A stretch of DNA of 64,000 bases from Xenococcus sp. PCC 7305 (GTDB lineage Bacteria > Cyanobacteriota > Cyanobacteriia > Cyanobacteriales > Xenococcaceae): NCBI RefSeq assembly GCF_000332055.1, contig NZ_ALVZ01000234.1:1-64000 (forward strand), in the 5' to 3' direction. The position numbers and the translations under genes are program-made. Positions 1 through 64,000 of the stretch are shown piece after piece (position 1 is the stretch's first letter; every line of letters starts with the position of its first letter). A model generated the notes under the pieces. The model had not been told where the DNA came from. It worked only from the letters and a program-made list of their open reading frames with translations, and did no database searches.

Positions 1-44
1 AAGGATAAAACTACTTCTAACTTATCCCTTTAGGTTAAATTCCT

Positions 45-99
45 CCACTTCTTTAAGTGGAACAGGGCATAGTGGTGAGTCTAATTCTCCCACTATGCC
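45..99. repeat. Two adjacent perfect hairpins at the window edge
   Basis: Bases 45-50 (CCACTT) pair with 55-60 (AAGTGG) around a 4-base loop. Bases 66-75 (GGCATAGTGG) pair perfectly with 90-99 around a 14-base loop. The gene they belong to would lie left of the window. They could be a terminator pair or the end of a small mobile element; nothing decides between these. There is no T-run right after either stem. Confidence 0.45.
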
Positions 100-105
100 A
101 GTTAC

Positions 106-140
106 CTTCTGCCTTCTGCCTTCATTCTTCTGCCTTCGAT
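106..140. repeat. Heptamer tandem repeat (STRR), CTTCTGC type
   Basis: Five consecutive 7-base units: CTTCTGC, CTTCTGC, CTTCATT, CTTCTGC, CTTCGAT. The array ends with CTTCGATTTAA, exactly as does the array at 17573. Heptamer arrays of this sort are known in cyanobacteria as short tandemly repeated repetitive sequences. Confidence 0.75.
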
Positions 141-390
141 TTAAGAGGGTCATTACAGAGCGTCGTTTGGTTTCTCGGCTGCGCTGTAATCCATGGGCAG
201 CATATTAACTCCCACAGATTCGAGGATGGCGTCTCTGAGGTTGCCTGGGGTGATTTGAGCAATCGCGATCGCGATCAATTTTGCGTTGGGCAAATCGTTT
301 CAGGATAGCGATCGCAATAACGCGATGTTAGCCAAACTATGATTTCTGGACGTTCTGAGATTAAGAAGCCAAACTTAAGCCGTTCAGTTA

Positions 391-432
391 CCCATTACCC
401 ATTACCCATTACCCATTACCCATTACCCATTA
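391..432. repeat. Heptamer tandem repeat, (CCCATTA)x6
   Basis: Six perfect CCCATTA units, ending 16 bases before the start codon at 449. The reverse complement of the same heptamer forms the long array at 49717. The array occupies the place where the promoter and leader of the following permease gene would lie. Confidence 0.9.
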
Positions 433-448
433 TCTATTCCGCTTTAAA

Positions 449-1579
449 TTGAAATTTATCTTAGTCAAATTACCAATACTAGACCGTTATCTTTTTAGTC
501 AGCTAATAATTTTCTTGATCTTTAGTGTTAGTTTATTTGCGGCCGTTGGCGTCACTATTGGTACAGTTTCTGAATTAACCTACAAAATCAACGAGTATAA
601 TTTACCCTTAAGTACTGCTATTTTGGTATTTATCCTCAAAATTCCTGAATATACCGCCTATGCCTTGCCGATCGGTACTTTACTTACTACGCTCTTAGTT
701 TATGGTCGGTTGAATAGCGATCGCGAATTAGTAGCCTTTCGCAGTGTAGGTCTGAGCTTATATCGGATTATCACTCCTGCGATCGCCTTTAGTATTTTAA
801 TCACAGGAATTTCATTTTTCTTTAATGAACTAGTTGTCCCTGCAGCTAATTATCAAGCTAATTTATTACAAAGTTCTTTTTTAGAAGAAACAGAATTAAC
901 CCTACAAAGAAAAGATATTTTTTACCCGGAATATCAAGATACCACCGCACAAGATAAGGAGTTGAAACGACTATATTATTCTGAGAAATTTGATGGCAAA
1001 CGACTAGTAAATATGACCATTATGACTTGGTCAAAAGATAGATTAAATCAGATAATCACCGCAAAATATGCTAAATGGGATCAAGACAAAGAAGTATGGC
1101 AATTAATTGAAGGCCAGGAGGAAAAATTAACTGGTAGTTTACTTTCTACCGAAGTCAAGCAATTTGATTATCAAGAGATATCATTACCTGCAACTTTTTT
1201 TGAATTGGTGAAAGTCCAAAGAAGCCCCGAAGAGATGAGTTTACGACAAGCAAAAAATTATTTGAACCTCATTATAGAAAGTGGCAGCGTAAAAAAAATT
1301 AAGTTGTTACAAGTAAGAATTCAACAAAAAATGGCTTTTCCTAGTATTTGCTTAGTCTTTGCCTTAGTAGGTGCAACTTTAGGCTCTGCCCATTCTACTA
1401 TCAATAAATCTCAGGGTTTTGGCCTTTGTGTCGTGATTGTTTTTAGTTACTATTTGTTAGGATTCTTGAGTGGCTCTTTAGGTATTGCGGGCTGGCTCTC
1501 TCCCTTCTTGGCCGCTTGGAGCCCCAATTTTTTAGGATTAGGAATAAGCGGATGGTTATTAAAGTCTATTAATCATTAA
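449..1579 (+). CDS. LptF/LptG-family (YjgP/YjgQ) permease
   Basis: Inner-membrane permease of the YjgP/YjgQ family, expected to take part in moving lipopolysaccharide from the inner membrane to the cell surface together with LptB and LptC. At 376 residues it has the usual family length and shape: two or three N-terminal membrane helices (about residues 12-36, 55-78, 98-122), a long soluble periplasmic middle (about 125-280), and three C-terminal helices, the first carrying a MAFPSICLVFALVGATLGS-type stretch. The NSDRELVAFRSVG segment after helix 2 is typical. The start is TTG at 449; no nearby ATG fits. Which of LptF or LptG it represents cannot be told: cyanobacteria often have a single copy. 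The YtxH and DUF948-like genes follow on the same strand. Confidence 0.85.
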   Translation: MKFILVKLPILDRYLFSQLIIFLIFSVSLFAAVGVTIGTVSELTYKINEYNLPLSTAILVFILKIPEYTAYALPIGTLLTTLLVYGRLNSDRELVAFRSVGLSLYRIITPAIAFSILITGISFFFNELVVPAANYQANLLQSSFLEETELTLQRKDIFYPEYQDTTAQDKELKRLYYSEKFDGKRLVNMTIMTWSKDRLNQIITAKYAKWDQDKEVWQLIEGQEEKLTGSLLSTEVKQFDYQEISLPATFFELVKVQRSPEEMSLRQAKNYLNLIIESGSVKKIKLLQVRIQQKMAFPSICLVFALVGATLGSAHSTINKSQGFGLCVVIVFSYYLLGFLSGSLGIAGWLSPFLAAWSPNFLGLGISGWLLKSINH

Positions 1580-1609
1580 TTATCAATTATCGATTGATGA
1601 TAAGCTGTA

Positions 1610-2035
1610 ATGGCTGTAGATTGGACAAAGAGAATGTCAAGGCAAAATAAGACAGGTACCTTCATTGCTGGTTTGACCATTGGAAGTGCGGTGGGTACTC
1701 TTATTGGTTTATTAATTGCGCCCCGTACAGGAAAAGAAACCAGAAAAGTCATCAAAAAATCAGCAGATGCTTTGCCCGAATTAGCCGAGGATCTCTCAAC
1801 TTCTATTCAACTACAAGCTAATCGTCTTTCTGAAGAAGCATTGGAAAACTGGGATGATACTTTAGCAAGACTCAAAAAAGCGATCGCAGCTGGCATAGAA
1901 GCGAGCAACTTAGAAAAAATGCCTCAAGACAGTCAAAATATGTCAACAATTGAGACAACTGCCAAACAAAACAGTCATACTAAAAAGGAAATATTTCCTC
2001 AATCCTCAAGTGAATCTTTTCAAGATTTCAACTAA
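1610..2035 (+). CDS. YtxH domain-containing protein
   Basis: Protein of 141 residues with an N-terminal glycine-rich hydrophobic stretch (about residues 18-38) followed directly by APRTGKETRK, the hallmark of the YtxH family, and then an amphipathic helical tail. These small proteins are usually membrane-anchored and stress-related; their molecular role is not known. It lies 30 bases after the permease and 20 bases before the DUF948-like gene, so the three are probably one transcript. The last 40 residues are low complexity, rich in Q, S, N and T. Confidence 0.75.
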   Translation: MAVDWTKRMSRQNKTGTFIAGLTIGSAVGTLIGLLIAPRTGKETRKVIKKSADALPELAEDLSTSIQLQANRLSEEALENWDDTLARLKKAIAAGIEASNLEKMPQDSQNMSTIETTAKQNSHTKKEIFPQSSSESFQDFN

Positions 2036-2055
2036 TTTTCAACTTGCCATAATTC

Positions 2056-2433
2056 ATGTTCGATCCCTTATTCTGGTTAGAAATATCTTTATGTTTATTT
2101 GTCATCAGTCTTATAGCAGTATTGATTGCCACGCTCCCCACGATACAACAACTGACAAATACTGCTCGTAGTGCAGAAAAACTACTTGATACTTTAAACA
2201 AAGAACTTCCCGCAACTCTAGAAGCAGTTCGCTTAACAGGAAATGAACTTAATCAGCTCACCGAAGAGATTGATCAAGGAATTGGCAGTGCTACGAAAAT
2301 CGTTAAACAAGTGGATCGCACCATCACCACGACGAAAGAGCAAGTCCAACAGGCCCAAACCGGAACTCGCAAAGTGTTTGTCGGCTTTAAAGCAGCTTGG
2401 AAAACTTGGAGAACAAACAACTCTGATCAATAA
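2056..2433 (+). CDS. DUF948-like membrane protein
   Basis: Protein of 125 residues: one N-terminal membrane helix (about residues 7-29), then a long amphipathic helix in which paired small residues and acidic/basic positions alternate (about 33-110), as in the DUF948 group of bacterial envelope proteins. It follows a YtxH protein, the usual partner of DUF948 proteins, which supports the call. Function unknown; perhaps an envelope scaffold. No signal for secretion beyond the anchor. Confidence 0.65.
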   Translation: MFDPLFWLEISLCLFVISLIAVLIATLPTIQQLTNTARSAEKLLDTLNKELPATLEAVRLTGNELNQLTEEIDQGIGSATKIVKQVDRTITTTKEQVQQAQTGTRKVFVGFKAAWKTWRTNNSDQ

Positions 2434-2563
2434 TTAAGCGGGAGAGTGTTTAATTTTATTAAGCTATGATGGGCTAATCGTTTTAAGATAAGTAAAGAAA
2501 TGTAACAATAATTAGAAACAACCAAAAATAATATTTATTAAGGAGCTTTAAAACACAAGGATT

Positions 2564-3367
2564 ATGCAAAAGGGTTTTTATAAAAAAATATTCGTTAGTA
2601 TTGCTGCTTTTTTAGTCATTTGCGCCACCTGGTTTACTCCATCCGCTTGGGCAGTAAATAATCCAGAATTGTTGCCTGATTACGTTACACCGGTTGTTGA
2701 TCTGGCAAACTACTTACCGAGTCTTCAAGAAAAATTTCTGGTTGAGGAATTGGAAGAGTTTGAAGCCGAAACGGGTTGGAAAATGCGAGTTTTAACCCAA
2801 TATGACCAAACTCCAGGAAGAGCAGTCATTAACTACTGGGGATTAGATGATAAGACCATCTTGTTGGTAGCTGATGGCAAAGGGGGCAATATTTTAGCCT
2901 TTAGTATCGGGGATGATGTGTATGAATTAATGCCTCGTACCTTTTGGATCGAATTACAAACGCGTTTTGGCAATATGTTCTACGTGCAAGATCATGGTGA
3001 AAACAACGCGATCGTTAATGCCATGAATGTAGTTAAGGGTTGTTTGGTAGCGGAAAATGGATGTAACGTCGTGCCAGGATTACCTAGAGAACAATGGATT
3101 CTGACTTTAATTAGCTCTGTGGTTGGTGGGGTAATTTTTGGCTTTGCGGGAATCCCTCGCGATGACAAACAGAGTTTTGCTTGGCAATGGGCTTTGATTA
3201 TGTCTCCTTTGTGGGGAATTCTCTTCCTTGCTTTTGGAGTCGGCCCTGTTGTTACTAGAACTACTGATTGGTTACCCTTATTTCGTAATGTTTTAGGCTT
3301 TATGTTAGGAGCATTAGTGGCCTATTTGACTCCTACTTTTGCAAGATCGAACACATCCGAAACTTAA
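2564..3367 (+). CDS. TPM-domain protein, Psb32-like
   Basis: 267 residues. A signal sequence (about residues 1-30, ending in ASAWA-like FTPSAWA) is followed by a TPM domain (about 38-170), beginning with VVDLANYLPSLQE and including the WGLDDKTILLVADGKGG core. Two or three membrane helices lie at about 179-255. This layout matches cyanobacterial Psb32/TLP18.3-type proteins, which protect or help repair photosystem II in or at the thylakoid membrane. Whether it is the true Psb32 orthologue cannot be settled here. It is preceded by its own 130-base leader and an AAGGAG ribosome site at about 2540, so it is likely transcribed on its own. Confidence 0.75.
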   Translation: MQKGFYKKIFVSIAAFLVICATWFTPSAWAVNNPELLPDYVTPVVDLANYLPSLQEKFLVEELEEFEAETGWKMRVLTQYDQTPGRAVINYWGLDDKTILLVADGKGGNILAFSIGDDVYELMPRTFWIELQTRFGNMFYVQDHGENNAIVNAMNVVKGCLVAENGCNVVPGLPREQWILTLISSVVGGVIFGFAGIPRDDKQSFAWQWALIMSPLWGILFLAFGVGPVVTRTTDWLPLFRNVLGFMLGALVAYLTPTFARSNTSET

Positions 3368-3372
3368 TTGAA

Positions 3373-3400
3373 AGGATGAAGGATAAGGGATGAAGGATGA
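3373..3400. repeat. Imperfect heptamer repeat (AGGATGA-like x4)
   Basis: Units AGGATGA, AGGATAA, GGGATGA, AGGATGA, followed by decaying purine-rich heptamers to about 3425. It fills the short gap between the convergent TPM and tatA genes. Confidence 0.6.
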
Positions 3401-3439
3401 GGAAGAAGAGATAAGGAAAAGGAAGGAGCTTAGAGGTTT

Positions 3440-3721
3440 TTAGGCTTCTTCTTTAGCTGCTTGAGGGCTTGTAACTTCTGAGGAAACTTTGGCTTTTTCC
3501 TCAGTGTTGCCTTCCAACTGAGCATTCATTTGTACCGATTCTTCCATTTTTTGCGCTTCTTTTTTCAATTCAGTCTCAAATTCTTTAGAGGCTTCTTGAA
3601 AACTGCGAAGACTTTTCCCCAGACTACGACCAATTTCTGGCAATTTCTTCGGTCCAAAGACCAGTAAGGCGATAACTGCAATTACAGCCATTTCTGGTAA
3701 TCCAATGCCAAAAACGTTCAT
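3440..3721 (-). CDS. tatA: Sec-independent (twin-arginine) translocase subunit TatA/E
   Basis: 93 residues. One N-terminal membrane helix (about 6-22, [16 protein letters not shown]) ends in the conserved [20 protein letters not shown] motif, then an amphipathic helix and a charged tail. This is the pore-forming component of the Tat pathway, which exports folded proteins across the plasma or thylakoid membrane. Length and motif fit TatA rather than TatB. It is convergent with the TPM gene and lies downstream of psbH on the same strand, but a clear terminator sits between psbH and tatA. Confidence 0.9.
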
Positions 3722-3769
3722 GTTCTGAAATTCCCTATTTAGCTCAATCTTGTCTCTTTATTATGCCAG

Positions 3770-3793
3770 AAAAAAACCCCGATAAACGGGGAA
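3770..3793 (-). terminator. Intrinsic terminator after psbH
   Basis: On the minus strand CCCCG (loop TTTAT) CGGGG forms a perfect 5-bp GC stem, followed by seven T residues (forward bases 3770-3776). It lies 45 bases after the psbH stop and so separates psbH from tatA. Confidence 0.85.
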
Positions 3794-3838
3794 TAATCTT
3801 TTATCGCAAATTTTTAGTAGTTTAATGTTTGAAAAAAT

Positions 3839-4042
3839 CTAGCGGCCTAGACTTGCCCAATCAACACTAATTCCTTCAAGTAATAGCGAAGAGTTATAAA
3901 GTTGTAGGATTATCAACAAAAATACTAAAAATAAGGCCATAAAAACCCCCATGACTGGAGTTGTACCCCAACCAGGAGCGACTTTACCATATTCAGAATT
4001 TAGTGGTTTTAGAAGATCTCCCAATCCAGTGCGCTGTGACAT
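3839..4042 (-). CDS. psbH: Photosystem II reaction centre protein H
   Basis: 67 residues, the normal cyanobacterial length. The sequence [21 protein letters not shown], then GWGTTPVMG and a single membrane helix (about 28-50), is diagnostic of PsbH. PsbH is a small subunit next to CP47 that is needed for stable QA/QB function and bicarbonate binding in photosystem II. It is divergent from psbN, sharing an 84-base intergenic region, the usual cyanobacterial arrangement, and ends in its own terminator. Confidence 0.97.
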
Positions 4043-4071
4043 AGTTTACCAATAATCTATTTAAGATAATT

Positions 4072-4089
4072 TTCGTAATGTTCTGTAAT
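4072..4089 (-). promoter_or_regulatory. Degenerate HLR1-like direct repeat upstream of psbH
   Basis: Read on the minus strand, TTACA and TTACG recur with a 10-base period, resembling the HLR1 element bound by the response regulator RpaB in front of light-responsive photosystem genes. The match is imperfect: several positions of the consensus are missed. Tentative. Confidence 0.3.
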
Positions 4090-4126
4090 ATTATAAAGGA
4101 ATAGTAATCATAATTTATATACACTT

Positions 4127-4258
4127 ATGGAACCTGCAATAGTTCTTAGCATCACAATCGGTGCTGTACTTGTTTTTATCACTGGATACTCTATCTATAC
4201 AGCTTTTGGTCCACCTTCAATGGAATTAGACGATCCCTTTGAAGATCATGAAGATTAG
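4127..4258 (+). CDS. psbN: Protein PsbN
   Basis: 43 residues: [20 protein letters not shown] (single membrane helix, about 4-25) followed by [23 protein letters not shown]. This is the conserved PsbN sequence. PsbN is not a stable photosystem II subunit; it is required for assembly and repair of the photosystem II reaction centre. The gene is short and divergent from psbH. A GGA-type ribosome site is not close to the ATG (nearest AAGGA at about 4097). Confidence 0.96.
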
Positions 4259-4275
4259 CGACTAGCCGCCTGAGT

Positions 4276-5211
4276 TTAAGTTAATGATACAGGGGGTGGG
4301 CAAATTAAATTCACTCTTTCATTACTTGTCGGATGAGTAAAAGCAAGGCGATGAGCGTGGAGATGATAACCACAATCCCCTGGAACAGCGACCTCGTCTT
4401 GTTTCATTTGAGGAATTCCCCCAACTCCGTACAAGGGATCTCCCATGAGAGGAAAACCCGCTGCCGCCAGATGGATTCTAATTTGGTGGGGGCGACCAGT
4501 TAGGATTGCGACTTGAATGATTGTGCTATCAGGATTTCGTTTAATAACTTGGCATTCGCTATGGGCGAATTTTCCTGTAGGAGTTGCTCCATAGACATAG
4601 CCAATATGGGGATGGGGAATTTTTCCAATGGGATTGGTAATGGTAAAGCGATCGCGGGGGACAACCCGGTCTACTTTGGCAAGATATATTTTCTGAATTC
4701 GCGGATTTGCCGATTGAGTTGTTTGGTGTGTCGAATTGCTTCTCATTTGGCGGCTCAGGCTGGATTTGCCTAGAGCTGATTTGGCTAGTAATAGTAAACC
4801 TGAAGTGCCCCTTCCCAAACGATGAATCGGCACAGGAGTATTTTGAGGGTAAATCTTTTTAATTTGCCAGAGCAGAGTGTTTTGTAGAAACCCGCCCCCT
4901 GGAAGCACAGGTAAGCCAGCTGGTTTTGCGATCGCGAGTAAGTCTGGATCTTCGTAAATAACTTCAAAATCGAGGGGAACAGTCGGTTCCAACCAGGGAA
5001 GGCGATGATAGGCGAGTTTTTGCCCTAATTGTAAAATTGTCTCAGCATCAACCCGCCTTCCATCCAGAGAAATCTGACCAGATATTATTTTTTTCCGCCA
5101 TGATTCTTCATTGGAATGACGGTATCTTGCACTGTAATACTGCAATACTGTTTGTCCCACAGCCGATGGGGGCACTTGTTCCCGATAAGTCCAGCCTTGA
5201 TTTAGTCCCAT
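4276..5211 (-). CDS. RluA-family pseudouridine synthase-like protein, catalytic Asp replaced
   Basis: 311 residues. The N-terminus (about 15-75) looks like an S4-type RNA-binding segment; the rest is the RluA catalytic fold, with VIYEDPDLLAIAKPAGLPV and the GRPHQIRIHLAAAGFPLMGDPLYG C-terminal motif. RluA enzymes turn uridine into pseudouridine in rRNA or tRNA using an Asp in the motif HRLDxxTSG. Here the motif reads HRLGRGTSG (residues 130-138): Gly133 is encoded by GGA where the Asp is expected. Other family motifs are intact and the frame is open, so this is not simple decay. It may be a subgroup with another mechanism or an RNA-binding protein without activity. Confidence 0.85.
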   Translation of the reverse strand: MGLNQGWTYREQVPPSAVGQTVLQYYSARYRHSNEESWRKKIISGQISLDGRRVDAETILQLGQKLAYHRLPWLEPTVPLDFEVIYEDPDLLAIAKPAGLPVLPGGGFLQNTLLWQIKKIYPQNTPVPIHRLGRGTSGLLLLAKSALGKSSLSRQMRSNSTHQTTQSANPRIQKIYLAKVDRVVPRDRFTITNPIGKIPHPHIGYVYGATPTGKFAHSECQVIKRNPDSTIIQVAILTGRPHQIRIHLAAAGFPLMGDPLYGVGGIPQMKQDEVAVPGDCGYHLHAHRLAFTHPTSNERVNLICPPPVSLT

Positions 5212-5229
5212 TAACTATGGGAGCCATAA

Positions 5230-5790
5230 CTAGTTTTCATCCCAATAGAAACGATAGAACAAATATTTGTCTTGAAACTCTTCGCGATCGACAACATGAT
5301 GAATCCATTTTTCTTCGACTAATCTTTTGCCAAGACTAACAGCCTGTTTTCTGGATATTGTAAGCTTTTCTTGCATCCAGGTTACGGCTTCACTCGCAAC
5401 AAAACATTGCTGATAAATTCTGAGGTTGTAACGACGGTTCTTAATTTGTAAGCCCCCAATATTGCGCATTTTAGTGACCAATTCTTCTAAATTAATCTTT
5501 TGGACAATGTCTTGCTTTTCTTGATTATTCTGTAATTCAACAGTTTGGTCTTCAACCCAAATTGTAAAACCTGTTGGATCATTAACGACAAGATATGAGA
5601 TTTCGCCTTTGGCATCAAGAAACTTTCCTCGGCAATATTCTAATGCTTGTTCTTTATGCTCTTGGGGAAAAAAGGATGTTTTGATATAAAGTAAACCCTC
5701 ATGGACGACACCGGGAAGATGTTCTGTTTTGTCTGCTGTTTGGCGAATGAGGTTGCAATAGTTTATTTGCTGACTATCTAAAATTTTCAT
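5230..5790 (-). CDS. DEP-domain protein
   Basis: 186 residues. The C-terminal part (about 100-186: LVTKMRNIGGLQIKNRRYNL, then CFVASEAVTWMQE and YLFYRFY) matches a DEP domain, a winged-helix module that binds membranes or partner proteins in signalling. The N-terminal 95 residues are not recognised; they contain several aromatic/hydrophobic strands and no membrane helix. It lies 18 bases before the RluA-family gene on the same strand and may be co-transcribed with it. Confidence 0.7.
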   Translation of the reverse strand: MKILDSQQINYCNLIRQTADKTEHLPGVVHEGLLYIKTSFFPQEHKEQALEYCRGKFLDAKGEISYLVVNDPTGFTIWVEDQTVELQNNQEKQDIVQKINLEELVTKMRNIGGLQIKNRRYNLRIYQQCFVASEAVTWMQEKLTISRKQAVSLGKRLVEEKWIHHVVDREEFQDKYLFYRFYWDEN

Positions 5791-5857
5791 GTCGAGTGTA
5801 GATGATTAAACGAAATCTTCTAGTGGAATTCTCAACTTATATTGCCCAAAAATAACT

Positions 5858-5927
5858 GGTAACTGTTCACTGGTAACTGTTCACTGGTAACTGTTCACTG
5901 GTAACTGTTCACTGGTAACTGTTCACT
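5858..5927. repeat. 14-bp tandem repeat x5 covering the pyrB 3' end
   Basis: Five perfect copies of GGTAACTGTTCACT. The unit is two variant heptamers (GGTAACT, GTTCACT), in keeping with the 7-base period seen elsewhere. The stop codon of pyrB (minus strand) lies in the fourth copy, so the last six codons of pyrB are repeat sequence. Confidence 0.95.
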
Positions 5928-6907
5928 GTATTAAGATTGCCAATTAAGTACAACAATGCCATGCGCACAGCAACTCCGCTTGTGACTTGTTCTGAAATTA
6001 AGCTTAACTTGGGATCATCCATTAAATCGGAAGTAATTTCTACGCCTCTATTCACAGGGCCAGGATGGAGTACTCTGACATCGGGGCGACATAGTTTTAG
6101 GCGATCGCGAGTGATCCCAAAATAATGGTGATATTCACGCAAACTAGGGATGAAATTGGCACTCATCCGTTCTTTTTGCAGCCGCAAAGTCATCACGAAA
6201 TCAGCATTTTCCAGAGCAGGTTCTAATTGCCAATGAATTAATAATTTTCCTGGTTGATTATCATCTACTAAATCTAAAAAGAATTTTGGTAGAAGAGTTG
6301 GTGGGGCCGCTAAATGAACCTCAGCTCCTGCTGCTATTAAACTGTAAATATTGGAGCGAGCAACCCGAGAATGGAGAATATCGCCGACGATCGCAATTTT
6401 CTGGCCCGAAAGTAATTCTAATCGAGGATTATCGCGATCGAGGACAGCAGTAAGAGTAAATAAGTCCAACAAAGCCTGAGATGGATGTTGATGTAGTCCG
6501 TCTCCTGCATTAAGAATTGAAACTCCAGAATTGAGGCGATCCATTTCCTGTGCGATCGCTTTGGGGACTCCTGCTTGTCGATGCCGAATCGTCATGATAT
6601 TGGCACCCATTGCCAGATAAGTCTTGGCTGTATCGAGAATAGTTTCTCCCTTAGTTAATGAAGAAGTGCTAGGAGAAAAATTGAGAATATCTGCCGATAG
6701 TCTTTTGGCGGCAAGTTCAAAACTACTGCGAGTACGAGTAGAAGGTTCAAAAAACATATTAGCGACTACTTGTCCTTGAAGCGCAGGCACTTTTTTGGTT
6801 TTTCTGGATAAGACTTCCCAGAAACTAGTGGCAGTTTGCAAGACAGTGTTATATTCGGTGGCTGTAAAATCTTCTAAGGATAGGATATGTCTGCGAGTCC
6901 AAGCCAT
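5909..6907 (-). CDS. pyrB: Aspartate carbamoyltransferase catalytic subunit
   Basis: 332 residues. Joins carbamoyl phosphate and aspartate to N-carbamoyl-aspartate, the committed step of pyrimidine synthesis, in the cytoplasm. The carbamoyl-phosphate loop [12 protein letters not shown] (about 53-64) and the aspartate-side segment [16 protein letters not shown] (about 276-291) are intact; [13 protein letters not shown] is also present. Length is slightly long for the family because the C-terminal residues TVNSYQ are encoded by the 14-bp tandem repeat. No pyrI-type regulatory subunit is next to it. Confidence 0.95.
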
Positions 6908-7359
6908 ACATTGTTTTTTTGATAATTTAATTTAAATAGGTAACAAGCGTCTTTTCAACTTATTTTCTCAACTCTTCCTCTGAGCAATTCAAGTTGTTAG
7001 GGTTAATTTTATCATTAACTTCTCCCCGTCTCCTTGTGCTGCGATCGTTCCGGGGTGTCTTATTGCTGTATTCTTTGTATTTCAAGGCTTACAGTGATTT
7101 CTCTTAAGTAAAATTACAGTATATAATTGTAGGTGAACAAAGTATTTTGCAGTGTTTTTGATGCCAAACTAGAGTTGTTGACTATTCGACTTATGATTCC
7201 CTAGAAGATACCCGTAGATTTTTTTATATATTTTTTACATAACTTCCCTTAATGATCACGGAAACTTTACATAACACTTAAGTAGCCGTGGATATACTGG
7301 GACTATCAAAAATTAAATGACTTAGCTCTCCTATCAATAATCAATTCATCAGCAAATTC
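6908..7359. other. Intergenic region between divergent pyrB and the 91-residue gene
   Basis: 452 bases, AT-rich, holding the upstream regions of two divergent genes. One clear structure was found: the direct repeat TTTACATAAC at 7234 and 7266 (listed separately). No RNA gene or open frame was recognised. Confidence 0.5.
7234..7275 (+). promoter_or_regulatory. Direct repeat TTTACATAAC x2, possible RpaB/HLR1-related site
   Basis: TTTACATAAC occurs at 7234-7243 and again at 7266-7275, a 32-base period (about three helical turns). The core TTACATAAC also occurs upstream of psb34 on the minus strand. The half-site fits the HLR1 consensus (G/T)TTACA(A/T)(A/T), but a second half-site at the canonical 10-base spacing is absent. 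It lies 85-126 bases before the ATG at 7360. Confidence 0.4.
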
Positions 7360-7635
7360 ATGGAAAACATCGGCGATTATCTAACCTCCATCCAGCAAGA
7401 AGTAGTTGCGGAGGAGAAAACAGTTAAAGTAGCAAGATTAATTATTCTTTTAATTAAAATTGAAAAAGAACTTAATACAGTTAAATCCACTTTAGTTAAA
7501 CTACAAAATCATCAAGAGAAGTATAAAAAGGATTCTCCTTTATCAGGACAAATTCATCAGAAACTTGATACAGTCAATGACTTATTAGAAAAGATTCGCA
7601 AAGCTAGATTAAATTTGAACTTCTATTTTATCTAA
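7360..7635 (+). CDS. Small hypothetical protein, helical
   Basis: 91 residues, not recognised. Predicted mostly alpha-helical with a heptad-like spacing of leucine and isoleucine (about 20-80) and many lysines; no membrane helix or signal. Good coding look (lysine/glutamate-rich, no rare runs) and its own terminator downstream support a real gene. The upstream TTTACATAAC repeat hints at light- or stress-linked regulation. Confidence 0.6.
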   Translation: MENIGDYLTSIQQEVVAEEKTVKVARLIILLIKIEKELNTVKSTLVKLQNHQEKYKKDSPLSGQIHQKLDTVNDLLEKIRKARLNLNFYFI

Positions 7636-7682
7636 AAGAGGATATCTCAAAAGGATATAGAGAAAAAATATGCAAAGCGATC

Positions 7683-7710
7683 AAAATCAGGCCTCAATGG
7701 TCTGATTTTT
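7683..7710 (+). terminator. Intrinsic terminator after the 91-residue gene
   Basis: AAAATCAGGCC (7683-7693), loop TCAAT, GGTCTGATTTT (7699-7709): 11 bp with one G-T wobble, ending in T residues. The A-run on the left would allow it to work on the other strand as well. An outer ATGCAAA/TTTGCAT pair flanks it. Confidence 0.75.
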
Positions 7711-7788
7711 GCATAAGGATTTAAAATGTAAAACAAAATACAGTTAAAGACTTTCATCTCTAAACCCACGAACGCCAGATTTCCCGTA

Positions 7789-9201
7789 ATGATTCGTCTA
7801 AAGAAACAAAAACCACGATATATTCTGATGTTGCTGTTATTTTTGCTAGCGGCAACTGCGATTTTTTATCGCAAATCCCAACCTAAAACTGAACTTGCCG
7901 AGATAAGTGAAGCCAATAATGCCCAAGAAATAGTTTCAGCAGAGACGGGAATCCTCACAATTTGGTGGTACACGGGCTATTTGGAAGCCGAAAGAGAAAC
8001 ATTATCGCAAATAGTTAAAGAATGGGAAAAAAAATATCGCAAAAAAATTAAGCTAGTATTTTTTGAAGAGACAACCTTACTTGACGAGATAGAAAAAGCT
8101 TTAATATCTGGTGCAACTCCAGATATCACAATAGATCGCACTCAGTTGGTCACCCGTTTAGCTTGGTCTGGTAAGCTCAAAGATGTTTCGGAGTTGATAG
8201 AGCCACTCAAAAATTCTTTCCCCGAACCGATTTTACAAAACGCTTATCAATACAATAGCCTAACCAAAGAAAAAAGTTATTACGCTGTGCCAATTCTCCA
8301 AGAAGGCATCTACTTACATTATTGGCGGGATTTGCTAACAGAATTGGGCTACAGTGATGCAGATATTCCCCAGGACTGGGATGGATTTTGGCAATTTTGG
8401 CTGCAAATACAAAAGCAATTATCGCCCCAAGAACAAGTTTTTGCCTTAGGATTTCCTTCCTCTCCTTTCTCCACCGATACTTTTTTGTTTTTTGAACATA
8501 TTTTAGAAGCCTATAATGTTCAGGTTGTAGACTCTGAAGGTCGATTAACGATTGAGCAAACGCAAAACCGCCAGGGAATTATTAATGCGTTGCAATGGTG
8601 GACGCAATTCTATCAGGATAAATATATTCCTCCCTCGGCGATTGTTTGGGAAAACAGCGATAATAATGCGAGTTTTTACAATCGAATCGTCGCAATGACA
8701 GCTAATCCTACCCTTTCGATTCCTGCGGGGATAGCGGATGATCCAGATGTTTATTATCAGAAGTTAGGGACTTTGGCTTTTCCCAGAAAACCTAATGGTG
8801 AACCAATGACTTATATTCCCCGAGTCAGACAAGTTTTGGTTTTTGCCGATCGCAATTTGGTAGATGCCAAAAGTTTTTTATCATATTTTGTTCAGCAAGA
8901 GGTTTTACAAAACTACATTGAGGCTTCTGGGGGGCGTTTTTTCCCGACCAATCAAGATTATTGGAATTCTCCCTTTTGGAATAATTCGTCTGATCCCCAT
9001 CTGGCTACGGTTTACCAAATGCTGGCGCAATCGAAGACTCGCCCCCATTATTTTAGTAATAGTCCTGCTTATATGGAAGTTTTAGAAGCTAATGTTTGGG
9101 GTCAGGCTCTTTATCGGATCATTGCTGACGGCATTTCTCCTGAAGTAGCAGGGGATGAAGCGATCGCGCAAATTCAAGAAATTTTCCAAAGATGGCAATA
9201 G
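7789..9201 (+). CDS. Extracellular solute-binding protein, family 1 (sugar type), orphan
   Basis: 470 residues. One N-terminal membrane anchor or uncleaved signal (about 11-29, no lipobox Cys) precedes a two-lobed binding-protein fold of the maltose/sugar type: LTIWWYTGYLEAERETLSQIVKEWEKKY at the start, GATPDITIDR, and later AMTANPTLSIPAG. Such proteins normally feed an ABC importer from the periplasm. No permease or ATPase gene is in the neighbourhood; instead the next gene, 13 bases downstream, is the binding-protein/ion-channel fusion. The two are almost surely one transcript, which suggests that this protein presents a ligand to a receptor rather than to a transporter. That last point is inference. 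Confidence 0.85.
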   Translation: MIRLKKQKPRYILMLLLFLLAATAIFYRKSQPKTELAEISEANNAQEIVSAETGILTIWWYTGYLEAERETLSQIVKEWEKKYRKKIKLVFFEETTLLDEIEKALISGATPDITIDRTQLVTRLAWSGKLKDVSELIEPLKNSFPEPILQNAYQYNSLTKEKSYYAVPILQEGIYLHYWRDLLTELGYSDADIPQDWDGFWQFWLQIQKQLSPQEQVFALGFPSSPFSTDTFLFFEHILEAYNVQVVDSEGRLTIEQTQNRQGIINALQWWTQFYQDKYIPPSAIVWENSDNNASFYNRIVAMTANPTLSIPAGIADDPDVYYQKLGTLAFPRKPNGEPMTYIPRVRQVLVFADRNLVDAKSFLSYFVQQEVLQNYIEASGGRFFPTNQDYWNSPFWNNSSDPHLATVYQMLAQSKTRPHYFSNSPAYMEVLEANVWGQALYRIIADGISPEVAGDEAIAQIQEIFQRWQ

Positions 9202-9214
9202 GTCACAATCATTT

Positions 9215-11497
9215 ATGAAATTTCAGAAAATTGTCCCTTGGTTAATGCTTGCATTATTGACATTGGCAACTGTGCTCGTGTTATCTCACTATCGCTTCAA
9301 TCAAGAGAATATTGAAATTGCCCTTGTCGCTCCTCTAACTGATGTTGGCCCAACGATTTCTATTGGGGGCAACTCGATGATTAGAGGTGCGCAGCTTTAT
9401 GTTGAGCAGATTAATGAAGCAGGAGGCATCAAGGGGAGAAAAATCAAATTGCGGGTATATGATGATAAAAATGATGTCAAAACAGCCACTGAAATTGCCC
9501 ATCAGATAGTTGAGTCTCAGGCACTGGCCGTAATTGGACATTATAGTAGTGGCAATTCTTTAGCTGCGGGAAAAATTTATCAAGCCTATGGGATTCCCGC
9601 GATTACCGGTTCTGCTACTGCCGATGAAGTGACAAAATGGAACCAATGGTACTTCCGCTCCACTTTTTCTAATAGTGATCAAGGTCTATTCATTGCTAAC
9701 TATGTCAAGAAAATTTTAGACCAACCTCAAATTACGATTATTGACAGCTCAGATATCTATAGTGCAGATCTCGCGGAAATCGTCGCTAGAGAATTTACTA
9801 ACTTAGGGGGGGAGGTTGTTAATAAATGGGGTCTCAAAACAGCTCAAGATCGCGATTTAATCATTCAAAACTTGGTCGCTATCAAACAGCAAAACCAAGA
9901 TCCAGGGGTTATTGTAATCACTGCTCATCGTCAAGAAGCTGCAATTTTAATTGCCAAAATGAGACTATATGGATTAGATTATCCAATTTTTGGAGGGGAT
10001 AGTCTATCGGATATCTCTCTAGCTCAAAAATTTGTTGATACTCCTGAAAATCGTGATGATCCAGGATTTTTCACGAATAATATCTATGCTCTGACCCCAA
10101 TTATCTTCGATATTTCTGAACAGACAGGTCAAGATTTTAGAGGTTTATACAAGCAGCGTTTTGACACCAGACCTGGTTGGATTGCCGCAGCTAGCTACGA
10201 TGCGGCTAAAATCCTGATTACCGCGATCGCAGAATCATTGCAAGACAAAGAAAAACCCTTAGCCAAGGCAATAGATCAACATACATACCATCAGAGTCGT
10301 TACTTAGTTAAAGAATCCTTAGCTAATCTTCAGCCGATAGATACTACCATTGCTAATTCTTCACAGGAAAACCATTTTGATTCAAAGGGGAATATCCTGG
10401 TCTCCCCCTTAGTAGGCGTCTTTAATTACGATTCCTTAACTTCTGCCTATATTCAATTACATAGGATTCTCAATCTCAAATTAGTTAATAATTTGGCACA
10501 ACAAATCGAACAAGGTAGCATTATTCAAGTTGGTTCTGAATATATGCTCCTAACCCATGTTGTTTATACGGGAGTTGACATCAATCAAGTCAGTAGCATT
10601 GATGAAAAAAGTTCTAGTTATCTCCTAGATTTTTATCTATGGTTTCGCTACCAGGGTGAAGATTTACATCCCGAAGATATTGAGTTTAGTAATTATAATG
10701 CCGAAGCTATGGATTCTGGGGAGACTTTAACCTTAGACGAGCCTTTAGAAGAAAAACGGCTAGGAAAGTCTGATTATAAGCTATTTCGCATGAAAGCAAG
10801 CTTTAAGGAGCAATTTAAGTTTCAAGATTATCCTTTTGATAATCAAACTTTAGCGGTTCGCTTTCGTCATCGTCATCTGACTAAAGTTCGCTTACTTTAT
10901 GCGGTCGATAATATTGGCATGGAAGCTGTTACTACACCGGAAATTTTGGCAAAATGGGAGCAAGGTCAAGTTTTTGATGAGATTAGTGACTGGATTGTCA
11001 GAAAAGTTAGTTTTTACCCTGATACTTTAATCAATCAGTCGACCCTTGGCGATCGCCGTTTTGTTAATACTGATGCTAAGATTAAATATTCTCGTTTCAA
11101 TGCCGCAATTAATATTACGCGAAATACCGTAAGCTTCACTATTAAAGAGTTATTGCCATTATTATTCTTTGTTGTAGTTAGTTATCTGGTGTTATTTCTG
11201 CCCTTTGAGAATATTTCTATTGACGCTGTGAGTGGTATTTTATTAGCGGTTGTTTTTTATCATCTTAGTTTGATTGAGAAACTACCAGATGGTGTCGGTT
11301 ATGTAGTGACTCTCGATTATGCTTTTTATCTGACTTACGGACTGCTAGGATTGGAATTATTGCTAGTCACAATCGGTCATAGTAAGTTTTTTGGTCAAGA
11401 AACCACGAAAATTAAACAACTCATGATTTTTAGTCGCGTAGCTTTTCCGACTTGTCTGGCAATGAGCGTAGCCATTCTATTTTGGAAATATTTTTAA
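9215..11497 (+). CDS. Leu/Ile/Val-type binding protein fused to a pentameric ligand-gated ion channel
   Basis: 760 residues from ATG 9215; a longer frame starts at 9155 but overlaps the previous gene. Residues about 8-25 form a signal/anchor helix. Residues about 32-425 are a type-1 periplasmic binding domain: IALVAPLTDVGPTISIGG, GAQLYVEQINEAGGIKGRKI, AVIGHYSSGNSLAAGKIYQ, PGWIAAASYDAAKIL. Residues about 445-635 look like the beta-sandwich of a Cys-loop-type channel without the cysteines, with the signature YPFDNQTL at 539-546. Four helices follow: M1 about 641-662, M2 about 667-690 (ending in EKLP), M3 about 698-722, M4 about 739-760 with SRVAFP. From memory, M4 and the PFDxQ region strongly resemble GLIC from Gloeobacter. 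Expected to sit in the plasma membrane with the sensor outside. The channel call is firm; ligand and ion are unknown. Confidence 0.88.
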   Translation: MKFQKIVPWLMLALLTLATVLVLSHYRFNQENIEIALVAPLTDVGPTISIGGNSMIRGAQLYVEQINEAGGIKGRKIKLRVYDDKNDVKTATEIAHQIVESQALAVIGHYSSGNSLAAGKIYQAYGIPAITGSATADEVTKWNQWYFRSTFSNSDQGLFIANYVKKILDQPQITIIDSSDIYSADLAEIVAREFTNLGGEVVNKWGLKTAQDRDLIIQNLVAIKQQNQDPGVIVITAHRQEAAILIAKMRLYGLDYPIFGGDSLSDISLAQKFVDTPENRDDPGFFTNNIYALTPIIFDISEQTGQDFRGLYKQRFDTRPGWIAAASYDAAKILITAIAESLQDKEKPLAKAIDQHTYHQSRYLVKESLANLQPIDTTIANSSQENHFDSKGNILVSPLVGVFNYDSLTSAYIQLHRILNLKLVNNLAQQIEQGSIIQVGSEYMLLTHVVYTGVDINQVSSIDEKSSSYLLDFYLWFRYQGEDLHPEDIEFSNYNAEAMDSGETLTLDEPLEEKRLGKSDYKLFRMKASFKEQFKFQDYPFDNQTLAVRFRHRHLTKVRLLYAVDNIGMEAVTTPEILAKWEQGQVFDEISDWIVRKVSFYPDTLINQSTLGDRRFVNTDAKIKYSRFNAAINITRNTVSFTIKELLPLLFFVVVSYLVLFLPFENISIDAVSGILLAVVFYHLSLIEKLPDGVGYVVTLDYAFYLTYGLLGLELLLVTIGHSKFFGQETTKIKQLMIFSRVAFPTCLAMSVAILFWKYF

Positions 11498-11516
11498 TCT
11501 AATAATCTCAGAATTT

Positions 11517-11627
11517 TTAGTAAAATTTACCTCGATATTTTTTTCGTTTTACTGGCTCAGCATTATTTTGACCTTCAACCTCTGGAACTTCGACTTCATA
11601 ATTTATGCCTCGATATTTCTTGATCAT
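11517..11627 (-). CDS. DUF4278-like microprotein
   Basis: 36 residues: MIKKYRGINYEVEVPEVEG, a short linker, then KKYRGKFY. The doubled YRG motif (KYRGxxY near the start and YRGxxY at the end) is the pattern of the small cyanobacterial DUF4278 family. The frame stays open 19 codons upstream of the ATG without an earlier usual start codon. It is convergent with the channel gene, 20 bases from its stop. Function unknown. Confidence 0.45.
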   Translation of the reverse strand: MIKKYRGINYEVEVPEVEGQNNAEPVKRKKYRGKFY

Positions 11628-11687
11628 CTTTTTGCCTGATGACTGATTGTTGAGGGTTTCAGTATTGTTTTCTGTAGTCTTCTCGAT

Positions 11688-11894
11688 CTAAATACTGAAA
11701 AATAACTTATGCTCCACTAAAATGATTTCTGAACTATCAATACTATATTCTTCAGTGACTTCTGGTATTTTATTTTTGTCTCTTTTAGATAGAACTTTTA
11801 CTTTTTTATATATTTTATTTTCAAAGGTAATTTCCGAATCCTTTTTTACACTAATATTTTCCTGTTCTAAATCTTGGACAGTAAGAGTAATCAT
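11688..11894 (-). CDS. Small hypothetical protein
   Basis: 68 residues, not recognised: MITLTVQDLEQENISVKK at the start, then a beta-rich middle (EITFENKIYKKVKVLSKRD) and an acidic tail. Composition looks coding. It lies 60 bases upstream of the DUF4278-like frame on the same strand, so the two may be a small operon. No membrane helix. Confidence 0.4.
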   Translation of the reverse strand: MITLTVQDLEQENISVKKDSEITFENKIYKKVKVLSKRDKNKIPEVTEEYSIDSSEIILVEHKLFFSI

Positions 11895-12266
11895 TAAAAT
11901 TAACTATTTGCAATTGATCGCTATTTTTCTTAGCATTATTTATACCCATAAATGCCATGACAACCATCATTATCTTGTTAGGAATTCATCATAAAATAAA
12001 GTTTTGTCCCCGTAGATTTCGGTTTCTTAAATCACTACTTCTATTCACCAGCTTTAACCTAAGGTTTTAGTAAAACATCAATTTTCTTCGTTACTTAAGC
12101 CTAATTCAACATTTGTCGTTTAATAATGTTTGCTTATTCAAGAAATATTAAAGCCTAATCAATTGCACAAAACTTAAAATATGGAATTTCCCTGCACCCT
12201 TTGAAGTAATCTAAGAACATAATCAAGATTAAGTTTACAAAATACGAGCTTGTAGGTAGGCGAAAG
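11895..12266. other. Intergenic region upstream of the Usp gene
   Basis: 372 AT-rich bases between divergent small ORFs and the Usp gene. I see no open frame, RNA gene or strong hairpin. It should hold the promoter of the stress-protein gene. Confidence 0.4.
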
Positions 12267-13115
12267 ATGCTGAAAAAGATTTTATATGCGGATTCTGGTG
12301 CGAATAATGCTCAAGATATGCTCAAGCAATTGCTAAAACTGCCCTCATTAAGCAGTTCAAAACTGTATATCTTACGGGTAATTTCTCCGAATACCAAAGA
12401 AAAAGAAACAGCAGCGATAGAGGCAGCAGAAAATAAGATTAAAGATCTAATCACTGATTTAAAAATTACGCCTAATTTAGTAGAAACTTTAGTGAGAGAG
12501 GGCGAAAAGAAAATCACTGTTTTGGAAGTCGCCGAGGAACTCAATGCAGATCTCATCATCATGGGTTCTAGAGGATTGGGGAAACTTCAATCTATTTTGG
12601 CTAACTCCGTGAGTCAATACGTTTTCCAACTGACAGGACGTTCTCTGTTGTTAATTAAAGATGATATTTATGTCAAGAGAATTAAAAGAGTTATGGTGGC
12701 GATCGATAAATCTCCAGCCGCTCAGTATGCTCTAGACGAGGCGATTAATCTATTTCAAGGCTATAGCGATGCCGAAATTTATTTAACCCGTGTAAATCCT
12801 GATCTCAAAGCAAATTTAGAAATAACTGCTGATGACATTGCCGCAAATCCCATACTTAGTAGAGCTGCGGCCAAAGTAAAAAGTCGAGGAATTGACTGTC
12901 GTTGTCTTTTGGTGGGAGGCAGACCAGCACAGCAAATTTGCGGTTTGGCATCGGATTATAATATTGATTTTCTTGTGTTGGGTTCTCCGGAACGTCGTCC
13001 TTCGGTGGCCAAGAATTTGCCTGATTTAGAACGCTTGTTGGGTAGTTCTCTATCTGACTATGTTCGGATCAAAGCAGAATGTCCTGTGCTTTTGGTGCGA
13101 CAAGAAGAGAAGTGA
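12267..13115 (+). CDS. Tandem universal stress protein (UspA family)
   Basis: 282 residues with two Usp domains (about 1-135 and 140-280). Domain 1 carries the ATP-binding pattern GSRGLGKLQSILANSVSQYV (about 95-114). Domain 2 has LGSPERRPS followed by GSSLSDYV, a looser version, so only the first site may bind ATP. Usp proteins are cytoplasmic and accumulate under nutrient, light or oxidative stress; their direct targets are mostly unknown. Stands alone between unrelated genes. Confidence 0.85.
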   Translation: MLKKILYADSGANNAQDMLKQLLKLPSLSSSKLYILRVISPNTKEKETAAIEAAENKIKDLITDLKITPNLVETLVREGEKKITVLEVAEELNADLIIMGSRGLGKLQSILANSVSQYVFQLTGRSLLLIKDDIYVKRIKRVMVAIDKSPAAQYALDEAINLFQGYSDAEIYLTRVNPDLKANLEITADDIAANPILSRAAAKVKSRGIDCRCLLVGGRPAQQICGLASDYNIDFLVLGSPERRPSVAKNLPDLERLLGSSLSDYVRIKAECPVLLVRQEEK

Positions 13116-13298
13116 ATTTAAGGACAAAGAAAGAAGGAACAAGAAGAAGAGTAAGCCCTATGAGCTTGTTTAAGAGTTCATATTCTTTAGTTTCTTCCTT
13201 CTCCTTGTTGTATGAAAGGTAAATATGCTCTCTAATTCCCTATTGCCCTAATTCCCCATGACTTATCAAACCTATCAGAACTTTTTTGGATAACTACT

Positions 13299-14399
13299 AT
13301 GGCCTCTTCAGGTAAAAAAATTGGTATTGCAGTTATTGGAACTGGTTTCGGAAAAAAAATTCATATTCCCGGCTTTCAACATCATCCTCGCACTGAAGTC
13401 GTAGCAGTTTACAATCGCGATTTGGGAACGGCAAAGGCGATCGCAGATTCCCATGGCATCCGCTATGCTCACAATAATTTGGACAAGATTTTGGCCTTGC
13501 CTGAAGTCGATGCTGTAAGCGTTACCACTCCGCCCTTTTTACACTACGAAATGGCCGGCGCCGCTTTAGAAGCAGGGAAGCATTTGCTATTGGAAAAACC
13601 CATGGCAATGAATGTTGAGGAGGTTAGAAAGCTCGATCGCCTGGCAGATTCAAGGGGCTTAGTCGCGATCGCAGATTTTGAATTTCGCTTTGTTCCTGCT
13701 TGGCAACTTTTAGCGGAATATTTGCAACAAGGATATGTCGGGAAAACCCGATTAATTAAAATTGATTGGATTGTCACTAGTCGTGCTGATCCCACCAGAC
13801 CTTGGAATTGGTATGCTCGCAAAGATCGTGGCGGCGGAGCTTTGGGCGCTGTAGGCTCCCATGCTTTCGACTATATTAGTTGGCTATTTGGTGACGTGAA
13901 GCGCTTATCTGCTAATTTAACTTGCGCTATCCCCGAACGACCCGATCCGCAAGATGGCAATAGTTTAAAGCCAGTGGATGCAGATGATACTTGTTTAATT
14001 ATGATGGAATTGGCTGATGGCACACCTTGTCAGTTATCTATAAGTTCGGTTACCTACAATGGTCGAGGTCATTGGGTAGAAATCTATGGTGATCAAGGCA
14101 CTTTGGTTTTGGGTAGCGATAATCTCAAAGATTATGTTCATGGATTTAAACTCTGGGCTGCCCCCGCGGGAAAAACTCTTACTACTGTAGAAATTCCCAA
14201 GCGTTTAGCTTTTCCTCAAATGTTTAGCGATGGTCGTCTAGCACCTTTTATTAGAACAGTGGATCGTCTAGTGGAATCTATTGATCAAGGAAAATCTCTC
14301 ACTCCTTCTCTAAAAGAAGGGATTTATTCCCAACTTCTGATGGACTTGTCTCATCAATCCCATAACAGTCGCTGTTGGGTGGACGTCCCGAAACTTTAG
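13299..14399 (+). CDS. Gfo/Idh/MocA-family oxidoreductase
   Basis: 366 residues. N-terminal Rossmann domain (about 5-125) with IAVIGTGFGKKIHIPGFQHHP and the family's EKPMAMN motif (about 98-104), then the C-terminal alpha/beta domain (about 130-340) containing GGGALGAVGSHAFDYISWLFG. Members use NAD(P) to oxidise or reduce sugars, inositols or related compounds (some act on biliverdin). No neighbour reveals the substrate. Length is normal. Confidence 0.88.
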   Translation: MASSGKKIGIAVIGTGFGKKIHIPGFQHHPRTEVVAVYNRDLGTAKAIADSHGIRYAHNNLDKILALPEVDAVSVTTPPFLHYEMAGAALEAGKHLLLEKPMAMNVEEVRKLDRLADSRGLVAIADFEFRFVPAWQLLAEYLQQGYVGKTRLIKIDWIVTSRADPTRPWNWYARKDRGGGALGAVGSHAFDYISWLFGDVKRLSANLTCAIPERPDPQDGNSLKPVDADDTCLIMMELADGTPCQLSISSVTYNGRGHWVEIYGDQGTLVLGSDNLKDYVHGFKLWAAPAGKTLTTVEIPKRLAFPQMFSDGRLAPFIRTVDRLVESIDQGKSLTPSLKEGIYSQLLMDLSHQSHNSRCWVDVPKL

Positions 14400-14555
14400 T
14401 TGATAAGAACGATTATGACTATTAAAAATTTTTTGGGCCAAATATCTTAAAATAGGGGTACAATCGTCAATCCAAATGGAATTTATAGGATTTGTACTGA
14501 ATCTATAAATATGTTTAATTGCCCTTAAATTCTTCATCTATTGTTTAGATACAAA

Positions 14556-14777
14556 ATGAAAAATATTGCAGATAATTTAACTTGTGAAATTGAAGTTCGG
14601 CCAGGAGAAACTCTAACTTTGCCTCAGTCTTTAGTTGACCAAGTAGGAGTCGGTAGTTGGATTATTACGATTCAACCCAAGCCCAAAAAAACTGAACCAG
14701 TTCGTAGTCATAATGCTTTTCTTAGCGGCTATGCAATAGAAGATGAAGGATTATATGATGACTATCCAATCGGGTGA
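14556..14777 (+). CDS. Antitoxin-like protein of a MazF-type pair
   Basis: 73 residues from ATG 14556 (a TTG five codons earlier is possible). It begins MKNIADNLTCEIEVRPGETLTLPQSLVDQVGVGSW, resembling the swapped-hairpin DNA-binding start of AbrB/MazE-type antitoxins only loosely, and ends in an acidic tail (EDEGLYDDYPIG) as expected for a toxin-binding segment. It overlaps the toxin gene by 20 bases, the normal layout of such pairs. Confidence 0.6.
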   Translation: MKNIADNLTCEIEVRPGETLTLPQSLVDQVGVGSWIITIQPKPKKTEPVRSHNAFLSGYAIEDEGLYDDYPIG

Positions 14778-15084
14778 TTTTTGGGTTGCTGAAATTCCAT
14801 TTACTAATGGTTTAAATTCAAAAAGACGTCCTGTTTTAATACTTTGGCTTGATGGTAATGATGTAGTAGTAGCGGCAGTAACTTCGGCAGCTCCTCGTAC
14901 TCAAACCGATGTTTTATTACAAGATTGGAATGAAAGTGGATTAAGAGTCTTATCTACAGTGCGTCTTTCTCGACTTGATTTTCTAGAGAAATCTTTATTG
15001 TCAGTCAAAATTGGGCATGTATCGCCAAATGATGCTCAAAATCTCCAAAAAGTTTGGAACTCATATATGAAGCTTCAATTTTAA
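14758..15084 (+). CDS. PemK/MazF-family toxin (endoribonuclease)
   Basis: 108 residues from ATG 14758, chosen because AAGGA at 14746-14750 is 7 bases away; ATGs at 14755 and 14743 are alternatives. The start IQSGDFWVAEIPFTNGLNSKRRPVLIL (read in two parts: GDFWVAEIPF and KRRPVLIL) is the PemK/MazF signature, followed by VAAVTSA and the VRLSRLDFLEKSLL segment. MazF toxins cut mRNA at short motifs and are held inactive by the upstream antitoxin, which also represses the operon. Confidence 0.8.
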   Translation: MTIQSGDFWVAEIPFTNGLNSKRRPVLILWLDGNDVVVAAVTSAAPRTQTDVLLQDWNESGLRVLSTVRLSRLDFLEKSLLSVKIGHVSPNDAQNLQKVWNSYMKLQF

Positions 15085-15112
15085 ATAAGCTAAATTGTTA
15101 GTTCAAGGCAAG

Positions 15113-15143
15113 AAAAAACCCCCAGTTATAAATAACCAAGGGC
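15113..15143 (-). terminator. Probable intrinsic terminator after lhgO
   Basis: On the minus strand CCCTTGGTTAT (loop TT) ATAACTGGGGG forms a stem of about 11 bp with three wobble pairs, followed by TTTTTT. It is 110 bases after the lhgO stop and also faces the end of the toxin gene. Confidence 0.6.
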
Positions 15144-15254
15144 GGTAAATCAATACCTGTTATATAGCTCTATCTCTATAGGTATTATTATGTCTTATAA
15201 ATAATATCTTTGAAATGATTTGGATCACATTTTGATTAATCTTTTGGCCAGAAG

Positions 15255-16445
15255 CTAATTATGAAGATTGACTCTTTGGGCGATCGCATTGCCAATGGCG
15301 ATCGAAGAGGTGGCCGCAGGAGAAGGAGCATTGCACACATGCATTGCTTGGGGTCGGTCTATGATCAGAAAATCATCCACCAATTTGCCATTAGTTCCTA
15401 ATGCCTGGGCTCTCACTCCTGCATGGGTCGGAACCACGTCTTTGCTTTGGACTTCGGGGATTAACTTTTGCAAACTCTTGACAAATAAAGCTTTACTCCA
15501 AGAACGAGCCATTTCTTGCAGCCCATTTTTACCATGCTTAGCAGAAAGTTTCCAGAACCCAGGATAGGTCATAGTATCAACAAAATCTCGAAGATTGAAA
15601 TCAGTTTTGTGATAACCTTCTCGCTTGAAACTTAGTACAGCATTGGGCCCGGCATGAACACTGCCATCAATCATTTTGGTGAAATGTACACCTAAAAAGG
15701 GAAAATTGGGATTGGGCACAGGATAAATTAGCGTTTTAACTAGGTGGCATTTTTCTGGGGTTAATTCGTAATATTCTCCGCGAAAAGGTACGATTTTTGC
15801 CGGTGGCTTGACTCCTGCTAGTTGAGCAACGCGATCGCTGTATAATCCAGCGCAATTGATGAGAAAACGGGTCTGATATTCCTCTTTATTAGTGATTAAG
15901 GTATAACTATCTTTGTTTTCTTTAATGTCTTTAACAGCGCGATCGCAATGTAATTCTGCTCCTTGTTTGGTGGCTAATTCCACATATTTGAGGGCGACTT
16001 GCTTGTAATCAATAATTCCGGTGGATTTAACCAAAATGCCTGCTAGGCAACTAACATAGGGTTCATAGTCTTTGACTTCTTCTTGAGTCAGTTTAGCGAC
16101 TGGGATATTATTTTCAATTCCTCTTTGGTAAATATTGTCTAATCGAGGTAGTTCTTCTTCTGAAGTTGCTACGATCACTTTGCCACAAAGATCATATTTA
16201 ATATTATGTTCTTGGCAAAAATCAATTAGAGCCTGGTTCCCTTCACGGCAAAACTTAGCTTTAAAACTTCCTGGTTTATAATAAATTCCTGAATGAATCA
16301 CACCGCTATTATTTCCTGTCTGGTGACTCGCCCAATTGGCTTCTTTTTCTAATAAAACTATTTTGGCATCAGGATATTTTTGTCCGAGAGCCATTGCGGT
16401 AGATAAGCCAACAATTCCCCCACCAATAATTGCAAAGTCGTACAT
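15255..16445 (-). CDS. lhgO: L-2-hydroxyglutarate oxidase
   Basis: 396 residues. FAD-dependent enzyme of the DAO family that oxidises L-2-hydroxyglutarate back to 2-oxoglutarate, passing electrons to the membrane quinone pool in E. coli. The FAD-binding GGGIVGLSTAMAL (about 8-20), the HQTGNNSGVIHSGIYY segment (about 42-57), which marks the LhgO group, and the C-terminal PSPAATSSIAIG are all visible. Since cyanobacteria use 2-oxoglutarate as a nitrogen signal, repair of its reduced by-product may matter here; that is inference. Starts directly at the dinucleotide fingerprint with no signal. Confidence 0.9.
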   Translation of the reverse strand: MYDFAIIGGGIVGLSTAMALGQKYPDAKIVLLEKEANWASHQTGNNSGVIHSGIYYKPGSFKAKFCREGNQALIDFCQEHNIKYDLCGKVIVATSEEELPRLDNIYQRGIENNIPVAKLTQEEVKDYEPYVSCLAGILVKSTGIIDYKQVALKYVELATKQGAELHCDRAVKDIKENKDSYTLITNKEEYQTRFLINCAGLYSDRVAQLAGVKPPAKIVPFRGEYYELTPEKCHLVKTLIYPVPNPNFPFLGVHFTKMIDGSVHAGPNAVLSFKREGYHKTDFNLRDFVDTMTYPGFWKLSAKHGKNGLQEMARSWSKALFVKSLQKLIPEVQSKDVVPTHAGVRAQALGTNGKLVDDFLIIDRPQAMHVCNAPSPAATSSIAIGNAIAQRVNLHN

Positions 16446-16713
16446 TTTTTAATAGTAGTTAATTATAGTGTTATGTAATGAGATCCAACAGCAAGCGACA
16501 GCAGCATACTGTTATTGCTCAACCTCATACTAACCTAAGCTTTTTCGAAATAGGTGTTGAGAAAAAATGAGACTAGTGAAACTCAAATATTGCCAAGTTA
16601 GTTTATTAGTGGGCCAGCATCTAATACTGATAGTGGACGCAGTTTATATCGTCCAGACTTATATTTTTGCAGGAGAAGCAGATCCTTGAAGTACTCAGCC
16701 TTCAGTCTTGTCT

Positions 16714-17490
16714 TTACATATAGGCAACAGGATTCAGCCACATCAAGACTTCCGATCGCAGACCAGTTAATTCTCCAGACAATCCTTGCTTAAACCATTG
16801 TGCGATCGCATCTAGAGGAGAAAACACAGCTCCCGTTTGCCAGGGCACATCCTGACCCAAAGGAGTTAAATGATTACCCTTGAGCGTTCGCATTACTGTA
16901 CTATTGGGAAAACGCTTTTGTAAACTAAATTGTAGATTTGGCGTTTGGTCTATAGTGTCATTATTAAACTTAATCAGAAGATTGCGAGCTATTTTGTAAT
17001 CTTGAGAGATTAAATTCTTAGTTTCTTGAGGGGAAGGCGTAAATTCTAGATCCAAAGCCTCCGTCACAGGGATCTGCTCCCCAAAAGGAATCGCCCGAGC
17101 CGCCGGATAATTATTAAAAGAAATCAGAATATTGCCTGCTCTTTCGACATTAAACAAACTACCAATGAGTAAATGTAGCTTGCAACCCATGCTATGACCA
17201 ATGCCATAAATAGGAAGATATCGTTTCCCAAAAGCATCCATTGCTTGAAGGCGATCGCAAATATTCTCGAAACGATTGAGAACTTCCTTAGCAATAGTTA
17301 AATGATCGAAAGTATTGAGAAAGGGTGTGGCAATAATTGCAAATCCAGCTTCTCCTATTTGCTCTAAAAAGGAACGATAAGACAGTTGGGGAGCAGTAGC
17401 AACAAAAGCTCCTCCCAGAAAATGAACCACCCCGACAATTTCTTGTGGGGGAAGATAGATAGAACCGCCAGAAAATTCTTGCCAAGACAT
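16714..17490 (-). CDS. DUF1350 family alpha/beta-hydrolase-like protein
   Basis: 258 residues. The opening WQEFSGGSIYLPP, the segment VVHFLGGAFVATAPQLSYRSFLE, and GIGHSMGCKLHLL (about 96-108) mark the DUF1350 family, found in cyanobacteria and chloroplasts. GHSMG looks like a nucleophile elbow, so it may be a hydrolase or a relative without activity; the substrate is not known. Oddity: a heptamer array starts three bases before the ATG, so there is no recognisable ribosome site. Confidence 0.8.
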   Translation of the reverse strand: MSWQEFSGGSIYLPPQEIVGVVHFLGGAFVATAPQLSYRSFLEQIGEAGFAIIATPFLNTFDHLTIAKEVLNRFENICDRLQAMDAFGKRYLPIYGIGHSMGCKLHLLIGSLFNVERAGNILISFNNYPAARAIPFGEQIPVTEALDLEFTPSPQETKNLISQDYKIARNLLIKFNNDTIDQTPNLQFSLQKRFPNSTVMRTLKGNHLTPLGQDVPWQTGAVFSPLDAIAQWFKQGLSGELTGLRSEVLMWLNPVAYM

Positions 17491-17493
17491 GAG

Positions 17494-17528
17494 TCAGTTA
17501 TCAGTTATCAGTTATCAGTTATCAGTTG
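17494..17528. repeat. Heptamer tandem repeat (TCAGTTA)x5 abutting a start codon
   Basis: Four perfect TCAGTTA units and one TCAGTTG, beginning three bases before the ATG of the DUF1350 gene (minus strand). The array therefore occupies its entire ribosome-binding region. It is followed by a small palindrome, GGGCTTCGCCC, at about 17531-17541. Confidence 0.9.
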
Positions 17529-17572
17529 TCGGGCTTCGCCCTTGAGAAAGGGAGCAGAGTATTTATTTATAC

Positions 17573-17607
17573 CATCTGCCATCTGCCCTCTGCCCTCTGC
17601 CCTCTGC
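17573..17607. repeat. Heptamer tandem repeat (CATCTGC/CCTCTGC)x5
   Basis: Units CATCTGC, CATCTGC, CCTCTGC, CCTCTGC, CCTCTGC, then CTTCGATTTAA as in the array at 106. It ends 7 bases before the prfC stop codon. Confidence 0.85.
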
Positions 17608-17614
17608 CTTCGAT

Positions 17615-19237
17615 TTAATCTGGTTCAATTCCTGCACCGACAGGAGCAGTAGACTTAAGATTTAAATCGGGATTATCCGCCATAATTTGACCTAAATTCC
17701 ATTCATTTCTGATTAATAAAACTGGTCTTCCCCAATTATCTTTGACGGTCATGGTGTTAAAAATCTTCCCTGATTTTTCCAGGGCTTCCCAACCGCCACC
17801 AACCCAACGGGCCAGACTGTAGGATAAAGGTTCCAAGGCAGTTTCTACGCCATATTCATTTCTAAGGCGAAACTGTACCACTTCAAACTGAAGTTGTCCC
17901 ACCGCAGCTAAAATAGGCTCACGCTTAAATTCATCAGAAGAATACATAATCTGAATTGCACCTTCTTCCCGCAATTCGGTGATTCCCTTTTGGAATTGTT
18001 TGAACTTAGAAGGGTTAGGATTTTTTAGGTAAGCAAAAATTTCGGGAGAAAAGCAGGGAATCCCCTCGTACTCTAGTTTTTTCCCGTTATAAATAGTATC
18101 GCCGATCGCAAAAACCCCAGGATTATTCAACCCGATGACATCTCCAGGATAGGCCACATCAAGTGATTCTCTACCTTGGGCAAATAGTTTCTGAGGACGA
18201 GACAGGCGAACAGTTTTCCCTGTGCGAGCATGTCGAACTGTCATGTCTTTTTCAAACTTCCCTGTACATACTCGAACAAAAGCTACTCGGTCGCGATGTT
18301 TGGGGTCCATATTAGCTTGAAGTTTGAAAACAAAACCGGTAAATTCGGGGTAGGTCGGCTCGATTTCCCCTTGGGATGAGTTGCGTCCTTCTGGTTTGAG
18401 GGCATATTCCAGGAAAGATTTGAGGAATAATTCCACCCCAAAATTGGTCATGGCACTGCCAAAAAACACAGGGGTCATTTTGCCAGCATGGATTTGTTCA
18501 AGGTCGAAATCAGCGGCTATTTCATCGAGGATTTCTAGCTCTTCTTGGAGTTGAACATAAAGTTCCGGCTCTAAGATTGCTTCAAGTTTGGGATCATCTA
18601 GTTCCAGGACCGTCTCTTGCGCGGCTTTGCTGCCATGAGAGCGACGTTCAAACAAATGTATTTTCTTCTCAATGCGATCGAATACCCCAGTGAAGCGATC
18701 GCCCATCCCAATGGGCCAATTCACGGCATAAGTCGCCATGCCAAGCTCTTGCTCAATTTCGTCTAGTAATTCTAGAGCTTCCCTGCCAGGCCGATCTAGT
18801 TTATTGACAAAGGTAAAAATTGGCAGCGCACGCAGTTGGCACACTTCAAATAACTTACGAGTTTGCGGTTCCAATCCCTTAGCAGCATCAATTAACATCA
18901 CCGCATTATCTGCTGCTGCTAATGTTCGATAAGTATCTTCACTAAAATCTTGGTGTCCAGGAGTATCAAGGAGATTGATCTGGAAATCATCGTAGCGAAA
19001 TTGCAACACAGTAGAGGTGATAGAAATACCCCTTTGTTGTTCCATCTCCATCCAGTCTGAAGTAGCTTTCCGTTGAGCGCGCCTGGCCTTTACCGAACCT
19101 GCTTCATGGATTGCACCCCCATAAAGTAACAATTTCTCGGTTAGGGTCGTTTTCCCTGCATCAGGGTGAGAGATAATGGCAAAATTGCGACGACCATCAA
19201 CAGCTTGTTCTAGTTCAGTTTGAATTTCTACGGACAT
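17615..19237 (-). CDS. prfC: Peptide chain release factor 3
   Basis: 540 residues. Translational GTPase that removes RF1/RF2 from the ribosome after termination. P-loop [15 protein letters not shown] (about 23-37), switch region [23 protein letters not shown] (about 92-105) and NKLDRPGR (about 144-151) are intact, and the C-terminal domains have normal length. Acts in the cytoplasm. The STRR array at 17573 lies just past its stop. No operon partner. Confidence 0.95.
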
Positions 19238-19300
19238 TCATTTTTAGCAAGAGTAACGGATTTATTATATCTGACATTAGGAAGGTAATTGTGAGGAGAA

Positions 19301-19320
19301 GGTTTTAGGTTTTAGGTTTT
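19301..19320. repeat. Short heptamer repeat (GGTTTTA-type)
   Basis: Almost three units of GGTTTTA in the region between the divergent prfC and YqeY genes; the reverse complement (ACCTAAA) forms the array at 49851. Confidence 0.6.
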
Positions 19321-19419
19321 GGGGAAATTCTGAAAGGCGGGCGAAAGCTTATAATCTGAATCATGGGTTCATTCTCATAAAGTATTGGCAATAGAATATA
19401 AGTTTAAGTATTTAAAGTT

Positions 19420-19875
19420 ATGGGTCTTAAAGAGCGTATTGGAGAAGAGATTAAGTCAGCAATGAAGGCGAAAGATAAAGTTCGTCTAGAAACAGTACGT
19501 GGTATCAAAAAAGCCATTCTGGAAAAAGAAGTTGCTTTACGACCTAAAGGGCAAGACAGTCTTACTGAGGAAAATGAAGTGGAGATTTTGGTACAACAGG
19601 CTAAACAGCGACGGGATTCGATCGCCCAGTATCAGAAGGCCGGCAGAGAAGATTTGGCAGCCAAAGAAAGTCAAGAATTGGCAATTATTGAAACCTATCT
19701 CCCTAAACAACTAGATGATAGTGAAGTAGAATCAATTCTCGATGAAATTATCGCTTCTGTCGGAGCCACTTCTGCCAAGGATTTAGGCAAGGTTATGGGA
19801 GTTGCCATGAAGCAATTGAAGGGCAAGGCTGACGGTAAGAAAATTCAAACTTTAGTGAAAAGTAAACTGTCTTAA
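19420..19875 (+). CDS. GatB/YqeY domain-containing protein
   Basis: 151 residues, the normal size of stand-alone YqeY proteins: LKERIGEEIKSAMKAKDKVRL at the start, IAQYQKAGREDLAAKE in the middle, and IETYLPKQLDDSEVE, then GKVMGVAMKQLKGKADG near the end. The same domain forms the tRNA-binding tail of GatB, the amidotransferase making Gln-tRNA. The free-standing protein probably binds tRNA; its exact job is not established. Confidence 0.88.
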   Translation: MGLKERIGEEIKSAMKAKDKVRLETVRGIKKAILEKEVALRPKGQDSLTEENEVEILVQQAKQRRDSIAQYQKAGREDLAAKESQELAIIETYLPKQLDDSEVESILDEIIASVGATSAKDLGKVMGVAMKQLKGKADGKKIQTLVKSKLS

Positions 19876-19906
19876 CCTAACTGTGCGATCGGCGAGAGGC
19901 TGCTAT

Positions 19907-20665
19907 TTAAGGAGATAATATTGCTGAATTTTCCTGTTCTTCAACGAGTTTTGCCAGATCTTCTCGCCAGATTTGTTGCTTTTGCTTGTAATCTGGCGTA
20001 TTTATCTCAGGTTGCGAAAGGTGTGAATTTTCACTACTGATGAAAAATTCCAGCATCATTTTGAGCAATTCCACGATAGACAGACCTCTTTCGGCGGCTT
20101 CTTTGTGGATATCTTCATGGACTTCTGGTGGCACTTGAATTGTAGTGACAGTTCTCTCTTTCTCTGTGGTTGGGTTGAGTAAATTGCGAATGCTTTTAGC
20201 GGTTATTTTATCCAGAGGAATGATGTTAATGATGCTGCGCCAAGTTTCTACTAATTTCTCTCCTGTTAATTTGGCCAGAGCAATCGCCTGAGAAATATTA
20301 GTGGGTAAAACATCAAATCCGGCATACATTAATTCTAAAACTACTCTAGCAGCGCGAATAGTATCGTTAATCTGCCAGCGTTGTTTTCTAAGTTTTTCTC
20401 GACAAAAAGACGCAAAGGTTCCGTCCCCATAGTTTTTGTATAGTTTGAGGAATTTGATTTTGGCGAGTAACAAGCCGTTACGAACGAAGGCAAGTTGGTT
20501 ATAGGCAAACTCGAAGGTGAGATATTGTAGATCGAAGTCTCCTGCTATTTTGTCTTCTAAACCAATCGCATATTCGTTTAGTTCTTGGATTTCTGGCTTG
20601 TTGCTCAGTAGGATATTATCTTGATATACAGCGTTGAAGGGATTAAGCAGATATTTTTTTGTCAT
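19907..20665 (-). CDS. Plasmid-type regulatory/partition-like protein with RHH segment
   Basis: 252 residues, family not named with certainty. Residues about 50-155 share a module with the gene at 46232: a helical segment, then TFASFCREKLRKQRWQIN and ARVVLEL, and later a run beginning VLPTNISQAIALAKL. Residues about 166-205 (TVTTIQVPPEVHEDIHKEAAERG) look like a ribbon-helix-helix DNA-binding unit. Such genes are frequent on cyanobacterial plasmids and genomic islands. Probably binds DNA; target unknown. It opens an accessory block running to 25.1 kb. Confidence 0.6.
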   Translation of the reverse strand: MTKKYLLNPFNAVYQDNILLSNKPEIQELNEYAIGLEDKIAGDFDLQYLTFEFAYNQLAFVRNGLLLAKIKFLKLYKNYGDGTFASFCREKLRKQRWQINDTIRAARVVLELMYAGFDVLPTNISQAIALAKLTGEKLVETWRSIINIIPLDKITAKSIRNLLNPTTEKERTVTTIQVPPEVHEDIHKEAAERGLSIVELLKMMLEFFISSENSHLSQPEINTPDYKQKQQIWREDLAKLVEEQENSAILSP

Positions 20666-20929
20666 GACGCTTCACCCCAAAGATTGTTTTGCTGTTTGGT
20701 GTTCGAGGCTATTACGTCTATAGATGATTGATGTATACTGAGATTAGTCATATGCATTTATGTAAATGGCTTGTGAATAAGTGGTTGAGTACAAGTAGAG
20801 AAGTAATAACTAAGTTTCTCAGGCTGTAGTTGCTTCTTTACTAATTCAATCACAATATAATAATACCATATAGTAGCTGTTAACACGCCTAGAGAGATTA
20901 CTTTTGTAAAGTTTTTTCACTTTTCCAGA

Positions 20930-21151
20930 ATGACTAAATCAAATCGAAGAACAGATCAACTTGAGAAGTATAAATTTAAACCTGTAGGAGAAAAGCCTAT
21001 GGGGAAAAAACCTATAGGTATTCGTGTTCCAGAAGAACAGTATGAAAAGTTTATGGCAATCCCGAAAGATATTCGTTCTAAGCTTTTGAGAGATTTTATT
21101 GCTGAAACTGTAGAGAAATTTGATACTCAAAATCAAGCCTTCAATTGCTAA
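20930..21151 (+). CDS. Small CopG/RHH-like protein
   Basis: 73 residues. After a lysine-rich start with the internal near-repeat GEKPMGKKPIGIRVPEEQYE, the segment IRVPEEQYEKFMAIPKDIRSK followed by LLRDFIAE resembles a ribbon-helix-helix unit. No partner gene follows on the same strand, so if it is an antitoxin the toxin is missing. Moderate confidence that it is coding. Confidence 0.5.
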   Translation: MTKSNRRTDQLEKYKFKPVGEKPMGKKPIGIRVPEEQYEKFMAIPKDIRSKLLRDFIAETVEKFDTQNQAFNC

Positions 21152-21281
21152 TATACTTTTTAAGGTTTGGCAGTGTTGAGTATTGATTCGCACTGCTCAG
21201 TCTATGAAATGTGCGATCGCAACTGGAGAAAAATTAGGAACTGCGATCGCGTTAAAAATCATGATTCAACTATAGTGACTA

Positions 21282-21509
21282 CTATTTTGCATCTTTTTTG
21301 TTGAGCCATTCCAGGAAGATAAACAATAACTTGATCAGGAAAATTGCGATCGCAGCTTCTGGAGTTAGCCAACTCATTAGAGTAACTACAGTCACAGAGA
21401 TAACTTTGAAAATCCAAGGATTGATTTTTGGTTTCTTGGATGGTTGAGCTTTTTCAACAGAAGGGACAACGATGGTGATTTTGGTTTGAGATTGTTTGAT
21501 TGGCTGCAT
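21282..21509 (-). CDS. Small membrane protein, unknown
   Basis: 75 residues, not recognised. A basic N-terminal third is followed by one or two hydrophobic segments (about 32-45 and 50-68) ending in LEWLNKKDAK. Probably a small inner-membrane protein. It lies in the accessory block with no visible partner. Confidence 0.45.
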   Translation of the reverse strand: MQPIKQSQTKITIVVPSVEKAQPSKKPKINPWIFKVISVTVVTLMSWLTPEAAIAIFLIKLLFIFLEWLNKKDAK

Positions 21510-21684
21510 AGTGTTGCTTTGCGTTTGATGAATTAACTACAAGCTACAGGCAAAAGAACCACGTACCCAAGCACCATTAAGTACGAGCATCAACTGTTAT
21601 GTAAACGCACTGATTATCAAATTAAAACTGATTTGAACTCTTACTAGATATCTTCCACAAGATGAGAAAATAAGAAACATTAAG

Positions 21685-21720
21685 CCTCTCTCCTTTGAGG
21701 GGAGAGGTTTGGAGAGGGGT
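21685..21720. repeat. REP-like palindrome in front of the ROCO gene
   Basis: CCTCTCTCC (21685-21693), loop TTTGA, GGGGAGAGG (21699-21707) form a 9-bp stem with one wobble pair, followed by TTTGGAGAGGGG. Repeats of this build are scattered through many bacterial genomes. A long reading frame of the ROCO gene would begin inside this repeat, which argues for the later ATG at 21791. Confidence 0.7.
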
Positions 21721-21790
21721 TCAAGAACTTGCAAGCACTTATACGTACTTTTTAGCTAAAGTAGAGAGAGTTTATTTTGCTTATTACCAA

Positions 21791-24211
21791 ATGAGTACTC
21801 AGAAAAGACGAGGCGGTTATCTGGCGACAGCAAAAGGAGTCAGGAAACTAAAGGAAGCAAAGCGAATTAAAAAATATACTTATCAGAAAATTGCCGCAGC
21901 AGCCAATGAAACAGAAGATAAAGTAAAACGACTGTTTAATCCTCAATGGGGAAATGGCACATACAAAGTTGGAGAACAAGCGGTAGAAGCGATTTGTGAT
22001 GTTTTGGATTTAAGACCAGAAGAGATTGTTCGCGATTGGTATCCCGTAGAGATAACTCTAGATCAAACTAACATCCTCACCTCAGCTCCAGCAAAAAAGC
22101 ACGATCCATCTTATGACAAAGCACTTAAAAAAATTGAACAAGCTGCCAAGGAGCAAGAGGGAGTACTAGATCTTTCGAGGATGGAACTAACTGAACTTCC
22201 GCCAGAAATCGGACAAATATCCAACCTTGAAGGACTTGATCTCTCAAATAATTCCCTCAGTAGTCTGCCCCCAGAAATCGGACAAATATCCAACCTTACA
22301 GCACTTTACCTCTCAAATAATTCCCTCAGTAGTCTACCTCCAGAAATCGGACAACTATCCAACCTCACAGAACTTTACCTCTTAAATAACTCCCTCAGTA
22401 GTCTGCCCCCAGAAATTGTGCAATTATCCAACCTGACAATACTTGATCTAAATAATAATTTTCTCAGCAGTCTGCCCCCAGAAATTATACAATTATCCAA
22501 CCTGACAATACTTGATCTCAACAATAATTTTCTCAGCAGTCTACCACCAGGAATTGTACGATTATCCAACCTCACAGAACTTTTCCTCTCAAACAATTCG
22601 CTGAGCAATTTGCCACCAGAAATTTCACAACTATTCAACCTTAGGCATCTTTCAGTTTCAAATAATTCTCTGCCAATTCCCCCTGAAATTATCAAAGAAA
22701 AGTATGCATCAATTATCATCAATTACTATTTCTCTCTGCAAAAAGATCAAAAACAACCACTTCATGAAGCCAAAATGTTACTGGTAGGGCAAGGAAATGT
22801 TGGGAAAACTTGTCTTAGAGAACGATTAATTAGAAATCAATACGATCCGACTCGCAACAAAACTGATGGTATCGATATCGAGAATTGGAAAATTGAGATA
22901 GAAGACAAAGAACTGCAAGTTAATATTTGGGATTTTGGCGGACAAGAAATTATGCATTCTACCCACCAATTTTTCTTAACTGAGCGTAGCCTTTATCTTT
23001 TGATTGTTGACACAACTCAGAGTGAAGAAGAAAACCGCATTGAATATTGGCTGAAAATTATTCAGAGTTTTGGCAAGGATGCCCCTGTAATTCTTGTTGG
23101 GAATAAAGCCGATCAACATCCTTTCGATATCGATAAGAATGGCCTAAAAAAAAAATATTCTCAAATTAAAGATTTTTTTGAAATCTCGTGCGAAACAGGG
23201 GAAGGAATCCCTGAGTTGGCAGAATTTGTCAAACAGGAAATTAATCAACTAGAACATATTGATGATTTGCTACCTTTACCTTGGTTTAATATTAAACAAA
23301 AGCTAGAAAAAATTGATAAAGACTATATTCCCTACGAAGAATATGAATCTTTGTGTGAAGAGGAAAAAGTCGAGGAAGAACAGAAACAACGTATCCTAAT
23401 CCGCTTATTAAACGATTTGGGAATTGTCCTCAATTTTCAAGACGATCCCAGACTAGAAGATACTCATGTTCTCAATCCTGAATGGGTAACCAATGGTGTG
23501 TATAAAATACTCAACGATCGCGGACTAATAGTAGACAATCGAGGGATTCTCACTCTGACCATTCTAAAAAGAATTCTCTATCAAATCAATAAACGTCGCT
23601 ATCCAGTCAGAAAGCATCTATTTATCATTGGTATGATGCGCAAGTTTGAACTTTGTTTTGAGATGGAAACAGATAAACAATGGCTCATTCCCGATATCTT
23701 ACCCAAGGAAGAACCTTACACAGGAGAATGGGACAATACTCTAACTTTTGAATATCATTATCCCGTTTTACCTGGGAGCATTATTTCTCGCTTCATAGTT
23801 CGTATGAACCATTATATTCATCAAAAAACCTATTGGCGTAGTGGCGTAGTTTTGGCGCATGAAGGAAATACAGCCCTAGTCAAAGCAGATCGAGAAGATA
23901 AAATCATTGAAATCCGCGTTAAAGGAAACATTAATACTAGACGTAATCTTTTAACCGCAATTCGTTCTCAGTTCGACTATATTCATAGCACTATTCCTAG
24001 GATTAAAGCAGAACAAAAAGTTCAAGTTCCAGGCTATCCAGAAATTCCCCCAGTAGATTACGAATGGTTACTAGATTTAGAAAAGAAAAATAAGCCTAGT
24101 TTTATTCCCCCAGGACTAACTGATGAGATAAATCTTAGAGAAGTACTAAAAGGAATAGAGTCTGAAACAATTCGTCGTTCAAAAAATAGAGATCCATATA
24201 TAAACCAGTAG
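21791..24211 (+). CDS. ROCO-type protein: HTH - LRR - Roc GTPase - COR
   Basis: 806 residues from ATG 21791. Domains: an HTH-like N-terminus (about 5-85, with LATAKGVRKLKEAKRIKKYT and VEAICDVLDLRPEEIVRDWYP), of a kind seen at the front of cyanobacterial STAND/WD40-type signalling proteins; 23-residue leucine-rich repeats (about 123-300, consensus LPPEIxQLSNLTxLxLxNNxLSS); a Roc GTPase with P-loop GQGNVGKT (333-340), WDFGGQE (380-386) and NKAD (438-441); and a COR dimerisation region (about 490-680). ROCO proteins are GTP-dependent regulatory scaffolds related to LRRK2. The end appears cut: the following 80 codons in another frame look like its natural C-terminus (separate entry). Domain calls are firm; the biological role is open. 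Confidence 0.9.
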   Translation: MSTQKRRGGYLATAKGVRKLKEAKRIKKYTYQKIAAAANETEDKVKRLFNPQWGNGTYKVGEQAVEAICDVLDLRPEEIVRDWYPVEITLDQTNILTSAPAKKHDPSYDKALKKIEQAAKEQEGVLDLSRMELTELPPEIGQISNLEGLDLSNNSLSSLPPEIGQISNLTALYLSNNSLSSLPPEIGQLSNLTELYLLNNSLSSLPPEIVQLSNLTILDLNNNFLSSLPPEIIQLSNLTILDLNNNFLSSLPPGIVRLSNLTELFLSNNSLSNLPPEISQLFNLRHLSVSNNSLPIPPEIIKEKYASIIINYYFSLQKDQKQPLHEAKMLLVGQGNVGKTCLRERLIRNQYDPTRNKTDGIDIENWKIEIEDKELQVNIWDFGGQEIMHSTHQFFLTERSLYLLIVDTTQSEEENRIEYWLKIIQSFGKDAPVILVGNKADQHPFDIDKNGLKKKYSQIKDFFEISCETGEGIPELAEFVKQEINQLEHIDDLLPLPWFNIKQKLEKIDKDYIPYEEYESLCEEEKVEEEQKQRILIRLLNDLGIVLNFQDDPRLEDTHVLNPEWVTNGVYKILNDRGLIVDNRGILTLTILKRILYQINKRRYPVRKHLFIIGMMRKFELCFEMETDKQWLIPDILPKEEPYTGEWDNTLTFEYHYPVLPGSIISRFIVRMNHYIHQKTYWRSGVVLAHEGNTALVKADREDKIIEIRVKGNINTRRNLLTAIRSQFDYIHSTIPRIKAEQKVQVPGYPEIPPVDYEWLLDLEKKNKPSFIPPGLTDEINLREVLKGIESETIRRSKNRDPYINQ
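22196..22690 (+). repeat. 69-bp tandem repeat encoding the leucine-rich repeats
   Basis: About seven copies of a 69-base unit. The copies at about 22437-22505 and 22506-22574 are nearly identical at the DNA level, including silent positions, which points to recent duplication or gene conversion within the array. Confidence 0.75.
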
Positions 24212-24456
24212 ATCGCATTAAATATGTTCAATATTGGGAACAAGAAATTACAAAATTAGATGAAGCAATGAAAACTGTTTCCTCTGCCAATCTACAGGGA
24301 TTTAGAGACGATATCGATTTATATAATGAAATACGCGATAAAATACCTCAATTAACCAATATTCTCAAAGACATGTATTCTCTAACAACGGCCATCCACA
24401 GTGAATCTGGATTTGCAGAATTGATCAAGGCTGTAGAATTAAGACTCATGGAATAA
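24190..24456 (+). pseudogene. Detached C-terminus of the ROCO gene (frameshift)
   Basis: A frame open from 24190 to the stop at 24454 reads KPVDRIKYVQYWEQEITKLD, then a helical segment to the end (KAVELRLME). Its first ATG is 24268 (62 residues). It continues smoothly from the ROCO frame if one TA is removed from CCATATATAAACC at 24194-24206: the joined protein then reads RDPYKPVDRIKYV. The most economical reading is that a TA dinucleotide was gained and truncated the gene. It could also be a separately translated small ORF or a sequencing error. Confidence 0.6.
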
Positions 24457-24463
24457 GTTGAAA

Positions 24464-24865
24464 CTACTTAAATGAACTTAGAGAAACCGCGATTGAGGGA
24501 AATTCAGATAAAATTTTACGATCTGCCGTCACCAAATTAATTTCTAATTTCTGAGCAAGCGCTACGTACTCGCAATCATATGCCGAGCATCGAGATTGTT
24601 TAACCAAATCTAATATCTGCTTTGAGTTCATCTCAAACTCTTTCCCCAACATCAAGGCTTCAGCTTCCTGCATAATATAGCTAGCATCATCTAATTGAAG
24701 ATAACTTTTTCTGATATATAAAGCCAAAATGTTACGAAATTCAGAACGCCACAAATATGGAGCCACCCATTCAGGATCAGAGAGGAGAACGGATTCAGCT
24801 TCTTTGGTACGTTCCCCTTCAAGAAACAAATAAGCAATTACATTAGTATCTGTAACAATCATCAA
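24464..24865 (-). CDS. PIN-domain (VapC/FitB-like) toxin
   Basis: 133 residues. PIN-fold ribonuclease: acidic residues in VTDTNVIAYLF (Asp6), WRSEFRNILALY (Glu about 42), SAYDCEYVALAQ (Asp about 96) and LVTADRKILSE (Asp about 115) form the usual metal site. Such toxins cleave tRNA or rRNA when freed from the antitoxin. It overlaps the upstream antitoxin gene by 4 bases (ATGA). Confidence 0.85.
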   Translation of the reverse strand: MMIVTDTNVIAYLFLEGERTKEAESVLLSDPEWVAPYLWRSEFRNILALYIRKSYLQLDDASYIMQEAEALMLGKEFEMNSKQILDLVKQSRCSAYDCEYVALAQKLEINLVTADRKILSEFPSIAVSLSSFK

Positions 24866-25101
24866 CGACCCTCATTTTTGATTTTGAGAATCTCTTCATC
24901 AGTTAATAAATGTCGATTAGATCGAGCACGAAGCTTACGAATTTTCGGCAAGATACTTGTTCCGTCAGGTTCTGATTGAAGTAATACTTGCTCTAGACAA
25001 ACTAAGACCTCAGAATTCATGCTGCGACGGTTAAGTTTTGCACTTTGTTTGAGCTTTTGATACAAATTTTCAGGGATATTCTTAATTGTCAAATTTGTCA
25101 T
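24862..25101 (-). CDS. FitA/VapB-like RHH antitoxin
   Basis: 79 residues. The start TNLTIKNIPENLYQKLKQSA and RRSMNSEVLVCLEQ form an Arc/FitA-type ribbon-helix-helix; the tail (SNRHLLTDEEILKIKNEGR) would wrap the toxin. It neutralises the PIN toxin and should repress the shared promoter. ATGA overlap with the toxin gene indicates translational coupling. Confidence 0.85.
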   Translation of the reverse strand: MTNLTIKNIPENLYQKLKQSAKLNRRSMNSEVLVCLEQVLLQSEPDGTSILPKIRKLRARSNRHLLTDEEILKIKNEGR

Positions 25102-25229
25102 ATTGGTTGCATTCTGGTTGCATAGCAGAATTATATAATATTGATTTAAATCATACTAAATCTGATTCCGCAAACACACTTTTAGATGAGAGAATTTTAA
25201 TAGGTTCAAACCCTTCTGCCGTCTCTCTT

Positions 25230-25272
25230 GGTGCGCGTTCCCTAGCGCCTTGCAAAGGCGCGGGGTCGCACC
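25230..25272. repeat. Palindromic element, copy A (37-bp core 25233-25269)
   Basis: Nested hairpin: GGTGCG (25230-25235) pairs with CGCACC (25267-25272), CCC with GGG, and GCGCCTT (25245-25251) with AAGGCGC (25255-25261) around the loop GCA. The core begins GCGCGTTCC and ends GGGTCGC, exactly as the copy at 59051. Intergenic here, between the antitoxin promoter and the end of the kinase gene. Confidence 0.8.
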
Positions 25273-25338
25273 GCTGCCGTCTGCCATCTGCCTTCCCTCA
25301 ACTCGTAAGCCTTTTATCTCAACAGGATTTAGTATCAG

Positions 25339-27315
25339 TCAATAATCCAGAGGAATCGTAAAGTGAAACTGGCTGCCCTGGTTTTTTCCTTCACTAGTAG
25401 CCCAGATTTTTCCGCCCATCCCATTAATAATCTGACGACAAATCACTAATCCCAAACCAATCCCACTAGTCGTCCGACGTAGATAATTCTCCGACTGGGA
25501 AAAACGAGCAAAAATTTGCTTAAGTTGCTCAGGTTCAATTCCTCGTCCTGTGTCCGCAATGGTTACTACCAAAGTTTGCTTCCTAAAACCATTGGTGGTC
25601 GCTTTCCCTTCCCCATGGTCAATTCCTGCCGTAATCATGATCTCTCCCTCAGCAGGAGTAAACTTACAGGCATTATCTAGTAGTTTATAAAAGACCTCTA
25701 CCAACCCCTCCACATCTGCTGAAACAGCGAGCAGCTTATCAGATAATTTCACCGTAATTTTTGGTACTGCTCTAACAGGAGACTTTTTTGTGATGCGATG
25801 CAATGCCAAATCGAGAGGATACTTAATATCAACTAGTTCTATATCGCAATAAGCTTTTCCCGCTTCCAATTTGGATATCGTCAAAAAATCCTTGATCAGC
25901 TGATCCAATCTCTCACTATCAGACAATGCCAAATCTAGCATTGCCCCCTGCAATTCCTGGGGCATATCTGGTTCATTGGCTAAACTTTCCAAAAAAATAC
26001 GAATTGTCGAGAGGGGTGTTTTCAGCTCATGTCCCACCACCGCAATCAAATTATTTTGAATCCGCTCTACTGCTGCGAGTTTTTGATTCAGTTCCATGAG
26101 GTTTGTATAGGCACTAGCTTGAGTTAAAGCAGTTCCCGTACTATTGGCCACTGCCTCGACCAAAGCAATATCTTCTGGTTCCCAATTAAACTCTTTGGTG
26201 TCACCATAATGCAATTCCAAAACACCTAGCAATTTATCTTGATAACGAATTGCAACCATTAACCAAGACGCGATCGCAGCCCGTTCTATTTTTTCTTTTA
26301 AAATCCCATTGTCCTGTAAATAAATATTCTCCGCGACATCATTAATCACCAAAGCAGATTCTTGTGTCTGAGCCACTATAAAAATAGGATTATCGACAAC
26401 TGACCATTTTTGTCCAACTAATGATGGAGTTTGAGCAGGGACAAACTCATGTTCTATGGTCACCTCAGTCTCATTCGGTTTCACAGGATATAGCAGACAA
26501 CGGCAATGGGGAAAAATTTCCCCTAATTCTCTGACGGTAATGGTGAGGATTTCTGCTGCATCGAGAGAATTGCGCTGTTTCTGGGAAATCTTGTTGATTA
26601 AATGTTCTTTGCGTTCCGCAACTGCGATCGCCTTATACGCTTTAATAAGTTTATACTGACCAGCTTGCAAATAGGTAACCAATTTTTTCGTAAAGATATC
26701 TAAGTCTACAGCTTGGCTTGTAAGCAATAAATTGTTTCTACATTCCCTATTCTGCAAATAATACTGTCTTGCCCATGCTATTTTCTCTGCCAAATCAGGA
26801 CGATAAACCTGAATCCTCCCTAATAACCAATCAGCAGCAGTTTTGGTCAAATGCTCATCAAAAGTCCAGAAGCCCTCAAATCTTTTTTCTGGTTCTACAG
26901 GAGTTTTCATCTCTCTTAGCTCTTTTAGCGAAAGCTTTTCCTGCCCTACCAAACAGGCAGTGTATTGCTGTCCAATAACTACAAGAAACTTTTCCCCAAC
27001 TAGAGTATCCGTCGCAGCTAAGGAAATAGTTTCATAACTAGCATTTTTTACTAAAAAACCAGACTTATTATCTGGCATTGCAAGCATATAGGCTTGATCT
27101 GTTTTTTGCGCAATCCTAGAAAAGCGACGTTCACTGGGGCTAAAAAAATGTTCTTCCTGGAAACCAGCAATGACTAACGGGTTATCATCACCAACCAGTA
27201 CCAAATCCTCCATTGCACTGGCTAGAGCGATTAAAGACGATTTGAAATATATTTGAGGACGTAGGCTAGAAAACTCTGTGACCAAGTCCCGCAGTAGAGA
27301 ATTAGTCAGATTCAT
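25339..27315 (-). CDS. Sensor histidine kinase (DICT - GAF - HisKA - HATPase)
   Basis: 658 residues, no membrane helix, so cytoplasmic. N-terminal DICT sensory domain (about 15-145, including SLIALASAMEDLVL and FSRIAQKTDQAYMLAMP), a helical linker, a GAF domain (about 245-400), a HisKA phospho-acceptor with VVGHELKTPLSTIRIF (His429), and the HATPase_c domain with LLDNACKFTPAEG (N box), IADTGRGIEPEQL (G1) and TSGIGLGLVICRQI (G2). DICT domains accompany light or redox signalling proteins in cyanobacteria. No response regulator gene adjoins it. Confidence 0.9.
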   Translation of the reverse strand: MNLTNSLLRDLVTEFSSLRPQIYFKSSLIALASAMEDLVLVGDDNPLVIAGFQEEHFFSPSERRFSRIAQKTDQAYMLAMPDNKSGFLVKNASYETISLAATDTLVGEKFLVVIGQQYTACLVGQEKLSLKELREMKTPVEPEKRFEGFWTFDEHLTKTAADWLLGRIQVYRPDLAEKIAWARQYYLQNRECRNNLLLTSQAVDLDIFTKKLVTYLQAGQYKLIKAYKAIAVAERKEHLINKISQKQRNSLDAAEILTITVRELGEIFPHCRCLLYPVKPNETEVTIEHEFVPAQTPSLVGQKWSVVDNPIFIVAQTQESALVINDVAENIYLQDNGILKEKIERAAIASWLMVAIRYQDKLLGVLELHYGDTKEFNWEPEDIALVEAVANSTGTALTQASAYTNLMELNQKLAAVERIQNNLIAVVGHELKTPLSTIRIFLESLANEPDMPQELQGAMLDLALSDSERLDQLIKDFLTISKLEAGKAYCDIELVDIKYPLDLALHRITKKSPVRAVPKITVKLSDKLLAVSADVEGLVEVFYKLLDNACKFTPAEGEIMITAGIDHGEGKATTNGFRKQTLVVTIADTGRGIEPEQLKQIFARFSQSENYLRRTTSGIGLGLVICRQIINGMGGKIWATSEGKNQGSQFHFTIPLDY

Positions 27316-27422
27316 TATTGATTATTCACCACCATTAAAAGAAATATTAGTCTCCTTCAACTTGTAACAATATTTTTATATATAATTAATTAGTTAAAAT
27401 AGTAATATTTTTTATTTAAGTG

Positions 27423-28001
27423 TTATTCAGTTAAGACAGTTTGACTCAGGTCTACCCCATCCAAAATTGTTCCCTTTAGGTTTGTATCACTGAAATTCGC
27501 TTGGTTTAAGGAAGAACCAGTAAGAATAGTATTACTAAGATTTGCTCCCGTTAAGTCGGCTCCTCGCAGATTGGAATAACTCAAATTAGCACCTGACAAA
27601 TCAGCACCTCGTAAGTCCGCATCTTCTAGGCAAACTAAGCGCATATCTGCACCCTGAAAAATCGACTTTCGTAAGATAGCTTGAGAAAAGCTTGCGCCAA
27701 TTAGCATTGCTTGAGAAATTTGCGCTTCAACTAAACAAGCCTGTTGAAAATCTGTTCGCCATAGCGTAGCTCTCATCAAATCAGCTTCGCTCAAATCAGT
27801 TTTTCTTAGCATCGAGTGACTTAAATTAACCTTAGTTAAATTTGCTCGCCACAACTTAACCTCAGACAAATTAACCTCTCTTAAATCAGTTTGCTTGAGG
27901 TTGACTCGACTAAAATTGCGTTTCCCCAAACCATAAAGCTTGAGAAGTTCGGAAGCGTCAATAGTTTTAGTTCTGTGTTGATGCGGATTTATATAGAACA
28001 T
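27423..28001 (-). CDS. Pentapeptide repeat protein
   Basis: 192 residues. After about 35 residues the chain is a run of A(N/D)Lxx pentapeptides (REVNLSEVKLWRANLTKVNL at the start, GADLRGADLSGANLSYSNL-type units near 125-145), which folds into a square right-handed beta helix. Such proteins are common in cyanobacteria and mostly of unknown role; no gyrase-binding feature is evident. Stands alone. Confidence 0.88.
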   Translation of the reverse strand: MFYINPHQHRTKTIDASELLKLYGLGKRNFSRVNLKQTDLREVNLSEVKLWRANLTKVNLSHSMLRKTDLSEADLMRATLWRTDFQQACLVEAQISQAMLIGASFSQAILRKSIFQGADMRLVCLEDADLRGADLSGANLSYSNLRGADLTGANLSNTILTGSSLNQANFSDTNLKGTILDGVDLSQTVLTE

Positions 28002-28096
28002 TTAATTCTAAAGTTAATACATTCGATGCCTGAAAGGGCAAAGTTTGATTGATTTGTCAGGATATTCCTAGGATGATAAAAATAGGTGTGATTAAT

Positions 28097-28267
28097 TTAA
28101 CTAACTAGAAAAGAAGTTATAAGCGCTGCTGCGACAATTAAAGTTGCGATCGCACCTTGAATAATATAGCGACGTTGTTCACTAGCTGCGGGGTATTGCG
28201 CCACATACACTTTTGGTTCGACGGCGTAGTTATTGAGGCGACCATTTCCTTCTCTAACGGTATACAT
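28097..28267 (-). CDS. psb34: Psb34 (ssl1498-type light-harvesting-like protein)
   Basis: 56 residues: MYTVREGNGRLNNYAVEPKV, then YPAASEQRRYIIQGAIATL and a single membrane helix to the end. The arginine/asparagine-rich N-terminus followed by one helix is the pattern of the ssl1498/Psb34 family, relatives of Hlips that attach to CP47-containing photosystem II assembly intermediates. The gene is too short for common length cut-offs. Two GTTACATA sites upstream suggest RpaB-type high-light control. Confidence 0.75.
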   Translation of the reverse strand: MYTVREGNGRLNNYAVEPKVYVAQYPAASEQRRYIIQGAIATLIVAAALITSFLVS

Positions 28268-28282
28268 AATTTTATATTTGCT

Positions 28283-28321
28283 TTTGTTAAGTTATGTAAC
28301 CAATATACCAAAATATGTAAC
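28283..28321 (-). promoter_or_regulatory. HLR1-like element upstream of psb34
   Basis: Read on the minus strand, GTTACATA-AC-TTAACAAA (28300-28283) matches the RpaB HLR1 consensus in the first half-site and in 7 of 8 positions of the second. A second GTTACATA lies at 28321-28314. The sites are 16-54 bases before the ATG, closer than usual, so they would act at or downstream of the promoter. Candidate only. Confidence 0.5.
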
Positions 28322-28617
28322 AATTTGTTACCTGAGCTTGACAAGAGTTGCTATCGCATAACTATAGAAAAGCTGACAGGCCGCTATGCTTATGGCTATT
28401 GGCTAAAACATTAAGAAAATATAAAATGCTTCTGGTGTGAATTAAATTAGTTTGTATTGAGATGTTGTTAGATTCAATGACTGAGATCTAAGCTCTAACA
28501 TATTTAAATTAACATGGTTAATATTGTATCATTGTTCGCGATCGCGGACGATAATAATTCTTGGCTCTGAATGCGATCTCTGCAATATCAATCTTGATGA
28601 GTAAGTTTACGCGAGAT
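28322..28617. other. Intergenic region between psb34 and the gltB terminator
   Basis: About 300 bases with a GTAACAATTTGTTAC palindrome at its left edge and a HIP1-type GCGATCGC site near 28539-28546. No gene recognised. Confidence 0.4.
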
Positions 28618-28650
28618 AAAAAAGACTGGAAGTATCACAACCTCCAGCCT
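28618..28650 (-). terminator. Intrinsic terminator after gltB
   Basis: On the minus strand CTGGAGG, an 8-9 base loop, then CTTCCAG form a 7-bp stem with one wobble pair, followed by TCTTTTTT. It starts 24 bases after the gltB stop codon. Confidence 0.8.
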
Positions 28651-28673
28651 TAAAATTAACAAATTAAAGAAAA

Positions 28674-31600
28674 CTAAACAGAAGTCAAAGGCTTCTCCTC
28701 AAAGGTCGCGATCGCGACTTCACTATCAGCTTCTGAAGGCGGAACAACCTGCCAGAACTTATCAACATAACTATCCCAGTTAGCCAAAATATCCTGACCT
28801 TTCTTGCTGCCAGTCTTCTCCACATGGGCAGTAATCATCGACTTCAATTGCTCTTTCCCCGACTCAGAAACTAAACGCTGAATCTTCACAATCTCAGGGT
28901 TAAGCTTTTCGGGGAAAGAACCATCCTCATCAAGGAAATAACCGATACCACCAGTCATTCCCGCACCAACATTTCGCCCTACTGCACCCAATACAACCAA
29001 CAGACCACCAGTCATATATTCACAACAATGATCTCCCGCACCTTCGATAACGGCTTTACCCAAGGAATTCCGTACCGCAAAACGCTCACCAGCACGCCCA
29101 TTAGCATAGAGCACACCACCAGTCGCACCGTATAAACAGGTGTTACCGATAATCACATTCTCCGCAGTGTTGTAGGTCGCAGTCGCAGGCGGTTTAATCA
29201 CAATCTCTCCACCATGCATACCTTTGCCAACATAGTCATTAGCTTCCCCAGTCAGAACCATATTCATCCCAGGAAGGTTAAAGGCTCCAAAACTTTGACC
29301 GGCATAACCGTAGAAATTAAAGTTTAATGATCCTTCAAAACCACTATTGCCATATTTAGACGCGATCGCGCCAGCTATTCTCGCCCCCACAGAGCGATCT
29401 GTATTCACGATCTGAATTTCTTTAGTAACCGCAGCTTGATTGTTAATCCCATCAGCAATTTCTAGATCAGCCAGTAAATCATCATCGAGAACTGCACCGT
29501 TAGTATTAACCTCACCATGATCTAACCAAGAACGGTCTTCTTTAACATCAGGCAAGTTAATCAGACAATCAAGATTCATGCCAGTGGTTTTAGTCAATTC
29601 AACATCATCCCGTTGCTTCAGCAAATCAGCCCGACCGATAACTTCTTCTAAACTGCGATAACCCAAGATTGCCAAAAGATTGCGTACTTCTTCGGCAATA
29701 AAATAGAAGAAATTCACCACATGTTCAGGAATACCAGTAAAGCGCTTCCGCAATACTTCTTGCTGTGTGGCAACCCCAACAGGACAAGTATTCATATGGC
29801 AAACTCGCGCCATGCGACAACCTTCAGCAATCATCGCGATCGAACCGAAACCATATTCTTCAGCCCCCATTAAAGCAGCCATCAAAATATCCCAACCAGT
29901 TTTTAAACCACCGTCAGCCCTGAGTAAAACGCGATCGCGTAACTGATTGGCAATTAACACCCGATGGACTTCGGTTAAACCCAATTCCCAAGGTGCCCCC
30001 GCATGTTTAATCGAACTCAAAGGGGAAGCTCCTGTCCCACCATCATGTCCTGAAATTTGAATCACATCGGCGTTTGCTTTAGCCACACCTGCCGCAATTG
30101 TTCCGATACCGATTTCTGCCACTAGTTTGACTGAAACTTGAGCTTTGGGACTAATTTGATGTAAATCATGGATCAACTGAGCCAAATCTTCAATCGAATA
30201 AATATCATGGTGAGGCGGAGGAGAAATCAGCGTGACACCAGGTTTGGAACGACGCAAGGATGCAATATATTCACTGACTTTTTTCCCTGGTAATTGCCCC
30301 CCTTCTCCTGGCTTGGCACCTTGAGCAACTTTAATTTCCAATTGCTTCGCACTCATCAGGTATTCAGGAGTTACCCCAAAACGCCCCGATGCTACCTGTT
30401 TGATGGCTGAACTTGCGGTATCCCCATTTTGTAAACCTTTGAGATGGGGCAGCGTTGCCGAATTGCCCTCGGCATCAACATCATGCAATACATTAAAACG
30501 CACTCCATCTTCCCCACCTTCACCAGAGTTGGACTTGCCACCTAAACGATTCATGGCAACGGCAAGGGTTTCATGGGCTTCTCTGGATAAAGATCCCAGA
30601 GACATACCTCCAGTACAGAAGCGTTTGACAATCGATTCAACTGGTTCTACTTCATCTAAAGATATCGAATCGCGATCGCTATTAAAATCCAATAAATCTC
30701 TTAGAGCCGTGGCAGGACGACCTTTGAGATATTGTTTGTATAATTCGTAATGATCGTATTGTTTGCTCTTAACTGCTTGATGCAAAGCCTTAGACATTTC
30801 TGGTGAGTTCATGTGATATTCCCCACCGCGTCGATAAGCAATAAAACCAAAGTTTTCTAATTTCTTACTACTCAGTTCGGGGAAAGCGCGACTATGGAAT
30901 GCTATTGTTTCTTGGGCCAACTCAGCAATAGTTAAACCACCTAGACGGGAAGTTGTCCCCACAAAGCATAAATTCACTAAATCCATGCCCAAGCCCAAAG
31001 CTTCAAAAATTTGGGCTCCGTGATAGGAAGACAGCAAAGAAATTCCCATTTTAGAAAGAATTTTCAAGATTCCTGCTTCTACCGCCTGACGATAATTTTG
31101 CTGAGCTTGTTCAAGCGAAACAGTGGCAATTTTCTCATTAGCCATCAATTTCTGAGTTTTAGGATTGCTCCACCATTGACGAATTGTTTCCAACGCTAGG
31201 TAAGGACAAATGGCCGAGGCTCCATAACCAACTAAACAAGCATAGTGATGGGTGCTCCAGCATTGGGCTGTCTCGACTACTAAAGAAGCTTTGAGGCGTA
31301 AACCTTCTTTTATTAAATGATGATGCACTGCTCCAACAGCGGCTAGAGGCGGAATATAACTAGATCCTGTGTTAATGCCAGTCGAAGCGCGATCGCTCAA
31401 TACGAGAATCTCTGCTCCTCCTTCCACCGCGATCATCGCCGCATCACATAAATTTTTAATGGCAATTTCTAAACCTTTAGGCCCAGTGGCAATTTCGTAT
31501 AACGTAGAAAGGGTTGCCGATTTGATCGCAGAATTTTTCATGATCGCCAGTTCCGCTTCATTCAAAATTGGCGACTCCAACTTAAGCAAGCGGGCATCTT

Positions 31601-33329
31601 CAGCTCTTACTTCCAACAAATTGCCCTTTGCACCCAATTGCATTCCTAGAGACATCACCAAACTCTCTCTTAAAGGATCAATAGGTGGATTAGTTACCTG
31701 GGCAAATCTCTGTTTAAAATAGTTATAGAGTAGATGGGGTTTGGTAGAAAGCACCGCCAAAGGAATATCATCCCCCATACAGTAGGTCGGCTCTTTACCA
31801 TTCAAGGCCATTGACTGAATGACCATCTCGACATCTTCAGCTGTATAACCAAAAGCTGTTTGCTTAGCTAATAAATCTTGAGCTTCTAAGTAAGCCTCAA
31901 CGCTAAAAGACTGAGGAGTGATAGTTTGACGATGTTCTTTGACCCATTCACCATAGGGATTTTGACTAGCAACCCGTTTTTTTAGATCCCAATTTCGCAA
32001 AATTTCCTGACTCTGCAAATCGACAACAATCGATTGACCTGGCCCTAATTTGCCTTTTTCCACAATTTCACTGTCGGGTAATTCAACAACTCCCGTCTCA
32101 GAAGCTACTACGATATAACCATCTTTAGTAATGCTGTAGCGGGCAGGGCGCAAACCATTACGATCCAAAGTCGCCCCAACAGTTTTGCCATCGCTATAAA
32201 CTAGCAATGCAGGGCCATCCCAAGGTTCTTGTAAGCCGCTATAGTAATCGTAAAAATCACTAATTTCAGGATATTTTTGCAGCTCAGGCTGATCCTTGTA
32301 GGCTTCTGGCACTAGGATCATTGTGGCCTCTGGTAAACTACGTCCTGTTCTGACAAGCAACTCTAGGGAGCTATCCAAGTTATAGGAATCACTATTGGCA
32401 GAATTCACAATTGGAGTCAGAGCTGCTAAATCAGACTTACTCCATCCGGTAACTTCGAGATTTCTTTCCCGATTGGCCATCCAGTTGACATTACCCAAAA
32501 GAGTATTAATCTCACCGTTGTGACCTAACAACCGCATTGGTTGAGCGAACGCCCATTTCGGCATAGTGTTAGTACTGAAGCGTCGATGGTAGACCGCAAA
32601 ACTTGTTTTGTAATCAGGATTGGTTAAATCTGTATAGAACTGACCCAAAATCTCCGATCGCACCATCCCTTTATAAACAATAGTGCGGCAGGAAAAAGAA
32701 CAAATATAAAAATGATCAGTTAGTTTTTTGCCAATTCGCGATCGCGCAATATATAGCTTACGATCTAAAGCATCTCCCGTCAGCCCATCATCCGAAGCGA
32801 CGAATATTTGCTCAATATAAGGTTGATTATCCCGAGCCTGAACCCCTAAAACACTAGGTTTAACAGGAACCTCTCGCCAAACCAAGACAGTTAAATTTTC
32901 TTCTCTAACTATCTGTTCGATAAATTTTTTGCCTTCTTCTCGCTCTGCTAGATCCTGGGGCAGAAAAACCATCCCCACACCATAACTTTGCGCGCTCGGT
33001 GCCGCAATTCCCTGATCATCAAACCAAGACTCGAATAACTGATGAGGAATTGCTGTCATAACTCCGGCCCCGTCACCCGAATCGAGATCCGCGCTACAAC
33101 CCCCGCGATGTTCCATACATCCTAGGCCAACCAAAGCTTGTTCCACAATCTGATGATTGGCTCTCCCATCTTGGTAAGCAATAAACCCAACACCGCAAGC
33201 ATCTCTTTCTTCTACCAACCAGGGTTGTCCGGCAAATGGTTGTTCTTCTGAGGATTTTTTTAGTTCTTGATTGGTGATTGCTACATTTTTTGCAGATGGT
33301 ATTTTAGTCATTTTCGTATTAGTTATCAA
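28674..33329 (-). CDS. gltB: Ferredoxin-dependent glutamate synthase (large subunit type)
   Basis: 1551 residues. Makes two glutamates from glutamine and 2-oxoglutarate, closing the GS-GOGAT cycle; in cyanobacteria the single-chain form takes electrons from ferredoxin. The class II amidotransferase domain begins at Cys45 ([12 protein letters not shown]) after a propeptide of 44 residues. The central and FMN-binding domains follow, with [16 protein letters not shown] and the 3Fe-4S cysteines in [19 protein letters not shown]. The C-terminal GXGXG beta-helix domain ([20 protein letters not shown] and [10 protein letters not shown]) closes the protein. No small NADPH subunit gene is adjacent. 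Often named glsF or gltS in cyanobacteria. No NtcA site was found upstream. Confidence 0.95.
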
Positions 33330-33744
33330 ACTTATTAAGGAAGTGTTTCGGCAGGTGACTGAAGCTGTCTTTTCCTAGAGCAATTATCTCTAGAAATGTT
33401 GAAATTTATCTGTTACTTTTCTCGATCTTGTGCTTACTATTTTTATTGTACATAAGCGATGAGAACCTTTATTAAAAATTTCTTAAGCAAGTAAACTAGC
33501 AAGATCGCTTCGAGCAAAAGGGAGGCCATAAAATATTACCTTATTCCTTAACCAAATATGTGATTCCTTTTACTGTAATCTGAGGTGAGACCTGGTATCA
33601 AATCCAGATTATTAATTTTAGAGGGGAGTTCTTGGCTAATTGCTAAAATGTGATTAGAGCTAATTTATGCTAATTATTGGAATTAGAATTTGTTTGTCTG
33701 GGTATTGGACAGTTTAATGCTAAGAATTTGGCAAAGGAGGTCTC
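33330..33744. other. Intergenic region between divergent gltB and the STAS-like gene
   Basis: 415 bases containing both promoters. The only clear element is a strong ribosome site, AAAGGAGG at 33733-33740, four bases before the ATG at 33745. I looked for the NtcA pattern GTA-N8-TAC and did not find it. Confidence 0.5.
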
Positions 33745-34110
33745 ATGTTTCAGGTAACATCAAATGGGCTCAACCGCATAGATATTAAATTTGGCGGCAA
33801 ATTAGACAGCCAGGAAATGAAAGCATCCCTTGATGATCTTATAGGTAAGTCTCAAGATATCGAGCAGGGTACAATGTTATATCGAATTGAGGATTTTGAT
33901 CTACCCACCCTAGGAGCACTTGGGGTTGAGCTGTCGCGTCTTCCCGAATTATTCCGAACTATTGGGAAATTTAATCGCGCAGCAGTGCTTTCTGACAAGA
34001 AATGGGTGCAAAAGGTCAGTGAAATTGAAGGTTTTTTGCTTCCCGGTCTTGAGATCAAAGCCTTCAGTCTGGACGAAGTGGCAGCTGCCGAAGCTTGGCT
34101 ATTCAGTTAG
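33745..34110 (+). CDS. STAS/SEC14-like (SpoIIAA-like) protein
   Basis: 121 residues: FQVTSNGLNRIDIKFGGKLD, MLYRIEDFDLPTLGALGVEL and RAAVLSDKKWVQKVSEIEG, ending in an EAWLFS segment. This resembles the SpoIIAA-like STAS/SEC14 group, small single-domain proteins of largely unknown role, perhaps lipid or anion sensing. Very strong ribosome site, so probably well translated. No anti-sigma partner nearby. Confidence 0.7.
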   Translation: MFQVTSNGLNRIDIKFGGKLDSQEMKASLDDLIGKSQDIEQGTMLYRIEDFDLPTLGALGVELSRLPELFRTIGKFNRAAVLSDKKWVQKVSEIEGFLLPGLEIKAFSLDEVAAAEAWLFS

Positions 34111-34163
34111 TTAAGAAGCAAAGAACGAAGAAGCAAGACAGATAAATCACTAGCTGCTTTGGC

Positions 34164-34784
34164 TTACAGCTTATTCTCTTTCACTTCTAACCAGTCATCT
34201 TTTGTATTGCAATTGAATAACATGTTGCGATCGCATATTTCCCATTCAACTACCCGATTTTCCCTCAACCAAGGTTGAAAAGCCCTGCCGCCTTGTTCTA
34301 AATACTTTTGAATAGAAGCACGGCAATTACTGCGATAAAACCCACATAGCGGTTCCCATCCCTTAGCATGACGGGGCAGCAGTGCGATCGCATCCTGGGG
34401 CAGATCGTTTAAAGATTCACTCCATCTTTTAATTTCATGAGAATTGAGGCGAGGCAAATCGCAAGCAAGCAATAATACCCATTCAGTTTTAACTTGCTCT
34501 AATCCTTGATAAAAACCAACTAGAGGACAATTAGACTGGGCTTTGGGGTCGATTAAAGATTCTTGCACCAAGGAAACAGAAGAATGTTCAGCAAAATGGT
34601 GATATTTCTTAACCCAAGGCGCCACAATGTAAACCCAATTCGCAGATTCTTGAGCTACATTACAGACGTAAGATAACAAACTTTGGTTGCCGATAGTCAA
34701 CAAAGCCTTATCTTGTCCCATGCGGGAACTTTGTCCGCCAGCTAAAACAATAGCGGTCAGGGACTGTTTTTCTTTTGACAGCAT
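34164..34784 (-). CDS. mobA: Molybdenum cofactor guanylyltransferase
   Basis: 206 residues. Attaches GMP to molybdopterin to make the guanine dinucleotide cofactor. The N-terminal nucleotide-binding motif VLAGGQSSRMGQDKALL (about 14-30) is diagnostic, followed by LLACDLPRLN (about 107-116) with the metal-binding Asp, and CGFYRSNC later. Length is normal. Only 11 bases separate it from the divergent membrane-protein gene, so the promoters overlap. Confidence 0.88.
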   Translation of the reverse strand: MLSKEKQSLTAIVLAGGQSSRMGQDKALLTIGNQSLLSYVCNVAQESANWVYIVAPWVKKYHHFAEHSSVSLVQESLIDPKAQSNCPLVGFYQGLEQVKTEWVLLLACDLPRLNSHEIKRWSESLNDLPQDAIALLPRHAKGWEPLCGFYRSNCRASIQKYLEQGGRAFQPWLRENRVVEWEICDRNMLFNCNTKDDWLEVKENKL

Positions 34785-34795
34785 AAATTAAGCTT

Positions 34796-35173
34796 ATGAA
34801 TGATTTATCTTCAGTGTCAGACCAAAAAGCACAAAGACAACAATTATGGATTTATCTTCTACCCATAGTGGGAATTATCCCTGCTCTTTGGACTCTATAT
34901 CGAGGCCAAGCTAATGAACAAGAACAGAAAATCAGCCGGTTATCTCTAATCTTAGTTTCATCTTGGCTTATAGCATATATCTCATTATTTTTTGGTTCTA
35001 ATCAAACTTCAGACCTTTTATCTTTTCGATTACTTTATATTAATGCTCTAATCACCACCGGTTATTTTTTAGCCTGTCTGGTTCTTTTATGGCAGTCGCT
35101 CCAAGGAAAATCTCCGTATTTACCCTTGATCAGTACCTTAGCCAACATCAAAACAAAAAAAAAGTTCCCTTAA
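34796..35173 (+). CDS. Membrane protein, three to four helices, unknown
   Basis: 125 residues with hydrophobic segments at about 19-36, 47-67 and 78-101. No recognised family. The C-terminal tail is basic and poly-lysine rich. Starts at an ATG 11 bases from the mobA start on the other strand. Confidence 0.65.
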   Translation: MNDLSSVSDQKAQRQQLWIYLLPIVGIIPALWTLYRGQANEQEQKISRLSLILVSSWLIAYISLFFGSNQTSDLLSFRLLYINALITTGYFLACLVLLWQSLQGKSPYLPLISTLANIKTKKKFP

Positions 35174-35442
35174 AGACAGCGGTTTGAATCTGCTATTTTC
35201 TGAATAACAAGCTAAGATTGAGTTGTGAATATCCAGAGCTTATCTCGATACTCCAGAGAACAATTGTGCCAAGTATTTTCGAATAATTAGGTCATGTTTA
35301 TCGTTTAATTCTTTTGTGTATTAATACCTATCTTTGATAAGGTTGGAAGTATTCAGGATATTTACTTACATAAGAATACTTGTATATAGCTATATCTATA
35401 AAAATCAAAAATCTTATAATTACGCCTGTGTGAGGATAAAAA

Positions 35443-36882
35443 GTGTCAGCGCCCAAACTTTATAAAACAACGAAAAAAACCAAAAAGTTCCAGCCTAGAG
35501 TGAAATATAAACAAAATAGACGACGTCAATCCAGTAGAGGACGCAACATCTTTCTGGGGTTTGCTTTGGCCATTGTTTCAATGACTTCAGCTGCAGCGGG
35601 GGCTTTGCTGGCAATCACTTTTTCTGAATCCTCGATGTTGCAACAGGCGAAACTAAGTCTCGAAGAAGAACAGGTTTTTAGTCAAGAAGAGACTGTTGAG
35701 CTTAGCAGCTTATCGATCCCAGAATTATCTCGTCCAGTTAATATCCTAGTCCTAGGGATTAAGGTTTTAACTTCGGACCTCAAAACTCAGGAGGTTCCAG
35801 AGGACTTGGGATATCATGCTCTGGTCAATTCCTTTGAAGGTCTCAGCGACACGATGTTACTATTGCGCTTTGATCCGCTACAAGAAAAACTGACTGTCCT
35901 CTCTATCCCCAGAGATACTCGCACCTATATAGAAGGTTATGGTATTGGGAAGATTAATCATGCTAACTATGAGGGTGGCCCGGCTTTGACTGCTAGCGCT
36001 GTTAGCGAATTGCTAGGAGGCGTGGAAATAGACCGCTACGTAAGAGTTAATATCCAGGGAATTGAAAAACTCATTGATGCTCTAGGAGGCGTCACGGTTG
36101 ATGTTCCCAAAGACATGAAATACAACGATTTTAGTCAACATTTCTATGTGAACCTTAAAAAAGGCGAACAACATTTGGATGGAGATAAAGCAGTTCAGTT
36201 CTTGCGTTTTCGTTACGATGGGTTGGGAGATATTGCCCGTGTTCAAAGGCAACAAATGTTGATGCGCTCTGTTGTCGAGCAAGCTCTTCGCCCAGCAACA
36301 ATTGTCAAAATCCCCAAGATCCTAGATGTTGTTAAGTCCCATTTAGATACCAATTTAACGGTCAAAGAATTGATGGCACTATCTAGTTTTGCGGCAAAAT
36401 CTGAACGTTCAGATGTCCAAATGATTATGCTCCCAGGAGATTTTAACAGTCCTGACGAACGAGTGAGTTATTGGCTTCCTGATGAGCGTCGCATTCAACA
36501 GGTGGTAGTTCAGCATTTTGATGTTTATCCCGAAAGTTATGATGCCTGGGAAACGCGGGAGCTAACCGATGTTAGGATTGCAATTCAAAATACTTTGGAA
36601 AATGATCGTCCTGCAAGAAAATTATTGGTTGCCCTCAGAGAAGCTGGTTACAATAGAGCTTATATAAGTAGAAATAACGCTAAAAACCTCACTAAAACAA
36701 GAATTATTGCCCAGGCAGGAGATGATGTTGCTGCCAAAAATATTCGTGGGCAATTGGGCATAGGAGAAGTTTTAGTCGAAAGTACTGGGGTTCTGAATTC
36801 TGATATTACGATTCAAGTCGGCCAAGATTGGGAAGATTATCTAGCCGTTGATGAATTATCCATTCTGAGTAATGATCAGTAG
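35443..36882 (+). CDS. LytR/CpsA/Psr (LCP) family protein with LytR C-terminal domain
   Basis: 479 residues, GTG start. A very basic N-terminus and one membrane anchor (about 36-60) precede the LCP catalytic domain (about 100-300): ILVLGIK, LSDTMLLLRFDP, LSIPRDTRTYI, GKINHANYEGGP, and later LRFRYDGLGDIARVQRQQ with the conserved arginines. A LytR_C-type domain follows (about 380-470). LCP enzymes transfer lipid-linked glycans to peptidoglycan or other envelope polymers on the outer face of the membrane. In cyanobacteria the acceptor is not well known. Confidence 0.9.
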   Translation: MSAPKLYKTTKKTKKFQPRVKYKQNRRRQSSRGRNIFLGFALAIVSMTSAAAGALLAITFSESSMLQQAKLSLEEEQVFSQEETVELSSLSIPELSRPVNILVLGIKVLTSDLKTQEVPEDLGYHALVNSFEGLSDTMLLLRFDPLQEKLTVLSIPRDTRTYIEGYGIGKINHANYEGGPALTASAVSELLGGVEIDRYVRVNIQGIEKLIDALGGVTVDVPKDMKYNDFSQHFYVNLKKGEQHLDGDKAVQFLRFRYDGLGDIARVQRQQMLMRSVVEQALRPATIVKIPKILDVVKSHLDTNLTVKELMALSSFAAKSERSDVQMIMLPGDFNSPDERVSYWLPDERRIQQVVVQHFDVYPESYDAWETRELTDVRIAIQNTLENDRPARKLLVALREAGYNRAYISRNNAKNLTKTRIIAQAGDDVAAKNIRGQLGIGEVLVESTGVLNSDITIQVGQDWEDYLAVDELSILSNDQ

Positions 36883-36910
36883 CTGAAAAGTCAACGGTAC
36901 TTATTGATTA

Positions 36911-37783
36911 ATGAGCGCCCAAATAAATTCAGAAAACTTCAAAACTGCTACTCTCTTGATATCCTGTGCTGATCGCCCAGGTATAGTCGCCAAAATTGCT
37001 AATTTTATTTACTCTCATGGCGGCAATATAATTCATGCAGATCAACATACAGACTTTAGTACGGGTCTGTTTTTAAATCGGGTTGAATGGCAATTGGATG
37101 GGTTTACTTTATCTTGCCAGGAGATCGCCGATAGTTTTAATGCGATCGCCAAGGATTGGCATGGGCAATGGCAAATTCATTTTTCCGATGTCATCCCCCG
37201 TATTGCAATTTGGGTAACCAAACAAAATCATTGTCTACTAGATTTACTCTGGAGATGGCAAGCTGGGGAATTGAAAGCCGAAATCCCCCTAATTATTAGT
37301 AATCATAGTTCCCTAGAAGCGATCGCAAGTCAGTTTGGGATTGATTTCCACCATCTGCCAATCACTAAAACAAATAAGCTCGCCCAGGAGACGCAACAAT
37401 TAGCATTGCTCGAAAAATATCAAATTGACTTAGTAATCCTAGCTAAATATATGCAGATTCTCAGTCCTAATTTGGTTGATAATTTTCCTAATATTATTAA
37501 CATTCACCATTCCTTTTTGCCTGCCTTTGCTGGAGCTAAACCCTATCATCGCGCCTATGATAGAGGAGTTAAAATTATTGGAGCCACAGCTCATTATGTG
37601 ACGGAAGACTTGGATGAAGGCCCCATTATCGAGCAAGAAGTTGTTCATGTTAGTCATCGGGATAATGTGTCAGATTTGATTCGCAAAGGTAAAGATTTAG
37701 AGAAATTAGTCCTATCCCGCGCCGTCAGATGGCATTTGGATCATCGGGTATTGGTCTATGGCAACCGAACTGTAGTGTTTTAG
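36911..37783 (+). CDS. purU: Formyltetrahydrofolate deformylase
   Basis: 290 residues. Splits 10-formyl-tetrahydrofolate into formate and tetrahydrofolate, balancing one-carbon pools. N-terminal ACT domain (about 10-90, LLISCADRPGIVAKIANFIY) and C-terminal formyltransferase fold with INIHHSFLPAFAGAKPYHRA (about 197-216) and the catalytic ATAHYVTEDLDEGPIIEQ segment. Begins 28 bases after the LCP gene, so it may share its transcript, although the functions are unrelated. Confidence 0.93.
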   Translation: MSAQINSENFKTATLLISCADRPGIVAKIANFIYSHGGNIIHADQHTDFSTGLFLNRVEWQLDGFTLSCQEIADSFNAIAKDWHGQWQIHFSDVIPRIAIWVTKQNHCLLDLLWRWQAGELKAEIPLIISNHSSLEAIASQFGIDFHHLPITKTNKLAQETQQLALLEKYQIDLVILAKYMQILSPNLVDNFPNIINIHHSFLPAFAGAKPYHRAYDRGVKIIGATAHYVTEDLDEGPIIEQEVVHVSHRDNVSDLIRKGKDLEKLVLSRAVRWHLDHRVLVYGNRTVVF

Positions 37784-37911
37784 ATTATTCCAGGAATTTG
37801 TAAAGGTTTTTACCAAAATATGTATGGGTAAAATAAATCAGTAAATTCCTCGTTAAGGGCTGTGCTAGAATCACCATTACAAGGGCAAGCAGTAGGTGAT
37901 GGAAGGAAGTC

Positions 37912-40380
37912 ATGTTTGAACGCTTCACAGAGAAAGCTATTAAAGTAATCATGTTAGCCCAGGAGGAAGCACGCCGCCTGGGTCATAACTTCGTTGGCAC
38001 AGAGCAAATTCTTCTGGGCTTAATTGGCGAGGGAACTGGAGTAGCAGCCAAGGTACTTAAATCTATGGGTGTCAATCTCAAAGATGCTCGGATTGAAGTT
38101 GAAAAAATCATTGGTCGCGGTTCTGGTTTCGTGGCAGTGGAAATTCCGTTCACTCCCAGAGCCAAGAGAGTCCTCGAACTATCTCTAGAAGAAGCTCGTC
38201 AATTAGGACACAACTATATTGGAACAGAACATCTACTGCTCGGTTTGATTCGAGAAGGAGAAGGGGTTGCTGCTCGCGTACTAGAGAACCTGGGAGTCGA
38301 TCTTTCTAAAGTTCGCACTCAGATTATCAGAATGCTTGGGGAAACTGCTGAGGTTGCGACTGGTGGTGGTAGCTCAGGCAGAAACAAAACTCCAACTCTT
38401 GATGAATTTGGCTCTAATCTGACCCAAATGGCCTCAGAAGGTAAGTTAGATCCTGTTGTCGGTCGCCAAAAAGAAATCGAACGAGTTATTCAAATTCTCG
38501 GACGTCGTACCAAAAATAATCCGGTGCTGATTGGGGAACCTGGGGTTGGTAAAACTGCGATCGCAGAAGGGTTAGCCCAGCGCATTGCCAATCAAGATAT
38601 CCCTGACATCCTAGAGGAAAAACGAGTCGTCACTCTCGATATTGGGTTGTTAGTTGCAGGAACCAAGTATCGTGGGGAGTTTGAGGAAAGACTCAAAAAG
38701 ATCATGGACGAGATCCGTCAAGCTGGCAATGTGATTTTGGTAATTGATGAAGTTCACACCTTAATCGGTGCTGGGGCAGCTGAAGGTGCGATCGATGCAG
38801 CAAATATCCTGAAGCCAGCCTTGGCTCGCGGGGAACTGCAATGCATCGGGGCAACAACTTTGGACGAATATCGTAAGCATATTGAGAGAGATGCCGCTCT
38901 AGAACGTCGTTTCCAACCCGTAATGGTAGGTGAGCCTTCGGTTGAAGAAACCATCGAAATCCTTTACGGTTTGCGGGAGCGCTACGAGCAACATCACAAG
39001 CTGAAAATTTTGGATGAAGCCTTAGAAGCCGCAGCTAAACTATCGGATCGTTACATTAGCGATCGCTATTTGCCCGACAAGGCGATCGATTTAATTGATG
39101 AAGCTGGTTCTCGGGTGCGTTTGATCAATTCTCAACTGCCTCCTGCGGCTAAAGAATTAGATAAAGAATTACGGGGAATTCTTAAGGAAAAAGATGATGC
39201 GGTGCGTTCTCAGGATTTTGATAAGGCTGGGTCTTTGCGCGATCGCGAAATGGAAATCAAGGAGCAAATTCGTAATATCGCTTCAGCGAAGAAAAGCGAA
39301 GAAGATACTGAAACTAATTCGCCCTTTGTCGATTCTGAAGAGATTGCCCATATTGTTGCCTCTTGGACTGGTGTCCCAGTTAACAAGCTCACCGAGACTG
39401 AATCTGAAAAACTCTTGCATATGGAGGATACACTCCACCAGCGCATTATTGGCCAAGAAGATGCGGTTAAAGCTATTTCTCGGGCAATTCGTCGGGCAAG
39501 GGTAGGCTTGAAAAACCCCAATCGCCCGATCGCAAGTTTCGTATTTTCCGGGCCTACTGGGGTTGGTAAAACTGAGCTCACCAAAGCCCTAGCAACTTAT
39601 TTCTTCGGCTCGGAAGAGGCCATGATCCGTCTTGATATGTCGGAATATATGGAGCGTCACACTGTCTCCAAATTGATTGGTTCTCCTCCAGGATATGTAG
39701 GTTACAACGAAGGGGGTCAATTAACTGAAGCGGTTCGTCGTCGTCCTTATACTGTGGTGCTCTTTGATGAGATTGAGAAAGCGCATCCCGATATCTTCAA
39801 TATGCTGTTGCAAATTTTGGAAGATGGTCGTTTAACTGATGCCAAGGGCAGAACGGTAGATTTCAAAAATACGCTATTGATTCTGACTTCTAACATTGGT
39901 TCTAAGGTCATTGAGAAAGGTGGCGGTGGATTAGGTTTTGAGTTTGAAGATAATGCGGGAGAAGCCCAATACAATCGGATTAAATCCCTAGTTAACGAAG
40001 AGCTGAAAAACTATTTCCGTCCTGAGTTCCTCAATCGTTTGGATGAGATTATTGTCTTCCGTCAGTTGAGTAAGGATGAGGTCAAGGAAATTGCCGAAAT
40101 TTTGCTTAAAGAGGTCTTTACTCGTCTGACAGAGAAGGAAATCGATCTCGAAGTTACAGACAAATTCAAAGAACGCTTAGTCGATGAAGGATTTAACCCT
40201 GCCTATGGGGCGCGTCCGTTACGTCGAGCAATTATGCGTTTGTTGGAAGATGTCCTCGCAGAAGAGATTCTTTCTGGTCGTCTAGGAGAAGGCGATACTG
40301 CGGTTGTTGATGTTAATGAGGAAGGAAAGGTCAAAATCTTACCTCAGCTGAAGAAGAAAGAATTGTTACCTTCTTCTTAA
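37912..40380 (+). CDS. clpC: ATP-dependent Clp protease ATP-binding subunit ClpC
   Basis: 822 residues. Hsp100 unfoldase that feeds proteins to ClpP-type proteases; essential in cyanobacteria and also active in chloroplasts. Two Clp-N repeats (about 1-145), AAA-1 with Walker A GEPGVGKT (about 207-214) and Walker [10 protein letters not shown], a UVR-containing middle region (about 410-470), AAA-2 with GPTGVGKT (about 547-554) and [12 protein letters not shown], then the C-terminal small domain. A GLGF loop in AAA-2 fits the ClpP-docking loop. Strong ribosome site GGAAGG before the ATG and a clear terminator after the stop. Confidence 0.97.
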
Positions 40381-40419
40381 ATGTTTTAGATTCAGCAAAA
40401 GTTATTAAATAAATTTTAG

Positions 40420-40452
40420 TAGTAGGGAATTAGTCTTCTCTACTATTTTTTT
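40420..40452 (+). terminator. Intrinsic terminator after clpC
   Basis: TAGTAGGGAA (40420-40429), loop TTAGTC, TTCTCTACTA (40436-40445): a 10-bp stem with one wobble pair, followed by seven T residues. It lies 40 bases after the clpC stop. Confidence 0.88.
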
Positions 40453-40506
40453 ATTAAGATAGAGAACAGCGATCAAACCTTTAATGTATCTAGAAGTTTT
40501 AGTGGA

Positions 40507-40731
40507 GTGAGAAGTTGTGGGGATAGAGGAAGACAGGAATCCGAAGCGAGAGCTGCTTGTCTTAATGATGCGCGCGCGAAATATGGAGCTTCTGCCTCCT
40601 TAACACTCTTAACAGATCCTCCAAGTTTTAGAGGAGATGCAGATCAACGTAATGGTGTCTGTGCAAGAAGAATCCTTGGTGCTTGTGTTGATTTCAAAGA
40701 TGAATTGAATGTTCTGGGAGAGTTGACGTAA
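40507..40731 (+). CDS. Unrecognised short ORF, Cys-containing
   Basis: 74 residues from GTG 40507: MRSCGDRGRQESEARAACLN, KYGASASLTLLTDPPSFRG, then NGVCARRILGACVDFKDELN. Four cysteines, more GC-rich than its surroundings. No family recognised, and no membrane helix. It may be coding, a fragment of a larger lost gene, or part of an RNA. GGAG stands just before the GTG but too close to be ideal. Confidence 0.3.
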   Translation: MRSCGDRGRQESEARAACLNDARAKYGASASLTLLTDPPSFRGDADQRNGVCARRILGACVDFKDELNVLGELT

Positions 40732-41019
40732 ACTGCTCAGTAAAAGTTTGCTTCCCTGATTAGTGTGATCGCAGATCTTGTCTTAGGCTGACATAGATAA
40801 AATAGTGCACTAGGTTTTTCTGCTAAACACTTTTTTTAGCTAAGTTGTAGCAGTTTTCTAAAGCAACATTTAAGGCGTGTCAGTCTACTAGAGGTTTTTA
40901 GCTAGAGATCGAGCAACACTTTAGCTAATTGAGATCGCAGATCTTGCAGAACAAAATAATAGGATGTTTAAGCCTTGGTACAATAGAGGACAAAGCCTTT
41001 TTAATCTAAGTTCACTTCA
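40732..41019. other. Intergenic stretch with two copies of a 14-base repeat
   Basis: Upstream region of the toxin-antitoxin pair. It contains GATCGCAGATCTTG at 40767-40780 and 40933-40946 (listed separately) and otherwise nothing recognised. Confidence 0.45.
40767..40946. repeat. GATCGCAGATCTTG repeats, upstream pair
   Basis: The same 14-mer at 40767-40780 and 40933-40946. A third perfect copy is at 41808-41821, downstream of the toxin-antitoxin pair, with a decayed version near 41757. The 14-mer contains BglII-like AGATCT preceded by a HIP1-like GATCGC. Confidence 0.75.
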
Positions 41020-41283
41020 ATGTCTCAGGCAATTCTTAATCAAATTCTTGACCAACTGCCAGATTTAGAAAAATCTGAATTACAACATCTTAGTCAAGAA
41101 ATCCAAGGTTATCTTTCAGATAGAGAAACAGTTACTAAACGAGCAGCATTCCATCAAGCCTTAGTTGAATCTGGTTTAGTAAGAAAGATCAAAAAACCTG
41201 CCTTTGCCCAAAAAACAGACAAACAGCTTATTCCAATTCAAGGTGAACCAGCTTCTCAAAGCATTATTGAGGAACGCCGATAG
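41020..41283 (+). CDS. Antitoxin-like protein paired with a PIN toxin
   Basis: 87 residues: MSQAILNQILDQLPDLEKSE at the start, a helical middle with LSQEIQGYLSDRE, and a basic then acidic tail. The family is not named with confidence, but its stop codon (TAG 41281-41283) is directly followed by the ATG of a PIN toxin, the typical antitoxin position. Confidence 0.65.
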   Translation: MSQAILNQILDQLPDLEKSELQHLSQEIQGYLSDRETVTKRAAFHQALVESGLVRKIKKPAFAQKTDKQLIPIQGEPASQSIIEERR

Positions 41284-41748
41284 ATGGCAATTTACTTTGT
41301 AGATAGTAGTGCCTTGGTAAAAAGATATATCAGTGAAATTGGCTCAGCATGGGTTTTAGAATTATTCGATTTTCCCCAAGACAACGAGATTTTTATTGCA
41401 GCAATCACTGCTGTTGAAATCATTTCAGCAATTACCCGACGGGCACGCGGTGGGAGTATTCGTTCTGCTGATGCAATACTTATATGTAATCAATTTAAGA
41501 GTGATTTACAAACAGACTATCAAATTGTCGAAATTACAGAGGAAGTCATCAACTCTGGGATATTATTAGCTGAAAAGAGAGGATTACGAGGCTATGATGC
41601 AGTTCAGTTAGCGGCAGGTTGTGCAGTCAATTTGCTTTGTATAGCTAGTGGTTTATCACCTGTAATTTTTGTATCAGCAGATAATGAATTAAACCTAGCT
41701 GCTTCTCAAGAAGGTCTATCAGTTGAAAATCCCAACAGCTGTCAGTAA
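41284..41748 (+). CDS. PIN-domain toxin (VapC-like)
   Basis: 154 residues. AIYFVDSSALVKRYISEIGS carries the first metal-binding Asp (Asp7), followed by ITAVEIISAITRRARGG (Glu), LRGYDAVQLAAG (Asp) and IFVSADNELNLAA (Asp). These are the four acidic positions of a PIN nuclease. Immediately downstream of its antitoxin with no gap, hence translationally coupled. The C-terminus is slightly longer than average. Confidence 0.82.
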   Translation: MAIYFVDSSALVKRYISEIGSAWVLELFDFPQDNEIFIAAITAVEIISAITRRARGGSIRSADAILICNQFKSDLQTDYQIVEITEEVINSGILLAEKRGLRGYDAVQLAAGCAVNLLCIASGLSPVIFVSADNELNLAASQEGLSVENPNSCQ

Positions 41749-41807
41749 TGCAATGTGATCGTAGATTTTTGATCAAACGCGATCTCCTGAGAAAAGAATA
41801 GTATTGC

Positions 41808-41821
41808 GATCGCAGATCTTG
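41808..41821. repeat. GATCGCAGATCTTG repeat, downstream copy
   Basis: Perfect third copy of the 14-mer seen at 40767 and 40933, lying 60 bases after the toxin stop. A degenerate copy (GATCGTAGATTTTTG) is at about 41757. Confidence 0.75.
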
Positions 41822-41895
41822 TACCGCACATTAACGGCAGTGTAACGTACAAAGTAAAACAACAAAACTCAGTAAATATTTTATAGTTTGCACAA

Positions 41896-42645
41896 ATGAA
41901 AAAATATATTGTTGGCTTTGCCGTTTTGATTATGGCAACAGTTTTATTTTTAGTTAACTTTGCTTATGAGCCTGATTTATTGGCAACAGATACCAATTAT
42001 CCTAGTTATTATCAGGAAAAAGCCTTTCATAGTCGAGGTGGAATTGGGAAATTTTATCTTGGGAGAGAAATTGCTCAAGTAATGGGACATCAGGCGATGA
42101 GGTGGCTAGAAAGACCCAGTAGAGAAAACCAAGAACATCCCTCAGCTGTCGTCCAGGCTTTAGAGTTAAAGGATACAGATATTGTTGCTGATATCGGTGC
42201 TGGGACAGGATATTTTAGCTTTCGCATGGCTCCTTTCGTATCTGAAGGAAAAGTATTAGCTGTTGATATTCAACCTGAAATGTTAGATGTCATCGAAAGT
42301 TTAAAACAACAGAAGCAGGTAACAAATATAGAAACGGTTTTAGGAGAAGTCTATGATCCTCATCTTCCAGAAAATACTATCGATTTAGTGTTAATGGTAG
42401 ATACCTATCATGAGTTTGCTTTTCCCCGGGAAATGATGGAAAGCATCTTTAATTCTTTAAAAATTGGCGGCAGAGTGATTCTCGTCGAATATCGTAGAGA
42501 AGATCCTTTTATTATGATCAAACCTCTACATAAAATGACTCAAAAGCAAGTCAAGAAAGAGATGAAAACTGTTGGTTTGCAATGGGTTGATACTCAAGAG
42601 TTTCTTCCTCAACAGCATTTTATAGTTTTTGCTAAGTCAGGTTAG
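41896..42645 (+). CDS. Class I SAM-dependent methyltransferase with N-terminal membrane anchor
   Basis: 249 residues. The first 25 residues (KKYIVGFAVLIMATVLFLVN) form a signal or anchor helix, unusual for a SAM enzyme. The methyltransferase fold follows: ADIGAGTGYFSFRMAPF (motif I, about 96-112), VLAVDIQPEMLDVI, IDLVLMVDTYHEFAFP and GGRVILVEYRRED. Substrate unknown; similar anchored methyltransferases exist in other bacteria, but if the anchor puts the domain outside, SAM would not be available, so a cytoplasmic-side topology is more likely. Confidence 0.8.
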   Translation: MKKYIVGFAVLIMATVLFLVNFAYEPDLLATDTNYPSYYQEKAFHSRGGIGKFYLGREIAQVMGHQAMRWLERPSRENQEHPSAVVQALELKDTDIVADIGAGTGYFSFRMAPFVSEGKVLAVDIQPEMLDVIESLKQQKQVTNIETVLGEVYDPHLPENTIDLVLMVDTYHEFAFPREMMESIFNSLKIGGRVILVEYRREDPFIMIKPLHKMTQKQVKKEMKTVGLQWVDTQEFLPQQHFIVFAKSG

Positions 42646-42686
42646 ATTTTATTTGTAAATATGCGTTAATAGTCACTCTAATCATT

Positions 42687-43226
42687 CTAATAATTCCCAG
42701 AATTGTGGATTTTTGAGGTTCTACTTTTTCGTCTGTGAGCAAACCAAGATTGGAGCATTTGCCGACATTCAACTTCAGCAACTCCAGCTAAAACCAACAA
42801 GCGATGATTAGAAGCTGCACTATCAGGAATATTCATCACAGTCCGAATTGCCCCAGTTTTGGGATCATCAACTCCATAAACTAATAACCCAATTCTTGAC
42901 TGAACGATCGCACCTGCACACATGGGACAAGGTTCCAAGGTCACATAAAGAGTGCAATCATTTAAATGCCAGTTCTGTTTCACTTGACTGGCAGCCCGTA
43001 AAGCAATAATTTCGGCATGGGCAGTCGGATCTTGATTTCTTTGCTTAAGATTATTGGCTTTGGCGATCGCATGACCTTGGGCATCAACCACGATCGCCCC
43101 TACAGGAATATCTCCCCCATCTCCTGCTTCTTTGGCCAGCGCGATCGCCTGAGCCATCCAGTCTTGATGAACTAAATATTCTTCCCTAGTCAAGGACAAT
43201 AAATAATTAGGTCTACTCCTCGGCAT
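42687..43226 (-). CDS. tadA: tRNA adenosine(34) deaminase
   Basis: 179 residues from ATG 43226, which has GGGGAA six bases upstream. Deaminates A34 to inosine in tRNA-Arg(ACG). Zinc and catalytic motifs are intact: DPTAHAEIIALRAA and LEPCPMCAGAIVQSR. A longer frame opens with TTG at 43274, overlapping the upstream gene's stop, but its extra 16 residues (MKKADGRWQMADGEHL) are encoded by a heptamer repeat, so I prefer the ATG. Part of a leftward cluster with two HAD hydrolases and queG. Confidence 0.9.
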   Translation of the reverse strand: MPRSRPNYLLSLTREEYLVHQDWMAQAIALAKEAGDGGDIPVGAIVVDAQGHAIAKANNLKQRNQDPTAHAEIIALRAASQVKQNWHLNDCTLYVTLEPCPMCAGAIVQSRIGLLVYGVDDPKTGAIRTVMNIPDSAASNHRLLVLAGVAEVECRQMLQSWFAHRRKSRTSKIHNSGNY

Positions 43227-43237
43227 GAGATGTTCCC

Positions 43238-43272
43238 CATCTGCCATCTGCCATCTGCCATCTGCCTTCTTC
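43238..43272. repeat. Heptamer tandem repeat (CATCTGC)x4 at the tadA start
   Basis: Four perfect CATCTGC units plus CTTCTTC, inserted between the upstream HAD gene stop and the tadA ATG. The same heptamer begins the array at 17573. Confidence 0.9.
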
Positions 43273-43927
43273 AAGATGCACCTAGCTTTACGGGGCTCGG
43301 AGAGATCGCCTCCAATAATTCAGTCGGGTTAGCAGCCAAAAAATCCGGTTGGTATTCTGCCAAAATCTCTTGAGAATTAAATCCCCAACCCACGGCAATT
43401 ATGCCAATGCCACTTTTTCTAGCTGAGCGAATATCTCTAGTTTCATCCCCCACATAAATAACATCTGTTTTTTTGAGTTTACGTTTTCTGACAATCTCAT
43501 TAATAATGCGATGCTTGCCAAAAATATTAGTTCCCGAATATATAAAATCAAAAAGATATTCCAGATTATTCTTCTGCAGAAACATTATTACATTTTTTTC
43601 TACATTAGAAGTGACAATGCCTAAGACATAATCCCTTTGTTTCAAAGCTATTAATACTGACTCGATTCCCTTAATAGGGGCAAGATCGGCAATTTGATGT
43701 CCTAATTCTTTCTGAACTCTTTTAACCAAGAAAGGAATTTTAAAAAGAGATATTTCTGTGCGTTTAACTATATCTTTGGAACTAAGATTTTTAAATAATA
43801 GGAGTTCTTCCTCACTCATTGGCTGATAGCCAAATTCAGAAGATAAATCGTTGGTAATATCAACAATGGCTTGATAGGTATCGGCAATTGTGCCATCAAA
43901 ATCAAAAACAATAACTTTTTTCGTCAT
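43271..43927 (-). CDS. HAD-family hydrolase, phosphoglycolate phosphatase-like
   Basis: 218 residues. HAD motif I KVIVFDFDGTIADTY (Asp9, Asp11), motif II IVTSN (about 108-112), motif III Lys and motif IV VIYVGDETRDIRSARKSG (about 167-184) are present, with a helical cap in between. Likely a small-molecule phosphatase; the substrate cannot be read from the sequence. It lies directly upstream of tadA. Confidence 0.82.
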   Translation of the reverse strand: MTKKVIVFDFDGTIADTYQAIVDITNDLSSEFGYQPMSEEELLLFKNLSSKDIVKRTEISLFKIPFLVKRVQKELGHQIADLAPIKGIESVLIALKQRDYVLGIVTSNVEKNVIMFLQKNNLEYLFDFIYSGTNIFGKHRIINEIVRKRKLKKTDVIYVGDETRDIRSARKSGIGIIAVGWGFNSQEILAEYQPDFLAANPTELLEAISPSPVKLGAS

Positions 43928-44048
43928 CCTCTTGCCAGGAATGTAAGCAGCAAATAATTTCAGGAACGAGACTTAGTCTATTTTGGCGTTCAATTAATCA
44001 ATTAAGTTAATTATAAGTGATTATTGGAGTTTGCACTCAAAACCTAAT

Positions 44049-44990
44049 TCACTGTTCCTTGATATATTTCAGATTTGCCTGGGCATTACGTTGCCACATC
44101 TGAGGCTTGATCCTGCGAAGAGCAGAAGCCCGAAAGCGACGATCCCATTCGCCCGACTCGATGCTTGCTAATTCTGTTAATTGAGGGTGAAGGTTTTCGG
44201 GATAGGGTTGAAAATCTTCAATGTCTGTTTCTTGGGCAAAACGTTGATTCCAGGGACAAACATCTTGGCAAATATCGCAACCTGCTACCCATCCTGATAA
44301 TTTTTGGGCAATTTCTGCTGGTAATTCTGGCTCCCGATTTTCGATTGTGTGATAGGCAATGCAACGATTGGCATCTACAACAAAGGGCTTGGCGATCGCA
44401 TTGGTCGGACAGGCTTCTAGACAACGAGTACAAGTCCCACAATGTGAGCTATGGGGCTGATCGGCAGTTATTGCTAAATTGGTTAAAATCTCCCCCAAAA
44501 AGACCCAGCTACCATAGTCTCTGGTGATCAGATTGCCATTTTTGCCAATCCAACCCAGACCAGCTCGTTGCGCCCAAACCTTATCTTGAACTGGCCCAGT
44601 ATCAGAGTAATAACGAGTTGTGATATTGTCCCCTTGTTCTTGCAGCCAGCTACTTAAAGCCTTGAGTTTTTTCTGCATCACCTTATGATAATCTCGACCC
44701 CAACCATAACGAGATATCTTAGCGATTTCTGGAGCATCGGCATGTTGATGGGGACTGTAATAGTTCACGGCCACGACGATCAGCGATCGCGCATCTGGTA
44801 AGCAAAGACGAATATCGGCTCGCTTAGGATTTGCCATCCAGGCCATATCGGCGTGATAGCCAAATGCTAACCAGTTGTTGAGATGTTCAACAGCGGCATC
44901 ATCGGGGATGTCGTCAACAGAAACGATTCCTACCTTGTGAAAGCCAATATTTTTGGCAGCCTCTTTAATGCGATCGCTATTTATCATCAA
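44049..44990 (-). CDS. queG: Epoxyqueuosine reductase
   Basis: 313 residues. Cobalamin- and 4Fe-4S-dependent enzyme that reduces epoxyqueuosine to queuosine at tRNA position 34. Ferredoxin-like cysteine motifs CGTCTRCLEACPTNAI (about 184-199) and CDICQDVCPWNQ (about 240-251) bind two 4Fe-4S clusters; ADMAWM and VNYYSPH near the front are typical. The start overlaps the upstream HAD gene by 14 bases, so translation is probably coupled. Confidence 0.93.
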   Translation of the reverse strand: MMINSDRIKEAAKNIGFHKVGIVSVDDIPDDAAVEHLNNWLAFGYHADMAWMANPKRADIRLCLPDARSLIVVAVNYYSPHQHADAPEIAKISRYGWGRDYHKVMQKKLKALSSWLQEQGDNITTRYYSDTGPVQDKVWAQRAGLGWIGKNGNLITRDYGSWVFLGEILTNLAITADQPHSSHCGTCTRCLEACPTNAIAKPFVVDANRCIAYHTIENREPELPAEIAQKLSGWVAGCDICQDVCPWNQRFAQETDIEDFQPYPENLHPQLTELASIESGEWDRRFRASALRRIKPQMWQRNAQANLKYIKEQ

Positions 44991-46116
44991 TTTTCAGGCT
45001 CAATAATTCAGGTAAATCTAAAACGCTATCTAAGATTACATCGCAACCTAAATTCCCTAACATTACTCGTTTTTTCCTGATCGCCTCTCCTTCAGCAAAA
45101 CCGGTCAAAACGCCAACAGAAACAACTCCTGCTTTTTTTGCCGCGACCACATCACTGCCCGCATCTCCGATGTAAGCAATAGTTTTAGGATTAGAGATCT
45201 TAAACTCATCACTAGCTAAATTTACTACCGATTCCTGGGGATAAAGGGCTTTATATAAAATAAAAGGATGGGGTTTTCCTAGTTTAGTTTGATTGTCAGC
45301 GACCAGTGCCGATTCGGCAGCAATTACTTCGTCGTAAGTAACAATGCGAGTGGGAGCAAAATACTGGAGAATTCCTAAATTTGTGAGAGGTTGGATAACT
45401 TCGTTGCGAGGTCTGCCTGTTGCGATCGCCAGGGTAAAATTTCCCGAATCAGACAAAGCCTTGAGAGTTTTATCAATGCTCGCCAAATCAATTACCGTCT
45501 CATCATCAGGTAAATCATAGCCTTTTTTGCCTTCATACCAGGCTTGGAAATTATCATAACAAAGCTGCCATAATTCTCCTTTGGGATCAAAAAAGGCAAA
45601 ATGCTGCCCCAGTTTTTCGGCAATAAAGGTATTCACATAGTTCAAGACAGCTGCCCCAGTCAAAGATTTTGTTTCTGCCCAAAATTGTGAGATCGCATCA
45701 TCACTGATCTGGCTTTGATAATTACGAGAATGCAATAATTCGCCGATGCTTTGTAATTGTTTTTCGAGAGTTAAATCATTATCCTGGAGAATATTGGCTA
45801 AACTTGTAGGCTGTTCTCGGGCAATTGTAGCGAAAATACCGGCAAAATGTAGACAGCAAACAAAAAAAGTTAAGTCCCAGTTAGAGTTAATTGCCCGACT
45901 CTTTAATTCATAAATAAAACTTTTAGGGATAATATTATCCCCAATTTTTTCTAGTCTAGTCGAAACATCGGGACTAGAGCCAAAATAGTTAGTTAATCCC
46001 AAATAATTGCGATCGCAGATTAATTCCCAAGCAGTCAAACGCGAAGTGTTCCAGTATTTCTTTTCACTGGTAATCACTCCATCTAGATCAAAGATTAAAG
46101 TCTTAATTGATTTCAT
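44977..46116 (-). CDS. Large HAD-superfamily hydrolase
   Basis: 379 residues, long for a HAD protein. Motif I TLIFDLDGVITSEKKYWN at the N-terminus, then a long helical cap (about 25-210), motif II LAIATGRPRNEV (about 237-248), KLGKPHPFILYKAL and motif IV IAYIGDAGSDVVAAKKAG (about 318-335). Substrate unknown. Its 14-base overlap with queG and position near tadA suggest a link to tRNA or nucleotide metabolism, but that is inference. Confidence 0.82.
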   Translation of the reverse strand: MKSIKTLIFDLDGVITSEKKYWNTSRLTAWELICDRNYLGLTNYFGSSPDVSTRLEKIGDNIIPKSFIYELKSRAINSNWDLTFFVCCLHFAGIFATIAREQPTSLANILQDNDLTLEKQLQSIGELLHSRNYQSQISDDAISQFWAETKSLTGAAVLNYVNTFIAEKLGQHFAFFDPKGELWQLCYDNFQAWYEGKKGYDLPDDETVIDLASIDKTLKALSDSGNFTLAIATGRPRNEVIQPLTNLGILQYFAPTRIVTYDEVIAAESALVADNQTKLGKPHPFILYKALYPQESVVNLASDEFKISNPKTIAYIGDAGSDVVAAKKAGVVSVGVLTGFAEGEAIRKKRVMLGNLGCDVILDSVLDLPELLSLKIDDK

Positions 46117-46231
46117 TAGAAATTACTGGTTTAACCTATTTATCTTTTATTTCTTAAGTTTCAGCATTTTAGCGTAGTTGAGCGATCCAGAAAATGCAGC
46201 TTTTGCCCTGACTTTTGAGAATAGAACATGA

Positions 46232-47077
46232 TTAGTCTTTGTATTCGAGTTCTAAGAGTTGCAACAGCTTTTCTTCTAGATCGCTTAGGTGAGGAGCAGT
46301 CAGTTTCGCCAAACCATTGAGAACCCATAATGCCGCATCATCCAAGTCTCCTGTTTGATGGATAGCATTCATGCGATCGCGAATAATGGCCATCTCCTGG
46401 CATTCTTCGGTGGAATAGCCCAAAGATTTAAGATTTTCGGCCCGCAGAATATAGTTATCATTCCAAGTGCTTACTTGACAGCTTAGTTTATAAATATCCT
46501 TAACAATACACCAACAGCCACCCTTGCCACGCAATTCGGGGTTGTCTTTGGTCATAATCTGGCAAATTTCGCCTACCCGAAAAGGTATGGGTTTCGGGTT
46601 ATTGTCTTTCATTCTTTTCACCACTTCTTTGACGATTCTACCCGTGGGGACTTTGCCCCCAGCCTGCTCGACAGCAGTCTCCCAAGCGATAGGTTGCTCA
46701 TCGATAGTCAGTTCACTTAAAGGCCGGACTTGTCCTTCTTTGGTTGGAAGAACTGGGACAATTGGTTCACATTTGTCGATCAGATTGTCATAAATTTGGG
46801 CGGCTTCAATAAGTTGATAGGGACGACGACGGGTAAAATCGAAGCGATCGCGACAATATTCTTCAAAGGTGACATGGGTCGAACGATAAAGTCTGCGGTT
46901 TCGTAATTCCCGTAAAGCCTTTCCCGCTTCATAAAAGGCTCTTTCTACTTTTTTTTCTAGGGAAAAACGAATGCTCTCTTCCTCAATTGTCAGAGGATCT
47001 ACAGGCATTAAAACGAGTTGTTTTCTTGAGGCATCCGATTTTTTATTTTTGCGTGATCGCTGTGTTAAAGCCGTCAT
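46232..47077 (-). CDS. Plasmid-type regulatory protein, paralogue of the gene at 19907
   Basis: 281 residues. Residues about 40-150 contain GKALRELRNRRLYRSTHVTF, then EEYCRDRFDFTRRRPYQLIE, VLPTKEGQVRPL and a downstream helix: the same module order as in the 19907 protein. Residues about 165-225 (FRVGEICQIM, GKGGCWCIVKDIYKLSCQVS) are extra. Relatives are common on cyanobacterial plasmids and near mobile DNA; probably DNA-binding. No partner gene adjoins it. Confidence 0.6.
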   Translation of the reverse strand: MTALTQRSRKNKKSDASRKQLVLMPVDPLTIEEESIRFSLEKKVERAFYEAGKALRELRNRRLYRSTHVTFEEYCRDRFDFTRRRPYQLIEAAQIYDNLIDKCEPIVPVLPTKEGQVRPLSELTIDEQPIAWETAVEQAGGKVPTGRIVKEVVKRMKDNNPKPIPFRVGEICQIMTKDNPELRGKGGCWCIVKDIYKLSCQVSTWNDNYILRAENLKSLGYSTEECQEMAIIRDRMNAIHQTGDLDDAALWVLNGLAKLTAPHLSDLEEKLLQLLELEYKD

Positions 47078-47467
47078 CTTTTGAACAAATAAAGCTAAAG
47101 CAATAGTGACGAATCAACTGTAACCAAGCAAAATTCCAGGAAAAACTGTCTTTTAATGCTTTTTCAATTATTTAATCAGACTTTTTGAGCAGACTTGCCC
47201 AACAAAGGTTCGATCCCGCAGATGTCATCCCTGCAAAGGAAACTGCGCCATAACCGATGATCTAGACAAGCAAAGTTCGGGCCATTCATGTCGTATGATA
47301 ACTACGGGTTTTCTCGGAAAAATTTTTAAGTTTTAATTAATAACCAGTCCCCAATATTTATGTCACGGAGGAATTACTACCTAGGTTGTCATTGTTCCCT
47401 AATTGAAGTATATTAGCAATTTTATGTAATTAGGCATAATTGAATAGGAAGAGATTATTAGATAGCC
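47078..47467. other. Intergenic region, nothing recognised
   Basis: 390 bases between divergent genes. A GGTTCGATCCCGC string at about 47208 looks like a tRNA T-loop, but no stem pairs around it and there is no acceptor or anticodon arm, so it is not a tRNA. No other feature seen. Confidence 0.45.
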
Positions 47468-47965
47468 ATGCCCGATTCGTCCGTACAATATCCAGAACTA
47501 TATACAACAGAAGATATTCAACATATTCTCCAGATTGCGATCGCTCGACAAGGAGAAGATGATCAACTAACGAGAAAACAACTTTGGGAAATTGCTGAAG
47601 AATTGGATCTAGATCCCCAGACGATACAAGCGGCTGAAACAGATTGGTTACAACTTAAGACGATTCAAGAAAAGCATCTGGCCTTTGATCGCTATCGCCA
47701 TGATTGCTTCAAACAGAAACTAGTCAAATATCTCATTATCAATGCCTTTCTGGTCGCGATTAATTTTTTGGTGCTTAACTTTACTCCTTGGTCTATTTTT
47801 ATTCTCTTACTTTGGAGTCCCGCCATTGCATTGAGTGCCTGGAAAACTTTCCATCTTCAGGGAGACGAATACGAAAGGGCTTTTCAACGTTGGGATTTCC
47901 AGAATGAGGTAAAAAAGACAGTTAATAATTTGTGGCAAAGACTATATAAAGCCTGGAAAATTTAG
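47468..47965 (+). CDS. 2TM domain-containing protein
   Basis: 165 residues. A soluble N-terminal half with YTTEDIQHILQIAIARQGED and an LWEIAEELDLDPQTIQAAE segment (helical, SHOCT- or DnaJ-like pattern), then two close membrane helices (about 91-110 and 113-132) forming the 2TM domain, followed by a short charged tail. Such proteins occur in cyanobacteria as small membrane proteins of unknown role. Confidence 0.75.
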   Translation: MPDSSVQYPELYTTEDIQHILQIAIARQGEDDQLTRKQLWEIAEELDLDPQTIQAAETDWLQLKTIQEKHLAFDRYRHDCFKQKLVKYLIINAFLVAINFLVLNFTPWSIFILLLWSPAIALSAWKTFHLQGDEYERAFQRWDFQNEVKKTVNNLWQRLYKAWKI

Positions 47966-48114
47966 ACGGCCATAAATTAAGCCTTAGAAATGATTTGCCG
48001 ACAATAATACTCGCAAACAAAACACTTACCTAAGATAAAGTCAGAATCAATAATCTAGGATATATTAGTTACGACTATTTTCAATATATAAGATATAGAT
48101 TTAAGGAGTGAGGA

Positions 48115-49710
48115 GTGAGTAGAGTAGAGTTAATTCTCAAAACTATTGGGGTAAGCGCCGTAATTTTATCTAGTTATATAACCCCAACCTCGGCACAAAC
48201 AATAGATAAACCGCCAAAACCTCAGAATTTCCATACATCAACTAATATTAAAAATACTACTAGTCCCCTAAAAATATCACAGGCAACAGATACTGTTGAG
48301 GAGGAAGAAGTTGAGCAGGTAGAGGAACTAGATCCCACAGTAGAAGCTGAAACTTATTCTGAATTTGAAAGATTGGAACAAGATCCCGATCGCCTAAATC
48401 TTCCTGCCACACCAGAAGAAGTAGAAATTAATATCAATGAACCTCTCACCCTCAAACAAGCCCTCGATTTAGCATTAAGAAACAATAAAGACTTAGAAGA
48501 GTCGAGATTAAACCTAGTACGAGCAGAAAGAGAATTGCAACAAGCAAGATCGGCTCTCTATCCCGATCTTGATCTACGAGGTAATTTTACAGAAAGTGAT
48601 TCGGCTGCTTCCGAACGTTCTAGAGAGAGATTTGGCGCTGGTAGTTCAGCAGATGAAGACAGTATTACTCAATTGGATAGTGATATTACTCTTAGTTACA
48701 ATGTCTATACTGGGGGCAATAGAGGTGCAGACATTCGTCGGGCGAAAAAGAACGTCGAATTTAATCAATTAGATGTCGAAAGAATCACCGAGCAAACTCT
48801 TTTTGAAACTGCCAGGGATTACTATGATCTGCAAAATTCCAATGCTCAAGTCAATATTGAAGAAGCCGCAGTCGAGGATGCACAGCAAACATTAAAAGAT
48901 GCACAACTCTTGGAACAAGCGGGCTTAGGAACTAGATTCGATGTTTTACGGGCAGAAGTAGAATTGGCTAATGCTGAGCAAAGATTGACCACTCGCATAG
49001 CCGAACAGCGCACCGCACGTCGACAATTAGCGGAAACTCTGAGTCTGGGACAGCAAGTGAATCTCGAAACTGCTGATGAAATTCAAGAGGCAGGACTTTG
49101 GGACAAATCTCTAGAAGAAACCATTGTTTTGGGATACAGCGATCGCGCAGAGCTGGATCAATTATTAGTCCGTAAACAGATTAACGAGGAACAGCGTAAA
49201 ATTGCTTGGTCTGCGATCAAACCTCAAATAAGTTTGTTTGCCGAGTACGAGATCTTAGAAGTCTATGATGATGATGCGGACTTAGCCGATGGTTATTCCT
49301 ATGGCGCCAGATTGCAATGGTCAATTTTCGATGGTGGAACAGCTCTTGCTAGAGCAAGACAGGAAGAAACCGATATTTTGATTGATCAAACTGCTTTTGC
49401 TAATCAACGAAATCAGGTACGTGTCGAAGTAGAACAAGCTTATTTTGGACTGCAAGCCAACAAAGAGAATATTGTCACCTCTGGAAAAGCTGTAGAACTT
49501 GCAGAAGAGAGTCTAAGGCTCGCAAGACTACGTTTCCAAGCAGGAGTAGGGACTCAAACTGATGTTATTGAAGCTCAAACCGAATTGACAACTGCTAGAG
49601 GAAATCGCCTTGATGCCATTATTCAATATAATCAATCTCTAAATCAGCTGTACAGAGCTATCAATGGTCTATCTACTTTGGTTCAAACTTTCAATCAAAA
49701 TTCCCAGTAA
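48115..49710 (+). CDS. TolC-family outer-membrane efflux/secretion protein
   Basis: 531 residues, GTG start with GGAG before it. Signal sequence (about 1-30), a negatively charged linker (about 60-105), then the two TolC repeats (about 115-310 and 320-520): LTLKQALDLALRNNKDLEESRLNL and LRRAELEL-like helices, ARLQWSIFDGG and VGTQTDVIEAQTEL. It forms the trimeric channel-tunnel across the outer membrane for type I secretion or drug efflux. The RTX protein gene 1.3 kb downstream on the same strand would be a natural substrate. No membrane fusion or ABC gene is present here. Confidence 0.9.
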   Translation: MSRVELILKTIGVSAVILSSYITPTSAQTIDKPPKPQNFHTSTNIKNTTSPLKISQATDTVEEEEVEQVEELDPTVEAETYSEFERLEQDPDRLNLPATPEEVEININEPLTLKQALDLALRNNKDLEESRLNLVRAERELQQARSALYPDLDLRGNFTESDSAASERSRERFGAGSSADEDSITQLDSDITLSYNVYTGGNRGADIRRAKKNVEFNQLDVERITEQTLFETARDYYDLQNSNAQVNIEEAAVEDAQQTLKDAQLLEQAGLGTRFDVLRAEVELANAEQRLTTRIAEQRTARRQLAETLSLGQQVNLETADEIQEAGLWDKSLEETIVLGYSDRAELDQLLVRKQINEEQRKIAWSAIKPQISLFAEYEILEVYDDDADLADGYSYGARLQWSIFDGGTALARARQEETDILIDQTAFANQRNQVRVEVEQAYFGLQANKENIVTSGKAVELAEESLRLARLRFQAGVGTQTDVIEAQTELTTARGNRLDAIIQYNQSLNQLYRAINGLSTLVQTFNQNSQ

Positions 49711-49716
49711 GTAAAT

Positions 49717-49807
49717 AGGTAATGGGTAATGGGTAATGGGTAATAGGTAATGGGTAATGGGTAATAGGTAATGGGTAATGGGTAATAGGTAATGGGTAAT
49801 GGGCAAT
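49717..49807. repeat. Heptamer array with 21-bp higher-order period
   Basis: Thirteen heptamers of the GGGTAAT family. An initial AGGTAAT plus three GGGTAAT is followed by three 21-base blocks each starting with AGGTAAT; the last unit has decayed to GGGCAAT. It is the reverse complement of the CCCATTA array at 391. It lies between the convergent tolC-type and dcd genes. Confidence 0.95.
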
Positions 49808-49850
49808 TCCTCAATATTATTTGATTTAAATCAAAATATGATTATTTTTA

Positions 49851-49885
49851 ACCTAAAACCTAAAACCTAAAGCCTAAAACCTAAT
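49851..49885. repeat. Heptamer tandem repeat (ACCTAAA)x5
   Basis: ACCTAAA three times, GCCTAAA, then ACCTAAT. A second, unrelated heptamer array within 50 bases of the previous one, ending 12 bases before the dcd stop codon. Confidence 0.85.
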
Positions 49886-49896
49886 TAGTTCTATAT

Positions 49897-50490
49897 TTAG
49901 ACGATGGGTAATGTTACTTTTTGAGGCTGATTTTGATATTTACCTTTGCGGTCAGAATAGGTAGTTTGGCAAGGCTCTCCCTCCAGAAAAAGTAGTTGAG
50001 CAATGCCCTCTGTATAGACTCGGCAATCTGCACTTGAAGCGTTAGAGAACTCAAGAGTTAGATGACCTTCCCAAGAAGCTTCTCCAGGAGTGGTATTTAC
50101 AATCAAGCCGCATCTAGCATAGCTACTTTTGCCGACACAAACCACCGTGATATTTGGTGGGATACTAAGTTTTTCTAAGGCAACACCCAATCCGTAACTA
50201 TGGGCAGGAATAATAAAAAAATCTCCGTATTCATCATGCTGTAATTCGACCGCTTCTAAATTGCGAGGATTGAATTGTTTAGGGTTAATGATGGTGCCAG
50301 GTATATGTTTGAAAATGAGAAATTCTGAATTAGATAAGCGGATATCATATCCATAACTAGAAACACCGTAGCTCAGCACAGGTATGGTATTCCCTGCATT
50401 ATTGACCACAGTTCTAACTAATTTGGGTTCAAAAGGCTCGATCATACCTTTTCCAGCTTGCTCAATAATCCATTTATCATTTTTCAACAT
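49897..50490 (-). CDS. dcd: dCTP deaminase
   Basis: 197 residues. Converts dCTP to dUTP for thymidylate synthesis. The catalytic region GKSSYARCGLIVNTTPGEASW (read as GKSSYARCGL and NTTPGEASWEGH) contains the Arg, Ser and Glu of the active site; LSYGVSSYGYDIRLSN at the front and IAQLLFLEGEPC near the end are family features. Trimeric and cytoplasmic. Alone, flanked by repeats. Confidence 0.93.
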   Translation of the reverse strand: MLKNDKWIIEQAGKGMIEPFEPKLVRTVVNNAGNTIPVLSYGVSSYGYDIRLSNSEFLIFKHIPGTIINPKQFNPRNLEAVELQHDEYGDFFIIPAHSYGLGVALEKLSIPPNITVVCVGKSSYARCGLIVNTTPGEASWEGHLTLEFSNASSADCRVYTEGIAQLLFLEGEPCQTTYSDRKGKYQNQPQKVTLPIV

Positions 50491-50993
50491 AATCGTATTA
50501 TTTAGTACTTGTTCGTTTAATTTAACTGAATTTGCGAGTGAACCTTTAGGATTATACTAGCGAACCGATGATAATTGCATTAGCTAAAGCTTCTATTCAA
50601 TGTTAGGCATCTTGAATCAGCTTGATTCCTTTTTCCGGTGCCCTATTACCTGTTGCCAATTATCAGTTTAAAAATTTAAGTTAGTCAAAAACGAAATTTT
50701 TACAATTACGCTAAATATTGTCAAATTTATAAACAACTATTACCGATCTTGATACAAAAAATATATAAATTACTATTCTTAAATGAGACTATTTATACCA
50801 ATAGATAATTTTTATATTGATTTACTACTATTTTTGAGAATAATTATGTTCTGATTTTAATTTATATTTAATCCGAGTTAGTATTCCTCCAATCCAGAAG
50901 AAATCAAAGATTTTCGTAATTCTTGGAATGGGTTTCATGACTTAGTAAATTAATTAAATCAAAGAACAAATTATAAATATATTCAAATTAACA
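50491..50993. other. AT-rich intergenic region
   Basis: 503 bases, very AT-rich, between divergent dcd and the RTX gene. No open frame, RNA or clear hairpin seen. It should hold the long leader or promoter of the RTX gene. Confidence 0.4.
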
Positions 50994-53900
50994 ATGATTA
51001 ACCAGAACTCTTTTGTCGATATAGCTCAACAGGCGGGAATCACTTGGTCAGAAGCCAGGGGATTTGAAGCTTTTAGTCTTAATTGGCTAGATTATAACGA
51101 TGATGGACTGGAAGATTTATTTGTGAGTGGCCATGGATATTTTGTCCCAACAACTATTAATCCTGAGGGGAAAAAGCCCAGTCTTTATATTAATAATGGA
51201 GATGGCACTTTTACCAATATCTTTGAGGATTTTACCGTCAAAAATAATGGCGATTTACATGGAACAAATTGGCAAGATATTGATAATGATGGGGATCTCG
51301 ATCTTTTTGTGGTTGGCGGCGGAAATTTGGGAGGAAATGATGTAGATGCCAATCTCTTATATATTAATGATAATGGAGTTTTAAGAGAACAAGCTGGAGA
51401 AAAAAATCTTCGATTTAAAATTGGTAGAGGCCGGTCCGCTCTTTGGTTTGATAGCAATAATGATGGCTTACTAGATGTTTTACAGCTCAATGGGCTCAGA
51501 GAAGATGGTTTAGGCAAAACAACTTTTTTTCGTCAAAATGCTGATGGCACATTTACTAATGCTCGGGTTGAAGTTGGTCTGAATTTCAATGAACCGGCCC
51601 GTTCTGCTCAATTGGCAGATTTAACTGGAGATGGCAAACTAGATCTGGTCATTCAGGGTACTTACAGTTTTCCTCTGAAAGTTTACGATATCTCAACTGG
51701 TTTATTTCAGGATATTACCAATCAGTTTCCTATCTTGAGTGATCCTCCTGCCGAACCGACTCAAGATTTTATCGATCATCAGGCGGCTAGGGATTTTGCG
51801 ATCGCAGACTTTAATAACGATTTGCGTCCCGATATTTTCATGACCCGCTCTAGTACCAAACAACAAGGCTCTAGTCTGGTGCAAACTTCGGGAAAAATGC
51901 TCGCTGCGGATTTGTTTTTGAACTCTGGTGATGGCATCAATGATATTGGTTTTCGTCTTCAAACCAATGGGAATCTGGCTCTAGACACTTTTGATGTCAA
52001 TGGTTTAGTCGCTAATCTCAATGTCAATCAAATCTTCATCGGAGCTTCGGGGCGCAATCCCACCGCTGCAGAATTGGCAGCAATTACTCAGTTTGCATCA
52101 CCCAATTCCTCAGCTTTACAAACTGTTAACAGCGATCGCGCGGGTTTAGTTCTCAACCCCAATGATGCTTCAGTTTTTGGCTTAACAACGCCTGATCCTG
52201 CTACCAAAGGTCTATACATTGGCTACAACTTTTTTAGTCAAACTTGGCAAGTCCGGTTAGTTTCTCCCAATAGAGAACGCCTACGGCTAGTAGTTGAAAG
52301 TACGGAGCAGATCAACAATACAAACACAATTGGTTTTACCACTGTAGATCCTAATGTCAATAGACTTAGCGATCGCTTATGGCTTTATGATTCGGCAACA
52401 GATCAATATCAAGATAGTTCCATCGCTTCAGGGATTACAGCTTTAACTTCTGCTCAATCAGTAGTGGCAGGAGACTTTGATAATGATATGGATGTAGATT
52501 TATATCTTGCCAATGCCTATGCTAGCTTTAATCAACCGAATATTTTCTATGACAATCAAGGCGATGGTAGTTTTATCCCCGTAGAAGTTAGTGGAGCTGA
52601 AGGCACAGCCATTGGCCCCCATATTCTCGATTTTGATATTGGACAGAGACTAGCCGTTGCCGATTTTGATAATAACGGCTTTTTAGATATTTTTGCGGGC
52701 TCTCTGACATCGCGATCGCGTGATCGCACTTATTTAGGCGAAGCGCCCCAACTTTTCCAAAATCAAGGGAACAATAATAATTGGATTCAGTTCAAATTAG
52801 AAGGTACAACTTCCAATCGTGATGCTGTTGGTGCCAGAGTTATTCTGACAACTCCCGATGGCACTAGTCAGCTCAGAGAACAAAATGGGGGCAATCATCT
52901 TTTTGGGCAAAATTCCCAAAGAATTCACTTTGGTTTAGGACAAAACAATCAGATCGAAAATTTACGAGTAGAATGGCCTTCGGGAGCCACGCAAGAATTT
53001 AGCAATGTAGCAATCAATCAGATTCTGACCATTACTGAGGGGCAAGATATTCCTCCACAACCAAATCCCGAACCTGATCCAGATATTATCGGGACAGCTA
53101 ATGATGATCAACTTACTGGCACTAATAGTCAAGACTATATCTTAGGGGAAGATGGAGACGATACCATTAAAGGCTTAGATGGTGCTGATACGATTTTAGG
53201 AGAAGCAGGAGCCGATAGCCTCAATGGGGGGAATGGCAAGGATTTTCTTGATGGTGGAGCTTTTGGCGATACTCTAGTGGGCGGAGAAGGTGCCGATACC
53301 CTAGTCGGTGGACTAGGAAAAGATCTCATATTTGGTCAAGGTGGTCAAGATGTATTACAGGGAGGCGCGGGTGATGATACTCTTCGTGGCGGCAATGGCG
53401 ACGATACTTTGCAAGGGGGCGCAGGCATTGATGTTGCCAAAGAATCTTTTAATGGCGACATTTTGCTGACGAACACAAGTCTGATTGCTCGGGGCACAGA
53501 TATTTTAGAAGATATTGAAATCGCCAATGTTTTTGCGGGGAGCTCCCATAATTTTGTCGATGCCTCTGCTGTAACCCGGATGCAAGTGATTCTTAATGGC
53601 AGTGGTGGTCGTGATACCTTGGTGGGGGGAACTCAAGATGACACCTTGATTGGGGGAGTCGGCGTTGATCTGCTCACCGGCGGCGAAGGTTCAGATGTCT
53701 TTTTCTATAAGGCAATCAATCATCGGAATGATCGCATTACAGATTTTGACGTTGCTAAGGATATCATGATTTTCTCCCGTGCTGGTTTTGGGGAAGAATT
53801 AACATCTGGTCAGTTTCTTAATGAAGATCAATTTGCGATCGGCTTAGGAACAACTGATGCTAGCGATCGCTTTATTTATAATCCCAACAATGGGAATGTT

Positions 53901-54002
53901 TTCTTTGATGCCGACGGCAGTGGTTCGGGCCGCGAATTGCTAATTACAACTCTGACTAATACTCCAAATTTATCTCATAGAGATATTTTCATTGTCAATT
54001 AG
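50994..54002 (+). CDS. FG-GAP/VCBS - ASPIC/UnbV - RTX calcium-binding protein
   Basis: 1002 residues, no N-terminal signal. Residues about 15-560 hold FG-GAP/VCBS units with calcium-type DxDxDG-like loops (WLDYNDDGLEDLFVSG, DIDNDGDLDLFVVG, WFDSNNDGLLDVLQ, LADLTGDGKLDLVI, VADFDNNGFLDIFAG). An ASPIC/UnbV domain follows (about 610-680, DAVGARVILTT, GLGQNNQIENLRVEWPSG). Then come about nine GGxGxDxLx RTX nonapeptides (about 700-810) and a C-terminal type I secretion-like domain (about 880-1002, ITDFDVAKDIMIF, FFDADGSGSGRELL). Expected to be exported by a type I system and to fold outside with calcium. The front half resembles integrin-like/CRTAC1 proteins, so an adhesive role is plausible. Confidence 0.9.
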   Translation: MINQNSFVDIAQQAGITWSEARGFEAFSLNWLDYNDDGLEDLFVSGHGYFVPTTINPEGKKPSLYINNGDGTFTNIFEDFTVKNNGDLHGTNWQDIDNDGDLDLFVVGGGNLGGNDVDANLLYINDNGVLREQAGEKNLRFKIGRGRSALWFDSNNDGLLDVLQLNGLREDGLGKTTFFRQNADGTFTNARVEVGLNFNEPARSAQLADLTGDGKLDLVIQGTYSFPLKVYDISTGLFQDITNQFPILSDPPAEPTQDFIDHQAARDFAIADFNNDLRPDIFMTRSSTKQQGSSLVQTSGKMLAADLFLNSGDGINDIGFRLQTNGNLALDTFDVNGLVANLNVNQIFIGASGRNPTAAELAAITQFASPNSSALQTVNSDRAGLVLNPNDASVFGLTTPDPATKGLYIGYNFFSQTWQVRLVSPNRERLRLVVESTEQINNTNTIGFTTVDPNVNRLSDRLWLYDSATDQYQDSSIASGITALTSAQSVVAGDFDNDMDVDLYLANAYASFNQPNIFYDNQGDGSFIPVEVSGAEGTAIGPHILDFDIGQRLAVADFDNNGFLDIFAGSLTSRSRDRTYLGEAPQLFQNQGNNNNWIQFKLEGTTSNRDAVGARVILTTPDGTSQLREQNGGNHLFGQNSQRIHFGLGQNNQIENLRVEWPSGATQEFSNVAINQILTITEGQDIPPQPNPEPDPDIIGTANDDQLTGTNSQDYILGEDGDDTIKGLDGADTILGEAGADSLNGGNGKDFLDGGAFGDTLVGGEGADTLVGGLGKDLIFGQGGQDVLQGGAGDDTLRGGNGDDTLQGGAGIDVAKESFNGDILLTNTSLIARGTDILEDIEIANVFAGSSHNFVDASAVTRMQVILNGSGGRDTLVGGTQDDTLIGGVGVDLLTGGEGSDVFFYKAINHRNDRITDFDVAKDIMIFSRAGFGEELTSGQFLNEDQFAIGLGTTDASDRFIYNPNNGNVFFDADGSGSGRELLITTLTNTPNLSHRDIFIVN

Positions 54003-54103
54003 CTCTTAAAACGCTTCTATAGCAATACGAATTTAGGTTATGACAAATGATTATCACACTGCAATTCTTCAAACACTTTGTATATTCTGGATTTTGCTTT
54101 TCC

Positions 54104-54146
54104 CGTTGCCTGTTGCCTGTTGCCTATTCCCCAGCGCGTAGCGCTA
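54104..54146. repeat. Heptamer (GTTGCCT)x3 and a palindrome
   Basis: Three GTTGCCT units (54104-54124), followed by AGCGC-GTA-GCGCT at about 54133-54145, a perfect 5-bp hairpin, between the convergent RTX and regulator genes. Confidence 0.7.
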
Positions 54147-54169
54147 TAGTTTGAAACTTGTGTCTGAAT

Positions 54170-54799
54170 CTAAAAATACTTGTTCGCCAAAATAGCAGCT
54201 TGAGTGCGATCGCGTAAATTAAGACGACGCAAAATACTATTAACGTGATTTTTAACAGTCCGTTCTGCAATATATAATTCCGCGGCGATTTCCCGATTGT
54301 TATAACCCTGGGCAATCAATTGTAAAACCTCTTGTTCTCTGGAAGTTAGTTCGCTCAACTCTGATGGTATGGTTGCAGAAATTTCAGCATTAACCGCCAG
54401 AGCTTTCTCAAACAATCCAGGCCCTAATTGGGTATATCCTTGATTCACAGCCCGAATTGCCTGGGCGAGCTCGGCAGAGGGAGTATCTTTGAGCAAATAG
54501 CCCTTGGCACCAGAAGCCATCGCTTGAGTCACATATTCATCGTCATCAAAAGTAGTTAAAACCAGGATTTTAATCTCTGGGGCTTGTTTGTTCAGAATCC
54601 GAATTGCTGCGACCCCGTCCATAATAGGCATCCGAATATCCATGAGGATAACATCTGGCTTGAGCTCTAGCGATCGCTCTACGGCAATTTTGCCATTTTC
54701 TGCTTCCCCAACTATTTTCAGATCACTTTGAGTTTCGAGTAAACTGGTTAATCCTTCTCGCACAATACTTTGATCATCTACTAGAAGTACATTTATCAT
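54170..54799 (-). CDS. NarL/FixJ-family response regulator
   Basis: 209 residues from ATG 54799 (a GTG seven codons earlier lies inside a heptamer array and is less likely). Receiver domain MINVLLVDDQSIVREGL with phospho-acceptor Asp in LKPDVILMDIRMP (about 53) and the Lys in KGYLLKDTPS; a LuxR-type HTH (about 142-205) with LTSREQEVLQLIAQGYNNRE and ERTVKNHVNSILRRL. A DNA-binding output regulator whose sensor kinase is not next to it. Confidence 0.92.
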   Translation of the reverse strand: MINVLLVDDQSIVREGLTSLLETQSDLKIVGEAENGKIAVERSLELKPDVILMDIRMPIMDGVAAIRILNKQAPEIKILVLTTFDDDEYVTQAMASGAKGYLLKDTPSAELAQAIRAVNQGYTQLGPGLFEKALAVNAEISATIPSELSELTSREQEVLQLIAQGYNNREIAAELYIAERTVKNHVNSILRRLNLRDRTQAAILANKYF

Positions 54800-54811
54800 T
54801 TTTCTGGACTT

Positions 54812-54846
54812 ACCTAACACCTAACACCTACTACCTAAAACCTTCG
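54812..54846. repeat. Heptamer tandem repeat (ACCTAAC-type)x5
   Basis: ACCTAAC, ACCTAAC, ACCTACT, ACCTAAA, ACCTTCG, between the divergent regulator and penicillin-binding protein genes, just upstream of the regulator's start. Confidence 0.75.
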
Positions 54847-54978
54847 ATTCCCCCAATTTACCAGCTCGAACATTGGAGTTTGAGGAAACAAGTTGCGAAT
54901 AGTTTCCTCAAAGTTATAATCTACGAACTAGCTATAATACAGAGTCCCACATCAGTTCGCAGAGGAAGTGAAAACATC

Positions 54979-56916
54979 GTGTCGTCTAAAGCTATAGAGT
55001 CCCATCAGCAACCTCCCAAAAAATTGTCACCTGTCATCTCTTTCACTACTGGAGTTGCCAAAGCTGCTAGTGGAACGTTTTTAGGGATTACCATGATTGG
55101 TAGTGCGATCGTCGCAGGAGGCTTAGTTGGTTTAGCGATTAGTTTCCGTAATCTACCTGATGTAAGAGTTTTAAGTAGTTATCTACCTTCTGAGACCAGC
55201 TATATCTACGACATCAAAGGCAAACTCCTCACCCGTCTTCACGGAGAAGCCAATCGAGAATTAGTTCCTCTCTCAGAGATCTCAGCGGAACTGAAAACAG
55301 CTGTGATTGCCGTAGAAGATAGCAGTTTTTATGAACATAATGGCATCAATCCCTATAGTATTGGTCGCGCGGTTGTAGTGAATTTGCAGAAGGGGGGCGT
55401 GCAAGAGGGGGCCTCTACCCTGACGATGCAACTGGTGAAAAATCTGTTTTTAACTCAAGAAAGAACATTTAGTCGTAAATTAGCCGAGGCAATTCTGGCG
55501 GTACGAGTAGAACAGGTTTTCTCGAAAGATGAAATTTTGGAAATGTACCTGAATAATATCTATTGGGGTCACAATAACTATGGTGTACAAACCGCGGCTG
55601 AAACCTATTTTAATAAAAATGCCTCGGAATTGAACCTCGAAGAATCGGCGATGATGGCGGGTTTAATCCAAGCGCCAGAACAATATAGTCCCTTTTCCCA
55701 ATATCCAGCTACCAAAAGAAGACAAGCTATTGTGTTAAATCGCATGGCAACTTTAGGTTGGATTTCTGAATCAGAGAAAGATACAGCTAAAACAGCCCCT
55801 CTATTGGTCAATAAACCAACTGCCTGGAGTGCAAGTAAATTACCTTTTATTACAGAAGCTGTGACGGCCGAACTCAAAGAACGTTTCGGCTCAGAAGAAG
55901 TATTACGAGGCGGCATGAGGGTTCAAACAACTATTGATTTAAATTTCCAGCAAATGGCAGAAAAGTCAGTTCAAGATGGGTTTAAACGTTTACGTCGCTG
56001 GGGTGTGCGAGCTGACCAAGTAGCTTTAATTGCGATCGATCCGAGAACTCATTTTGTTAAAGCTTTAGTTGGAGGGGTAAACTACGATGAAAGCCAGTTT
56101 AATCGTGCCCTTCAGTCTCGCAGACAACCTGGTTCTGCCTTTAAACCTTTTGTCTATTACACTGCTTTTGCTAGTGGTAACTATAGTCCCTACAGTACTA
56201 TTGATGACACCCCGGTTCGTTATCGAGTGCCTTCTGGTTGGTATAGACCCCAAAATTATGGCAAGAAATTTTCTGGAACGATCGCCTTGAGAACAGCATT
56301 AATCCAGTCTAAAAACGTTCCTGCGGTGAAATTGGGCAAAGCAGTTGGCTTAGAGGATGTAATTGAAGTATGTCGTCTTTTGGGATTGAAGAGTCCTTTG
56401 CAACCAGTAGTTTCTCTGCCCTTAGGCTCGATTGGGGTTACTCCGATGGAAATGGCCGCAGCTTATGCCACTTTTGCCAGTAACGGTTGGCATGCTGACC
56501 CCACATTAATTTTGCAAGTCGCCGACAGTCGAGGGAATATTCTCCTGGAAAATCGGCCTAAACCGCAGTTACTACTAGATTCTTGGGCAACTGCCAGTTT
56601 GACATCTGTTCTCAAAGGAGTTATTGCCCCTGGAGGGACAGCTCCCAATGCTGATATTGGTCGTCCCGCGGCAGGGAAAACTGGTACCACTTCTTCGGAA
56701 AGAGATGTCTGGTTTGTTGGTTATGTGCCCCAATTGGCCACCGCTGTTTGGGTTGGGAACGATAACTATAAAACTTTAGGAAGAGGTGTCACAGGAGGTG
56801 GTCATGCTGCACCGATTTGGCGCTCTTTTATGTCACAAGCTCTAGCAAATGAACCTGTGAAATATTTTCCCGCAGCCTCTAAATTCACCAGGCCAAAAGC
56901 TACTAAAAAAAAGTAA
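54979..56916 (+). CDS. Class A penicillin-binding protein (transglycosylase/transpeptidase)
   Basis: 645 residues from GTG 54979, supported by GAGGAAG ten bases upstream; a TTG at 54880 would add 33 doubtful residues. One membrane anchor (about 28-55). Transglycosylase domain with VIAVEDSSFYEHNGIN (catalytic Glu), EGASTLTMQLVKNLF and RKLAEAILAVRVEQ. Transpeptidase domain with SxxK in RQPGSAFKPFVYYT, SKN in QSKNVPAV, and KTGTTSSERDVWFVGY. It polymerises and cross-links peptidoglycan in the periplasm. It is PBP1-like; which of several paralogues it is cannot be told. Confidence 0.93.
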   Translation: MSSKAIESHQQPPKKLSPVISFTTGVAKAASGTFLGITMIGSAIVAGGLVGLAISFRNLPDVRVLSSYLPSETSYIYDIKGKLLTRLHGEANRELVPLSEISAELKTAVIAVEDSSFYEHNGINPYSIGRAVVVNLQKGGVQEGASTLTMQLVKNLFLTQERTFSRKLAEAILAVRVEQVFSKDEILEMYLNNIYWGHNNYGVQTAAETYFNKNASELNLEESAMMAGLIQAPEQYSPFSQYPATKRRQAIVLNRMATLGWISESEKDTAKTAPLLVNKPTAWSASKLPFITEAVTAELKERFGSEEVLRGGMRVQTTIDLNFQQMAEKSVQDGFKRLRRWGVRADQVALIAIDPRTHFVKALVGGVNYDESQFNRALQSRRQPGSAFKPFVYYTAFASGNYSPYSTIDDTPVRYRVPSGWYRPQNYGKKFSGTIALRTALIQSKNVPAVKLGKAVGLEDVIEVCRLLGLKSPLQPVVSLPLGSIGVTPMEMAAAYATFASNGWHADPTLILQVADSRGNILLENRPKPQLLLDSWATASLTSVLKGVIAPGGTAPNADIGRPAAGKTGTTSSERDVWFVGYVPQLATAVWVGNDNYKTLGRGVTGGGHAAPIWRSFMSQALANEPVKYFPAASKFTRPKATKKK

Positions 56917-57005
56917 GAAAGACGATTTGGCAATTTTATGGTCTAGTCAGAACTGGTGTTAGGTTCTATACTAAATCGCGTTCTAAAGTGTAATTTTGCA
57001 TCTCG

Positions 57006-57029
57006 CGCAAAGACGCAAAGACGCAAAGG
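57006..57029. repeat. Octamer tandem repeat (CGCAAAGA)x3
   Basis: CGCAAAGA, CGCAAAGA, CGCAAAGG between the convergent penicillin-binding protein and aminotransferase genes. Strings of this kind recur between genes in many bacteria. Period 8, unlike the heptamer family. Confidence 0.75.
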
Positions 57030-57174
57030 TAATTTAAAATGATTTTACGTCTATGAACAAAGGTTATTATTAGCGATTGCCTTGAAGGTCAAGTTGCATT
57101 ATTCAGAGCATTTTTTGCTTTCTGCTCTTCAGAAACTAAAAAATCAACAAAATTGACTAAAAGTCTTGCTATCA

Positions 57175-58497
57175 TTAGTTTCTAGCCTTTATTTTCGGGG
57201 TATTTTTTCGTTCTGCCCTCTCTCTGCCCTCTGCCTTCACCACGTCAGGGGCTTTAGAGGCAATTTCTTTTAAGGTCGCAAGGAGCTGATCAATTTCTGC
57301 GATCGCATTGTAATGGACTAAGCCAATACGCAGCAAACCGCCACTGGATTCTAGGCCCAAACGTTCAGTAAGTCCGATCGCATAAAAATTGCCATGCCAC
57401 GTAAAAATACCGCGATCGCCAAGCTCCTTGGCAATCTCATAGGGAGTTTTGCCTCTGATCCTGATTCCTACAGTAGGAGTTCGCCATCGCAAGCGATTCT
57501 GCTCGCTGATACCGTAAAAAGTTATCCCCCGAATTGCTAACAAGCCCCTAATCAAATGTTGGCAAAGTTTTTGTTCATAGCTTTGAATTCCCTCCATAGC
57601 AGATACGATGACCTGCCGAGAATCAGCAGCAGGGGAGATTTGCTGACCTAAATCGCTCAAATATTGGATAGTGGCCACTAAGCCTGCAAGTCCTTCAAAA
57701 TTGGGAGTTCCTGTTTCCCAACAAGCAGGGCTTTCTTGCGGTGCTGGTCGAGCTTTGTCGGGAGGAATGCGATTGAGATGTTCCCTCTTGCCATAAAGAA
57801 TCCCGACATGGGGGCCAAAAAACTTATAAGCAGAACAAACCAAAAAATCACAATCAAGATCTTGTACATCAATAAGGCCATGGGGCGCATAATGCACTGC
57901 ATCAATAAAAACTAGAGCCTTGAGCTCATGAGCCATGGTGATAATTTTCTTGACATCATTAATTGTCCCCACAGCATTTGAGGCATAACCCACAGCCACC
58001 AATTTTGTCTGTTGATTTAGTTTGGCGGCGAAATCAGACAAATTTAAGGTACAGTCTTCAGGATTGAGATCAACAGTCCGAATAATTACTCCTTGTTCCC
58101 TTAATGCTAACCAAGGAGCCACATTAGCATCATGATCTAAGCGAGTAACAATAATTTCATCTCCTGGTTTGAGCTCACGAGCGATCGCCCTACTTAAAGT
58201 AAAAGTCAGACTGGTCATATTAGCGCCAAAAACAACCTCATCGCGATCGCAACCCAAAAAATTCGCGATCGCAATTCGCGCAGCATTCATGAGTTCATCA
58301 GTTCTAATACTAGTAATAAAAGCCCCATGAGCATTAGCATTAGAGCTCAAAAGGTATTCTTGCATTGCCTTCATCACCGAAGCTGGTACTTGTGTTCCTC
58401 CTGGGCCATCAAAAAAAATTATCGGTTGGCCATGAACTTTATGAGTTAAGGCAGGAAATTGTGCTCGTACGCTTTCTACATCAAACAAAGCCATCAT
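57175..58497 (-). CDS. Class V aminotransferase-fold, cysteine desulfurase-like protein
   Basis: 440 residues from ATG 58497 (GAGG seven bases upstream); a longer frame to 58668 reads through the upstream gene and is not credible. PLP enzyme of the VC1184-type cysteine desulfurase-like group: IIFFDGPGGTQVPASVMKAM, FGANMTSLTFTLSRAIARE, FIDAVHYAPHGLIDV (PLP-ring Asp/His) and SAYKFFGPHVGILYGK with the Schiff-base Lys. The usual mobile-loop Cys of IscS is not evident, so its reaction is open. It is 37 bases after the 2OG-Fe dioxygenase gene and surely co-transcribed. Its C-terminus (about 425-440) is charged and low complexity, and the 3' end is close to repeats. Confidence 0.87.
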   Translation of the reverse strand: MMALFDVESVRAQFPALTHKVHGQPIIFFDGPGGTQVPASVMKAMQEYLLSSNANAHGAFITSIRTDELMNAARIAIANFLGCDRDEVVFGANMTSLTFTLSRAIARELKPGDEIIVTRLDHDANVAPWLALREQGVIIRTVDLNPEDCTLNLSDFAAKLNQQTKLVAVGYASNAVGTINDVKKIITMAHELKALVFIDAVHYAPHGLIDVQDLDCDFLVCSAYKFFGPHVGILYGKREHLNRIPPDKARPAPQESPACWETGTPNFEGLAGLVATIQYLSDLGQQISPAADSRQVIVSAMEGIQSYEQKLCQHLIRGLLAIRGITFYGISEQNRLRWRTPTVGIRIRGKTPYEIAKELGDRGIFTWHGNFYAIGLTERLGLESSGGLLRIGLVHYNAIAEIDQLLATLKEIASKAPDVVKAEGRERAERKNTPKIKARN

Positions 58498-58534
58498 AAA
58501 TACGCCTCTTTTAATTAATAGTTGATAGTCCAAA

Positions 58535-59260
58535 TTACTTAGCCGCAGGCGGCAACAGACCAGGACAAGTAAGCACAAAGACATCTCTAACGCCTGTTCC
58601 TGTAGACTTGGTAGTGATAGGTGAAGTGTAGTGCCAAAACTGACTATCGGCGAAGACCAGAAATTCACCAGGATTCAGGATTTTTGTTAGGACAGGACTG
58701 CCGTTTTTTGACTGGGAAAGTTTCGTGACCCCTCCTGTAATATTTTCTCGATTGACACAAAAGATACCAACCAAATCTACGCCATCTTGATGAACTCCTT
58801 CCGGGGCTGGTTCGCCAATATTAGACTCAGAAGTTATCGTTCTGATTTGGTGAACTGCAATTTCATTAAACTGAGAACAAAGTTTACAAAACTCGTAAAA
58901 CTCCAAAATAATTTTCTTAAAATCTTTTTGCTTGATGAGTTCGGCTTCGATTTCGGGATACTCTCTAACTACATCGCCGAGAATGGGATTATAGTCACTG
59001 CTTTGAAACAGATAATTATGAGGTAACTTGACTATTTTGTTATCAAACTCGCGCGTTCCTTTGCCGAGGGAACCTCGGCAGGGTCGCTCGTCTATTTTGA
59101 ATCTGGATAAACGTCTAAAACGATAATTATCCTCCAAATATTGATCACCAATTAAATTATCAAAGAAATGAGTAATTTGCTCTAAATCAACAGCATTAAT
59201 AATCTCTAAAGCATAATCAGTAATACAACTAAAACTTTGTTTTTGAAATGTATTTTGCAT
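58535..59260 (-). CDS. 2-oxoglutarate/Fe(II)-dependent dioxygenase (free amino acid hydroxylase-like)
   Basis: 241 residues from ATG 59260 (AAGG seven to eight bases before). Family of the isoleucine-4-hydroxylase type: iron-binding HQD in GVHQDGVDLVGIFCVNRENI and the distal His in DSQFWHYTSPI, with the 2-oxoglutarate Arg in GVRDVFVLTC. Residues about 57-70 (DERPCRGSLGKGTREF) are encoded by a 37-bp palindromic repeat inserted in frame and look foreign to the fold. It precedes a class V PLP enzyme in one transcript, hinting at a route through a hydroxylated amino acid. Substrate unknown. Confidence 0.8.
   Translation of the reverse strand: MQNTFQKQSFSCITDYALEIINAVDLEQITHFFDNLIGDQYLEDNYRFRRLSRFKIDERPCRGSLGKGTREFDNKIVKLPHNYLFQSSDYNPILGDVVREYPEIEAELIKQKDFKKIILEFYEFCKLCSQFNEIAVHQIRTITSESNIGEPAPEGVHQDGVDLVGIFCVNRENITGGVTKLSQSKNGSPVLTKILNPGEFLVFADSQFWHYTSPITTKSTGTGVRDVFVLTCPGLLPPAAK
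59051..59087. repeat. Palindromic element, copy B, inside the dioxygenase gene
   Basis: Core of 37 bp: begins GCGCGTTCC, inner stem TGCCGAGG (59062-59069), loop GAA, CCTCGGCA (59073-59080), ends GGGTCGC. Ends, length and loop position are the same as in copy A at 25233, while the inner arms differ but still pair. Located in frame within the coding region. Confidence 0.85.
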
Positions 59261-59759
59261 GACAAACACCTTCTCCATCAACGTAAAATGGGAAAGTTAA
59301 TCTCAGTCTATTTTCAAAATTGCTTCGTTATCAGTTATAAGCTTTTTTTCTTAGATAGATATTAGTAACAACCTTCACCATTTAAATTTTGTTTCCTCAT
59401 TTGGACAACTAAGAAACGATTAAGCACTGGTTCTCAATTGAATTAACACCGGAAAATTATTACTATTACTTGTATAGATGCAGCAATAAAAGACTTCTTG
59501 CGACAATAACATCTACTGCTATTAATGCCTATACTCGACCCTATCTACTTGTTAAGACTACCTATATATGCTCAGTGTATCTTAGTTTTGAGAATCACTA
59601 TAATTCTCTTTCATTATAACTTATGGAAATTAATCAAAAAACAAAACTTTAAATTATCGCATTGTTGTATAGCACTTCTTTAATTGGTGAGATATATAAA
59701 GCTCTGCTTTAGGGAATAGGGAATAGGGAATAGGGAACAGTAAACTGTATCTTATTAAT
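59261..59759. other. Intergenic region with a heptamer array
   Basis: About 500 AT-rich bases upstream of the dioxygenase gene (leftward) and of the thioesterase (rightward). The only structure noted is the (AGGGAAT)x4 array at 59711-59738. No RNA gene recognised. Confidence 0.45.
59711..59738. repeat. Heptamer tandem repeat (AGGGAAT)x4
   Basis: Three perfect AGGGAAT units and one AGGGAAC. The array stands 22 bases before a small frame that is coupled to the thioesterase gene. Confidence 0.85.
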
Positions 59760-59873
59760 TTGAGAGACGCTATTATTGAATGTCGCCGTGATTCTAAAAT
59801 AAGCAATAATATTATTGAAAAATTAGAGATTCATGCTCTACCATTGAACCTTAGCAAACCCAATGCGATATGA
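59760..59873 (+). CDS. Small ORF or gene remnant coupled to the thioesterase
   Basis: 37 residues from TTG 59760: the frame reads RDAIIECRRDSKISNNIIEK and ends LNLSKPNAI. Its TGA overlaps the ATG of the next gene (ATGA at 59870-59873), the usual sign of translational coupling. The frame continues upstream into the heptamer array, so it may be the tail of a larger gene cut by repeat insertion. No family recognised. Confidence 0.3.
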   Translation: MRDAIIECRRDSKISNNIIEKLEIHALPLNLSKPNAI

Positions 59874-60364
59874 CAGAACAACCCCATAAAACTCCCAAAT
59901 TACCAACATCAGCGATTCAAACTGATTCAGGAATTCGCGCCGAAACAGAACATTGGTTTGAATACCCAGTGATTGCTCAACCTCATCATACTGACTATGG
60001 AGGGGTCGTTTGGCATGGAACCTATCTAACTTGGATGGAATCGGCTAGAGTGGAATGCTTGCGTTCTATTGGCGTGGATTTTGCCGAATTGGTTGCTTTA
60101 GGTTGCGATCTCCCTGTAGTTGAACTATCTCTGAAATATCATCTTCCTATTCAGTTGGGCATGAGGGCAATTGTAAAAACTCGTTTGAATCAAACCCAAG
60201 GAGTCCGCATGCATTGGGATTATAAAATTCAATCTCCCGATACTCAAAAATTATTTGTCTCAGGAAGAGTGACTTTGGTGGGAGTTGATCGCGAAAAGGG
60301 CAAAATTGTTCGCCAATTACCAGCTCATCTGCAAAATGCCTTGGGTAAATTAAAGCAGGGCTAA
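59870..60364 (+). CDS. Hotdog-fold acyl-CoA thioesterase (4HBT family)
   Basis: 164 residues. After a 30-residue leader, the 4HBT core: IAQPHHTDYGGVVWHGTYLTWMESARVECLR (about 36-66, catalytic Asp in HTDYGG), VELSLKYHLPIQLG and SGRVTLVGVD. YbgC-like. It hydrolyses an acyl-CoA thioester; in cyanobacteria a relative acts on dihydroxynaphthoyl-CoA in phylloquinone synthesis, but this one differs enough that the substrate is open. Translation may be coupled to the small ORF before it. Confidence 0.85.
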   Translation: MTEQPHKTPKLPTSAIQTDSGIRAETEHWFEYPVIAQPHHTDYGGVVWHGTYLTWMESARVECLRSIGVDFAELVALGCDLPVVELSLKYHLPIQLGMRAIVKTRLNQTQGVRMHWDYKIQSPDTQKLFVSGRVTLVGVDREKGKIVRQLPAHLQNALGKLKQG

Positions 60365-60465
60365 GAATGTTGTTATATTACAGTTTTTTAGCTTCAAGAG
60401 CTGTAGCGGCTCCTGGATCTGTGAGATAGACTTTTGCAGTGAACGATTAATTTTCAATTAAACCC

Positions 60466-61635
60466 GTGCTGCAATATTTAAAATATTTAATTCCTTTTAT
60501 AAATCCTCAAGTTCGGAACTGGACATGGGAAGCTCGTTTACTGAATTGGTTAACTTGTATTTGGTTGCTGGTTGGTTTGATTACTCTAATATCAGCTTCT
60601 TATCCAGAAGGGGTTATTGAACATCAAGATGGATTTTATATTCTAAAACGCCAATTAATTGGAATTATTGTGGGGATTATTGCGTTTAACATCGTAACGA
60701 ATAAACCCTTGAAAGAAACATTGAAAATATCTCCTATAATGGTTCTTTTTTTACTGTTGCTAATTTTTCTGACCACTGTTCCTGGAATTGGAAAAACAGT
60801 ATATGGCGCGAGGCGATGGATTGCTTTAGGCCCTTTTTCTCTGCAACCTTCAGAGTTGATTAAACCTTTTTTAGTGCTGCAAGCTGCCTATTTATTTGCT
60901 CGCTGGAAAAATCTAACCTGGAATATTCGCGGAACTTGGTTAGCAATTTTTAGTCTTACCCTGGCAGGAATTTTAATCCAACCCAATTTAAGTACCACAG
61001 CTTTATGCGGCATGAGTTTATGGTTGATTGCAGTGGCGGCAGAGCTACCTTGGCCTCAATTATTGTCTGTGAGTTTAGGGGGATTAAGTGTTGCCGGATT
61101 GAGTTTATGGCACAATCCCTATCAATGGGATCGCATTGTTTTTTTTCTAGAACCTTGGGATGATCCCCAAGGAAAGGGTTATCAATTAATTCAAAGTTTA
61201 ATTGCGATCGCGTCTGGTGGTTGGTCTGGTTCTGGTTTAGGTTTATCACAACAAAAACTGTCCTATTTACCAATTCGCTCTACGGATTTTATTTTCTCAG
61301 TTTATAGTGAGGAATTCGGGTTTATTGGTTGTCTATTCCTGCTGCTTTTTATTATTCTTTACGGAACAATTGCGCTGCGAGTTGCTTTCAAATCCAAGAG
61401 TAAAATCCAAAGATTAGTTGCGATCGGGGTTATGGTGTTTCTTGTCGGACAGTCTTTAATTAACATTGCGGTTGCCACCGGCTCTTTACCTACTACTGGC
61501 CTGCCTTTTCCTTTCTTTAGCTATGGAATTAATTCTATTGTGGCTAGCTTATTACTTGCTGGTTTACTGATTCGGGTTGCAAGAGAAGGCTCTAAGGGTA
61601 AAGTTCTTAAATTGAAAATTGAACAGAGAACTTGA
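60466..61635 (+). CDS. ftsW: FtsW/RodA/SpoVE-family peptidoglycan polymerase
   Basis: 389 residues, GTG start. Nine to ten membrane helices. SEDS hallmarks: GARRWIALGPFSLQPSELIKP (about 110-130), IQPNLSTTALCG (catalytic-loop Asp replaced by Asn at the usual QPDLG position, reading QPNLS), DFIFSVYSEEFGFIG (about 267-281) and TTGLPFPFFSYG (about 345-356). Such proteins are glycosyltransferases that lay down septal or lateral wall together with a class B penicillin-binding protein. FtsW is favoured over RodA, not proven. Confidence 0.85.
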   Translation: MLQYLKYLIPFINPQVRNWTWEARLLNWLTCIWLLVGLITLISASYPEGVIEHQDGFYILKRQLIGIIVGIIAFNIVTNKPLKETLKISPIMVLFLLLLIFLTTVPGIGKTVYGARRWIALGPFSLQPSELIKPFLVLQAAYLFARWKNLTWNIRGTWLAIFSLTLAGILIQPNLSTTALCGMSLWLIAVAAELPWPQLLSVSLGGLSVAGLSLWHNPYQWDRIVFFLEPWDDPQGKGYQLIQSLIAIASGGWSGSGLGLSQQKLSYLPIRSTDFIFSVYSEEFGFIGCLFLLLFIILYGTIALRVAFKSKSKIQRLVAIGVMVFLVGQSLINIAVATGSLPTTGLPFPFFSYGINSIVASLLLAGLLIRVAREGSKGKVLKLKIEQRT

Positions 61636-61729
61636 TGAGATTCAAAAAAATATAGCGATCGCAACTTCTTCAATTTTACGAAAAACTGCGATCGTTTTGT
61701 GCCATCTTTAGCAGATTATGCTTATATCT

Positions 61730-62104
61730 CTAGTTGATAACCAGTATATCTACTCGTAAATTTTGTCCCCAACCAGAACTTCCAGTGCCGTCATCGATTC
61801 TTCGGACACGGAATCGGATGAAAGTTGTTGCCGTTTCAATAACTTGAATCGCAAATTGATCTGTGTATCCGCGATCAAAGTTAGTGCTCTGTCGTGCTTG
61901 ACAGATAACTACTGATGGAATTTCCACAATATTGAATCCTGAAACTTTGACTGTGACATCTCCAGGTTGAGATCCGATCAGTGCATGTCCGCTGTCTGAT
62001 ACGGTGGATAGAGGTTGAATATCAGATTCTGAATTACGCTGTATTGGCACCTCGATTTCAGGAATAGCAGCAGCACGATCGGGAAGTTTAATTTTTGCGT
62101 TCAT
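61730..62104 (-). CDS. Hypothetical protein with H-type-lectin-like C-terminus
   Basis: 124 residues from ATG 62104 (AAGGAG just upstream); a further frame to 62134 lacks support. The first half is polar. The second half (about 55-124) alternates hydrophobic strands: FNIVEIPSVVICQARQS, QFAIQVIETATTFIRFRVRR and GWGQNLRVDILVIN, a pattern reminiscent of H-type lectin or phage tail-fibre beta sandwiches. No signal. Tentative; function unknown. Confidence 0.55.
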   Translation of the reverse strand: MNAKIKLPDRAAAIPEIEVPIQRNSESDIQPLSTVSDSGHALIGSQPGDVTVKVSGFNIVEIPSVVICQARQSTNFDRGYTDQFAIQVIETATTFIRFRVRRIDDGTGSSGWGQNLRVDILVIN

Positions 62105-62163
62105 AGATCTCCTTAATGAATTGATGGATTGCAAAATACCTAACTATATAGATTCCGATCTGC

Positions 62164-62191
62164 AAAAAAATGCCCTAGAAATTCTAGAGCA
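62164..62191 (-). terminator. Intrinsic terminator after the small ORF at 62226
   Basis: On the minus strand TGCTCTAGA, loop ATT, TCTAGGGCA form a 9-bp stem with one wobble pair, followed by seven T residues (forward 62164-62170). It lies 35 bases after the stop of the small leftward ORF and upstream of the gene at 61730. Confidence 0.8.
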
Positions 62192-62225
62192 CTCGATATA
62201 TCAATACTTCAGAATAGTGACCAAA

Positions 62226-62405
62226 TCAAACAATCATATTTGATTGACAATTGCGATCGCGATCGCTGATAACTTGTCCTTTTGCGATCATCATATCTTG
62301 AGCAATTTTGAGATCCTTATGAGCTGAGATTCTGACAGTAATTTCGATGCGATTTGAATAGGCTGTTCCACGAGACCCTATGAGCACATTAGCAAGGGTT
62401 TGCAC
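62226..62405 (-). CDS. Small ORF without ATG, possibly a gene fragment
   Basis: 59 residues from GTG 62405: VQTLANVLIGSRGTAYSNRI, EITVRISAHKDLKIAQDMMI, then a tail partly made of HIP1 sequence (ISDRDRNC). The frame is open six further codons upstream to a TAG and has no ATG at its front. A strong terminator just after it supports transcription. It may be the end of a lost gene. Confidence 0.35.
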   Translation of the reverse strand: MQTLANVLIGSRGTAYSNRIEITVRISAHKDLKIAQDMMIAKGQVISDRDRNCQSNMIV

Positions 62406-62491
62406 TTCTTGAACTAAGGCAATTTTCTAGGGTGATAAAAGTGTGATAGTGAAGCTTAATCCACAGGTTATGACCATAATAACTACAGCGA

Positions 62492-62674
62492 TTATTTAAG
62501 CTCTTTGAATTTAATGAAAACTAACACAGATGCACAGATAATTGTAACCCAACCTATACCTTTAGCATGGTTAAGAATAAAACCTATTATATTCTGAATA
62601 AAAATACCAACTACAGCAATAACTACAACACTCAGAACTATTTGAAAGAAAAGTTCAATATTTTTATTTTCCAT
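62492..62674 (-). CDS. Small two-helix membrane protein
   Basis: 60 residues with two hydrophobic helices (about 9-31 and 39-54) and a lysine-rich end (IKFKELK). No family recognised. Good codon look, and preceded by an AAAAAGATGG context. Probably a real small membrane protein in an accessory region. Confidence 0.5.
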   Translation of the reverse strand: MENKNIELFFQIVLSVVVIAVVGIFIQNIIGFILNHAKGIGWVTIICASVLVFIKFKELK

Positions 62675-62947
62675 CTTTTTTGATTAGTTGCTAAGTACAA
62701 CAATAATACAGCTTTAGTTAAGCTTTACAATGTTTTTCATCAGAAATTATTTAACAGAGACATGGTTCAATTCAAATCGGAAAACTGGGAGCCAAAAATC
62801 GCTAAGCCGAGAACTACAGGGTTATCTGTGCCAATTCTAAAGGTAAGATAAGTTGCGGATACTGCGATCGCTGCATGAATAATCGAGAACATAAGCAGTA
62901 ACAGGTGGAGTTATTCCCAGTTTGGAATAGAGAGATGCGATTGCCAG

Positions 62948-63772
62948 TTATTTTTTAATTTGTTGTTGGATTTCCTCCAGTTGTTCTAGTATTTTACTAT
63001 TCTGAGACTCCAGCTCTTCAACTTTAGTATCCAAATCTTCAAAAGGAGATACAGCATTATTAATTACCCAACTTGCACTTGCACCTGCACCAAATACAGC
63101 AAGAACTATAGTTACGCAAATACCTCCCCAAAATTCCTTACTAGTTGTTTTGCCAGCCAGAGTATTTTCTACATCGTTTAATTTACCTGAAAACTGCGTA
63201 TTAAGGTTATCAATACTGTTTGCTAATGTGGAAATTTTGCCATTTAAGCCTTGTTCTCCATCATCACCGCCTATTCTTTTTTCTATTTTCTCTAAGATTT
63301 CCTTCGATGCAAGTTGATTAATAAGTGATAAACTTTGCTGAGCTGTTGCAGCACTAATACTATTATCAACGTGTTCCTTATCAGCTAGAATTCCTACTCG
63401 TTCTTCAAGAAACTCAGTCTTAGCCGCAAATCGATCAAGTCTTAAATTTAGTTCCCTAGTTTTTTCAGTAAAATTTTCTATTTTTTCTCCAAGATCTTTA
63501 TTCTTAACAGATACCTCTAATATTTTATTTTCAACAGTAGAGATAATTTCTTGGTTTTTACTTTGAATTTCTGAAAAATAATTTTCATTTCTTTGCTTTA
63601 ATTTCTCAAACAAAGAAACAATATTTTCATTAACCGCACTATTTTGTTTAATTATTTCTTCCCTAAGCTCTGCTGAAAATTTTGTAGATTTATTCGCAAA
63701 ACTCTCGGCTGCCTCAGCAAATTTAGCTACATTTTGTTTTATTATCTCTTGATTATTATTAATTGTTGTCAT
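62948..63772 (-). CDS. Coiled-coil protein with C-terminal membrane helix
   Basis: 274 residues from ATG 63772; an alternative TTG at 63847 would add a hydrophobic stretch (LFLSYFGAFCAM). Long charged coiled coil (about 10-190, many K/E/N heptads), a GEQGLNGKIS segment (about 173-182), one membrane helix (about 212-233, GICVTIVLAVFGAGASASW) and a second short coiled coil (about 243-274, VEELESQNSKILEQLEEIQQ). No family recognised; the layout is like bacterial membrane-anchored coiled-coil scaffolds. Confidence 0.65.
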   Translation of the reverse strand: MTTINNNQEIIKQNVAKFAEAAESFANKSTKFSAELREEIIKQNSAVNENIVSLFEKLKQRNENYFSEIQSKNQEIISTVENKILEVSVKNKDLGEKIENFTEKTRELNLRLDRFAAKTEFLEERVGILADKEHVDNSISAATAQQSLSLINQLASKEILEKIEKRIGGDDGEQGLNGKISTLANSIDNLNTQFSGKLNDVENTLAGKTTSKEFWGGICVTIVLAVFGAGASASWVINNAVSPFEDLDTKVEELESQNSKILEQLEEIQQQIKK

Positions 63773-64000
63773 AGCACAAAAAGCCCCAAAATAAGATAAA
63801 AATAACTTCTTATGTTCTAAAAAAAATTTATTAAAATTGTCTCGCAAGAGACTAAAGCATCTTAATACTATAACTTAATTTATGTCTTATTCTCCATACT
63901 TAACAAAACATCAAAATTAACTAATATTTAATTTTCCAGAAATTATATGCCCCAGCCTCATAAGTCGAGATCGCCTTATTATGTTCATTCAACATCTCAC
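63773..64000. other. Window end, nothing recognised
   Basis: 228 AT-rich bases without a recognised gene, apart from the possible TTG-started extension of the coiled-coil protein to 63847. Confidence 0.4.

Follow-up and report, generated by a model that had tools for sequence, protein, structure and literature searches.

The open reading frame that begins at position 9215 of the window, the 64,000-nucleotide stretch of Xenococcus sp. PCC 7305 DNA analysed here, joins in a single chain of 760 residues a complete type I periplasmic binding protein domain (PBP-I) to the beta-sandwich and four-helix pore of a pentameric ligand-gated ion channel (pLGIC). From sequence and model we consider it probable that the PBP-I flytrap gates a channel likely to be permeable to cations, with the beta-sandwich serving as an adaptor between the two. 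In a sister group of proteins, one of them encoded in the same genome, PBP-I and the sandwich precede an MscS pore instead, and we lean towards the view that the pair forms a portable sensor-transducer cassette able to gate two unrelated pores.

The fusion gene itself belongs to a kind already known by sequence. PBP-I::LBD::4TM fusions from the alphaproteobacteria Bradyrhizobium japonicum and Magnetospirillum magnetotacticum, with the same order of PBP-I, sandwich and 4TM pore as in the Xenococcus protein, were reported by Tasneem et al. (2004; PMC549065), who also noted PBP-II genes as operon neighbours; the exact architecture, whose novelty the first-pass annotation had marked for checking, has thus been on record since then. 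Cyanobacteria appear in that report with simple forms only, in contrast to the present locus, where a cyanobacterium carries the PBP-I fusion and a PBP-II neighbour together. The 2004 paper describes neither relatives with a C-terminal PBP-II nor any with an MscS pore. Our search of the open-licence literature found no functional study of a PBP-I-fused pLGIC, no report of the form with a C-terminal PBP-II, and none of an MscS protein with a PBP-I domain or a pLGIC sandwich; nor did we find an exchange of pores within this family in the literature.

Table 1. Features of the fusion gene and its upstream neighbour, with positions in the window, and domain architectures of the family.
Feature	Position	Strand	Basis or occurrence
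PBP-II-type solute-binding protein (SBP_bac_8 / SBP_bac_1), 470 aa, N-terminal membrane anchor	7789..9201	+	Pfam
Fusion gene, PBP-I :: pLGIC beta-sandwich :: four-helix pore	9215..11497	+	ORF, model, relatives of the same architecture
N-terminal hydrophobic helix, residues 3-28, signal anchor or signal peptide	9221..9298	+	model helix, hydrophobic sequence
PBP-I Venus flytrap, Leu/Ile/Val-binding-protein type, residues 33-418	9311..10468	+	PF13458, superposition on 4gnr, ligand-site residues
pLGIC extracellular beta-sandwich, residues 434-636	10514..11122	+	profiles; mostly beta in model
Pro-loop YPFDNQ, residues 539-544, bacterial Cys-loop equivalent	10829..10846	+	alignment of relatives
Pre-M1 arginine R636	11120..11122	+	25/25 pLGIC-type, 0/17 MscS-type
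M1, residues 638-659	11126..11191	+	model, GLIC alignment
M2 pore helix, residues 669-689	11219..11281	+	model, GLIC alignment, conservation
M3, residues 699-722	11309..11380	+	model, GLIC alignment
M4, residues 730-759, no C-terminal extension	11402..11491	+	model
Type A, PBP-I::sandwich::4TM			fusion gene of Xenococcus sp. PCC 7305; domain scan of relatives
Type B, type A with PBP-II (SBP_bac_1) after M4			Thiotrichaceae, an anaerolinean, a cyanobacterium with two in tandem
Type C, PBP-I::sandwich::MscS			includes P0004 of the same genome
Type D, PBP-I::sandwich::MscS::cNMP-binding			seven members among the relatives scanned

The frame runs to its end at 11497 free of stops and frameshifts. 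An in-frame ATG lies further upstream, at 9155; the start at 9215, which the first-pass annotation had also chosen, is the better fit, because position 9155 falls inside the upstream gene and the protein of another cyanobacterium (G024) begins at the equivalent residue. An assembly artefact, or two genes run together by a frameshift, can be excluded: the frame has no interruption, and relatives from several phyla, one of them encoded on the complete chromosome of Desulfonema magnum, keep the fusion. A scan for promoters and terminators around the gene returned sites no more frequent than chance. The AlphaFold monomer model, built from a 42-row alignment, is confident (mean pLDDT 88.8, pTM 0.84) and agrees with the sequence profiles in placing a Leu/Ile/Val-type (LIV-type) binding domain and a pLGIC in one frame, as had been proposed from the letters alone.

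The sensor domain combines a Pfam match to Peripla_BP_6 (PF13458, E 7e-35) with the two-lobed flytrap fold of the LIV-type PBP-I superfamily: residues 31-416 of the model superpose on LivJ (4gnr) with Z 44.4 and 1.8 A over 342 residues, and LivK (3td9) and the GABA/alanine receptor Atu2422 are further matches (Z 41-44 across LivJ, LivK and Atu2422). By alignment, S112, T135 and D262 occupy the positions of Ser79, Thr102 and Glu226 of LIVBP, which we take to be its amino-acid ligand-site residues, with Glu replaced by Asp at the last. Of 41 sequences with a PBP-I domain, 38 keep the Ser79 equivalent and 26 the Thr102 equivalent; 22 are acidic at the Glu226 position, a feature that is not universal. 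This pattern suggests that the PBP-I ligand of many members is amino-acid-like. The fold and most of the ligand-site positions are common to LivJ, LivK, Atu2422 and the fusion protein, the difference being that the former are soluble partners of ABC transporters and the PBP-I domain here is tethered to a channel.

Structures of mGlu receptors were also among the fold matches, and the PBP-I fold is shared with the amino-terminal or ligand domains of both ionotropic and metabotropic glutamate receptors. The likeness, drawn in the first-pass annotation as a sensor of one receptor class on the pore of another, extends to the sensor only, the pores or 7TM bundles of glutamate receptors being unrelated to pLGICs. 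In particular, the arrangement of ionotropic glutamate receptors, a PBP-II ligand domain interrupted by a K-channel-like pore, is absent; the pore is of the pLGIC type and the chain contains no PBP-II match.

DeCLIC of Desulfofustis is, to our knowledge, the one pLGIC studied so far that carries an N-terminal domain. It resembles the fusion protein in having an extra periplasmic domain in front of the sandwich, and differs in that this domain consists of two beta jelly-roll lobes rather than a flytrap (PMC9897478). By analogy with the behaviour of DeCLIC (PMC9897478, PMC12664993), gating of the Xenococcus channel might take place mainly at the sandwich, or through ions or pH, with PBP-I merely modulating the kinetics. 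We regard this as unlikely: in place of two small lobes there is a full, apparently binding-competent flytrap whose site is largely conserved.

The channel half of the protein is less obvious to standard searches. In a single-sequence Pfam search neither PF02931 nor PF02932 matched the fusion protein, and matches were few among its relatives. Pfam alone proved a misleading test, with PF02931 matching just 7 of 21 ordinary bacterial pLGICs. A phmmer search of the PDB with the fusion protein gave pLGIC matches at 5e-4 to 5e-3, and a profile of 25 family sequences (residues ~430-760) matched GLIC at 3e-19, with an alignment spanning the Pro-loop region and M1-M4 in full. Conversely, when the whole genome was searched with a profile built from 21 ordinary bacterial pLGICs, all of them short, whose own match to GLIC is full-length at ~1e-29, the fusion gene was the best match (E 3.3e-36), covering both sandwich and pore; hhalign against canonical sandwiches gave 99.8%. 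The Pfam check proposed earlier for the translation thus held for the binding domain and failed for the two channel families, the channel being recognised by family profiles instead. The model in turn contains the four pore helices, and the motifs PFDNQ, EKLP after M2 and SRVAFP in M4, on which the first-pass annotation had based its assignment, are all in the sequence. Neither an absence of channel matches in residues 445-760 nor a fold lacking the four-helix pore, either of which would have spoken against that assignment, was found. In structure searches (Foldseek, VIA) of both models the rows listed were filled by PBP-I structures and carry no information on the channel part, and the channel fold is assigned here through sequence profiles and predicted secondary structure, not through a direct structural match.

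In its sandwich and pore the fusion protein is like GLIC of Gloeobacter and ELIC, which have a homologous sandwich and M1-M4 and a cysteine-free Pro-loop, and unlike them in possessing an N-terminal binding domain. The loop has no cysteine, and so lacks the disulfide pair of eukaryotic Cys-loop receptors; the protein is a Pro-loop receptor. Alignment with GLIC places Asp670 at 2', Leu677 at 9', Leu684 at 16' and Pro691 at 23' of M2, with Glu665 at -3'. Pro691, part of a conserved LP after M2, is present in all 25 pLGIC-type relatives. The 2' residue is acidic in the fusion protein and in 14/25 sequences, and the -2' residue is acidic in 15/25. As these acidic residues are common without being universal in the relatives, selectivity is something we infer, and the pore of the fusion protein is probably cation-permeable; ion selectivity may vary across the relatives, given that 5/25 have Arg at 2'.

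When one genome of each species was scanned with two short peptide patterns, at least 40 loci were found, a lower bound to which searches by phylum and family added more. The survey of cyanobacteria that had been suggested for this architecture found a PBP-I-fused channel in 7 of 386 sampled genomes. Such channels also occur in Thiotrichaceae, Desulfobacterota, SAR324 and Chloroflexota, and an alphaproteobacterial PBP-I::sandwich::4TM example (L158) was recovered alongside several MscS types. By domain content the relatives fall into the four types of Table 1, and both pore types are found together in the Xenococcus genome, Desulfonema magnum, Halobeggiatoa, Parabeggiatoa and a SAR324 genome. 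The two Beggiatoa-group genomes among these have 12 and 15 matches.

Tandem pairs of fusion genes were seen in D. magnum (L138, L139) and at L073, L075, L113, L092 and L153. In two of the D. magnum pairs the Pro-loop Asp is gone from one member (PFE, PFG in place of PFD) and present in the other, a hint that the channels may be heteromeric. The frequency of pairs, and a loss of the kind expected of specialised subunits, would be compatible with a fusion protein that is non-conducting alone, its role being that of a receptor in the membrane or of a single subunit in a heteromer. In the case of the Xenococcus protein we find this very improbable, because its gene is the only copy of this type in the genome, with all pore and coupling features intact.

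The MscS-type member of the same genome, P0004, is a 969-residue paralogue on contig C188 (L034:660-3569, minus strand). Its pore matches the MS_channel beta-domain (PF00924, 4.5e-17) and YnaI chains (1.6e-14), and it has the TM3 and beta-domain of the MscS superfamily; this pore, usually heptameric in MscS proteins, is shared by MscS, YnaI and the sister group and not by the fusion protein of 9215..11497. We know of no described MscS protein that has a PBP-I domain and a pLGIC sandwich. The cNMP-binding domain of the seven type D relatives is shared with bCNG, the bacterial cyclic-nucleotide-gated MscS proteins. The sister group with the MscS pore is large, includes many proteobacterial members and often bears this domain, which would lie in the cytoplasm.

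That the domain between PBP-I and the MscS pore is a pLGIC sandwich is supported by comparison with ordinary pLGICs. A sandwich profile of 22 ordinary sequences matched 24/24 MscS-fused sandwiches (E 2e-18 to 5e-8) as well as 25/25 pLGIC-fused ones (E 8e-29 to 1e-20); the ordinary set contains no fused protein, although it was gathered with a seed that included P0004. With hhalign the MscS-fused sandwiches matched the ordinary set at 99.5%, and in the genome-wide search with the ordinary-pLGIC profile P0004 was found at 1.9e-13 over the sandwich only. A profile of the MscS-fused sandwiches had no match in the PDB up to E 1, so the link to pLGICs rests on the ordinary-pLGIC profiles and hhalign.

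The two groups differ at the positions through which a pLGIC sandwich is thought to act on its pore. The Pro-loop P, D and Q and the pre-M1 R are each present in 25/25 pLGIC-type sequences, and in 2, 1, 1 and 0 of 17 MscS-type sequences, respectively; P0004 has the degenerate loop NFGEHILG. By contrast, Tyr451 and Trp476 of the sandwich core are present in all aligned relatives, including 17/17 of the MscS type. A set of 24 proteins fetched later, in which L145 repeats L086, gave the same picture, with YP[FL] in 12/12 and D in 10/12 of the pLGIC type, and P or D kept in 0/12 of the MscS type. The combined tree has one change of pore (97/92) and the sandwich tree unites all MscS forms as a single clade (100/99), whereas the tree of PBP-I alone has two changes; once the columns of the coupling residues were left out together with L089, a row on a long branch, support for a single MscS clade was gone. 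The pore thus changed once or twice, the trees giving no firm direction, and the loss of the coupling residues counts as one or two evolutionary events rather than many. Every ordinary relative of the sandwich has a pLGIC pore, and the simplest reading is therefore that the MscS form is derived.

These observations bear on what the sandwich does. Tasneem et al. (2004; PMC549065) proposed for the PBP-I::LBD::4TM architecture that the binding protein concentrates ligand: PBP-I, possibly with PBP-II, would capture a solute and pass it to the orthosteric site of the sandwich, which would then gate the pore in the usual pLGIC manner. Conservation of the sandwich well beyond the coupling loop, as at Tyr451 and Trp476, fits this proposal. 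We nevertheless think it rather unlikely, since PBP-I and sandwich also occur with an MscS pore that lacks the pLGIC gating interface, which suits an adaptor better, and no sandwich plus MscS protein without PBP-I turned up among the relatives. Our main departure from Tasneem et al. is that the evidence favours the sandwich as an adaptor over the sandwich as the only ligand site; its orthosteric site may itself bind a ligand.

In the flytrap-gated channel that we favour, five chains would assemble as a pentamer in the cytoplasmic membrane, their binding domains lying in the periplasm. Closure of the PBP-I flytrap on a small amino-acid-like solute would be relayed to the sandwich, whose role would be chiefly that of an adaptor, and onward via the Pro-loop and the pre-M1 arginine to M2. 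The pore, with acidic residues at its cytoplasmic mouth, would then open and admit cations, so that nutrient availability would be signalled electrically or by ions. Gating by the flytrap is supported by the complete PBP-I domain, its LivJ/LivK and Atu2422 fold and the largely kept amino-acid-clamping positions; the coupling route by the conservation of its elements exactly where a pLGIC pore follows; and the adaptor role by the occurrence of PBP-I and sandwich together before either pore.

A second input, perhaps sugar-like, could come from the PBP-II partner. The first-pass annotation had missed the upstream gene, as it had the relatives with an MscS pore, which lie outside the window. This gene, which matches PF13416 (1.6e-21) and PF01547 (1.7e-15), ends 13 bp before the start of the fusion gene on the same strand, and no ABC permease was seen among the ORFs of 6-15 kb. 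A homologue immediately precedes the fusion gene in G024 and in G197 (E 2e-197), a genome of another family, so that the arrangement is kept in three cyanobacteria. The G024 and G197 copies are lipoprotein-like, with a Cys after the signal, in contrast to the membrane-anchored Xenococcus copy, which lacks that Cys. PBP-II is thus found in the relatives either as this upstream gene or fused after M4. The profile models of these two forms do not find each other, and the two are not of one subfamily; for an interaction between the upstream protein and the channel, the fused form therefore offers an analogy and no direct proof.

In the fusion protein a sensor and a pore are joined whose structures are both well understood, and the MscS sister group offers a natural swap in which sensor and sandwich stay constant, the pore is changed, and the presumed coupling residues are gone. 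Comparison of the two makes the coupling of extracellular domain to pore, a long-standing question, testable. If the cassette is real, ligand-gated MscS channels would be a receptor class so far undescribed, and an extracellular domain of the neurotransmitter-receptor superfamily would have been transferred to another channel, losing the coupling loop that it originally had. Already from the sequences, the sister group shows that this domain is not bound to a single pore in nature.

Several other loci carry related domains. A second Xenococcus pLGIC, of 641 residues on contig C224 (L001:973-2898, minus strand), has a long N-terminal region, apparently of two beta-rich repeats and reminiscent of the extra domain of DeCLIC, before its sandwich, and has a close relative in G026 (L038). 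On contig C231 of the same genome a 662-residue frame (L175:73-2058, plus strand) places a Cache-like domain before a pLGIC-like sandwich, with one in-frame TAG within the match; similar proteins also occur in G197 (L117) and G778 (L168), the latter adjoining a separate PBP-I-like gene. In G015, L033:5847-7700 (minus strand) encodes a sandwich, 4TM pore and shortened PBP-II with almost no PBP-I, and may be a decaying gene. Among the MscS-type fusion genes of Magnetococcales, a burkholderialean and an acetobacteracean (L097, L099, L104, L105, L106, L107), several adjoin very long repetitive adhesin-like frames, a gene resembling type I secretion ABC transporters, or both.
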